Of a stretch of 34,892 nt of DNA, positions 1 through 34,892 are shown piece after piece. Position 1 is the stretch's first letter, and each line of letters begins with the position of its first letter. The DNA is taken from IMG/VR virus record IMGVR_UViG_3300033182_001461, positions 1-34,892 of that record; one strand, written 5' to 3'. This stretch comes from a virus. The position numbers and the translations under genes are program-made. The notes below the pieces were generated by a model. The model was not told the DNA's origin, did no database searches, and saw nothing but the letters and a program-made list of their open reading frames with translations.

Positions 1-114
1 ATTTTCTATGATTGCTTGATTGGCTTCCGTTTCTAACTTTAGCCTTTTGTATTCTCCTATGAATACAAGAACGGAAACGATAATTAAGGTTGCTATAAGT
101 AATTTTTCTTTCAT
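1..114 (-). CDS. Small membrane protein, partial (3' end outside the window)
   Basis: The visible 38 codons read leftward and begin MKEKLLIATLIIVSVLVFIG, a single N-terminal hydrophobic segment, followed by a charged stretch that runs off the window edge. The start at 114 is fixed by a promoter whose -10 box ends 6 nt before the ATG; there is no Shine-Dalgarno sequence. It is probably a small early-expressed inner-membrane protein. No family is recognised and the C-terminus is not visible. Confidence 0.6.
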   Translation of the reverse strand, partial: MKEKLLIATLIIVSVLVFIGEYKRLKLETEANQAIIEN

Positions 115-149
115 ATATATAAACTAGCAAAAGCATTAACCAAAGTCAA
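115..149 (-). promoter_or_regulatory. Early leaderless promoter for the gene ending at 114
   Basis: On the minus strand TTGACT (149-144) is followed by a 17-nt spacer and TAGTTT (126-121), then 6 nt and the ATG. Transcription should start at or within a base or two of the start codon. Confidence 0.65.
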
Positions 150-151
150 AT

Positions 152-430
152 TTATTTCGATTTATTTTTGGAGAATTCTGTCTCTCTCCATTCGATTTGC
201 ATTGGCTTGAACTGAATAGTTTTAGACCAACCGGAGGAATCTTTTGCATTGTTGGCGGTGATTAGTTCCACATGAGAAGCAAAAGCATTTTCTTCTTTTA
301 GGATTTTATTCAAGTGAGATTGACTTGAGGAATTTCTTAAACGTGGTAAACCACCATTTACTAGATCATAAATGTAAACATTAGTATGAGTTGACCACTC
401 TTTCACTTTGATTCTTTTTGTCTTAATCAT
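152..430 (-). CDS. Small early protein, 92 aa, function unknown
   Basis: A basic soluble protein (many Lys/Arg/Asn) without signal peptide or membrane segment. The start at 430 is supported by the promoter in the 128-bp repeat: its -10 box ends 6 nt before the ATG and no ribosome binding site is present. Its middle part (YDLVNGGLPRLR, then KILKEENAFA) resembles the neighbouring 79-aa protein at 789-1028 (IWDRPNQKTPRVR, then TILREEQDIA), so the two may be diverged paralogues. It is probably an early host-takeover or regulatory protein; that role is inferred only from position and promoter. Confidence 0.6.
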   Translation of the reverse strand: MIKTKRIKVKEWSTHTNVYIYDLVNGGLPRLRNSSSQSHLNKILKEENAFASHVELITANNAKDSSGWSKTIQFKPMQIEWRETEFSKNKSK

Positions 431-548
431 ATAAACAATCTAATGCAGTTAGCTTCAAAAGTCAAGCCAAACGAAAAAAAAGTTTGTCGCATAAAACACT
501 GATAGAAAACAAGTTACAAAAACACACGAAAAAAAGTTTCGTTTTTTT
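421..548. repeat. 128-bp exact direct repeat, copy 1
   Basis: Identical base for base to 1588-1715 (offset 1167). It spans the first codons and promoter of the leftward gene starting at 430. Beyond 548 the similarity continues without gaps but with mismatches to about 640 (matching 1716-1807), up to the stop codon of the next upstream leftward gene. The duplicated unit is thus a whole intergenic cassette: 3' trailer, promoter and start codon. Confidence 0.9.
431..465 (-). promoter_or_regulatory. Early leaderless promoter in repeat copy 1
   Basis: TTGACT (465-460), a 17-nt spacer, TAGATT (442-437), then 6 nt to the ATG at 430, all read on the minus strand. The spacing is the same as at five other leftward starts in the first 2.8 kb. 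Confidence 0.7.
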
Positions 549-594
549 GAGAAAAAATTTAGAGTTTTCGTAAGTCGTTATGGTTCAACGAGTT

Positions 595-622
595 GCGCAA
601 TTTGCGCCTGGGCGGTTTGCCC
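595..622 (-). other. Tandem small RNA hairpins after an early gene, copy 1
   Basis: In the leftward transcript this stretch reads GGGC-AAACC-GCCC and then GCGC-AAATT-GCGC, two 4-bp stems with 5-nt loops lying about 20 nt after the stop codon at 641. The second copy (1762-1789) has changed bases in both stems but keeps pairing through G-U wobbles on the leftward strand only. A 3'-end structure or weak terminator is likely; there is no uridine run directly after it. Confidence 0.45.
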
Positions 623-640
623 TAAGTTGTTGATGTTCAG

Positions 641-796
641 CTATTTACAAGACAGAATTGGTGACTTGCACTTTGCGCTTAGATTTTTGGCGATTTCCAT
701 TGCCTTTGCATAGGTGCGGGCGTTGTCAATTATTTTGCCGTTTAGTACAATGTTGTACCAATTGGCAAAGTTTGGGTTCGGATGAACATTAATCAT
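641..796 (-). CDS. Small early protein, 51 aa, function unknown
   Basis: Begins MINVHPNPNFANWYNIVLNG and ends in a Lys/Cys-rich tail (KCKSPILSCK). Its ATG at 796 overlaps the end of the upstream leftward gene (stop at 789-791) by 8 nt, so it is probably translationally coupled to it. It is the last gene of its little operon, followed by the trailer hairpins and the repeat. No family is recognised. Confidence 0.6.
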   Translation of the reverse strand: MINVHPNPNFANWYNIVLNGKIIDNARTYAKAMEIAKNLSAKCKSPILSCK

Positions 797-1028
797 ACTT
801 GACTTCCTCGTAAGTGGTGATCACATCGCTGAAGTTGATGCAATCTGCAATGTCTTGCTCTTCTCGCAAGATGGTTGTAAGGTAAGGAGCTTTACCTGTA
901 CGCTTGTCGATACTCGCAATTCTAACACGAGGAGTTTTTTGATTTGGGCGATCCCATATCTTTACGCTACAAAAGGTTGCTCGTTTGACAACATTTATTT
1001 TTTTTACAATTGGATTTACTAAGAACAT
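789..1028 (-). CDS. Small early protein, 79 aa, possible paralogue of the 152-430 product
   Basis: A basic soluble protein starting MFLVNPIVKKINVV. Residues about 25-60 resemble the 92-aa protein encoded at 152-430: an IWD/IYD motif, PRVR/PRLR, then an acidic ILREEQ/ILKEEN. It lies 25 nt downstream of the 39-aa gene at 1054-1173 and is probably cotranscribed from that gene's promoter. No Shine-Dalgarno sequence is seen before the ATG. Confidence 0.6.
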   Translation of the reverse strand: MFLVNPIVKKINVVKRATFCSVKIWDRPNQKTPRVRIASIDKRTGKAPYLTTILREEQDIADCINFSDVITTYEEVKYD

Positions 1029-1053
1029 TTCTATTAAGGGTTAAGGGTTAAAG

Positions 1054-1173
1054 TTATTTTTTAAGTGCTTCTGCATCCCAAATGGCAATGAGTGCATCGA
1101 GTATCCACACTTGGCGTTGTTGTTGGCGAGCTTGGCTCATTACTTTTGTTATTTTAGTTAATCTTGTTTCCAT
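1054..1173 (-). CDS. Tiny early protein, 39 aa
   Basis: METRLTKITK followed by a Gln-rich segment (QARQQQRQ) and an amphipathic end (WILDALIAIW). It is below most gene-finder length limits. The start is supported by an early-type promoter whose -10 box ends 6 nt before the ATG. No family is recognised. Confidence 0.55.
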   Translation of the reverse strand: METRLTKITKVMSQARQQQRQVWILDALIAIWDAEALKK

Positions 1174-1208
1174 ATTACTAAAGTACTTTAAAACCTAATT
1201 TTACGCAA
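1174..1208 (-). promoter_or_regulatory. Early leaderless promoter for the 39-aa gene
   Basis: TTGCGT (1208-1203), a 17-nt spacer, TACTTT (1185-1180), then 6 nt to the ATG at 1173. The -35 box is weaker than the TTGACT copies but the spacing is identical. Confidence 0.55.
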
Positions 1209-1220
1209 GAAAAAAGTGAA

Positions 1221-1379
1221 TTATTTTTTGCTATCGTGAAAGGCAACAATGATTTGGTCGAGATTCCAAATGTTACCGCCAACATCTTCAAAGAGATCCA
1301 ATCCTTCAAGAGGATCAGTTCCAATGCGGTCGATAATTCCGAGTTCTTCTGTCATGAATGTTTCTAGTTCGTTTGTCAT
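1221..1379 (-). CDS. Small acidic early protein, 52 aa
   Basis: Starts MTNELETFMTEELG and is strongly acidic, with a central GLDLFEDVGG. The core LFEDV recurs in the 41-aa membrane protein at 2758-2883 (GIDLFEDVSK). It follows the 55-aa gene at 1430-1597 by 50 nt and is probably in the same transcript. A TAGAAT lies 8 nt before the ATG but no good -35 box is seen. The acidity would suit a small inhibitor or DNA mimic, but that is speculation. Confidence 0.55.
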   Translation of the reverse strand: MTNELETFMTEELGIIDRIGTDPLEGLDLFEDVGGNIWNLDQIIVAFHDSKK

Positions 1380-1429
1380 AATTGTAGATTCTATTTGTTA
1401 AGGATTAAAGAAAGTGAATTGCAAGCTTT

Positions 1430-1597
1430 TTATGCAAAAAGTGGATGCTTGCGAACCGAAGAAAGAGGAACTGCGACACGATTTTGTGAACGATAAACTC
1501 TTGCAAGAACAAAAGTTTCAGCTCCATCTTTGTGGAAACCCTCGACTTGGAGGATTCTGCGTTTGTAATCAATTACTACATCTTTAATCTTAATCAT
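1430..1597 (-). CDS. Small early protein, 55 aa
   Basis: A basic protein starting MIKIKDVVIDYKRRILQVEG. The start codon lies inside repeat copy 2 and has the same promoter-to-ATG arrangement as the gene at 430. Both genes begin MIK, because the repeat extends into the first codons of each. No family is recognised. Confidence 0.6.
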   Translation of the reverse strand: MIKIKDVVIDYKRRILQVEGFHKDGAETFVLARVYRSQNRVAVPLSSVRKHPLFA

Positions 1598-1715
1598 ATA
1601 AACAATCTAATGCAGTTAGCTTCAAAAGTCAAGCCAAACGAAAAAAAAGTTTGTCGCATAAAACACTGATAGAAAACAAGTTACAAAAACACACGAAAAA
1701 AAGTTTCGTTTTTTT
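1588..1715. repeat. 128-bp exact direct repeat, copy 2
   Basis: Identical to 421-548, with a diverged gap-free extension to about 1807. It places the same promoter in front of a different small gene. Exact identity next to a diverged flank suggests recent conversion or strong constraint on the promoter half. Confidence 0.9.
1598..1632 (-). promoter_or_regulatory. Early leaderless promoter in repeat copy 2
   Basis: TTGACT (1632-1627), 17 nt, TAGATT (1609-1604), 6 nt, ATG at 1597. Identical to the copy at 431-465. Confidence 0.7.
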
Positions 1716-1761
1716 AAGAAAAGTTTTAGGTTTGTTGTAAGTCGCTGTATACCAACGAGTT

Positions 1762-1789
1762 ACGCAAAAAGCGCGTAGGCGGTTTACCC
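1762..1789 (-). other. Tandem small RNA hairpins after an early gene, copy 2
   Basis: Leftward RNA reads GGGU-AAACC-GCCU and GCGC-UUUUU-GCGU. Compared with copy 1 the stems have changed at three positions, but every pair is kept as G-U or G-C in this orientation; read on the plus strand the changed pairs would be A-C mismatches. This supports an RNA structure in the leftward transcript. Confidence 0.45.
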
Positions 1790-1819
1790 TAAGTTGTTGA
1801 TGCTTAGGGCTTTATGCCA

Positions 1820-2119
1820 TTACCCGAACGCCGGACCTTGATCCACAGCGAACCAGTCGGATGGGTCAATGATCTGCCCGTTTAGCATAGGTTCGAAGTT
1901 CTTCTGATGGAAACCCAATCCTGTTATTCCATTGACTCTTTCTCTTGTTGTTGGCGTGTTCCAACCGGCGAGGCTACCAAGCACAAGCCCGTCTTCGGTG
2001 CGTTGCACTATCTTATTACCATGCAACCACACGGCGTTGCCGTCTGTCATTGTGTTGCCAACTGCCTTGGCTTCACGGCGTTCGAATGCTTCTTTTATTT
2101 GTTGTGTTACTTTTCTCAT
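1820..2119 (-). CDS. Early protein, 99 aa, function unknown
   Basis: Starts MRKVTQQIKEAFERREAKAV with a basic amphipathic helix, then a Gly/Asn/Trp-rich part (GNAVWLHGNKIV, GLVLGSLAGWNT) typical of short beta-strand repeats. Its ATG overlaps the stop of the upstream gene in an ATGA tetranucleotide, indicating translational coupling. It contains LNGQIID near the C-terminus, like LNGKIID in the 51-aa protein at 641-796, and both genes are followed by the same trailer. Phages carry many small proteins of this style acting on the host; no family can be named. Confidence 0.6.
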   Translation of the reverse strand: MRKVTQQIKEAFERREAKAVGNTMTDGNAVWLHGNKIVQRTEDGLVLGSLAGWNTPTTRERVNGITGLGFHQKNFEPMLNGQIIDPSDWFAVDQGPAFG

Positions 2120-2334
2120 AGCTGAAAGTCGTTTTGTTTTTGAATTTGTTGAAAGAACTTACTTGCTTGCTGTACTGCATGAAGGGCTTCGAGTACAGAC
2201 TCGCCTTGTGTGAAGCTTGCCATTTCAGCTTGTGCAAGGAACTTCAAGTTGCCTTCTGCTTTGGCAAGTTGCTCGACCAAGTCGATGCTTGGGAATTTAC
2301 TTTTTTCTTGTGGTTGTGTTTCGTTCTTAATCAT
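2116..2334 (-). CDS. Small helical early protein, 72 aa
   Basis: Predicted all-helical and Gln-rich, beginning MIKNETQPQEKSKFPSIDLV and continuing with heptad-like Ala/Leu/Gln runs (AVQQASKFFQQIQKQ), so a short coiled coil is plausible. It is the first gene of a two-gene unit with the 99-aa protein. The start is fixed by an early promoter 6 nt upstream. No family is recognised. Confidence 0.6.
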   Translation of the reverse strand: MIKNETQPQEKSKFPSIDLVEQLAKAEGNLKFLAQAEMASFTQGESVLEALHAVQQASKFFQQIQKQNDFQL

Positions 2335-2369
2335 ACTCTTAACCTAATGAATTTTTTTGTTAAAGTCAA
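2335..2369 (-). promoter_or_regulatory. Early leaderless promoter for the 72-aa gene
   Basis: TTGACT (2369-2364), 17-nt spacer, TAGGTT (2346-2341), 6 nt, ATG at 2334. Confidence 0.7.
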
Positions 2370-2386
2370 ACTTTTTTTCAATTATT

Positions 2387-2710
2387 TTATCCGAGTGCTT
2401 CGATTAAGTTGCGCTCGTTTTCGTTAGTCATTGGGCTGTTTATCACATTGTTCAAGCTGTATTCAATCTTTTTCTCTAACTCCTTTGGATCGAAAGCAAG
2501 TTCAATTTCTTTTTCGTCTTCGTCTTCGACAAAGTTAACTTTTACCGCATCAGCGAAAATGAAACCTTCCTCTTCTCTAACCACTACGTCAGCACTTAGT
2601 CCGCCTTCGTAGTAACCTTTACCTGTGTCAAACAAGCAAAAAACATTTACAACATTAGAATCGACATAGTCGACTTGATCAATTTTTAAGTTATCTAGTA
2701 TTAAGTTCAT
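2387..2710 (-). CDS. Acidic early protein, 107 aa
   Basis: A soluble, strongly acidic protein starting MNLILDNLKIDQVDYVDSNV, with a run rich in Asp/Glu around residues 60-75 (NFVEDEDEKEIEL). The N-terminal half looks like beta-strands and the C-terminal part is helical (NERNLIEALG). The start at 2710 is set by a promoter ending 6 nt upstream. No family is recognised; DNA-mimic or regulatory roles are possible only by analogy with other acidic early phage proteins. Confidence 0.6.
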   Translation of the reverse strand: MNLILDNLKIDQVDYVDSNVVNVFCLFDTGKGYYEGGLSADVVVREEEGFIFADAVKVNFVEDEDEKEIELAFDPKELEKKIEYSLNNVINSPMTNENERNLIEALG

Positions 2711-2745
2711 ATTTATAAGGTAGTTTAAAAAACAAGTAATCGCAA
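2711..2745 (-). promoter_or_regulatory. Early leaderless promoter for the 107-aa gene
   Basis: TTGCGA (2745-2740), 17 nt, TACCTT (2722-2717), 6 nt, ATG at 2710. Confidence 0.6.
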
Positions 2746-2757
2746 GAAAAAAATGAT

Positions 2758-2883
2758 TTATTTTTCTTCTTTCTTTGATACATCTTCAAAGAGATCGATA
2801 CCTTTACTCATGATGCTACGATGCATCACGATAAAAACGATAGTCCAAGGAAGGATAAGAAAGAGAGTGTCGTATAAGTTCAT
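2758..2883 (-). CDS. Tiny membrane protein, 41 aa
   Basis: MNLYDTLFLILPWTIVFIVM is one transmembrane helix, followed by a short tail containing GIDLFEDVSKKEE. The pentapeptide LFEDV also occurs in the soluble 52-aa early protein at 1221-1379. This is the first gene of the leftward early region. Upstream lies TTGACT (2950-2945), a 16-nt spacer and TACTCT, but here the leader would be about 30 nt, unlike the leaderless genes around it. Confidence 0.55.
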   Translation of the reverse strand: MNLYDTLFLILPWTIVFIVMHRSIMSKGIDLFEDVSKKEEK

Positions 2884-3217
2884 AATTATTTTTGTGTTAT
2901 TAAGTTAATGTTTATAAGTATGAGAGTATCAGAACGCACACAAAAGTCAACCCCTAAACAAAAAAAAAGATAATTATTTTACCCCGCCCCGGTGTGACCC
3001 TACCCATTAAATGAATTCATTTTTCGATCGAATTGTACAATAGAGCCGGGGGGTGCCTTTTTTCAATATACAATTCACACTCAAACATTTTACATATATG
3101 TTCGGGTCAAAAAAAATCGGCGCCCATTTCAAAATCAATGAAAATTATGTAATACTCAATTAAAAAGCGCCAAAAAAATAAAAAAAACGGTGTATATAAA
3201 TTACAATATTATATATC
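2884..3217. promoter_or_regulatory. Intergenic switch region between leftward early and rightward genes
   Basis: No convincing gene. It holds a sigma70-like promoter for the leftward side (TTGACT 2950-2945; TACTCT 2928-2923) and a late-type element GTGTATAT (3190-3197) 20 nt before the PhoH-like gene. Three abutting perfect palindromes occupy 3009-3041. GC-rich blocks on either side (about 2982-2993 and 3053-3060) contain CCCCGG and CCGGGG and could pair across the palindromes. A regulator-binding or replication-start role is possible but unproven. Confidence 0.5.
3009..3041. repeat. Three consecutive palindromes
   Basis: AAATGAATTCATTT (3009-3022), TTCGATCGAA (3023-3032) and ATTGTACAAT (3032-3041) are each perfect dyads and abut one another. 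They sit between the divergent units, where operators are expected. Confidence 0.7.
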
Positions 3218-3949
3218 ATGCCTCGACGCAAAAAACAACCAGAAATCGTGAATGAGGCGGACATCGAAAAAATCCGCGCATCATTAACAAAAACAAACAT
3301 CAAGCTAAAAAAAGTAAGCCTAACAGATAAACAACTAGCATTATTAAAAATTATATTTGATAATGACAGTAAAATAATATTCATCAGTGGCCCCGCGGGC
3401 ACAAGTAAAACATATGTCGCGATCTACGGCGCTCTACAACTTTACAATATGAACAACGAGCGCGGCATCACATATGTACGCACAATCGCTGAGAGTGGCG
3501 AAAAAAGCCTCGGCGCGCTGCCTGGAGAAATGGCCGAAAAAATCAATCCATACATGATGCCCATGAACGAAAAACTAGATGAGCTATTGATTCCTGGCCA
3601 AGCAAGTATTGTAAAAGAAAAAGAAATAATAAAAGGCATGCCAATCAACTATCTTCGCGGCGCAAGTTGGAGAAACGAAATAGTAATCGCGGATGAAAGT
3701 CAAAATTTTACATTCAAAGAATTAACCACCTTGATGACCCGCCTTGGCGAGGGCAGCAAATTACTTATTTGCGGTGATCCCATGCAAAGCGACATTAATG
3801 GCCGCAGCGGATTTGCCGATATGTACTCACTTTTCAATGATGCAGAAAGTAAAGAACAAGGAATACATACCTTCTATTTTGGACCAGAAGATATAAAAAG
3901 AAGCGAAATACTAAAATATGTAATCAGTAAAATACAAAAGAAAAAATGA
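3218..3949 (+). CDS. phoH: PhoH-like P-loop ATPase
   Basis: A 243-aa cytoplasmic ATPase of the PhoH family, the helicase-like P-loop ATPases common in marine phages, whose role in infection is uncertain. Residues 1-50 are basic and charged. A Walker A motif GPAGTSKT lies near residue 58, with Ser where most members have Gly before the Lys. The Walker B region is VIADESQNF near residue 160, followed by the conserved GDPMQSD sequence (motif III). Its length is close to the short phage version of the family. A late-type GTGTATAT element lies 20 nt upstream of the ATG. Its stop overlaps the start of the following virion-type gene (ATGA), so the two are cotranscribed and coupled, which is unusual for an auxiliary gene. 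Confidence 0.85.
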   Translation: MPRRKKQPEIVNEADIEKIRASLTKTNIKLKKVSLTDKQLALLKIIFDNDSKIIFISGPAGTSKTYVAIYGALQLYNMNNERGITYVRTIAESGEKSLGALPGEMAEKINPYMMPMNEKLDELLIPGQASIVKEKEIIKGMPINYLRGASWRNEIVIADESQNFTFKELTTLMTRLGEGSKLLICGDPMQSDINGRSGFADMYSLFNDAESKEQGIHTFYFGPEDIKRSEILKYVISKIQKKK

Positions 3950-5259
3950 GTTGCCAGGATCAATTCAAAAAATTCAAGATGCACGCCGGCTCAGACGTTG
4001 CAACAAGTAGCCCTGTTGGCATATCACTTGATGAAGTTCGAAAATTTATAAACAAATCATATACATATGAAAATTCCCCATTTGGTCAATCGAATCGTTC
4101 GATTAGATCATTGATGACCGCTGCTGACGCGGCCAACATGAACCCTGGTTTTATTGGATACAACTTCGTTTCACCTCATGGAATACAAGAATTTTTGGGA
4201 TTAAGTTATTTAAACAATGAAGCACCCACAATTTCCTTGAATGGAAACTCAACGATTAATGTTACTCGGTCTTACGATAATGCAACTGGTTATTTGTTTA
4301 CTGTTAATGGACAAAATATTCGTGGCGCATTGATGATTCCAATATGGACTATTCCTAGTGGTTATCAATGTATTGCTTTTGGAAATCTTTTTTGCTCTCC
4401 AATTTATTTAAACACAAATATTTGGAACGATATCGTTGCTCCATCTCTTTGGCTAGAGGACGGAAGAATGCTACGTCAGGGTCAAATTGGTCCCAAAAGT
4501 TCACTGGCACAAGATTCTTTTGGGCCCAATGGAGCTCAACTTTATGGAGGAGCTCCATCACATCCAACTGGTGGTTGGGCAAAAAGCGGGAACAATTTAA
4601 TTGTTCACACTCGCGAGTTATGGCATTACGTCGACGGCAATTTTTATTGGCCGATTTGCAATGATGATATTGATATTTCGTTTGACGGATCTGGTTGCTC
4701 TAGCACGATTCCGAATTATTTTTCCAATATCAACAATACTGGATATTGGTGCAATGTTGATTGTGCAACTGATACATCCCATGGACCATACGGTGGCTGG
4801 CAATTCCGCATGCAAGAAATTGACTATGATACAGGAAATAATGTACCTGCGGAACAAAATTTTTTATATGATTTAAGTAATATTGGATCTGGTGCTCCAT
4901 ATATATACAAAGACCCTGGAGCAACTGCCAGTGATCGAGAGCAAGGAAACATCACCTCTCAGATACGTACAATAGTAACTTTTTATGACATTCATAATAT
5001 TTTCGGGTCGGGAACATCTACTAACTTTATTATACATTTGCATGGATGGTATGTAAGCAATGGATACCTAGAAAGAAGCCCGACTTCAAGTTATACTCAT
5101 TTTGCGAATCGATCCATAAATATCAATTTTAATGCAGGACTTTTTGGTAGCAATTGGTTGGATGCAACCGTTCCAGGAAGATACGAGTTTGAGTATTCAA
5201 TTGATGATGTTTGCGGTGAATATGTAGAAATCAAAAGAAATGTTTATGTCTTACTATGA
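3946..5259 (+). CDS. Putative tail-fibre or virion surface protein
   Basis: 437 aa with no signal peptide or membrane segment. It is rich in Gly, Ser, Asn and aromatic residues, with long predicted beta-strand stretches, and it contains several Cys. The composition fits a beta-structured virion appendage or receptor-binding protein, and it lies in a rightward run with other fibre-like genes. The first about 70 residues contain a helical, basic segment. No specific family or catalytic motif is recognised. It starts at an ATGA overlap with the PhoH-like gene and itself ends in an ATGA overlap with the next gene. Confidence 0.5.
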   Translation: MSCQDQFKKFKMHAGSDVATSSPVGISLDEVRKFINKSYTYENSPFGQSNRSIRSLMTAADAANMNPGFIGYNFVSPHGIQEFLGLSYLNNEAPTISLNGNSTINVTRSYDNATGYLFTVNGQNIRGALMIPIWTIPSGYQCIAFGNLFCSPIYLNTNIWNDIVAPSLWLEDGRMLRQGQIGPKSSLAQDSFGPNGAQLYGGAPSHPTGGWAKSGNNLIVHTRELWHYVDGNFYWPICNDDIDISFDGSGCSSTIPNYFSNINNTGYWCNVDCATDTSHGPYGGWQFRMQEIDYDTGNNVPAEQNFLYDLSNIGSGAPYIYKDPGATASDREQGNITSQIRTIVTFYDIHNIFGSGTSTNFIIHLHGWYVSNGYLERSPTSSYTHFANRSININFNAGLFGSNWLDATVPGRYEFEYSIDDVCGEYVEIKRNVYVLL

Positions 5260-6107
5260 TAAATACACAAAATAGAATAGATTTACGATTAATTCTAGAA
5301 GCCACCTTATTGAGCGGAAAGAAGGTTTATATTGGCCCTCCATGTCTCCGATATTTTCGCTGGCCACAAAAGGAAGATCAATCTTGTCAAGGAAATTATA
5401 TTCTATTGCAATGGGTAGACTCAGAAAATCCAAATCAAAATTTTAGGGTTCATTTTAATATACATCAACAAGACCAAGAATATCTTTATATTGTTGCAAC
5501 AAAAAGATTTTTTGCAGAAGGAAATATAATCAAGGCACCGAAATCAGACATTCATTATGATGAAATTTGTTTTGATATTGTTAACTTTGTTGATATTCCC
5601 TTGAGTCAAATACAATCAGTTAAATGCATTCATTTGGATCACGAAAAATTTAATCGTCTAACTCAAAAAGAAATTGATGAGCTTAACCAAAAAACACTTC
5701 AATCCATATCAAGTCCCTTGATAGAATTAAAAGATATATCTGCGGAGATATTAAAACAAAATCTTAACCAGCAGACTCAATCCGATGAAACTTTAACAAA
5801 ATGGCTTGAGATCAGGCAAGCCATCAAGCAACAAAGGCAATCCATTTCGACTCAATCTCATGATCATTTTCCAAAATTATTAGAGCCAGATACCAGCATT
5901 AAAACATTACAAAAAGTAAATAAAAACAAAAAAAATAACATTGCAAGTTTTCAGCAACCTGTTTCAATCCCACAATCTTCTCCTGTAAAGAGTCAAGGAC
6001 TCGGAGACTCAATCAAAAAATTAACAAATGCTTTCGGCATCAAACAGTGTGATGGATGTAAAAAACGACAAACATGGCTAAATAAAATATTTCCTTATAA
6101 AAAATAA
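5256..6107 (+). CDS. Virion-associated protein with a C-terminal CxxC tail
   Basis: 283 aa. The N-terminal about 120 residues look beta-rich. The middle (130-200) is helical and Gln/Lys-rich. The C-terminus carries GLGDSIKKL followed by CDGCKKR, then WLNKIFPY. A tail of this form (CxxCxxR, LN, FPY) occurs at the ends of assorted phage proteins, to my knowledge without assigned function; two close Cys suggest metal binding or disulphide formation. It overlaps the upstream gene by 4 nt, so it is likely made together with that surface protein. Confidence 0.5.
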   Translation: MINTQNRIDLRLILEATLLSGKKVYIGPPCLRYFRWPQKEDQSCQGNYILLQWVDSENPNQNFRVHFNIHQQDQEYLYIVATKRFFAEGNIIKAPKSDIHYDEICFDIVNFVDIPLSQIQSVKCIHLDHEKFNRLTQKEIDELNQKTLQSISSPLIELKDISAEILKQNLNQQTQSDETLTKWLEIRQAIKQQRQSISTQSHDHFPKLLEPDTSIKTLQKVNKNKKNNIASFQQPVSIPQSSPVKSQGLGDSIKKLTNAFGIKQCDGCKKRQTWLNKIFPYKK

Positions 6108-6108
6108 A

Positions 6109-6423
6109 ATGCAACTAAAAATAGAATCTTGCCTTACAGAACCTCCCAGTGAGATTGCTTGCTTTCGCGATGTTACATTGTATGCGCGAACTTTCATTTT
6201 TGAGGATGTTTTGCTTGTTTGTCCGCCTGGCACGCGCAGCATGTATTGGCAATGGCTAAAAACTCACGGCGCGCACGATTATGTTAGTGATCTAATTCGC
6301 GCAGACACAAAAGAGCCCGGGTATAGCATTGGAACTACCCCGGGCCACAATATAGTAACAGACCGTATAGCCTGCTATAACCTTAGCGAAATCGTTAGCT
6401 CGCTTCAGCGGTTTCGTTGCTGA
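6109..6423 (+). CDS. Hypothetical protein, 104 aa
   Basis: Follows the CxxC-tail protein by one base. It is soluble, with scattered Cys and Trp (YWQWLKTHGAHDY), and begins MQLKIESCLTEPPSEIACFR. It overlaps the 3' end of the convergent leftward gene by 29 bp. The codons around 6313-6345 contain an imperfect GC-rich inverted repeat (GCCCGGG and CCCGGGC) that could form a hairpin within the coding sequence. No family is recognised. Confidence 0.45.
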   Translation: MQLKIESCLTEPPSEIACFRDVTLYARTFIFEDVLLVCPPGTRSMYWQWLKTHGAHDYVSDLIRADTKEPGYSIGTTPGHNIVTDRIACYNLSEIVSSLQRFRC

Positions 6424-6715
6424 CTTGGTCGACTGCTTCTTGTGCAGTTTGATTTGCTGTTTCGGCTTGTTTTTTTGCTTCCACAAGCAACTCAGCAACT
6501 TGTTCGTCGCTGAGTTTTTCGACTTCGTCTTTGGCTTGCTGCATTGCGCGAGCTTGAGCCAATTGAATTAATGCGTTAAGGGAAACCTGCGAAAGAGCTT
6601 CTCCGAGCGTTGCACGGCCAAGAAAATCATTGGCGATTAAAACCGCGGCGTTTTCGCGCTCAGTAGAGAGCTTGCTTTCGGAACTGTTACTATTTTGAGT
6701 ATTTTCGTCTGTCAT
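6395..6715 (-). CDS. Small acidic Ala/Gln-rich helical protein
   Basis: 106 aa, beginning MTDENTQNSNSSESK and continuing almost wholly alpha-helical, with Ala, Glu and Gln heptads (ARAMQQAKDEVEKL, EAKKQAETANQTAQEA); a coiled coil is likely. It reads leftward against its neighbours. An AT-rich TATAAT lies about 24 nt before the ATG. A scaffold-like or chaperone-like structural role would fit the composition, but no family is recognised. Confidence 0.5.
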   Translation of the reverse strand: MTDENTQNSNSSESKLSTERENAAVLIANDFLGRATLGEALSQVSLNALIQLAQARAMQQAKDEVEKLSDEQVAELLVEAKKQAETANQTAQEAVDQVSNETAEAS

Positions 6716-6743
6716 ATGTTATTGTATGTTAGATTATAGTTTT

Positions 6744-6950
6744 TTAAATTGGATCATCATTTTTTATGCGAAATGGTAGATCTTGTTGTGCACGTAGTTG
6801 TTGTATTGTGATTGTATCGTATAGTGATTGTATTTGTAGTGCTTCAATATATTGACTTTGAGATTCTATCAATTCATTTTGATCCCACATATACCAAGCC
6901 ATATAAAAAATTAATAACAAGACACTGATTCGAGTTAATGCGTCATTCAT
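6744..6950 (-). CDS. Small single-pass membrane protein
   Basis: With the ATG at 6950 the protein is 68 aa, beginning MNDALTRISVLLLIFYMAWY: a short cytoplasmic end, one transmembrane helix at about residues 8-24, then a polar helix rich in Gln and Glu (ELIESQSQYIEALQIQ). A longer reading from a TTG at 6965 is possible but has no support. The topology, one membrane anchor plus a coiled periplasmic or cytoplasmic helix, recalls inner-membrane spanin subunits, and the lysis-type genes lie about 1 kb away. That assignment is only a guess. Confidence 0.5.
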   Translation of the reverse strand: MNDALTRISVLLLIFYMAWYMWDQNELIESQSQYIEALQIQSLYDTITIQQLRAQQDLPFRIKNDDPI

Positions 6951-7002
6951 AAAACATAGTAACAAGTAAATCGCGCAATTCTATATAATTTTATTTTACT
7001 GT

Positions 7003-7016
7003 GTGTAATATAAAAC
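7003..7016 (+). promoter_or_regulatory. Late-type promoter element
   Basis: GTGTAATA (7003-7010) ends 6 nt before the ATG at 7017. It is the best copy of the element shared by several virion and lysis genes. There is no -35 TTGACA and no Shine-Dalgarno sequence, so a leaderless late transcript is implied. Confidence 0.5.
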
Positions 7017-7676
7017 ATGGCCGATAAAACGATCGAACAATTACCATTGTTGAGTATTGATGATTTCAATCCTGCAACAGATTTTATTATAGTTCAAAAA
7101 CCAAATGGAGCAACATACAAAATGTTAGGCGGTGGAGGCACATTTGCTGCGTCCGTGGCTGCAAGAAAAGCGTATGCCGATTCAAGTATTGCAACAATGA
7201 ACCACAATTCTCCAACAACAATACAATTTCTTGAAGATTCCTTGTTTGCTCTGAATTCTGCAATCAATATAAATATCGACATGAAAATTTTGGCTCATGG
7301 TCATCGAGCCAATCATGGAAGCGTTTCAGAAATTCCTGCAATTGGTTCTTCTCGTAGTTTATCTTTTACTAAGCCTAGCGGAATCAATGCATTATCTGGC
7401 TCTCAAATTGGTTCTGGAGGTTCAGGAACTTTTACTACATTCAGAAGACAAACCGGTTCCAAAAGTAAGTCGACGTCTTGGTATGACCGTATCTATAAGT
7501 ATAGCTTTTCGACCAAACAAGATTCATTTAATATAACTTTTTCATCACAAGATGCAGGATTCCTTCAAAGTAATTCTAATAGACCCCCTGATTTTCCATT
7601 TTCTTCAACTCCTGAATGGTATCCCGCGTCTCAAGTAGAAATTTTAGTTTCATTATCTGGAAGCATTCAACCATAA
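7017..7676 (+). CDS. Putative tail-fibre protein
   Basis: 219 aa. The N-terminus MADKTIEQLPLLSIDDFNPA followed by DFIIVQKPNGATYKM has the typical form of phage fibre N-termini (a short turn, then a D-x-I/V strand and a nucleating Gly-rich loop). The rest is Ser/Gly/Thr-rich and beta-structured, with a possible C-terminal receptor-binding domain. It has its own late-type element immediately upstream. The next small gene overlaps its stop (TAATG). Homology to a particular fibre cannot be stated. Confidence 0.55.
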   Translation: MADKTIEQLPLLSIDDFNPATDFIIVQKPNGATYKMLGGGGTFAASVAARKAYADSSIATMNHNSPTTIQFLEDSLFALNSAININIDMKILAHGHRANHGSVSEIPAIGSSRSLSFTKPSGINALSGSQIGSGGSGTFTTFRRQTGSKSKSTSWYDRIYKYSFSTKQDSFNITFSSQDAGFLQSNSNRPPDFPFSSTPEWYPASQVEILVSLSGSIQP

Positions 7677-7825
7677 TGCCACTACCCACTCCCAACAACA
7701 AAGAAAAGAAAGGCGAGTTTATGACTCGCTGCATGACGCAATTGTCAGATAAAGGAGAATTCAAGGACGCCAAGCAGCGTGCCGCAGTTTGCTACAAGCA
7801 GTTATCGCGGCGCAAAAAGGCTTAA
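7676..7825 (+). CDS. Small Cys-motif protein, 49 aa
   Basis: Starts at the TAATG overlap with the fibre gene: MPLPTPNNKEKKGEFMTRCM. The core EFMTRCM, about 17 residues, then QRAAVCY is a short two-Cys motif found in various phage proteins. A related version, QFITRCI then DRFSACM, is in the 173-aa protein at 20968-21489. Basic tail SRRKKA. Function unknown. A longer reading from an upstream start inside the fibre gene is unlikely. Confidence 0.6.
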   Translation: MPLPTPNNKEKKGEFMTRCMTQLSDKGEFKDAKQRAAVCYKQLSRRKKA

Positions 7826-8013
7826 CTTTTTTTTCCTTTTATTCGTTTTATTTCGTCGGGCAATATTTTTGCCACTTTGTCGGTTTTATTTTCCATCATC
7901 AGCTCGGCTGGTGTGGCGCCATTTAGTTTAGCATTTTCTGTTTTCAACCAACAGGTGCTTTGATACGAATTTAAATTTTTACTTAACGTTTCGAGGATTC
8001 TTTTTTGCGACAT
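7822..8013 (-). CDS. MbcA/ParS/Xre antitoxin-like toxin-binding domain protein
   Basis: 63 aa. The segment CWLKTENAKLNGATPAELM followed by KVAKILPDEI matches the pattern of the small C-terminal domain of Xre/MbcA/ParS antitoxins (DUF2384: W-L-x-x-x-N-x-x-L-x-G-x-T-P-x-E-L). The helix-turn-helix part of such antitoxins is missing and no RES-type toxin gene lies beside it. It reads leftward from its own late-type element (GTGTAATA ending 6 nt before the ATG) and overlaps the preceding rightward gene by 4 bp at their ends. It may neutralise a host RES-domain toxin or be an unrelated use of the fold. The family call is by pattern only. Confidence 0.5.
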   Translation of the reverse strand: MSQKRILETLSKNLNSYQSTCWLKTENAKLNGATPAELMMENKTDKVAKILPDEIKRIKGKKS

Positions 8014-8027
8014 ACTCTATATTACAC
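8014..8027 (-). promoter_or_regulatory. Late-type promoter element, leftward
   Basis: On the minus strand GTGTAATA (8027-8020) ends 6 nt before the ATG at 8013. Sequence and spacing equal the rightward element at 7003. Confidence 0.5.
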
Positions 8028-8048
8028 ATAAATCACATAAATTAAAAA

Positions 8049-8062
8049 GTGTACTACTTCAT
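8049..8062 (+). promoter_or_regulatory. Late-type promoter element
   Basis: GTGTACTA (8049-8056) ends 6 nt before the ATG at 8063, in front of the holin-like gene. Confidence 0.45.
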
Positions 8063-8497
8063 ATGGGACCAATATTAAACACAATCATAGGTGCTGGTAT
8101 CAAATTGGCTTGTAATTTATTGAATGCATGGCTAGAGCAAAAACGCCAAGACCAACTCGCACTCGCCGCGCGTGATGAAACCATGCTCAACGCACTCATC
8201 GCGAGTCAAGAAAAAAATGCGAATGATCCATTCGTAAAAGTTACTCGACGTATATTGTTTATGAGTATCACATTTACATTTTGTTTTCTTATGATTTATT
8301 ATGCCATGAATCCGCATATATCATATGATATTATTGTGCCACATGGAGAGGGCAGTAAAATGGGCTTTTTTAGTTGGATATTTGGCGGCAAAGATTTCGA
8401 GGTTGTTCGTCTTACTGGTGGCTTGATGCTTGCTTCTTTCATGGATTTATGTTTCATGGTTGTTGGTTTTTATGCGATACCAAGTAAGAGAAGATGA
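8063..8497 (+). CDS. Holin-like membrane protein
   Basis: 144 aa. An N-terminal amphipathic or weakly hydrophobic segment (ILNTIIGAGIKLACNLL), a charged helix up to about residue 60, then two transmembrane helices (ILFMSITFTFCFLMIYYAM and LMLASFMDLCFMVVGFYAI) separated by a loop with GFFSWIFGGKD. The C-terminus is basic (PSKRR). Size and topology fit phage holins that release endolysin through the inner membrane. It starts a run with a lipoprotein-like and a membrane GAF gene joined by ATGA-type overlaps. No endolysin gene was recognised nearby, so the role is probable rather than certain. Confidence 0.5.
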   Translation: MGPILNTIIGAGIKLACNLLNAWLEQKRQDQLALAARDETMLNALIASQEKNANDPFVKVTRRILFMSITFTFCFLMIYYAMNPHISYDIIVPHGEGSKMGFFSWIFGGKDFEVVRLTGGLMLASFMDLCFMVVGFYAIPSKRR

Positions 8498-8724
8498 GAT
8501 ATTGTATATTGTTGTTTATATTATTGAGTGGTTGCACAAAAAAATTCATACAGAAACCGCAAGAAAATCACGATCTGGGTTCCCTGAAAAATGAAAATAA
8601 TGTATTATATATTACAAATGAATTGCAAAAGCATGATATCCAAGGGCCTCTATTTTGGTTCTCTATAATTCTTATTGCGGTGATGCTTTTGACTTACTCA
8701 TGCTCAATGTTTAAGAATGAATAG
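8494..8724 (+). CDS. Short lipoprotein with C-terminal membrane anchor (unimolecular-spanin-like)
   Basis: 76 aa. The N-terminus MRYCILLFILLSGCTKKF is a signal sequence with a lipobox (LSGC, Cys14), predicting an outer-membrane lipid anchor. Near the C-terminus GPLFWFSIILIAVMLLTYSC is a transmembrane helix. A lipid anchor at one end and an inner-membrane helix at the other is the plan of unimolecular spanins such as T1 gp11, which fuse inner and outer membranes at the end of lysis. The linker of about 36 residues is short for crossing the periplasm, which weakens the call. It overlaps the holin-like gene by 4 nt and the next gene by 8 nt. Confidence 0.5.
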   Translation: MRYCILLFILLSGCTKKFIQKPQENHDLGSLKNENNVLYITNELQKHDIQGPLFWFSIILIAVMLLTYSCSMFKNE

Positions 8725-9307
8725 CGGACTAGATATTATAAGCGTACTTACAGGTGTTGTTTCTGCAGCGACCGCAGTTTTCGGGATATGGCTAAAAGTT
8801 AGATATGACGAAAAAAAGAGTAAAGAATTTAATTATGATCCAAATTTGCACAGCAGTATCGTTTCTGCTCTTGAATATGTTATGGCAGAAACCCAGGCTG
8901 ATCGGGTATATATTGTAGAGTTTCACAATGGAGAGCATTATTTTTCAGGCCGTAGTCAACAAAAATTAAGCTGCACATATGAAGTAATGAGCGAAGGAAT
9001 CAGCGCAGAAGCACACAATCTTCAAAACATCAGAACATCAAACTTTCACGGACTCATAAAAAGTATCGCATCTGAAACAACTTTTAGGTGCCCCGATTTA
9101 GAGGTTTATAATCAGGATATAGGGTTCAAATCATTTCTTGAGAGAAAAGGTGTTAAAAGTATGTTTGCGCGTCCCATAAAGACGCTCAACGGAAAGATTG
9201 TCGGATTATTATGTCTTGAATATGTAAAAGAAAAGCGTGTCTGGAGCGATGAAGCAGAAGAATTCGCAAAAAAACAAGCACGCACAATTAGCGGTTATTT
9301 GATATAA
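8717..9307 (+). CDS. Membrane-anchored GAF-domain protein
   Basis: 196 aa. Residues about 8-28 form one transmembrane helix (ISVLTGVVSAATAVFGIWL), followed by a basic linker and a GAF-like sensory domain (about 45-195). The domain signs are a helix HSSIVSALEYVMAET, the strand RVYIVEFHNG, a central ARPIKTLNGKIVGLLCLEY and a final helix EFAKKQARTISGYL. GAF domains bind small ligands or cofactors and pass a signal to a partner. Here no output domain is attached. Its position directly after the holin-like and spanin-like genes suggests a link to lysis or membrane state, but this is inference. Confidence 0.6.
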   Translation: MNSGLDIISVLTGVVSAATAVFGIWLKVRYDEKKSKEFNYDPNLHSSIVSALEYVMAETQADRVYIVEFHNGEHYFSGRSQQKLSCTYEVMSEGISAEAHNLQNIRTSNFHGLIKSIASETTFRCPDLEVYNQDIGFKSFLERKGVKSMFARPIKTLNGKIVGLLCLEYVKEKRVWSDEAEEFAKKQARTISGYLI

Positions 9308-9319
9308 TTTTATTTTTGG

Positions 9320-9334
9320 CTATAATATATTATT
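9320..9334 (+). promoter_or_regulatory. Possible late-type promoter element
   Basis: CTATAATA (9320-9327) matches GTGTAATA at 6 of 8 positions and ends 7 nt before the ATG at 9335. Also readable as a plain TATAAT -10 box without a -35 box. Confidence 0.35.
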
Positions 9335-9706
9335 ATGGCTTTTTCTTATTGTCCTCATTGTGGTTTCAAGAATATGTATTCAATGCAGGCACCGAAGTTT
9401 TGTGGTGGTTGCGGCGAAAGTTTGAATATTCTCTCAGCAGCAAAACGCGTATCGGTTGCCCCCGAAAAGAAAACGGCATCTAGACCAATCAGGGCTAGAC
9501 AAAAAATTGTTGATGATCCAGATGGAACAGATGTATATGAGATTCCTAACATTACAAAATTTTCATATAGCATTGAGCAAGACAACAATAAATTTGATTT
9601 AAAGGACATGGTTCCATTGGAAGAACTCCAAGAATTCCAAGAAAATGATCAACCCAAAACTCCTAAAAAAGCAACTAAAAAACGTGGCCGACCAAGAAAG
9701 TCCTGA
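9335..9706 (+). CDS. Zinc-ribbon protein with AT-hook-like tail
   Basis: 123 aa. Residues 6-28 hold two Cys knuckles, CPHC and CGGC, the usual zinc ribbon (FSYCPHCGFKN, KFCGGCGESL). The middle is acidic and probably disordered. The C-terminus KKATKKRGRPRKS contains the AT-hook core RGRPRK, which binds the minor groove of AT-rich DNA. It is the first gene of the operon leading to the sigma-like protein and terminase, and its 3' end overlaps the sigma-like gene by 62 bp. A transcription-factor or DNA-binding accessory role is likely. Confidence 0.6.
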   Translation: MAFSYCPHCGFKNMYSMQAPKFCGGCGESLNILSAAKRVSVAPEKKTASRPIRARQKIVDDPDGTDVYEIPNITKFSYSIEQDNNKFDLKDMVPLEELQEFQENDQPKTPKKATKKRGRPRKS

Positions 9707-10427
9707 ATTCACCTACGAGGACAAGTCTGACGAAATTGATATTGAAATAAAAAAGCGTCGCGGAAAATGGTTTCTCGACTCGCTTGCATGGTTTGACTTT
9801 GAAGATGTCGAGCAGATTATAAAAGCTCATATTCACAAAAAGTGGCATCAGTGGGATCAGCGGCGCTCGCTTAAGCCGTGGATCAACAAGATCATCACCA
9901 ACCAAATGAAAAACATTTTGCGCAACAACTATAGCAACTTTGTGAGGCCTTGCCTTAATTGTCCGTTCAATCAATCTTGTGCAGCCAAAGAGGGTGGCGA
10001 ATCTTCGTTGTGCGGTTTTACCAAAAGCGGACTACAAGATTCATCCTGCCCATTATATGCCAAATGGGAACGCACTAAGAAACCTGCATACGGAATAAAA
10101 ATGGCTCTAGCCCTTGAGAATCACACTCACGAAGTCTCGGCCATGCGAGATTATAATTTTGACATTCACAATGCTCAAGACAAATTGAATTTACATATGG
10201 CTAAAAAATTATCTCCAAAACAATATCAAGTATACGAACTATTGTTTGTGCAGCATTTAGATGAAGAAGAAGTGGCAAAAAAGATGGGTTATAAGACCAG
10301 TGAAAAAGGAAGAAAAGCAGGTTACAAACAAATCAAAAATTTAAAGAAAATGTTCAAAGAAACTGCGCAGGAAATTCTAAAAACAGAAGACATTATAGCA
10401 ATCTACGATCCTCCATCATGGAATTGA
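9645..10427 (+). CDS. Sigma-factor-like protein with an inserted Cys cluster (candidate late sigma factor)
   Basis: 260 aa. Residues 49-95 fit sigma70/ECF region 2 (FEDVEQIIKAHI, then KPWINKIITNQMKNILR). Residues 187-240 fit region 4 (KLSPKQYQVYELLF, LDEEEVAKKMG, then a basic recognition helix). Between them are five Cys (103, 106, 112, 123, 135), beginning CLNC, which suggests a zinc or iron-sulphur site not usual in ECF factors. Phage late genes often need a phage sigma factor (T4 gp55, SPO1 gp28 and gp34), and a distinct promoter element precedes several late-type genes here. The ATG at 9645 lies inside the preceding gene; a later non-ATG start is possible. The 3' end overlaps the next gene by 10 nt. 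Confidence 0.6.
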   Translation: MINPKLLKKQLKNVADQESPEFTYEDKSDEIDIEIKKRRGKWFLDSLAWFDFEDVEQIIKAHIHKKWHQWDQRRSLKPWINKIITNQMKNILRNNYSNFVRPCLNCPFNQSCAAKEGGESSLCGFTKSGLQDSSCPLYAKWERTKKPAYGIKMALALENHTHEVSAMRDYNFDIHNAQDKLNLHMAKKLSPKQYQVYELLFVQHLDEEEVAKKMGYKTSEKGRKAGYKQIKNLKKMFKETAQEILKTEDIIAIYDPPSWN

Positions 10428-11470
10428 CTCAAGAGCAGCAACAAATTATTCGCGAGAATGCAGGCAAGATAACAGATCTTACCGAATTGACTCGACTAGT
10501 ATTTCCAGATGCTGAAAAAGTTGATGGACGAAGCAAACAAGGTCGTGCGGTGCGAGAATTTCTTGTGGCCAATGAAATAGATTATGCAACAAAACATGTA
10601 TATCCACGAGAAGAGATCATACTAACACAAGAACAAAAAGAATTTATTGAACAAAGTATAAGTGGCGGAATGGAGTGTTTTCAGATTGCGAGTATTTTGT
10701 TTCCAGATGTGCGTATGGCACACAACACAAAAGAATATTTAACTGTTTATAATTATGTTGACAGTAATCCGAATATATCTCCTCCAGGATCCGAAGATTC
10801 TTTCAACAAGCGGTATTCACCGCCAAAAGCTGCAAGCAAAGTAATCAAAAAGATAAATGATTCTTGCCAAAAAAACCTCAATGAGTCGAAGCTCGCAATG
10901 ACCGAGCGCAAAAGCATTGAGGCGCTTACTGGCTTTCTTGCTTCTCCAAGATTTATACAAGTTATAAACAATTATAACAGTAGTGAAGATCGTGAGTTAT
11001 TTGAAGCAGAATTTGTACGCGCAACATGGGATAAACCTGATTTGAGCAACGATGAAATTAATTTATATATCAATGTATGTATGGATTATATTCACCTTAA
11101 AAATATACAAGGCGCAATCAACAAATTGAATAGAATGTTTGATGAAGCAGAAGATCAACAAGATCTAACTGTTCGATTGGCAGAACTACTCAAAACAAAA
11201 AGCGAAGAATACAATCAATGCGAAAAACGTATGGAATCACTCATTCAAAAATTGCAAGGTGACCGATCCAAGCGTATATCCTCGAAAGAACGACAAAATG
11301 CAAATATACTTGCGCTCGTACAATTGTTTCAAGAAGAAGAGGAACGCCAAGTAATGATCAAAATCGCAGAACTACAAAAGAAAGCTGCTCGAGAAGAAGC
11401 AGATAATTTAGAATCAATGCCTGATTGGAAGTCGCGCGTATTAGGAATCTCAAAAGAAGATGTCATCTGA
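10418..11470 (+). CDS. DNA-binding/coiled-coil protein, small-terminase candidate
   Basis: 350 aa. The N-terminal 110 residues hold two similar modules, each beginning LTQEQ (LTQEQQQIIRENAG and LTQEQKEFIEQSIS) and continuing with a helix-turn-helix-like segment ending in LFPD or VFPD. The rest is helical, with coiled-coil stretches at about 235-345 (KSEEYNQCEKRMESLIQKL, KIAELQKKAAREEA). DNA-binding modules plus an oligomerising helical part, two genes before the large terminase gene's neighbour, is what a small terminase looks like. No sequence signature proves it; another DNA-binding regulator is possible. Confidence 0.45.
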   Translation: MELTQEQQQIIRENAGKITDLTELTRLVFPDAEKVDGRSKQGRAVREFLVANEIDYATKHVYPREEIILTQEQKEFIEQSISGGMECFQIASILFPDVRMAHNTKEYLTVYNYVDSNPNISPPGSEDSFNKRYSPPKAASKVIKKINDSCQKNLNESKLAMTERKSIEALTGFLASPRFIQVINNYNSSEDRELFEAEFVRATWDKPDLSNDEINLYINVCMDYIHLKNIQGAINKLNRMFDEAEDQQDLTVRLAELLKTKSEEYNQCEKRMESLIQKLQGDRSKRISSKERQNANILALVQLFQEEEERQVMIKIAELQKKAAREEADNLESMPDWKSRVLGISKEDVI

Positions 11471-12140
11471 AGAAAAAGTATACTACGGAAAGTATTTCGT
11501 AGCAGACAAACCAAGCGACGGATCAAAGTTTAATGATACGCATGCATTGGGCTTTGGTTGGCGACCAGGTCAACCAGAATTTAGCGTTACAATTGATTGT
11601 TGCACAATTGATGGAGGCGGTGCGTCCGAAGGATTGAAATTATCTTTTTGTAGGAATGTAACTGTAAAAAATTCTCAAATCATGGGCGGTACAGAAGATT
11701 GTGTTGATATTGTTCGCGGCGAAAATATCACATTCGAAAATTGTACATTCTTTGCTGGTCCAGATACCAAACAACACATCACCGCAAAAGGTGGAGTAAA
11801 AAATTTAACATTTAAAAATTGTAAATTCATTGGCTCGTTTAAAAATTGGTGGGATGGAGCATGTATCGATCTAGGCAACTGGACAGATTATGATGATGTG
11901 GATCGACCAAAGGTAAGAAATGTACAGATCATAGATTGTGTTATGCAAGATGTATCGTGCCCAATATTATATCGCCGATTATATGCCGAAACTCCCGTGG
12001 TGAAAAACACAAAAGGATTCAAATTTAATGTTCCTCGTTTATTTGTTTCTGCGTTTTGGTTTCTGCAACGCAAGGGATGGATTGGAAAGCGCAGACGCTT
12101 TCCAGAAGATTGGTTGAAGATATACGACTTTGAGCTGTGA
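11460..12140 (+). CDS. Right-handed beta-helix protein
   Basis: 226 aa. Residues 40-165 consist of repeated rungs of the form N-V/I-T-x-x-N/x-C (RNVTVKNSQI, ENITFENCTF, KNLTFKNCKF, RNVQIIDCVM), the pattern of parallel beta-helix proteins such as pectate lyase-like and tailspike folds. The C-terminal 60 residues are basic and aromatic, with possible helices. Such folds in phages usually belong to tailspikes or depolymerases, but this gene is embedded between a DNA-binding protein and a nuclease in the packaging operon, overlapping both neighbours. No catalytic residues can be assigned. Confidence 0.6.
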   Translation: MSSEEKVYYGKYFVADKPSDGSKFNDTHALGFGWRPGQPEFSVTIDCCTIDGGGASEGLKLSFCRNVTVKNSQIMGGTEDCVDIVRGENITFENCTFFAGPDTKQHITAKGGVKNLTFKNCKFIGSFKNWWDGACIDLGNWTDYDDVDRPKVRNVQIIDCVMQDVSCPILYRRLYAETPVVKNTKGFKFNVPRLFVSAFWFLQRKGWIGKRRRFPEDWLKIYDFEL

Positions 12141-13054
12141 ACGCTTGCAAAATATGTGGTGAACAATTTGAAGATGAAAAAAAGCTTCATATGCATTTGC
12201 GCTCACACAAAATAACTCTAGCAGAATATTATACTCAATATCATCCACGGTATAATCTATTAACACAAGAACCATTACCATTTAAAAACAAAGAACATTA
12301 TTTTAGTAAAGATTTTGCGAATCGAAAACAGTTATTAGAATGGTGTGAATCGAATGATGCGGCGACTGTAAAATGGTATATACTCGAGACGCTAAGAAAA
12401 CGTGCTGAATTAAAAGGTTTAACGCTTGGGCCGTGCCACTTTGAATTGCAAGCCAGTGAGCTACCAACAATCGAGCTATTTCAAAAACATTTTGGTTCGT
12501 ATACTCAGGCATGCGAAAAAGTTGGGCTCAAACCGATGTTCAATTCACGACTACCAGATGAGTTTCAAAATGAGGTTGATCCAGACATAAAAATATTTAT
12601 TGACACACGCGAACAACAACCTCTAGAATTTCCATGTTCAGAATCTTTGAAGCTTGACTTTGGAGATTATGCTGTGGGCAGTGAAAATTACGATTATACA
12701 TTTGTTGACCGCAAAAGCGAAACTGATTTTAAATCCACATTGAGCGGCAAAAATTATGAACGTTTTAGAAAAGAATTGCAACGTACAAAAGATATGGATT
12801 GTTATTTGTTCGTTGTAACCGAAACAGATGTATCAACCATGGAGTCGCGCAATCATTGGTCGCCACACACATCCAACATGAAATACATTTATCACAACAT
12901 GCGCGTATTGAGTCACGAATTTGCTGGACATTGTCAATTTATTTTTACTGGTGGTCGCGAACAATCACAGGACATAATTCCAAAAATTTTAACGTTAGGT
13001 AAAAAACTATGGAATGTTGATTTACAATACTACATTGATCACAAATTAATTTAA
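12137..13054 (+). CDS. ERCC4/XPF-type nuclease with zinc-finger and homing-endonuclease-type DNA-binding repeats
   Basis: 305 aa from a GTG start in a GTGA overlap with the previous gene. Residues 4-24 form a C2H2 finger (CKICGEQF, HMHLRSH) followed by LAEYYTQYHP, a combination seen in phage homing endonucleases. Residues about 70-126 (ELPTIELFQKHFGSYTQAC, then VGLKP) resemble the HNH/homing-endonuclease-associated repeat. Residues about 150-240 match the ERCC4 nuclease fold: FIDTREQQPLEF, DFGDYAVG and VDRKSETDF, with the Asp and the D/E-R-K core present. The large terminase gene starts in a TAATG overlap with its stop. It could be a recombination or packaging nuclease, or a free-standing homing enzyme; the domain mixture makes the second attractive. 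Confidence 0.65.
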   Translation: MNACKICGEQFEDEKKLHMHLRSHKITLAEYYTQYHPRYNLLTQEPLPFKNKEHYFSKDFANRKQLLEWCESNDAATVKWYILETLRKRAELKGLTLGPCHFELQASELPTIELFQKHFGSYTQACEKVGLKPMFNSRLPDEFQNEVDPDIKIFIDTREQQPLEFPCSESLKLDFGDYAVGSENYDYTFVDRKSETDFKSTLSGKNYERFRKELQRTKDMDCYLFVVTETDVSTMESRNHWSPHTSNMKYIYHNMRVLSHEFAGHCQFIFTGGREQSQDIIPKILTLGKKLWNVDLQYYIDHKLI

Positions 13055-16000
13055 TGAGCTGGGAAACAGGCAAACAATTATCTCGCAAACAGGGCGAAGA
13101 CTTCAACAAACAATTATCCGAATTAAAAGGATTCATCGAAGAAAAAGATGCAAAAATATTGTTGTATAAATTTTTACGTGAGAATATTACATTTACTGCT
13201 GATTTGATTAGTGGTGTGCAATTGTTTCCGTTTCAACACATGGCTATCAAAGCAATGTTCGAAACAGATTATTTTATGGGTGTTTGGTGTTTAGATGAAA
13301 ATGAATATGTACTCACTGAAACAGGCTACAAAAAAATAAAAGATGTACAAATTGGCGAACGCGTAAGATCGAGAAACAACCTGAATCTTGTATCCGACAA
13401 GAAAACAAATGCTTGTGAATCTGGGCTCAAAATATCACTCAAAAGTGGCGACAGTTTTTCTGCAAAAATTGGACACAAAGTATTAACCTACAATCCCGTT
13501 GACGCGACATTTGAATTCAAAGAAATTCAAGATCTATCAACAAATGATTATCTGCCAATCAAACAAAAAACAGAATGCTGGGGCGATGCGGACATCACAG
13601 ATGGATTTGATATACAAAACACTTCAGGTTTATATTTTGCGCTTGGATACATGATTGGCGATGGATATTTCTGCAAAGATGGAATGCACATATGTACAGA
13701 AAGTCAAGAAGTATTGGATGTATTCGATCGCGTAAAAACACAAAACAATTTAAAATCATATGTTCGTCAAAGACAGGGCGAGTTGTTTGAATATAGTTTT
13801 TTCAATCGTGATATTGTAAAATGGCTTGAGCACATTGGATTTGATCGCTCTAAACGAGCAAAAGATAAAACAATTCCTGATTTATTGTTGCAATCATCGA
13901 GAAACAATGTCGCAGCATTGATTAGTGGAATATTTAGTGCCGATGGATATTGTTCGGTGCTACAAGATGCGCGACACACCGCCGAAAGTTTGTCAATCAA
14001 ATGTGGATTAAAAAATACATCTTTTGAATTGTTGCGTCAGATAAAAATGTTGTTGAATAATTTTGGAATCGAATCGAATCTTCGACATTCTGGTGTTTCT
14101 GATAATGGAACCGATTATTATGATCTTGTGCTTTGCAATGATCAAAACGATCTGCGCGAATTTGCTGATTCAATTGATTTTATACCGCATCACAAAACAA
14201 AAAATTTACATTCTGCAATTGATGCCGCAAAAAAAGAATATCAAACAAAATTGATACCAAAATTTGGCGACATTTTAAAAGCCCAAGGATCGGTAGAAAA
14301 AGTGCGCGGTGTGCGTGGCAATTGGGGCGATTCATATTCACAAAACAGATTAAACAATTTAAATGTTGATAATGCAACACAATCTTTAATTGATGATATA
14401 CAATCTGAGAATGTTGTTTTTTCTAAAATTGATGTTATTGAATCGTGTAAAACTGTTTCGGTTGATATCACAGTAGAAAATGAAGAATGTTATGTTGGCA
14501 ATGGAATTGTTCATCATAATAGTCGGGGTATGAGTAAATCATTTACCACCGCGATATATGCATATCTTGATGCGATACTCAATCAAGGAGTAGAAATTGG
14601 TATTCTGTCTAAATCATTTCGTCAGGCAAAAATGATCTTCAAAAAAATAGAAGATATTGCCAGCAAACCAGGCGCAACATATCTTGCGCAATGTATAACT
14701 CACAAATCAAAAAGCAATGATGAATGGTTGCTCGAAATTGGCCGCAGTCGTATTCGCGCGCTACCACTTGGTGACGGTGAAAAGTTGCGGGGTTTTCGTT
14801 TCCACAGAATCATTATCGACGAGTTTGCGCTGATGCCCGAACGTATTTACAATGAGGTTATTATACCATTCTTGAGTGTTGTGGAAAATCCCACACAGCG
14901 AGAAGAACTACATAATCTTGAAACCACCATGATTGAAAACGGCGAAATGGCCGAAGAAGAAAGATACATTTGGCCAAACAATAAACTTATTGCTCTTAGT
15001 TCTGCTAGTTATAAATTTGAGTATATGTACAAAGCATACGAGCAATTTGAAGACTTGATACGAACAGGAAGCACCAAAGAGAGTGATGCTCATCGAGTGA
15101 TCATGCAATTTAGTTACGACTGCGCGCCCAAACAATTATACGATCAAAATCTTCTTGACCAAGCAAAATCTACAATGAGTCAGAGTCAGTTTGATCGAGA
15201 GTTCGGATCTATATTTACAGATGACAGCAGTGGCTACTTTAAAACATCAAAAATGGCAGCTTGTACATTAAAGGATGGCGAAACTCCGACCATTGAAGTG
15301 GCTGGCGAAAAAGGTGCAAAATATATTCTTGCATTCGACCCAAGTTGGGCAGAAAGTGAGAGTAGTGACGACTTTGCAATGATGGTTCTCAAGCTCAATG
15401 ATGATCGCAAGATTGGAACAGTTGTTCATAGCTATGCATTGAGTGGTGCGAATTTAAAACAACATATACATTATTTTTATTATTTATTAACTCATTTTAA
15501 TATTGTGAGTATTGTTGGCGACTATAATGGAGGCGTACAATTTATCAATGCATGCAATGAAAGTAGTTTGTTTAAAAAGAATAACATCAATATCAAGTGT
15601 CTAAACACAAACTTTGATGATCTAGAACACTATCAAGAAAAATTGGTGGAAGGAAAAAAAGAATACAATCTCGACGACAAAACAATTTGTTATCTGCGAA
15701 AACCTACAAGTGCATGGATACGATTAGCAAATGAATTGTTGCAAGCAAATTTTGATCATCGCCGAATACATTTTGCAGCCCGTGCAATCGATGATGCATA
15801 CAACGAACAGCGCAGCAAAAAGATACCCATCAAGGAGTTGCAATTTCTGAGAACCTCGCAGAGTGGCGAGCGTCAAACAGATGCCGCGAAAATGATCGAC
15901 TTTGTGGAACATCAATTTGATATGATGAATTTAATCAAGACGCAATGTGCGCTGATTCAAATCACAACCTCTGCTGCGGGCACGCAAAATTTTGATCTTC

Positions 16001-16158
16001 CATCAAACCTTAAACGCCAAACTGGACCCGAAAAAGCAAGAAAAGATAGTTATAGTGCACTGGTTCTTGGAAATTGGATGGTAAAATTATATTATGATAT
16101 GATGAATATTCAAGTTGAGAATGTAAATTATACTTTTACTCCCATGTTTATAAAGTAA
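13054..16158 (+). CDS. terL: Terminase large subunit interrupted by an intein
   Basis: The 1034-aa precursor should splice to a 623-aa packaging motor. The intein (residues 79-489) sits at the ATPase P-loop: the joined exteins read GVW-SRGMSKSF, a terminase Walker A motif with Ser in place of the usual Gly before Lys. Walker B is RIIIDEFALMPE (D589, E590). The C-terminal nuclease half has FDPSWAESE (D762), VGDYNGG (D823) and AIDDAYNEQ (D913/D914), the three acidic positions of the RNase H-like headful nuclease. The protein uses ATP to translocate DNA into proheads and cuts the concatemer. It is coupled to the ERCC4-type nuclease gene and is followed by the prohead protease; no portal gene intervenes. 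Confidence 0.9.
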   Translation: MSWETGKQLSRKQGEDFNKQLSELKGFIEEKDAKILLYKFLRENITFTADLISGVQLFPFQHMAIKAMFETDYFMGVWCLDENEYVLTETGYKKIKDVQIGERVRSRNNLNLVSDKKTNACESGLKISLKSGDSFSAKIGHKVLTYNPVDATFEFKEIQDLSTNDYLPIKQKTECWGDADITDGFDIQNTSGLYFALGYMIGDGYFCKDGMHICTESQEVLDVFDRVKTQNNLKSYVRQRQGELFEYSFFNRDIVKWLEHIGFDRSKRAKDKTIPDLLLQSSRNNVAALISGIFSADGYCSVLQDARHTAESLSIKCGLKNTSFELLRQIKMLLNNFGIESNLRHSGVSDNGTDYYDLVLCNDQNDLREFADSIDFIPHHKTKNLHSAIDAAKKEYQTKLIPKFGDILKAQGSVEKVRGVRGNWGDSYSQNRLNNLNVDNATQSLIDDIQSENVVFSKIDVIESCKTVSVDITVENEECYVGNGIVHHNSRGMSKSFTTAIYAYLDAILNQGVEIGILSKSFRQAKMIFKKIEDIASKPGATYLAQCITHKSKSNDEWLLEIGRSRIRALPLGDGEKLRGFRFHRIIIDEFALMPERIYNEVIIPFLSVVENPTQREELHNLETTMIENGEMAEEERYIWPNNKLIALSSASYKFEYMYKAYEQFEDLIRTGSTKESDAHRVIMQFSYDCAPKQLYDQNLLDQAKSTMSQSQFDREFGSIFTDDSSGYFKTSKMAACTLKDGETPTIEVAGEKGAKYILAFDPSWAESESSDDFAMMVLKLNDDRKIGTVVHSYALSGANLKQHIHYFYYLLTHFNIVSIVGDYNGGVQFINACNESSLFKKNNINIKCLNTNFDDLEHYQEKLVEGKKEYNLDDKTICYLRKPTSAWIRLANELLQANFDHRRIHFAARAIDDAYNEQRSKKIPIKELQFLRTSQSGERQTDAAKMIDFVEHQFDMMNLIKTQCALIQITTSAAGTQNFDLPSNLKRQTGPEKARKDSYSALVLGNWMVKLYYDMMNIQVENVNYTFTPMFIK
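13288..14520 (+). mobile_element. Intein with LAGLIDADG homing endonuclease in terL
   Basis: 411 codons, in frame. It begins at Cys79 (CLDENEYVLTETGYKKI, splicing block A) and ends CYVGNGIVHHN before Ser490 (blocks F and G: His-Asn, then the +1 Ser nucleophile). Block B is represented by AKIGHKVLTY. Two dodecapeptide motifs, ALGYMIGDGYF (D203) and LISGIFSADGY (D297), identify a LAGLIDADG endonuclease with both acidic residues kept, so homing is probably still possible. All splicing residues appear intact. Confidence 0.92.
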
Positions 16159-16173
16159 GTGTATTAAGTTTAA
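16159..16173 (+). promoter_or_regulatory. Late-type promoter element
   Basis: GTGTATTA (16159-16166) ends 7 nt before the ATG at 16174, at the head of the capsid module. Confidence 0.45.
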
Positions 16174-17790
16174 ATGTCTAAAAAATATAAATATACAACA
16201 ACATTTGACAGTGTAGTTTTTGCGTCAAGCGATCTTGAGGAGTCGAACATCAGCAAAGCTTCTCTTGAGGCATTGCGTCCATTGATTCCTGCAAACATTG
16301 ATCTTGATCGCAACATCGATCTGCTTGGCGTTGCATTCAATGCTGCAGTTGTCAACAAATTCAACAAAAATGGAGATGGTATAGCGAGCGAGTCTGCTGT
16401 TGCCATCAAAGACTATTTCGTTCACAAACCCACAAACATCGAACACGACCGCGACAAAATTGTTGGGCATATTGTATCTGCTGGATTTTCTCGTTATGGA
16501 GAAGGCGGTGAACTCATGACCGATGATGAAGCACTCATCGAAGAAGGATCATACAATATCGCACTTGCCGCAGTTGTTTATAAAACCGCCAGCAAAGAGT
16601 TTGCCGACTTGGTTGTCAACTCAACCGACACAGACAGTGACTATCACGGCACTGTATCTGCAAGTTGGGAAGTTGGATTCAATGAGTATGTAATTTCTGT
16701 GGGTGGAGATGATCTGCACGAATCAACTGTGGTTTCTGATCCACAAGAGATTGAAGCATATTCTCCGTATTTAAAAGCTTTGGGTGGAAAAGGAATGCTT
16801 AAAGATGGCCGCAAGGTTAATCGATTGATTGTTGGTGAGATTTATCCTCTTGGAATTGGGTTCACTTCTAACCCTGCAGCAGACGTAAAAGGTCTGATCG
16901 CGCAGAAGGGTGAAGCACAACCCGCCAAATCAAGCCGCAACGAACCAATCGACAAATTAATAACAAAAAGCAAAAAAACTTCCCATTCTTCTCAAGAAAA
17001 TGTACTAAACAAAGAACCTAATAATACTATTATGGATAAAGAAACAATCATCAATGATTTCCGAGCAGCTTTAGACGAAAAGCTTGGCAAGCAAGATTTC
17101 TCTGAAGAAAGCGTCGCTAGCATTTCCAAAGTGTTTATCGAAGCTATCCGCGAGAAAGGCGAGCAATACGTCGCCGATCTTGAAAAAGCTAAAGCTGAAA
17201 AAGAAGAAGCTGTTCAAGCTCAAAATTCTCTTCAAGAGAAAATGGGCGAAGTAGAGCAGCAATTACAATCCACTCAAGAAAAGCTTTCTGCTCTCGAAGA
17301 AGAAAATGCTGCCCGCGAAGCCGAAGTTCGCTTCAATGCTCGCATGGAGATGTTGAATGACATCTATGAACTTGATGAGGAAGATTCCAAAATCGTAGCT
17401 GCTGAGCTTGTTGAGCTTGACGAAACCGAAGAAAGTTTCGCTGGTTATCAAGAAAAGCTTGCTAAAGTTTGGAAACATAAAAACAAAGAATTTATCGCTG
17501 CTGAACAAAAAGCATTTGAAGATCGCGTAGCTCAAGAAGTTGAAAAGCGCCTCACTCAAACAACTGAAGCTTCAGAAGCAACAACAGAAGAAACTGAAGA
17601 AGTTGAAGTTGAAGTTGCAGAAGCATCCGAAACTCAAGAAGAAGCTTCCGACGAAGTCGCTGAAGCTCTTGAAAATCTTGAAGTTGAAGACGCTGCTATC
17701 GTAAACAACAACGAAAGTTCATCTGACGGAGATTCTCTTCGCGAGCGCTTCGCTAAAACTTTCAAAGATTCTGTTAAAATTTCATACTAA
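16174..17790 (+). CDS. Prohead protease fused to scaffolding protein
   Basis: 538 aa. Residues 1-265 look like a head-maturation serine protease: NIEHDRDKIVGHIVSAGF (candidate catalytic His) and GTVSASWEVGF (candidate Ser), followed by GEIYPLGIGFTSNPAAD. Residues 285-538 are a scaffold: long Glu/Gln/Lys coiled coils (EKEEAVQAQNSLQEKMGEV, QEKLSALEEENAAREAEV), a very acidic stretch and a basic end (LRERFAKTFKDSVK), as in scaffolds that bind the capsid protein. The protease would mature the head and degrade the scaffold. An in-frame ATG at 17032 could give the scaffold alone. Confidence 0.65.
   Translation: MSKKYKYTTTFDSVVFASSDLEESNISKASLEALRPLIPANIDLDRNIDLLGVAFNAAVVNKFNKNGDGIASESAVAIKDYFVHKPTNIEHDRDKIVGHIVSAGFSRYGEGGELMTDDEALIEEGSYNIALAAVVYKTASKEFADLVVNSTDTDSDYHGTVSASWEVGFNEYVISVGGDDLHESTVVSDPQEIEAYSPYLKALGGKGMLKDGRKVNRLIVGEIYPLGIGFTSNPAADVKGLIAQKGEAQPAKSSRNEPIDKLITKSKKTSHSSQENVLNKEPNNTIMDKETIINDFRAALDEKLGKQDFSEESVASISKVFIEAIREKGEQYVADLEKAKAEKEEAVQAQNSLQEKMGEVEQQLQSTQEKLSALEEENAAREAEVRFNARMEMLNDIYELDEEDSKIVAAELVELDETEESFAGYQEKLAKVWKHKNKEFIAAEQKAFEDRVAQEVEKRLTQTTEASEATTEETEEVEVEVAEASETQEEASDEVAEALENLEVEDAAIVNNNESSSDGDSLRERFAKTFKDSVKISY
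17032..17790 (+). CDS. Possible separately translated scaffolding protein (internal start)
   Basis: An in-frame ATG at 17032 (residue 287 of the fusion) begins MDKETIINDFRAAL, exactly at the junction between the protease part and the coiled-coil scaffold. The preceding sequence (TAATAATACTATT) is AT-rich and resembles the sequence before the late genes at 9335 and 20968. The product would be 252 aa. Nested scaffold genes of this kind are known (lambda C and Nu3). Expression is not proven. Confidence 0.4.
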   Translation: MDKETIINDFRAALDEKLGKQDFSEESVASISKVFIEAIREKGEQYVADLEKAKAEKEEAVQAQNSLQEKMGEVEQQLQSTQEKLSALEEENAAREAEVRFNARMEMLNDIYELDEEDSKIVAAELVELDETEESFAGYQEKLAKVWKHKNKEFIAAEQKAFEDRVAQEVEKRLTQTTEASEATTEETEEVEVEVAEASETQEEASDEVAEALENLEVEDAAIVNNNESSSDGDSLRERFAKTFKDSVKISY

Positions 17791-17807
17791 TATAGGAGAA
17801 AAAAATT

Positions 17808-18443
17808 ATGGCAAAAAGAATACTACCATACCGAGACTACAGTGAGCACGACGTTGTGAATTTGTTCGCACTTGACGTTGACGGAGCAACTCTTTCGAGT
17901 TTTGTTTCCAACGGCAGTGGAGACTTTGACGCAGGTGTTGTTGTTTCTGTAAGTGCGGGAGCTCTACCTGGTGAGGTTTCCGAATTGCGTGCGTCAACAC
18001 CTGATAATCTTCGCGATTATCTCGGTGCTAGCTTCGGCAGTGCGCATATTGGATTCAATGGATACCCCGCTAATACAGGTATGACTGTTGCTCCTGCTGA
18101 CGGATCCGGTCGCGCCCTTGGTATCACACTTCGTGAAACCTTGGCTTTCGACGAAAACGGAGAAAAGATGCTTTACTACAAGCAAAAATTGGACGAAGCT
18201 CAAGGCGTTCTTCCTGGTCAAACAGTTCCTGTTTTGACAAAGGGTCTTGTTCTTCTCTCTGGTTCTGCTTTTTCAAGCGCACCTAGCCAAGGAGACGACC
18301 TCAAGGTTGATTCTTCCGCAGCAGGTAAGCTTGTTGAGTCTACAGACGCTAATGCTACCGGAGATGTTGTTGGTTCAGTTATCGCTATTGGCGAAGACAC
18401 CAGCGATTCATCCGCTAAGTACCTTTGTAAGGTCAGCTTCTAA
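17808..18443 (+). CDS. Putative capsid decoration or head-associated protein
   Basis: 211 aa, Gly/Ala/Ser/Asp-rich and beta-structured, beginning MAKRILPYRDYSEHDVVNLF. The last part (VVGSVIAIGEDTSDSS, KYLCKVSF) resembles head-decoration proteins, and the position between scaffold and the probable major capsid gene is the usual one for lambda gpD-like proteins. It has a strong ribosome binding site (AGGAG, 9 nt before the ATG), unlike most genes here, and frequent GCT, CTT and GTT codons, consistent with high expression. The function is assigned from position. Confidence 0.5.
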   Translation: MAKRILPYRDYSEHDVVNLFALDVDGATLSSFVSNGSGDFDAGVVVSVSAGALPGEVSELRASTPDNLRDYLGASFGSAHIGFNGYPANTGMTVAPADGSGRALGITLRETLAFDENGEKMLYYKQKLDEAQGVLPGQTVPVLTKGLVLLSGSAFSSAPSQGDDLKVDSSAAGKLVESTDANATGDVVGSVIAIGEDTSDSSAKYLCKVSF

Positions 18444-18461
18444 GAAAGGAAATTAAAGAAA

Positions 18462-19601
18462 ATGAAAATTACTTTAGAAAGAACACCCGAGCAAGTCGAG
18501 CTTATCAAAGCTATGGCTTCCAAGAATCGTGATGTTGCTTATGAAGCTCAAACTGCATTGGCTGAATTCATCGGTCCAGTTTTGGCAGAAGTTGTTAATA
18601 CAGCTCCTACTGTCAGCAACATGTTTACTAGCCTTCAGTTCAATAGTGATGAGAGCCCAAGCATTCCTTTGGATCTTTACCACGACATTACTGACGAAGA
18701 TTACATTCAAGTATGGAGTCAATCAGTTCCTGGCGGACTTCCTACCAACCAAGTCGCTCCTTCACAAAGCGAGCTTAAGTTCACAACTTATACTCTCGAC
18801 AGTGCATTGAGCTTCGACAAGCGTTATGCTTCTCGTTCCAGACTTGACGTTGTAAGTAAGACATTCACACGCATGGCGCAAGAAATTCTTCTTAAGCAAG
18901 AAAAAACTTCTGCCAGCATGATCATGACTGCATTGGCTAAAGCAGAAACAAATGGCGAGAAACACGTTATTCGTTCCGCTCAAGCTAATCGCTTCTTACT
19001 CTCTGACCTTAACAAATTGTTCACCAAGGCCAAAAGAATCAATACTTCTTGGACTGGCGGAACTCCTGCTGATCGTCGCGGACGCGGAATCACAGATCTT
19101 CTTGTTTCTCCTGAAATCGTAGAAGAAATTCGTGGTTTGGCTTACAATCCGATCAACACCCGTGGTGGTGAAGGCGGAGCTCCTACAGCTGGAGACGGTA
19201 TTGCTGGTACAGACACAATGCGTGACGCTATCTTTAATAGCGCTGGAATTCCTGAGTTCTACGGCGTATCCATTCAAGAGTACAATGAAATGGGTGTTGA
19301 CCAAAAATGGAACAAGGTTTTTGACACTGCTGCAGGAACTACTTCCTATGACGATCACTATTCAGTTACAGGTACATTAACAACCTTCACTGAAGCCAAC
19401 GAACAAATCCTTGTTGGTGTTGATCTCAGCCGTGAGTCCATGATTCGCGCAGTAGCTACCGATTCCGAGTCCGGAGACGAGTTTAGTCTTGTATCCGACG
19501 ACCAATTCGTAACACGTCAATCCAAGATTGGTTACTACGGTTCTCTTGAAGAAGGCCGTATGATCATCGACGATCGCGTATTGCTTGGTCTTATCGTTTA
19601 A
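18462..19601 (+). CDS. Probable major capsid protein
   Basis: 379 aa, a usual size for HK97-fold capsid proteins. It has an N-terminal helical region (TPEQVELIKAMASKNRD), a central part with long strands and helices, and a C-terminal beta-rich domain (RESMIRAVATDSESGDEF, YYGSLEEGRMIIDDRV). Position after protease/scaffold and the decoration-like gene, a good ribosome binding site (AAAGGA), codon use suited to high expression, and a strong terminator directly after it all support the call. I see no family-specific residue that would prove it. Confidence 0.7.
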   Translation: MKITLERTPEQVELIKAMASKNRDVAYEAQTALAEFIGPVLAEVVNTAPTVSNMFTSLQFNSDESPSIPLDLYHDITDEDYIQVWSQSVPGGLPTNQVAPSQSELKFTTYTLDSALSFDKRYASRSRLDVVSKTFTRMAQEILLKQEKTSASMIMTALAKAETNGEKHVIRSAQANRFLLSDLNKLFTKAKRINTSWTGGTPADRRGRGITDLLVSPEIVEEIRGLAYNPINTRGGEGGAPTAGDGIAGTDTMRDAIFNSAGIPEFYGVSIQEYNEMGVDQKWNKVFDTAAGTTSYDDHYSVTGTLTTFTEANEQILVGVDLSRESMIRAVATDSESGDEFSLVSDDQFVTRQSKIGYYGSLEEGRMIIDDRVLLGLIV

Positions 19602-19625
19602 TTTTACTAAAATTAACGTTTCTTA

Positions 19626-19666
19626 TAAAAATCCACCTCAGGCAACTGGGGTGGATTTTTTATTTT
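19626..19666 (+). terminator. Rho-independent terminator after the capsid gene
   Basis: A 12-bp stem (19630-19641 with 19646-19657; one G-T pair) closed by a GCAA tetraloop and followed by TTTTTATTTT. A GNRA loop and long stem make it strong. It isolates the capsid transcript from the next gene. Confidence 0.9.
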
Positions 19667-19696
19667 AATTATTTATTATATATAACACACAATATA

Positions 19697-19729
19697 GTGT
19701 ATTATTTTACAAGGTAGAAGGTATTAATT
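19697..19729 (+). promoter_or_regulatory. Late-type promoter element and ribosome binding site
   Basis: GTGTATTA (19697-19704) lies 25 nt before the ATG, followed by GAAGG as a Shine-Dalgarno sequence. This copy therefore gives a normal leader, placed directly after the capsid terminator. Confidence 0.45.
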
Positions 19730-20149
19730 ATGGCAAACAAAAAAACAACTACGAGCAAGTCAACTGCTTCGAAGAAATCAACCGCTAAGAAGAAAGTTAG
19801 TCTTGACAGTTTACAACAAACAAATGGTAAAACCTACGAAGACCAAGTCGCTAAGGCACGCGAATTGGAAGATATTCTGGGCATCGCAAAAATCAATCCA
19901 TTTAAAACCAACGACAAGCGAGTATTCAAAGAAATGTTGGAAGAAATGAATCTTACAGATCTTCAAGCATTCGCAGTCAAAGTTGGAGTATTTCCCGCAG
20001 GCAATAAAACTGTGCTGCGCAACAAAATCAAACGTGCATTCGAAAGTAGTTTGCATGGCAAAGGAAGTGTTCAGGTTATGGGTGAGCCAATCAAGCTTGA
20101 TCCAAGTAATCCAAAACACAAAGAAGTTATCGACTATTTGAAGGGCTAG
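19730..20149 (+). CDS. SAP-like DNA-binding protein, Lys-rich
   Basis: 139 aa. The first 25 residues are a Lys/Thr/Ser-rich basic tail (KKTTTSKSTASKKSTAKKK). Residues about 75-107 (NLTDLQAFAVKVGVFPAGNK, then a helix LRNKIKRAF) fit the SAP or Rho-N helix-extended loop-helix motif that binds DNA. In the head module this could be a packaged DNA-condensing protein or a head-associated factor. It has its own late-type promoter after the capsid terminator. Confidence 0.5.
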   Translation: MANKKTTTSKSTASKKSTAKKKVSLDSLQQTNGKTYEDQVAKARELEDILGIAKINPFKTNDKRVFKEMLEEMNLTDLQAFAVKVGVFPAGNKTVLRNKIKRAFESSLHGKGSVQVMGEPIKLDPSNPKHKEVIDYLKG

Positions 20150-20150
20150 T

Positions 20151-20948
20151 ATGGCTGGAGATCCAGAAATTGTTTCGTTTGTAACTCCGTTACCGAGCGG
20201 ATCAACAAGTTATTTTGTTGATTTTCCAAGCGATTTTGCAACCGAACCATTGGTTACAACATCATTACAAAATGATACAACATCAGAAATTGTACCATAT
20301 ATATTATCAAATGTATCTACTAGTGGGTTTTATATTAATTTTGGTAGTGAGTTGAGTAACAGTGATTATAACTTGAATGTTAGTGCTCAAGTAATTGGAT
20401 CTCATTCAATAGGCGATGCCGCAGATTCTTATGTTCCTGGACAATACAATGGTACCGCGCTCGGTGTATTGGCCACGAAGATATACGACGAAGAAATTGG
20501 CTTTCATACAAGCGGAAGCGAGAGAACAACAGAAATTGGATTGCTCGCAAACTGGCTGGAAGGTCACCTCGGCGAACTAAACAATTTGATATATACTCAG
20601 TTCAGTGGATACGATCCAGAAGGATTCAATCTCGAAGAGCAGGCTATTATTCGCGAGCTCTATTTAAGCGAATACAATCGCAAAGCTCATCGCAGAGTAT
20701 TACGCGGAATTGATGGTAGCGATGGAAGTCCCGACTTTCAAGTTATTCGCGAAGGCGATTCAATGATTCAAAAATCAAATAAAAATGTAACTGCAAAAAG
20801 TTACCGCGAAGCATATCTTGATTCTCAAGAACGAGTTAAAACACTTGTATACGCATACAATTTATATGGCGCGCGACCAAATCAAGTATCTGGTGGAGAT
20901 GCTCCTGCGAGCGGACAAAGTCCATCGATCGATGCTTATTACAATTAA
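20151..20948 (+). CDS. Putative head-tail connector or neck protein
   Basis: 265 aa. The N-terminal 90 residues are beta-rich and hydrophobic-polar alternating. Residues 115-185 are helical (EIGLLANWLEGHLGELNNLI, EEQAIIRELYLSEYNRKAHR), and the C-terminus is flexible (GGDAPASGQSPS). It begins one base after the stop of the SAP-like gene. Position behind the capsid genes suggests a head-completion or connector role, but no family is recognised. Confidence 0.4.
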   Translation: MAGDPEIVSFVTPLPSGSTSYFVDFPSDFATEPLVTTSLQNDTTSEIVPYILSNVSTSGFYINFGSELSNSDYNLNVSAQVIGSHSIGDAADSYVPGQYNGTALGVLATKIYDEEIGFHTSGSERTTEIGLLANWLEGHLGELNNLIYTQFSGYDPEGFNLEEQAIIRELYLSEYNRKAHRRVLRGIDGSDGSPDFQVIREGDSMIQKSNKNVTAKSYREAYLDSQERVKTLVYAYNLYGARPNQVSGGDAPASGQSPSIDAYYN

Positions 20949-20952
20949 ATTT

Positions 20953-20967
20953 GTGTAATCTATTATT
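20953..20967 (+). promoter_or_regulatory. Late-type promoter element
   Basis: GTGTAATC (20953-20960) ends 7 nt before the ATG at 20968. Confidence 0.4.
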
Positions 20968-21489
20968 ATGAGCGAACTATCCGAAAGCAACTCAAACAAC
21001 ACACCCAACAAGCTAGTAAAATCTCAATTATTTCACGTTTGGAAAAAAGCGCGAGTAATGTACGAGATGGTAAAAGATGATACCAACCTTGAAGATGTTG
21101 TGCGCAAAAATGTTGCCGAAGCATACGAAGCAATTGATCGAGCATTACAATATTTAGAGTACGAAAAAATCTTTCCAAATAAAACAGAAGAAGCAGAGGA
21201 AGATGAAAAAAGCAAAAACAATTATCTTAGCAATCAAGATAAACGTTATCCAACTCCTGCCGCTCAAGAAAGCGGTGATCAATTTATTACTCGTTGTATT
21301 CTTGATGCGAATATGAAAAAGCGTTATCCTGTACAAGGTGATCGTTTTAGTGCTTGTATGTCAATTTACAATTCTAAAAAGGATGATGTTTCCGAGGATC
21401 TTCACAACAATCCCGGAGAAAAATTTGAAGACCCAATGGAAACTAAAGATCCTGAATTGCCAAATCCTGTTAAGCCTCTTCTTCCTTAA
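20968..21489 (+). CDS. Head-module protein with the two-Cys motif
   Basis: 173 aa. Residues 15-70 are helical (VWKKARVMYEMVKDD, VAEAYEAIDRALQYL). Residues about 95-130 carry QFITRCI then DRFSACMSIY, a version of the two-Cys motif of the 49-aa protein at 7676-7825. The last 35 residues are acidic and Pro-rich. It is the last gene of the rightward capsid run and its end overlaps the convergent Clp gene by 20 bp, with no terminator between. Function unknown. Confidence 0.5.
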   Translation: MSELSESNSNNTPNKLVKSQLFHVWKKARVMYEMVKDDTNLEDVVRKNVAEAYEAIDRALQYLEYEKIFPNKTEEAEEDEKSKNNYLSNQDKRYPTPAAQESGDQFITRCILDANMKKRYPVQGDRFSACMSIYNSKKDDVSEDLHNNPGEKFEDPMETKDPELPNPVKPLLP

Positions 21490-23953
21490 TAGTATATTTC
21501 AATTCGTCTTTGCTTACAGAGAACTTTATTGATGTGTTCTCATGTAATGACTTATCAAGTATCAAGCGACTAAGTTCGTTTTCGACGTTCTTTTGAATCA
21601 ATCTTTTGATTGGTCGTGCGCCCATCTTTTCATCGACTGCTTTTTGAGCAAGCCAGCGATATACATTTGATGTTGCACTCATAGAAATTCCTTTGTCTTG
21701 CAGTTTATCTGCGACTTTTTGTATTTCTAGTTTGGTGATCTTTGATAATTCTTCGATGCCAAAGCTATTAAACAATACAATTTCATTGAGACGATTAAGA
21801 AATTCTGGGCGAAAGAAGCTTTTTAGTTCACCCACCAATTTGTCACGTGCAATTGTTTCACTGGTAGCTTGACCAAATCCAATGTTTGGCTTTGCGGCTT
21901 TTTCGCTGCCAATATTACCAGTTAGTATAATTATGCAGTTATTGAAATTGATCTTGCGTCCAGTATTGTCTGTGACCACACCTTCTTCCATGATTTGAAG
22001 AAGAATATTGAGCACTTCTGGATGAGCTTTTTCTACCTCATCAAAAAGAACGACACTGTACGGATTGCGACGCACCTTTTCGGTCAATTCGCCACCTTCT
22101 TCGTATCCTACATATCCTGGCGCGGCACCAATCAATCGAGTCGCGGAAATCTTTTCGCTGTATTCACTCATATCAATTTGAATCAGCGTATTTTTGTTGC
22201 CGTAGATAAATTCTGCAATGCATTTCGCGGTATATGTTTTACCAGTTCCGCTGGCACCAACAAGAAGAAAGCTGCCTACAGGTTTGTTGCTATCTTGTAG
22301 TCCAGATTTTGATCTTAATATAGATTCTGATATTTCTTGTAATGCTTCTTTTTGACCAATTATTCTTTTGTTTAAATTTTTGAATAATCCAAGCATTTTT
22401 TCGCTATCTTTTTTGCTCATATCTTTTACAGGTACTCCTGTTCTGGCAGATAATACTTCATATATATCTTTTTTCTTTACAGATATTTTGTTTTTCATTG
22501 TATTCTTTGCCCATTCGGATATGATTTGGTCATATTTTTCGAGAAGATCGAGTTGTTCGTCTTCTATGTGTTCGTAGTCGTAACCAACCGATTGTAGTTT
22601 AGCTTCTTTTAGCGCTAATTGTTCGAGCTGATGCTCGATATCTTTGGCAGCTTGTGGTCGTTCAATGTTTTTTATCTTCACTTTCGAGCCAGCCTGATCC
22701 ATGATATCGATCGCTTTGTCTGGAAATTGTTTGTCGAGAATATATTTAGATGCCAATTCAACAATCAAATCTAGCACTTCGCTAGGATAAGATATACTGT
22801 GAAAACTTTCATATTTATCTTTCACCCCTTCAAGAATTTGACGAGTTTCTTCTTTGTTTGGCTCGATAACTTTGACTGCTTGAAAGCGTCGATCAAGCGC
22901 GCCATCTTTTAAAATACTTTTCTTGTATTCGGTTTGTGTTGTAGCACCTATACATTTGAGCTCTCCGCGGGCTAGAAGCGGCTTTAATAGGTTGGCCGCA
23001 TCCATGGCTCCTTCGGCTGCTCCAGCGCCCACAAGCGTGTGTATTTCGTCGATAAACAATATAATGTCCGGATTCTTTTTTGCTTCTTCGATTATACCCT
23101 TGAGACGTTCTTCAAATTGACCGCGATATTTTGTGCCTGCAATCAATGATCCAAGATCGAGAGAATAAATTACTTTGTTCAACAAAAAGTCAGAACATGT
23201 ACCCTTGACAATCTTTTGCGCTAATCCTTCAACGATTGCAGTTTTTCCCACACCTGGTTCACCAAGCAACACAGGATTGTTTTTTGTGCGACGACAAAGA
23301 ATTTCTGATGCATCATATATTTCACTTTCTTTTCCTATGATGTTGTCAAATTTTCCTTGTTTTGCTAGCGCATTTAAATTGGTTGCGAATTTTTCTAGAT
23401 TTTGTAGTTTTGTTTCCTTGGGTGGACTTGCTTTTGTTTTGTTGATGAATTTTATTCTATCTTCTTTTGGTGGTTTTGTATCTTTTGATAGATGTAGATA
23501 CTCGCGCACTTCGGTGATGATATCTTCTTCGGTTGCATTGAACTGCACGAAAAAGCTAGGAATACTAGAGTTTTCATATTTTAATAGTGCCAGCAATATG
23601 TGTTCTATGCCAACATATTCGTGCCCCAGCTTGTCGCTGATGCTCGCGGCAACTTTTAATATAAGATGAAAGTGTTCATCATACTCTGGCTGAAAATTCT
23701 CTGGAACAAATGATTCTATTCCATCATCGGATATTTCATAAAATGTACGTTCAATTTCGTCTTTTAGTAGTTCTTGATCGATTTGCAGTAAAAATAATAT
23801 TTCGCTAAGAATACCTGCGTTCAAGTTAACCATGCCATAAAATAAATGCTCTATGGTTACGTATTCATTTCCGAATTTTGTAGCAACTCGTTTCGCTTCA
23901 CTGATCGCTTGTTGCGCGCGCGGCGTAAAGTTAGGTTTTGGTATCATCTTCAT
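21470..23953 (-). CDS. ClpC/ClpA-like AAA+ unfoldase
   Basis: 827 aa with the full HSP100 layout. There is a double Clp-N domain (about 8-155) and AAA1 with Walker A GEPGVGKT (231-238) and Walker B ILFIDE (298-303). A short middle coil (about 435-485) is followed by AAA2 with GASGTGKT (566-573), VVLFDE (634-639), and the sensor-2 GAR (778-780). An IGF tripeptide (691-693) lies where ClpA, ClpC and ClpX carry the loop that docks on ClpP; ClpB lacks it. The short middle domain also points to ClpC rather than ClpB. It probably feeds proteins to host ClpP or remodels complexes. It follows the polymerase gene on the same strand, 16 nt downstream. Confidence 0.85.
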   Translation of the reverse strand: MKMIPKPNFTPRAQQAISEAKRVATKFGNEYVTIEHLFYGMVNLNAGILSEILFLLQIDQELLKDEIERTFYEISDDGIESFVPENFQPEYDEHFHLILKVAASISDKLGHEYVGIEHILLALLKYENSSIPSFFVQFNATEEDIITEVREYLHLSKDTKPPKEDRIKFINKTKASPPKETKLQNLEKFATNLNALAKQGKFDNIIGKESEIYDASEILCRRTKNNPVLLGEPGVGKTAIVEGLAQKIVKGTCSDFLLNKVIYSLDLGSLIAGTKYRGQFEERLKGIIEEAKKNPDIILFIDEIHTLVGAGAAEGAMDAANLLKPLLARGELKCIGATTQTEYKKSILKDGALDRRFQAVKVIEPNKEETRQILEGVKDKYESFHSISYPSEVLDLIVELASKYILDKQFPDKAIDIMDQAGSKVKIKNIERPQAAKDIEHQLEQLALKEAKLQSVGYDYEHIEDEQLDLLEKYDQIISEWAKNTMKNKISVKKKDIYEVLSARTGVPVKDMSKKDSEKMLGLFKNLNKRIIGQKEALQEISESILRSKSGLQDSNKPVGSFLLVGASGTGKTYTAKCIAEFIYGNKNTLIQIDMSEYSEKISATRLIGAAPGYVGYEEGGELTEKVRRNPYSVVLFDEVEKAHPEVLNILLQIMEEGVVTDNTGRKINFNNCIIILTGNIGSEKAAKPNIGFGQATSETIARDKLVGELKSFFRPEFLNRLNEIVLFNSFGIEELSKITKLEIQKVADKLQDKGISMSATSNVYRWLAQKAVDEKMGARPIKRLIQKNVENELSRLILDKSLHENTSIKFSVSKDELKYTIKEEEA

Positions 23954-23969
23954 TGATTTACACGCTATT

Positions 23970-26528
23970 TTACTTAACGTCTGACATTTTCATGTAGATC
24001 TTTTCGTCCATTATATTGATTGAATCGAGAAAAACGATGTCTTCACTTTTTCTTCCATATGCTACTATTATACTCTTTTTTACAGGAGTTTTCTTGTTTG
24101 CTTCGAAGTATCTATCATAATAATTTCCTCTTCTAGAATTAAGAAGCATTGCATCATATCTTCCATACTCATCTGCGATGCTTAATTTCATATATTTGTT
24201 GCCGTTTCGAGATGTTCTTTTAATACAATCTTCCACAACACCAATGAATTTTCCCTTATCGTCGGCTTGCATCACATGCAAATCGCGAGAATCACAAAGC
24301 GATTGATACGAATCAACAAAACATTCTTTTAAATTACAACTGTGACTATATCCAAGTAATTCAGTTTCAAAATACCAATTCGCAAAGCTTTCGTATTCTT
24401 TATTTTTATCATAAATTGATTTATAAACATCATATTTTTTCTTGAATGTTTTGAAGCGTGATTCTTTCATCAATGGTTTTCCATCATCTCCTACCAATTC
24501 ACCCTTTTTCGCATCAGCTATACAATTGAGTAGTTTGTATTCGTATTTATCGCCCAAGAGTATGAAGTTACGTTTCTCGCGATCGGTCAATAGATTGAAT
24601 GCTTGTGCCTCAAGAACCATAAGCGAGCGATTGCTTCCCTTACTTTCGAGTGCGCCAGCTTGAATCAATGCGCTCAAAACACCAATATTTAGTCCTGCTT
24701 GCTTTGCGGCAAGAAAGATGTCGTACTTTGTTGGCGTTTCGCTGGAACGAAAATCTTGTAGGGATTGTAGAGATTTCTCACTTACTCCTTTGATGCTGTT
24801 TAATCCAAAACGTATATTGTTTCCTTCGATTGCAAAGTCCATCTTTGATTTTGCTAGGTCTGGACAAAGTAATTTTATACCAAAATGCGATAATTCTTTA
24901 GTAATTTTACTTATTTCTTCTTGTGGAGCAGGTTCATATTTCGTCATCTTCAACAAAGATAGAAAAAATTGTTGTGGATGATTAAATTTTAGATATGTTG
25001 TCCATGCGGCAAGAACGGAATAGCTAAGAGAGTGTGATTTATTGAATGAATAGTTTGCACTATCTTCTGCAACACTCCATAGTATGGTTCCAATATCTGG
25101 ACTCAATCCTCGCTCGCTCACCTTTTCTTCGATTTTGGCTTTCCAAGCAGGCATTTGATCCACCTTTTTCTTGCCCACAATGCGCCGAAGCTGTTCCGCT
25201 TCATCGAGCGTAAATCCAACCTTCACTGCCATTTGCATGAGCTGCTCTTGATACAGCGGAATTCCTCCTGTATAATCCAATACATCCGAGAAAAATTCGT
25301 GAATCACCTGAGCTTCTTCGGTTTCTACATAAGTTGCATAATTGTCCAAAAATTCGAGAGCTCCTGGACGACCAATCGCTACAACTGCACTAAGCTGCTC
25401 GAGGCTCTGTGGCTTGATTTTTTTGCACACTCTGTAGTTAGTATCGGATTCCAATTGAAACAGTCCGTGGGGCGCTCGTAGAGCCTGTAATGGCTTGAAT
25501 ACATCTGTGTTGTGCAGATCAATTTCATTACAGTCAATTCCAAGACTTTTGCATACATCATAAATCACACTCAAGGTGCGCAATCCTAGAATATCAAACT
25601 TAACCATCAGCTCGGACACCCAATTCATATCGTATCCTGTGACGAGTGCGCCATCATTCGATGTTTGAACAGGACAAATGTCAGTCATCGTATCAAACGA
25701 AATCGCAATTCCACTTGGATGAACGCCTGTATTCTTGTTTAAACCTTCGAGTTTAAGTGCGATATTAAATACTTCTGCGTTTTGCGCAGCCCAATCAGTA
25801 AACTTTTCGCTTTCTTCGATAGCATTTCTAAGAGGAACAACCACTCCAAAGCGTTTTGGAATTGTGTCACTCACTTCGTTCACTTGTTGTTCGGTAAATT
25901 CACCAACAATCTTACCACATTCCTTGACACAAAGCTTACCACTGAGAGTATTTAATGTTAAAATCTTTGCGGTTCGGGCGGGATGCTTACGTTCGATGTA
26001 GTCGATAACTTCTGCGCGTCGTTCGTAAGCAATATCGTTGTCCACATCTGCCAGTAAACTACCATCAAGATAAGTGATTCCATCTTGTTCAATTTTACGA
26101 GCTCTGCTCTTTGATACGAATCGCTCAAAGAATAGGTTATATTCTACAGGATCAACATTTGTTACTCCAATCAAATAGAGCACAAGCGATCCTGCGGCAC
26201 TACCACGACCTGGCCCAGTAGGAATATCATTTTCGTGACAGAAATTAAGAATATCCCAGTTTAATAAAATATAATCAATAAAACCAAGCTCCTCAAGAAT
26301 CTTTAATTCTGATTTTGCGCGATCAAAGTATTCCTTCTTGTTGTCAAATTTATCGATTCCGCGGTCGTAGACACCCTTGTGGCACAGTTTGCGAAGGAAC
26401 TCATAGTTGCTCACGTCTGGCGAGCACTCGAGCATTTTATAATACTTGTCTTCGATTTTAATATTAGGCAATCGAACGCCCGGAGGAACACATCCCTCGT
26501 AATTTGTAAATTGTTCAATAAAGCTCAT
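23970..26528 (-). CDS. dnaE: DNA polymerase III alpha, catalytic part (split DnaE)
   Basis: 852 aa from the ATG at 26528, which overlaps the exonuclease stop in ATGA (an alternative ATG lies at 26543). It lacks the PHP domain, which is a separate gene upstream. It has the palm motif GPGRGSAAGS (106-114), the catalytic Asp cluster ADVDNDI (D161, D163, D165) and KFDILGLRTL (D312), corresponding to E. coli D401/D403 and D555. The fingers and helix-hairpin-helix region follow, then an OB fold (KFIGVVEDCIKRTSRNGNKY, about 755-800). The usual C-terminal tau-binding domain is very short or absent. It would assemble with the PHP polypeptide and the exonuclease as the phage replicase. Confidence 0.9.
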   Translation of the reverse strand: MSFIEQFTNYEGCVPPGVRLPNIKIEDKYYKMLECSPDVSNYEFLRKLCHKGVYDRGIDKFDNKKEYFDRAKSELKILEELGFIDYILLNWDILNFCHENDIPTGPGRGSAAGSLVLYLIGVTNVDPVEYNLFFERFVSKSRARKIEQDGITYLDGSLLADVDNDIAYERRAEVIDYIERKHPARTAKILTLNTLSGKLCVKECGKIVGEFTEQQVNEVSDTIPKRFGVVVPLRNAIEESEKFTDWAAQNAEVFNIALKLEGLNKNTGVHPSGIAISFDTMTDICPVQTSNDGALVTGYDMNWVSELMVKFDILGLRTLSVIYDVCKSLGIDCNEIDLHNTDVFKPLQALRAPHGLFQLESDTNYRVCKKIKPQSLEQLSAVVAIGRPGALEFLDNYATYVETEEAQVIHEFFSDVLDYTGGIPLYQEQLMQMAVKVGFTLDEAEQLRRIVGKKKVDQMPAWKAKIEEKVSERGLSPDIGTILWSVAEDSANYSFNKSHSLSYSVLAAWTTYLKFNHPQQFFLSLLKMTKYEPAPQEEISKITKELSHFGIKLLCPDLAKSKMDFAIEGNNIRFGLNSIKGVSEKSLQSLQDFRSSETPTKYDIFLAAKQAGLNIGVLSALIQAGALESKGSNRSLMVLEAQAFNLLTDREKRNFILLGDKYEYKLLNCIADAKKGELVGDDGKPLMKESRFKTFKKKYDVYKSIYDKNKEYESFANWYFETELLGYSHSCNLKECFVDSYQSLCDSRDLHVMQADDKGKFIGVVEDCIKRTSRNGNKYMKLSIADEYGRYDAMLLNSRRGNYYDRYFEANKKTPVKKSIIVAYGRKSEDIVFLDSINIMDEKIYMKMSDVK

Positions 26529-27169
26529 ACTTCTACTTCCCATATCATTTTCTTGAATACTTCATAATTGACTCGAATGTCATACAATGCATCATGCAAT
26601 TTTTTCTCGTCAAAGTCAACATCAAAATCTTTACAGCATTGTTTTAAATTGCAGCTTAATCCTCGTTCGATGAGATGATTGAGTCGATATTGCCACGCCA
26701 AAAAGTTATCATCTTTGTCTAAACGAATGCGTTTCTTGAGAGCTTTTGCAAGACACAATGTGTCCACAAGATGCTCGGTATAACTGTAATCTGTTTCTGC
26801 TTTTGAATCAACAAGTTTTCGATGAATGTTGTGCATATAAACATCAAAGCCTAGCAGATTGTGCCCAACTTTGAGGTAGCTGTCGTCGTACAGATATTTT
26901 TCGAAGTGTTCAAGCGCTGCTTTTGGGCAACTCGCGCGCTTTTTATACTTTGCTTCAGTAAATCCTGTGATCTTTGCGGCATCAGGAGATACATTCAGAT
27001 CGTCCCATTTGAGCCAATAATCTTGCTGTTCTACGATCTTGTTGTTTTCGATAACAAGAAATGCAAGCTGCCATGGTTTGTTGTGCGTGATAAGATTAAG
27101 ATTACAAGTTTCGTAATCGAACAACAGATACTTTTTGTTTTTTTGAAATCTAAGCAGTGATTCTTTCAT
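26525..27169 (-). CDS. dnaQ: DnaQ-like 3'-5' proofreading exonuclease
   Basis: 214 aa from ATG 27169, which has a ribosome binding site (AAGGAG) 5 nt upstream; an earlier ATG at 27202 lies within the preceding gene and is less likely. All DEDDh motifs are present: LLFDYET (D18, E20), VGHNLLGFDVY (H103, D109) and LHDALYDIR (H192, D197). The enzyme removes mispaired 3' ends, as the epsilon subunit does for Pol III. It lies between the two halves of the polymerase gene, overlapping the PHP gene by 20 nt and the polymerase gene by 4 nt, so all three are made together. Confidence 0.85.
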   Translation of the reverse strand: MKESLLRFQKNKKYLLFDYETCNLNLITHNKPWQLAFLVIENNKIVEQQDYWLKWDDLNVSPDAAKITGFTEAKYKKRASCPKAALEHFEKYLYDDSYLKVGHNLLGFDVYMHNIHRKLVDSKAETDYSYTEHLVDTLCLAKALKKRIRLDKDDNFLAWQYRLNHLIERGLSCNLKQCCKDFDVDFDEKKLHDALYDIRVNYEVFKKMIWEVEV

Positions 27170-27926
27170 TTTTCTCCTTCCAGCTTTGGAAACAAAATTC
27201 ATTACTTCCGAAGTGATCTAAGTTTGGTTTTGATAATGTTTTGCCGCCGCCGAAGCTACGACTTGTTACGCATTTGTATGTTTGAAATGCAGCTACATCT
27301 TGTTTGTTTTTATAATATATACTTTTTGTTGTTTCGATTTTGTATTTTTTATTTTGTGCATATTCTTTTACTCGACCTGCAAGAAAATGATCGAATGGTA
27401 GCGAATTGTTTTCGATAAAGAAAGTTGGATCGCAGAATTTGAAGCTGGGCGTACAGTTTGAGAACTTCATTAAATTGTTGTATATAAAGCTGTCATAAAA
27501 CGGAATTGCTAATAATAGATTATCTTTGTTCCAATGTTTCTTGAGCATCTTTTCGTCAACGCAGTTGTAATTTTCTGTGAATGCTTCACTATAAATGTTG
27601 TTGAGAATCTTACAACCCTCAGAATTTTTCGCAAAAATGATAATTTTATGCGCAGAACTCATAGTTTCGCTTTTTGGATCGATACTTGCATCTTCTCGCA
27701 TGTTTATGCGAAGTCCGAAAATCAATTTTAGATTCAATTTCTCGGCGTTTTTCTTGGCCTGTAAAAATCCCGTCAGAGAATCCTCGACGAGTACAACTTC
27801 TTTTAGATTATTTTCTACAGCAATGCTAAAAATACTATCTGATCCACCTTCTTTATGTGTACTAGGATCATCCAGCGTCAATATGCTTTTGCCGATTGAG
27901 TAATGACTTTTGAATAAAGGTAACAT
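27150..27926 (-). CDS. PHP domain of DNA polymerase III alpha as a separate protein
   Basis: 258 aa from the ATG at 27926 (alternative at 27932). It aligns by pattern with the N-terminal PHP domain of DnaE: FKSHYSIGKSIL for the first PHP motif, VLVEDSLTGF where active domains have LTDHGN, then LKLIFGLRINM. The end (GGGKTLSKPNLDHFGSNEF, FQSW) corresponds to the KTLDDP and FYFKS border of the domain. Several metal-binding His and Asp are missing, so it is probably structural, which fits a replicase with a separate exonuclease. The start is chosen because the -10 box of a strong promoter ends 7 nt before this ATG. Confidence 0.75.
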   Translation of the reverse strand: MLPLFKSHYSIGKSILTLDDPSTHKEGGSDSIFSIAVENNLKEVVLVEDSLTGFLQAKKNAEKLNLKLIFGLRINMREDASIDPKSETMSSAHKIIIFAKNSEGCKILNNIYSEAFTENYNCVDEKMLKKHWNKDNLLLAIPFYDSFIYNNLMKFSNCTPSFKFCDPTFFIENNSLPFDHFLAGRVKEYAQNKKYKIETTKSIYYKNKQDVAAFQTYKCVTSRSFGGGKTLSKPNLDHFGSNEFCFQSWKEKNERITA

Positions 27927-27933
27927 GCTCATT

Positions 27934-27962
27934 ATTCTATCAAAAAACATATGGTGTGTCAA
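27934..27962 (-). promoter_or_regulatory. Early promoter for the polymerase operon
   Basis: TTGACA (27962-27957), 17-nt spacer, TAGAAT (27939-27934). The predicted start falls on the ATG at 27926, giving a leaderless mRNA for the PHP gene, exonuclease, polymerase and probably Clp. Confidence 0.75.
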
Positions 27963-27996
27963 GACGTAAAAGTTATTAACACACACAAAATTCACA

Positions 27997-28025
27997 TTGA
28001 CATATCACCCCTTAAATGTTAATAT
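27997..28025 (+). promoter_or_regulatory. Early promoter for nrdA
   Basis: TTGACA (27997-28002), 17-nt spacer, TAATAT (28020-28025), then 12 nt to the ATG at 28038. It is divergent from the polymerase promoter, with only 34 bp between the two -35 boxes, so both could be controlled together. Confidence 0.75.
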
Positions 28026-28037
28026 GTTAAACACAAT

Positions 28038-30470
28038 ATGGATATAAAAGTAAAAAAACGAAATGGTCGTCTTCAAGACTTTATTGTCGAGAAGATTAAT
28101 GCTAATGTAGAGCGTGCGTGCGAAGGAATATCTGATGTTTCAGTCAGTGAGATTGTATTGGATGCACAACTTCAATTATACGATAAAATCACAACCAAGG
28201 AAATTGACACATCACTTATATTAAGTGCCCGTGAAAAGATCGAGAAGGAGCCTAACTATAGTTATGCCGCAGCTCGTCTATTATTGAATACAGTATATAA
28301 AGAAGTATTTAAAGAAGGAGTAGATAGTGATGCATTTCGATTACAGTATCGCAAAAGCTTTATTCAGGGCATCAAGAAGTTGGTGAAAAGCGGCAAGCTT
28401 AACAAGCGAATGCTTGATTATGACCTTAGCCAGCTTTCTGAGGCAATCAGTATTCGTCGCGACAACAGCTTCAAGTATCTCGGAATTCAAATTCTTACCG
28501 ACAGATATTTTATTCGCGAAGATGGCAAGATTATGGAGGCTCCACAAAGCTTTTGGATGCGTGTGGCCATGGGACTTGCGCTAAATGAAGAAAACAAAGA
28601 GGAATGGGCAATTAAATATTATGATATGTTTAGTCAATTTCTGTATACTTCTTCTACTCCTACTTTATTTAATAGTGGCACCGCACGTTCTCAATTGAGT
28701 AGTTGTTACCTTAATACATTTGATGATAGTATCGATGGAATTTTTGATGGCGCATGGCAAGAAGCAAGAAAAAGTAAATATGCTGGCGGACTTGGACTTG
28801 ATGTTACTCCATTTCGCTCCACTGGTTCACACATCGAGGGTACAAATGGTATCTCTAGTGGACTTGTTCCATGGCTTAAAATTTACAACGACCTTTTGGT
28901 TGCAGTAAATCAAGGCGGCAAACGTCCGGGCGCAGGTTGCGCATATCTTGAGCCTTGGCACCTGGATTTCGAAGACTTTCTTAATCTTCGTAGAAACACA
29001 GGTGATGATCGTCTGCGTTGTCATGATATGAATACCGCAGCATGGGTTCCCGATGAATTTATGCGTCGCGTTCAAAATGAAGATACTTGGTATTACTTTG
29101 ATCCAAAAGATACAGCCCTTGAAGATGGCACAACTCTTCACGATCTTTTTGGCAAGGACTTTGATCGCCGATACAATGAGTTGTGCGATATGGCAGAAGC
29201 AGGAGAGATCAAAAATTATCGAGTAGTTCCCGCGAAAGAATTGTGGAAGAAAATGCTCAAGGTATTGTTTGAAACCTCGCATCCATGGAACACATTCAAA
29301 GATCCATGCAATATTCGTTATACCAATCAGCACGAAGGAGTTGTTCATAGCAGCAATCTTTGTACCGAAATCACGCTTCACACCAAAGCATCAAAGTATG
29401 ACAAAGGATACAAAACAGAAATTGGTGAAACTGCTGTATGTAATCTTGGATCAGTAAATCTGCTAAATCATTTAAAAGATGATAATACTTTAGATTATGA
29501 TAAATTAGAAACCACAATTCATACTGCAATTCGCGCATTGGATAGTGTTGTTGATCTTAATTTTTATCCTACAAAAGAAGCAGAGAATAGTAATTTGAAG
29601 CATCGTCCTATTGGGTTGGGATTGATGGCATTGCATGATGTGTGTCATCGTATGAATATTAACATTGATAGTGATGAAGCGGTAGAATTTAATGATCGTT
29701 TGTTTGAATTTTATTCGTATCACGCAATTCTTGCAAGTTCCAAACTCGCAAAAGAAAAAGGTAAGTATGGTACATTCGATGGTTCATTGTGGAGCCAAAA
29801 CAAGCTCCCAATCGATTCGTATAATGATCTAATGAAGTACAAGGGTAAGCGACCCAAGATTGACACAACCTTGAACTGGGATATTGTGCGAGAGCATATC
29901 TACAATCATGGCATGCGCAACAGTAATGTTATGGCGATCGCTCCAACAGCTACAATTGGTTACATCAATGGTGTCGAGCAAAGTATTGAGCCAAACTTTT
30001 CTGTGCTTTTCGTATACGAAAACAAAAGTGGTAACTTCTTTATCACAAATCAACATTTCATTAATGACATGAAGGAAGCAGGTCTTTGGAATAGTAAGAT
30101 TGCTGAGCTTGTTAAAAGTGTTGACGGTGATTTATCTTTACTCAATGGAGACATTCCCGATGAATTAAAAGAAAAATACAAAACAGCATTTGATCGCGAT
30201 ATGTTTAAGTTGATTGAATGTAATGCAGTTCGTCAAAAATGGATTGATCAAGCAGTAAGTTTTAATCTTTACAACAAGTCTACTTCATTAAAGTATTTGA
30301 ATGATGTATACATGGCATGTTGGGAAGCTGGATTAAAAACAACATACTATTTGCGCAATCGCGCTGCATCGAAAGTAGAAAAAGCAAACACTGAAACAAA
30401 AAGTGCAGAAGCTACAGCTTGTAGTATTGAAGCAATGAAAAATGGTGGAACTTGTGAAAGCTGCCAATAA
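28038..30470 (+). CDS. nrdA: Ribonucleotide reductase, class I alpha subunit
   Basis: 810 aa. Residues 1-90 form an ATP-cone (KKRNGRLQDFIVEKINANV), so the enzyme should respond to dATP/ATP. The catalytic barrel has all key residues: SSCYLN (C223), SNLCTE (N440, C442, E444), VCNLGS (C468), the tyrosine pair in TTYYLRNRA, and the C-terminal redox pair in CESCQ. It reduces ribonucleoside diphosphates to supply DNA synthesis. It is full length for the family. It is followed 52 nt later by nrdB, which has its own promoter, so the subunits can be made at different levels. Confidence 0.93.
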   Translation: MDIKVKKRNGRLQDFIVEKINANVERACEGISDVSVSEIVLDAQLQLYDKITTKEIDTSLILSAREKIEKEPNYSYAAARLLLNTVYKEVFKEGVDSDAFRLQYRKSFIQGIKKLVKSGKLNKRMLDYDLSQLSEAISIRRDNSFKYLGIQILTDRYFIREDGKIMEAPQSFWMRVAMGLALNEENKEEWAIKYYDMFSQFLYTSSTPTLFNSGTARSQLSSCYLNTFDDSIDGIFDGAWQEARKSKYAGGLGLDVTPFRSTGSHIEGTNGISSGLVPWLKIYNDLLVAVNQGGKRPGAGCAYLEPWHLDFEDFLNLRRNTGDDRLRCHDMNTAAWVPDEFMRRVQNEDTWYYFDPKDTALEDGTTLHDLFGKDFDRRYNELCDMAEAGEIKNYRVVPAKELWKKMLKVLFETSHPWNTFKDPCNIRYTNQHEGVVHSSNLCTEITLHTKASKYDKGYKTEIGETAVCNLGSVNLLNHLKDDNTLDYDKLETTIHTAIRALDSVVDLNFYPTKEAENSNLKHRPIGLGLMALHDVCHRMNINIDSDEAVEFNDRLFEFYSYHAILASSKLAKEKGKYGTFDGSLWSQNKLPIDSYNDLMKYKGKRPKIDTTLNWDIVREHIYNHGMRNSNVMAIAPTATIGYINGVEQSIEPNFSVLFVYENKSGNFFITNQHFINDMKEAGLWNSKIAELVKSVDGDLSLLNGDIPDELKEKYKTAFDRDMFKLIECNAVRQKWIDQAVSFNLYNKSTSLKYLNDVYMACWEAGLKTTYYLRNRAASKVEKANTETKSAEATACSIEAMKNGGTCESCQ

Positions 30471-30487
30471 TTTGATCCAATTTTGAA

Positions 30488-30522
30488 TTGACAACGTTAT
30501 ACATATTTGATATATTATAAAC
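30488..30522 (+). promoter_or_regulatory. Early leaderless promoter for nrdB
   Basis: TTGACA (30488-30493), 17-nt spacer, TATATT (30511-30516), 6 nt, ATG at 30523. Consensus -35 box with the same spacing as the small early genes. Confidence 0.75.
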
Positions 30523-31536
30523 ATGGAAACTAAAACAGGAGAACTTCTCACCGAGAACATCGCAGGTGTAAACAGAATCTTACCACATAAACATAAATTT
30601 GCATGGGATTTATTCTTAAAAAGTTGCGCAAACAATTGGATGCCAACTGAAATAAGTATGCAATCCGATATTAAACAATGGAAGAATGATGAAATTACAG
30701 ACGATGAAAAATTACTTGTTAAACGCTGTCTTGGATTTTTTGCTGGATCTGAGTCTTTGGTTGGTAATAATCTTTTGCTTAGCGCCTTTAGATATATTAC
30801 GGACGCTGAGTGCCGCCAGTATATCTTGCGCCAAGCGTTTGAAGAAAGCCTTCACAATCTCACGGTAGTATATATTTGTGACAGTTTAGACCTCGATATT
30901 GAAGAGGTGTTTGCGGCATACGAAACAATTCCCAGCATCAAAGCGAAGGATGACTTTCTTATGCAAATCACCAATGATATTAGTCGACAAGACTTTAACG
31001 CTCATAGCATCGAAGGAAAGCAAGAAATTCTGCGCAACTTTCTGACCTATTGGATTGTGTGCGAAGGAACCTTTTTCTTTAGCGGATTTGCTATGCTGCT
31101 TGCGCTTGGTCGTCAAAACAAGCTACAGGGCATCTCTGATCAAATCAAGTATACTCTGCGCGACGAAAGCTCGCATATTGCATTTGGCACATATCTTATC
31201 AATACTCTTATCGAGCAAAATCCAGAAATCTGGACAGAAGAAATTCAGCAAGAATTTGTGGATCATATGAAAAAAGCTGTCGAGCTTGAAATCGCATATG
31301 CACACGATGTTTTACCAACAGGTATTCTTGGATTGAATGCAGATATGTTTGTTGATTATATGCATTACATTGGCAATCGTAGACTAGAAGGTATTGGGTT
31401 GGATTATCGCTTTCCAAGTGATAAGAATCCATTTCCTTGGCTTAGTGAAGTTGTTGATGTTCAAGCTATGGGCAACTTCTTTGAGCGTCGAGTAAGAGAG
31501 TATCAACAAAGCGGTGCTCTGGAAGACGATTTTTAA
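30523..31536 (+). CDS. nrdB: Ribonucleotide reductase beta subunit, class Ic-like (no radical tyrosine)
   Basis: 337 aa ferritin-fold radical generator. Metal ligands are E77, E108, H111, E181, E215 and H218. The spacing equals that of Chlamydia trachomatis R2 (E89, E120, H123, E193, E227, H230) with a constant offset of 12. At the radical-tyrosine position (H111 + 4) there is V115, matching F127 of Chlamydia, not Tyr. W39 and Y210 match W51 and Y222, the electron relay of the Mn/Fe enzyme, and the first ligand is Glu, as in class Ic. A Mn/Fe cofactor is therefore likely. The C-terminal tail (REYQQSGALEDDF) should bind NrdA. A terminator follows. Confidence 0.9.
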   Translation: METKTGELLTENIAGVNRILPHKHKFAWDLFLKSCANNWMPTEISMQSDIKQWKNDEITDDEKLLVKRCLGFFAGSESLVGNNLLLSAFRYITDAECRQYILRQAFEESLHNLTVVYICDSLDLDIEEVFAAYETIPSIKAKDDFLMQITNDISRQDFNAHSIEGKQEILRNFLTYWIVCEGTFFFSGFAMLLALGRQNKLQGISDQIKYTLRDESSHIAFGTYLINTLIEQNPEIWTEEIQQEFVDHMKKAVELEIAYAHDVLPTGILGLNADMFVDYMHYIGNRRLEGIGLDYRFPSDKNPFPWLSEVVDVQAMGNFFERRVREYQQSGALEDDF

Positions 31537-31562
31537 TTCTCCAAGAGGAATTACTAACTGCT

Positions 31563-31590
31563 AAAGCCCCCAGAAATGGGGGCTTTTTAT
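31563..31590 (+). terminator. Rho-independent terminator after nrdB
   Basis: Stem AAAGCCCCC (31563-31571) with GGGGGCTTT (31578-31586), 6-nt loop, followed by TTT. It separates the nrd genes from hsp20. Confidence 0.9.
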
Positions 31591-31626
31591 TTGGCACGAA
31601 TCCAGCAAATATATAACTGTGAATAT

Positions 31627-31677
31627 CAAAAACATAGTGTTTTTGTGACACATCGACACAAACAATCAAACAAAGGA
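31627..31677 (+). promoter_or_regulatory. hsp20 leader with possible alternative hairpins
   Basis: CAAAAACA (31627-31634) and TGTTTTTG (31638-31645) form an 8-bp hairpin with a 3-nt loop. The right arm can instead pair with GGAAAACA at the ribosome binding site (31675-31682; AAAGGA at 31672-31677), with one G-U pair. The two pairings exclude one another. A weak promoter may lie upstream (TTGGCA near 31593, TATA-rich near 31610). Confidence 0.35.
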
Positions 31678-31684
31678 AAACAAA

Positions 31685-32092
31685 ATGTCATATTATATTA
31701 ATGATTCATTCAGCAATAACACTAACGCATGGAGCAATCTACTCGAAGAATTGTTCTCGGATTCACTGTTTGACACAGTTGAGTCAAGACGTCGCGCAAA
31801 TATCATAAGTCGCGAAAAAGAAGTGGAGATACAATTGGAATGTCCCGGATTTACCAAAGAGGATATCGAATTGTCGTTCGAGAAAGGCGCCCTCAAAGTC
31901 GTGTGCACACCAAAAGAAACCACAGAAGAAAAATATCTTCATCAACAATTCTCATCCACACAATCAACCAATCTTTTCACACTAAAAGATGAGTTAGACG
32001 CTACAAAAATAAAGGCAGCTTGTCGAGATGGCATATTATACATCAATATACCGCGCAAAAAACAAAAAACACAAAGAATAGAAATAGCTTGA
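31685..32092 (+). CDS. hsp20: Small heat-shock protein (Hsp20 / alpha-crystallin)
   Basis: 135 aa. Residues 35-130 form an alpha-crystallin domain: EVEIQLECPGFTKEDIEL, GALKVVCTPKE, and the signature DGILYINIPRKK near the end (G-x-L form). It holds unfolding proteins for refolding. Hsp20 genes are common in marine T4-like phages, where a role in virion assembly or host stress has been proposed. The gene has a good ribosome binding site (AAAGGA) and a leader of at least 40 nt that may be regulatory. Its last codons overlap the -35 box of the next gene's promoter. Confidence 0.9.
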   Translation: MSYYINDSFSNNTNAWSNLLEELFSDSLFDTVESRRRANIISREKEVEIQLECPGFTKEDIELSFEKGALKVVCTPKETTEEKYLHQQFSSTQSTNLFTLKDELDATKIKAACRDGILYINIPRKKQKTQRIEIA

Positions 32093-32116
32093 CTTTTCTG
32101 ATATATATGTTATCAT
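32089..32116 (+). promoter_or_regulatory. Promoter for the outer-membrane barrel gene
   Basis: TTGACT (32089-32094, overlapping the hsp20 stop), 16-nt spacer, TATCAT (32111-32116), then 14 nt to the ATG at 32131. The leader would be only about 7 nt. Confidence 0.55.
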
Positions 32117-32130
32117 GTACTGTTTAAATT

Positions 32131-32778
32131 ATGAAAACTAAACTACTAACAATTACTGCTTTTGCAGCACTTATCATTAACGCAGCTTTCGCTAACAGCC
32201 TTTCGGTTGGATATGGATCCGACTTTTTCTCGAGAGGTGAGTTACTGGCAAAAGATTCTGTTCAATTATCCGCAGATTATACGCATACAAATTCGCTTGG
32301 AGGTAATCTTGTGTTCGATGTAAAAAGCGCTCACAACACTCGTTCGTACGAAGGAATTACTCTTTTGAATGGCGGAGTTGAAGCTCAAATCAATGACAAG
32401 TTTTCTGTTTTTGGTGGAGTTCGTCATCTCGACAACTTTACAGAATCTCAAACAACAGATTTTGTTTTTGGCGGACAATGGCATACTTTACTTGACCCAA
32501 AGATTACACTTGGTCAAAACTTAAGTAGAGATGCAAACAGCTTTGATCTTGAATTGTCTCACGATTTAAAATTCAAGGGAATTGATGTCCTATTAAATGG
32601 AGTTATTGGCGACTCAGATCTTCGCCAAGAAGATAATGTCGGGTATTATTCTATTGGCGCCACCGCAAGCAAAGAAATCACTAAAGGTTTGACCCTTTCC
32701 TTGAGTGCAGACCAAGTTGATTCTGACATTATCGACAGAGAATGTATTGTTGCCGCGGCGCTTACAGTTAATTTCTAA
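32131..32778 (+). CDS. Secreted outer-membrane beta-barrel protein
   Basis: 215 aa. The N-terminus MKTKLLTITAFAALIINAAF followed by ANS is a classic signal peptide with an AxA-type cleavage site. The mature part alternates polar and hydrophobic residues in about ten amphipathic strands (SLSVGYGSDFFSRGELLA, VQLSADYTHTNSLGGNLVF, ISVG-type turns) and ends in VNF, a terminal Phe as required for Bam-dependent insertion. The start GYGSDFFSRG resembles small TorF-like porins. It sits alone between its own promoter and a strong terminator, the layout of a moron gene. It could change host permeability or block superinfection by other phages; both are inferences. Confidence 0.7.
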   Translation: MKTKLLTITAFAALIINAAFANSLSVGYGSDFFSRGELLAKDSVQLSADYTHTNSLGGNLVFDVKSAHNTRSYEGITLLNGGVEAQINDKFSVFGGVRHLDNFTESQTTDFVFGGQWHTLLDPKITLGQNLSRDANSFDLELSHDLKFKGIDVLLNGVIGDSDLRQEDNVGYYSIGATASKEITKGLTLSLSADQVDSDIIDRECIVAAALTVNF

Positions 32779-32802
32779 TTCAATAGATATCTGAACTAAT
32801 CT

Positions 32803-32832
32803 AGCCTCCTCGGAAACGAGGGGGCTTTTTTG
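32803..32832 (+). terminator. Rho-independent terminator after the barrel gene
   Basis: 10-bp stem (32803-32812 with 32817-32826; one T-G pair), GAAA tetraloop and a run of six Ts. It lies between convergent genes; only the rightward direction has the T run. Confidence 0.9.
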
Positions 32833-32835
32833 TGT

Positions 32836-33093
32836 CTATGCGCTAGGTGTTGAAAACCAGCTTTCTGTGGCCTCCTCGACAGTATAACTTCCTGTTCCTA
32901 CGAGGTCAGAGTAGGGTACGATATATTTTCCGTCTGTGGCTCTTTGCTGGCTTGCAGCCCAAAGATTTGTTTCTTGAATATACAAATCAAAATGACCAGA
33001 AAGGTCTTCATATAAAATATGAGAGTCAGTTATTTGTTGATCATACTCAATATCAGATACTTTGATCAAAGAAAATTGTTTGTCCGCGCTCAT
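32836..33093 (-). CDS. Small hypothetical virion-region protein, 85 aa
   Basis: Soluble, acidic, beginning MSADKQFSLIKVSDIEYDQQ, with aromatic-rich stretches (ILYEDLSGHFDLYIQ). It is the last of three leftward genes. Its ATG overlaps the previous stop (TAATG), so it is coupled to the 96-aa protein. It may be a fibre chaperone or minor structural protein, judging only by position behind a large beta-rich protein. Confidence 0.5.
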   Translation of the reverse strand: MSADKQFSLIKVSDIEYDQQITDSHILYEDLSGHFDLYIQETNLWAASQQRATDGKYIVPYSDLVGTGSYTVEEATESWFSTPSA

Positions 33094-33383
33094 TATTGAA
33101 TATAATAATTGTATCCATCGCTATAAACACCAATACCTTCATATCTTTTGTCTAAAACAAAGTTTGTTTCTCCATCAATCATTGTTCCTATTGGTGGAGT
33201 TAGTTTTACTATAGTATTGGCACTTAAATTTTTGTGTTGGGTTACGCCTACGTGGGCGCCTGCCAAAGGAAGATTTACTTTTATTTCTTCGGTTGAGGCA
33301 TTAATTTCATCAAGTAAAGCTTGATAGCATTGACTTCTTAATGCGTCCGCTTCAACTTGAGAATCAACAACATAATATTTCAT
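33093..33383 (-). CDS. Small hypothetical virion-region protein, 96 aa
   Basis: From the ATG at 33383, 3 nt after the stop of the large upstream gene (a TTG at 33386 directly precedes the ATG). Begins MKYYVVDSQVEADALRSQCY, a helical part up to about residue 38, then beta-strands (IKVNLPLAGAHVGV, TIVKLTPPIGTMIDG). A compact protein in the same operon as a large virion-like protein; a fibre-assembly or head-tail joining role is conceivable. No family is recognised. Confidence 0.5.
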   Translation of the reverse strand: MKYYVVDSQVEADALRSQCYQALLDEINASTEEIKVNLPLAGAHVGVTQHKNLSANTIVKLTPPIGTMIDGETNFVLDKRYEGIGVYSDGYNYYIQ

Positions 33384-33386
33384 CAA

Positions 33387-34892
33387 TTATAATAATCCAG
33401 GTATTAGATTAGTATTCTTTTTGATTGGGTTCAAGTCATCTGGCCCTGCAACTCCATATTCATTTAGAGATGCTGTAACTTGAGGCTGAATATACTGTAA
33501 AAATTCTCCCGTGTCATGACTCAATGTGCCTGATCCAGATGGACCTTTAATTATAACAGTTGTGTTATCGTCTCTGTATAATCTTGCTCCAGTGATAATC
33601 ATGTCGCTAGTACTTATATTTTGTATTTTTAAATCAACTACACTGGTATTAATTTTATAGTTGCTTCCATTTTCTGCTGTGATTGCTCCAAAAAACTTTT
33701 GAATACCTTCGCTTGTAGTAACTAGATATGCATATTTAGCGTAAATTTGCTGAACAGTTACAGATCCAGGATTGTCTGTATCTGACACATCAAGTTGGAA
33801 ATTAGTGTAATCTGCGTCAATTTCTAAAGTTGCGCTATCGTAATTAGCGGCACTACCATCTATTGCGTTATTGTTATAAATAGTATCATCAACTTGATTT
33901 GCTTTAAAGCTAATTCCTGCAGTAGAAGCTACTCCAAATGTTTCAAAAGGTAATAGAGCAGTGGTTCCTGACTGACAAGTGATTCTTAATCTCACTTCAT
34001 CATCCGGATCGGCCAATGAATTTGCATAGGTTCCTGAATAGGTGACTTTTGTACCAGCAGTTCCTGTGACTACATCATTAGAAATTTCATTGTCGTCTGT
34101 GACGTTATAAAGTTGCACAGTGCTTCCTGCTTCTACGTTAGTGATTGTAAATGGTAGAACGCTGATATCTCCATAGTTTCCAACGATTTCTGCGTCGTTT
34201 AATAGAGTGATTGTTCCAGTGGTCTGTATATTTCCAACGAAACGGGATGCCTTAATTGTGATCGTAGTGCCATTGAATGCAAAGACATCAGATGCTTGAT
34301 CATCAACCACTACATCATACCCTCTGGCATCAATTGTGTTTCCGTCTCTTGTTACAATTGTTGATGCCTCGCCTGCGTAGTTGTCCACTAAATATGCCTT
34401 TGCTCTGTCGTAGAACTTATTAGCATCAGTGATTTCTGTGAGTGCTTTTGCTGATGCGTAAGTGTCTGTGATTGAGGAATCATCAAATAATATTACGGGT
34501 ACATTTAAAGTTCCGAGTCCTTTAAGGGCAACTGATGAAACTGAAATCAGATAATCGTAATGAGCGTGAGCAATATCAAATATGTCATCGTTACCATTAT
34601 TTTTAGACCTATAGTCCCATTGCCCATTAATATCCGAATCGGTTTTTGATCCTGTCCAAACTGCGGTTGTGACCTCCAATTCTGCACTATCTCCATTTGC
34701 GTCAGATGTAGAAGAGTATGTTAAATCATTTGCAAATTCGGGAACTTTATCCACTAGCGATGTATATCCATCACCTACTGATTGTAATGACCTTCTTGAC
34801 CCATTATTATAATCATTAATTACTGATTTTATACCTTGTATCGGAGTACCACTAGAGTCTGCATAACTCATTGATAACTTCTTGGCTATCCA
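33387..34892 (-). CDS. Large beta-rich virion protein, 5' end outside the window
   Basis: At least 501 codons are visible. A possible ATG is at 34871, but the frame stays open to the window edge (WIAKKLS precedes it), so the gene probably starts further upstream. The protein is rich in Thr, Asp, Ser, Asn and Val. Early repeats of strand-turn type (GNIQTTGTITLLNDAEIVG, ITNVEAGSTVQLYNVTDD) suggest a beta-helix or stacked sandwich domains. The C-terminus is more helical (YIQPQVTASLNEYGV). It resembles large virion surface or tail proteins in composition. It heads a leftward operon with two small genes. Confidence 0.55.
   Translation of the reverse strand, partial: WIAKKLSMSYADSSGTPIQGIKSVINDYNNGSRRSLQSVGDGYTSLVDKVPEFANDLTYSSTSDANGDSAELEVTTAVWTGSKTDSDINGQWDYRSKNNGNDDIFDIAHAHYDYLISVSSVALKGLGTLNVPVILFDDSSITDTYASAKALTEITDANKFYDRAKAYLVDNYAGEASTIVTRDGNTIDARGYDVVVDDQASDVFAFNGTTITIKASRFVGNIQTTGTITLLNDAEIVGNYGDISVLPFTITNVEAGSTVQLYNVTDDNEISNDVVTGTAGTKVTYSGTYANSLADPDDEVRLRITCQSGTTALLPFETFGVASTAGISFKANQVDDTIYNNNAIDGSAANYDSATLEIDADYTNFQLDVSDTDNPGSVTVQQIYAKYAYLVTTSEGIQKFFGAITAENGSNYKINTSVVDLKIQNISTSDMIITGARLYRDDNTTVIIKGPSGSGTLSHDTGEFLQYIQPQVTASLNEYGVAGPDDLNPIKKNTNLIPGLL

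What the first reader, a model, noticed from the sequence alone, without database searches (positions are those of the whole stretch)
23970..27926. Split DNA polymerase III alpha with the proofreading exonuclease encoded between its halves
The PHP domain (258 aa) and the catalytic part (852 aa) are separate genes, with a complete DEDDh exonuclease between them, all overlapping by 4-20 nt. The break falls at the natural PHP/palm border, with no intein remnants. The gene order is PHP, exonuclease, polymerase, and the product has a much reduced tau-binding end. It may be a minimal three-subunit replicase assembled from cotranslated parts.
Basis: partly seen in the sequence, partly recalled or inferred. 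Interest (0 to 1): 0.75.

Follow-up and report, generated by a model that had tools for sequence, protein, structure and literature searches.

The report
Phage replicase split into three genes
A large group of uncultivated bacterial viruses encodes its DNA-copying enzyme as three separate genes (a non-catalytic PHP scaffold, a proofreading exonuclease and the polymerase core), where described bacteria keep scaffold and polymerase in one protein; the split is old, stable and under selection, but assembly into one enzyme is inferred rather than shown.

Summary
PHP (258 aa), DEDDh exonuclease (214 aa) and DnaE polymerase core (852 aa) are separate intact genes on the minus strand at 23970-27926, overlapping by 20 and 4 nt. 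It is not an error: none of 137 distinct related loci has PHP fused to the polymerase, and all 128 that hold the three genes keep the order PHP-exo-pol. A polymerase tree is consistent with one origin (support 100/100). All three genes are under purifying selection (median dN/dS 0.10, 0.05, 0.05). PHP models confidently (pLDDT 90) and matches DnaE PHP domains over its whole length (Z 23), but its metal ligands are lost. Exonuclease and polymerase catalytic residues are invariant. The polymerase ends after the OB fold and is the only one found in 14 large contigs. Most likely this is a three-polypeptide Pol III core, with PHP as a detached structural subunit and proofreading by the exonuclease. 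The tight cassette is not conserved: in 96 of 135 relatives other genes lie between the three. Split phage dnaE genes were known at other positions; this split site with the exonuclease between is a new variant. Complex formation is untested.

The parts
27150..27926 (-). PHP subunit, 258 aa: a DnaE PHP domain as its own gene; metal ligands lost
26525..27169 (-). DEDDh (DnaQ/epsilon-like) 3'-5' exonuclease, 214 aa; D18, E20, D109, H192, D197 invariant in 39 homologues; no long C-terminal tail
23970..26528 (-). DnaE catalytic core, 852 aa: palm, thumb, fingers, HhH, OB fold; D161, D163 and D312 invariant in 37 homologues; no PHP, no C-terminal tau-binding domain
27150..27169 (-). 20-nt PHP/exo overlap, AAGGAG just upstream of the exo ATG
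26525..26528 (-). 4-nt exo/pol overlap (ATGA)
21470..23953 (-). ClpA/ClpC-type AAA+ ATPase directly downstream of pol on the same strand; a neighbour, role in replication not shown
   Evidence: a homologue also follows pol in the 211-kb relative

Best explanation
This is a single-origin fission of a phage DnaE at the loop between PHP and palm, fixed in a large lineage of uncultivated tailed phages. The three products most likely act as one Pol III core made of three polypeptides. The 852-aa protein synthesises DNA. The 258-aa PHP protein has lost its nuclease site and works as a separate structural subunit that packs on the palm and may help place the exonuclease. The 214-aa DEDDh enzyme proofreads. 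Shown here: the gene structure, homology and co-linearity, conservation of the split, purifying selection, intact exo and pol active sites, degenerate PHP site, one C-family polymerase per large contig. Inferred: that PHP binds pol in trans, that exo binds PHP or pol, and that the set is the phage replicase.
For: Genes and overlaps. Three separate genes in constant order: (128 of 128; none fused among 137), including loci fetched with the polymerase alone, so the finding is not an artefact of searching with PHP. At least 263 matched stretches of viral contigs encode this PHP. Split forms are one side of a 100/100 branch against fused phage and bacterial DnaEs. Median dN/dS: PHP 0.096, exo 0.054, pol 0.054. 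PHP model pLDDT 90.5, pTM 0.88; Z 22-23 to Taq, M. tuberculosis and E. coli DnaE PHP domains over residues 1-258. PHP ligand positions replaced by K, R, K, S, Y in most of 39 homologues; exo DEDDh and pol aspartates invariant. One DnaE and no family A polymerase in each of 14 contigs of 107-211 kb. Literature: PHP is nearly universal in C-family polymerases (PMC3919608), loss of its metal site goes with a separate exonuclease, and it stabilises E. coli Pol III (PMC3666897).
Against: No complex was modelled or measured. The exonuclease ends 17 residues after its last catalytic aspartate, so the C-terminal tail by which E. coli epsilon binds PHP is absent. Other genes often separate the three, so co-translation is not required. 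PHP evolves somewhat faster than the other two. The correlation of protein distances (r 0.91-0.95) reflects vertical inheritance and does not prove contact.
Confidence: 0.72

Rival explanations
1. PHP has been freed from the polymerase and now has another job (for instance a scaffold for other phage or host proteins); exo and pol form the replicase without it.
For: PHP folds alone, is the fastest-evolving of the three, and is often separated from exo and pol by unrelated genes.
Against: The polymerase lacks any other PHP, and no other C-family polymerase was found in 14 large contigs; the order PHP-exo-pol holds in every complete locus. PHP is nearly universal in cellular C-family polymerases and structurally integrated in E. 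coli Pol III (PMC3919608, PMC3666897).
Confidence: 0.17
2. The phage polymerase no longer needs a PHP protein for activity; PHP and exo form a separate proofreading pair that acts on the primer in trans.
For: PHP precedes exo in every complete locus; PHP is the epsilon-binding site in E. coli (PMC3919608, PMC3666897).
Against: No C-terminal tail on exo; exo-pol adjacency is kept as often as PHP-exo adjacency.
Confidence: 0.08
3. Sequencing error, frameshift or local decay of a normal dnaE.
For: None found.
Against: The same split in 128 distinct loci with all three genes, purifying selection, overlapping start and stop signals of several kinds, and whole genes inserted at the junctions.
Confidence: 0.01
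4. The parts are rejoined: programmed frameshifting or trans-splicing gives one polypeptide.
For: Short overlaps in the window; split-intein DnaE exists in cyanobacteria (noted in PMC3919608); an intein does occur in this phage's terminase gene.
Against: No intein residues at the PHP end or pol start; complete genes lie between the parts in 96 of 135 relatives; a frameshift from PHP would enter the exonuclease, not pol.
Confidence: 0.02

Closest known systems
E. coli Pol III core (alpha-epsilon; DnaE1 + DnaQ)
   Same: DnaE core, degenerate PHP, proofreading by a DEDDh enzyme from another gene
   Different: PHP is covalently part of alpha; alpha has the C-terminal tau-binding domain; epsilon has a PHP-binding tail
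PolC (Firmicutes)
   Same: PHP, DEDDh exonuclease and polymerase together; the window's exonuclease is closest among solved structures to a PolC exonuclease domain (2p1j)
   Different: One chain, exonuclease inserted inside PHP, OB fold N-terminal (PMC3919608); the window's polymerase is DnaE-type by profile
Bacteroidetes DnaE1 with fused exonuclease (PMC3919608)
   Same: DEDDh exonuclease tied to DnaE, in the phylum that is the best lead for the host
   Different: Exonuclease is attached to the N-terminus of PHP and all is one chain
Split dnaE of Cellulophaga phages phi13:1 and phiST (Cbastvirus)
   Same: Phage DnaE in two adjacent genes, phages of Flavobacteriia
   Different: Cut inside the palm, just before the catalytic aspartates (525 + 673 aa); PHP stays with part of the palm; no exonuclease between
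dnaE of Bacillus phages G and KLEB27-3
   Same: Phage DnaE in pieces
   Different: Cut elsewhere, with a homing or HNH endonuclease gene between the pieces
Pbunavirus (Pseudomonas phage JG024) epsilon-alpha gene pair
   Same: Exonuclease gene directly upstream of the polymerase gene, 1-nt overlap
   Different: Alpha is a single 1035-aa gene

Membership tests
C-family DNA polymerase, DnaE type (polymerase core) | Significant match to DnaE palm, thumb, fingers and HhH | tested here: met
   Pfam 2e-61; profile vs E. coli DnaE 313-899, E 7e-108
C-family DNA polymerase, DnaE type (polymerase core) | Three catalytic aspartates | tested here: met
   D161, D163, D312 invariant in 37 homologues; aligned with Taq DnaE
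C-family DNA polymerase, DnaE type (polymerase core) | PHP domain in the same chain | tested here: not met
   PHP is a separate gene in the window and all relatives examined
C-family DNA polymerase, DnaE type (polymerase core) | OB fold after HhH | tested here: met
   model strands 758-839; weak second alignment to Taq 1037-1084
C-family DNA polymerase, DnaE type (polymerase core) | C-terminal tau-binding domain (typical of DnaE1, lacking in DnaE2 and some others) | tested here: not met
   chain ends after the OB fold
PHP domain of DnaE | PHP fold as in DnaE | tested here: met
   Z 23.1, 240 residues, 2.7 A rmsd
PHP domain of DnaE | Metal-binding active site (HHDHEH[C/H]DH) | tested here: not met
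   ligand columns replaced in most of 39 homologues; positions assigned by sequence alignment
DEDDh exonuclease | D, E, D, H, D catalytic residues | tested here: met
   D18, E20, D109, H192, D197 invariant in 39
bona fide epsilon subunit (definition of PMC3666897) | C-terminal tail that binds alpha | tested here: not met
   protein ends 17 residues after D197
Pol III core complex | Stable alpha-epsilon association | not testable with these tools
   needs complex prediction or co-purification
Split-intein DnaE | Intein halves at the break | tested here: not met
   PHP aligns to PHP domains to its last residue; no intein match in PHP or pol

The most novel reading that the evidence does not exclude
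A replicative polymerase in which PHP has become an obligate, exchangeable subunit, and in which the opened operon takes up accessory genes (SET-domain protein, GMP-reductase-like enzyme, cupins, small conserved ORFs) whose products work with the replisome.
Probability: 0.12. Interest if true: 0.8.

Novelty: new variant of a known kind. Interest (0 to 1): 0.55.

Why it matters
PHP is nearly universal in bacterial replicative polymerases, yet in many its nuclease site is dead and its role is still debated. Here it has been detached by evolution and kept under selection as its own catalytically dead protein, so its structural role can be tested by adding or leaving out a natural subunit. It also suggests that a replicative DnaE core can be cut at this boundary and keep working over deep divergence (polymerase identity down to 34%).

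Tried and rejected
Blastn of the locus and tblastn of PHP against 50,697 phage records found nothing, so no cultivated member is known in that collection. Literature searches for a PHP encoded apart from DnaE found no such report; subscription journals are mostly not held. A conserved clamp-binding motif was looked for with a simple pattern: present in only 8 of 136 polymerases and 10 of 136 exonucleases, not conserved; beta-clamp families gave no match in 14 contigs, but these may be fragments and a divergent clamp could be missed. Shine-Dalgarno-like sites precede 7 of 26 window genes, so the one before exo is not by itself proof of separate initiation. An attempt to reach outgroups with the divergent L122 polymerase returned only itself. 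Correlated distances of the three proteins were computed but not used as evidence of contact.

Full report
Observation. On the minus strand the window holds three adjacent intact genes: PHP 27926-27150 (258 aa), DEDDh exonuclease 27169-26525 (214 aa) and a DnaE-type polymerase core 26528-23970 (852 aa). PHP and exo overlap by 20 nt, exo and pol by 4 nt (ATGA). Family searches agree: PHP (Pfam 3e-7; PHROG DNA polymerase 6e-14), RNase_T exonuclease (2e-13), DNA_pol3_alpha (2e-61) with fingers and HhH. On a single NCBIfam DnaE model PHP covers positions 12-250 and pol 283-1039 of 1146, so together they restore a DnaE that lacks only its C-terminal end.

Not an artefact. Searches of viral contigs with the polymerase, PHP and exonuclease, with a divergent PHP alignment and of bacterial genomes gave many relatives; 263 matched stretches of viral contigs encode a relative of this PHP. 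Among 137 distinct loci none has PHP fused to pol; 128 hold all three genes, always in the order PHP, exo, pol; the other nine show only PHP, or PHP and exo, and where checked the contig ends there. The loci fetched with the polymerase alone show the same, so the result does not come from searching with PHP. Two relatives sit in contigs binned as Flavobacteriaceae and Flavobacteriales (L170, L171), a weak hint of the host.

Origin. In a maximum-likelihood tree of the polymerase, 11 representatives of the split family lie on one side of a 100/100 branch from 13 fused phage and bacterial DnaEs, so one origin suffices. Cultivated phages examined have PHP fused or are split elsewhere: Cellulophaga phages phi13:1 and phiST inside the palm before the catalytic aspartates, Bacillus phages G and KLEB27-3 with an endonuclease gene between the pieces, Alicyclobacillus phage KKP_3916 in several pieces. 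Splitting of phage dnaE is therefore a known kind of event; the PHP/palm site with the exonuclease between is the new variant.

Function of the parts. Median dN/dS between close relatives is 0.096 for PHP, 0.054 for exo and 0.054 for pol, so all three are maintained. The PHP model is confident (pLDDT 90.5, pTM 0.88) and matches PHP domains of E. coli, Taq and M. tuberculosis DnaE over residues 1-258 with Z 22-23. Alignment with fused DnaE N-termini puts K, R, K, S and Y at ligand positions; PHP should be catalytically dead in the whole family. Exo keeps D18, E20, D109, H192, D197 in all 39, and pol keeps D161, D163, D312 in all 37. The polymerase model (pLDDT 87) matches DnaE structures and ends after the OB fold; the tau-binding domain is missing. 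Bacterial surveys report PHP in nearly all C-family polymerases and OB-terminated variants as a minority (PMC3919608), and loss of PHP metal sites together with a separate exonuclease (PMC3666897). The exonuclease lacks the C-terminal tail with which epsilon binds PHP in E. coli, so its mode of attachment is open.

Setting. Fourteen related contigs of 107-211 kb each have one DnaE and no family A polymerase; 13 have a DnaB-like helicase; one was read in detail and has UvsX/RecA-like, DnaB-like and DnaG-like genes upstream. No beta clamp was found, and no clamp-binding motif is conserved. The contigs may be incomplete.

The tight overlapping cassette is not a family trait. Of 135 distinct relatives only 39 have both junctions compact; in 96 a whole gene's length lies at one or both junctions. 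Inserts include SET-domain, IMPDH/GMP-reductase-like, cupin/JmjC-like and HNH proteins and small conserved ORFs. A relative with 97% identical polymerase (L002) carries the SET gene where the window has a 20-nt overlap, so such genes come and go quickly. Co-translation cannot be essential for assembly, and the parts are truly separate genes; this also speaks against frameshift fusion.

Conclusion. The best reading is a three-polypeptide Pol III core with PHP as a detached, non-enzymatic subunit (confidence 0.72). Assembly is inferred from family knowledge and conservation; it was not tested.

Noticed in passing
window 13054-16158 (+): The terminase large-subunit gene (1034 aa) carries an intein with a LAGLIDADG endonuclease, roughly residues 100-490, ahead of a T4-like terminase domain.
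   Followed up: partly
L002 6872-7378 and other relatives (L003, L004, L010, L013, L018, L021, L024-L026, L042, L095, L153): A SET-domain protein gene sits between PHP and exo in many relatives, including one with 97% identical polymerase, and is absent from that junction in the window.
   Followed up: partly
L034 6398-7372, L039, L046, L047, L049, L055, L069, L100, L105: An IMP dehydrogenase/GMP reductase-like gene between PHP and exo.
   Followed up: partly
L066 6448-6963: An HNH endonuclease gene between PHP and exo, a possible relic of how such junctions open.
   Followed up: partly
L037, L038, L047, L049, L064, L162 (56-58 aa); L060, L064, L157 (63-82 aa); L075-L081, L118 (71-74 aa): Three sets of small conserved ORFs of unknown function between PHP and exo or between exo and pol; three tested gave no Pfam match above cut-off.
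   Followed up: partly
window 21470-23953 (-); L262 2711-3448 and 8029-10557: A Clp-type AAA+ ATPase directly downstream of the polymerase; a relative also has a ClpP-like protease just upstream of PHP.
   Followed up: partly
window 12137-13054 (+): Protein just upstream of the terminase gene with weak zinc-finger, homing-endonuclease-repeat and ERCC4 matches, all below Pfam cut-offs.
   Followed up: no
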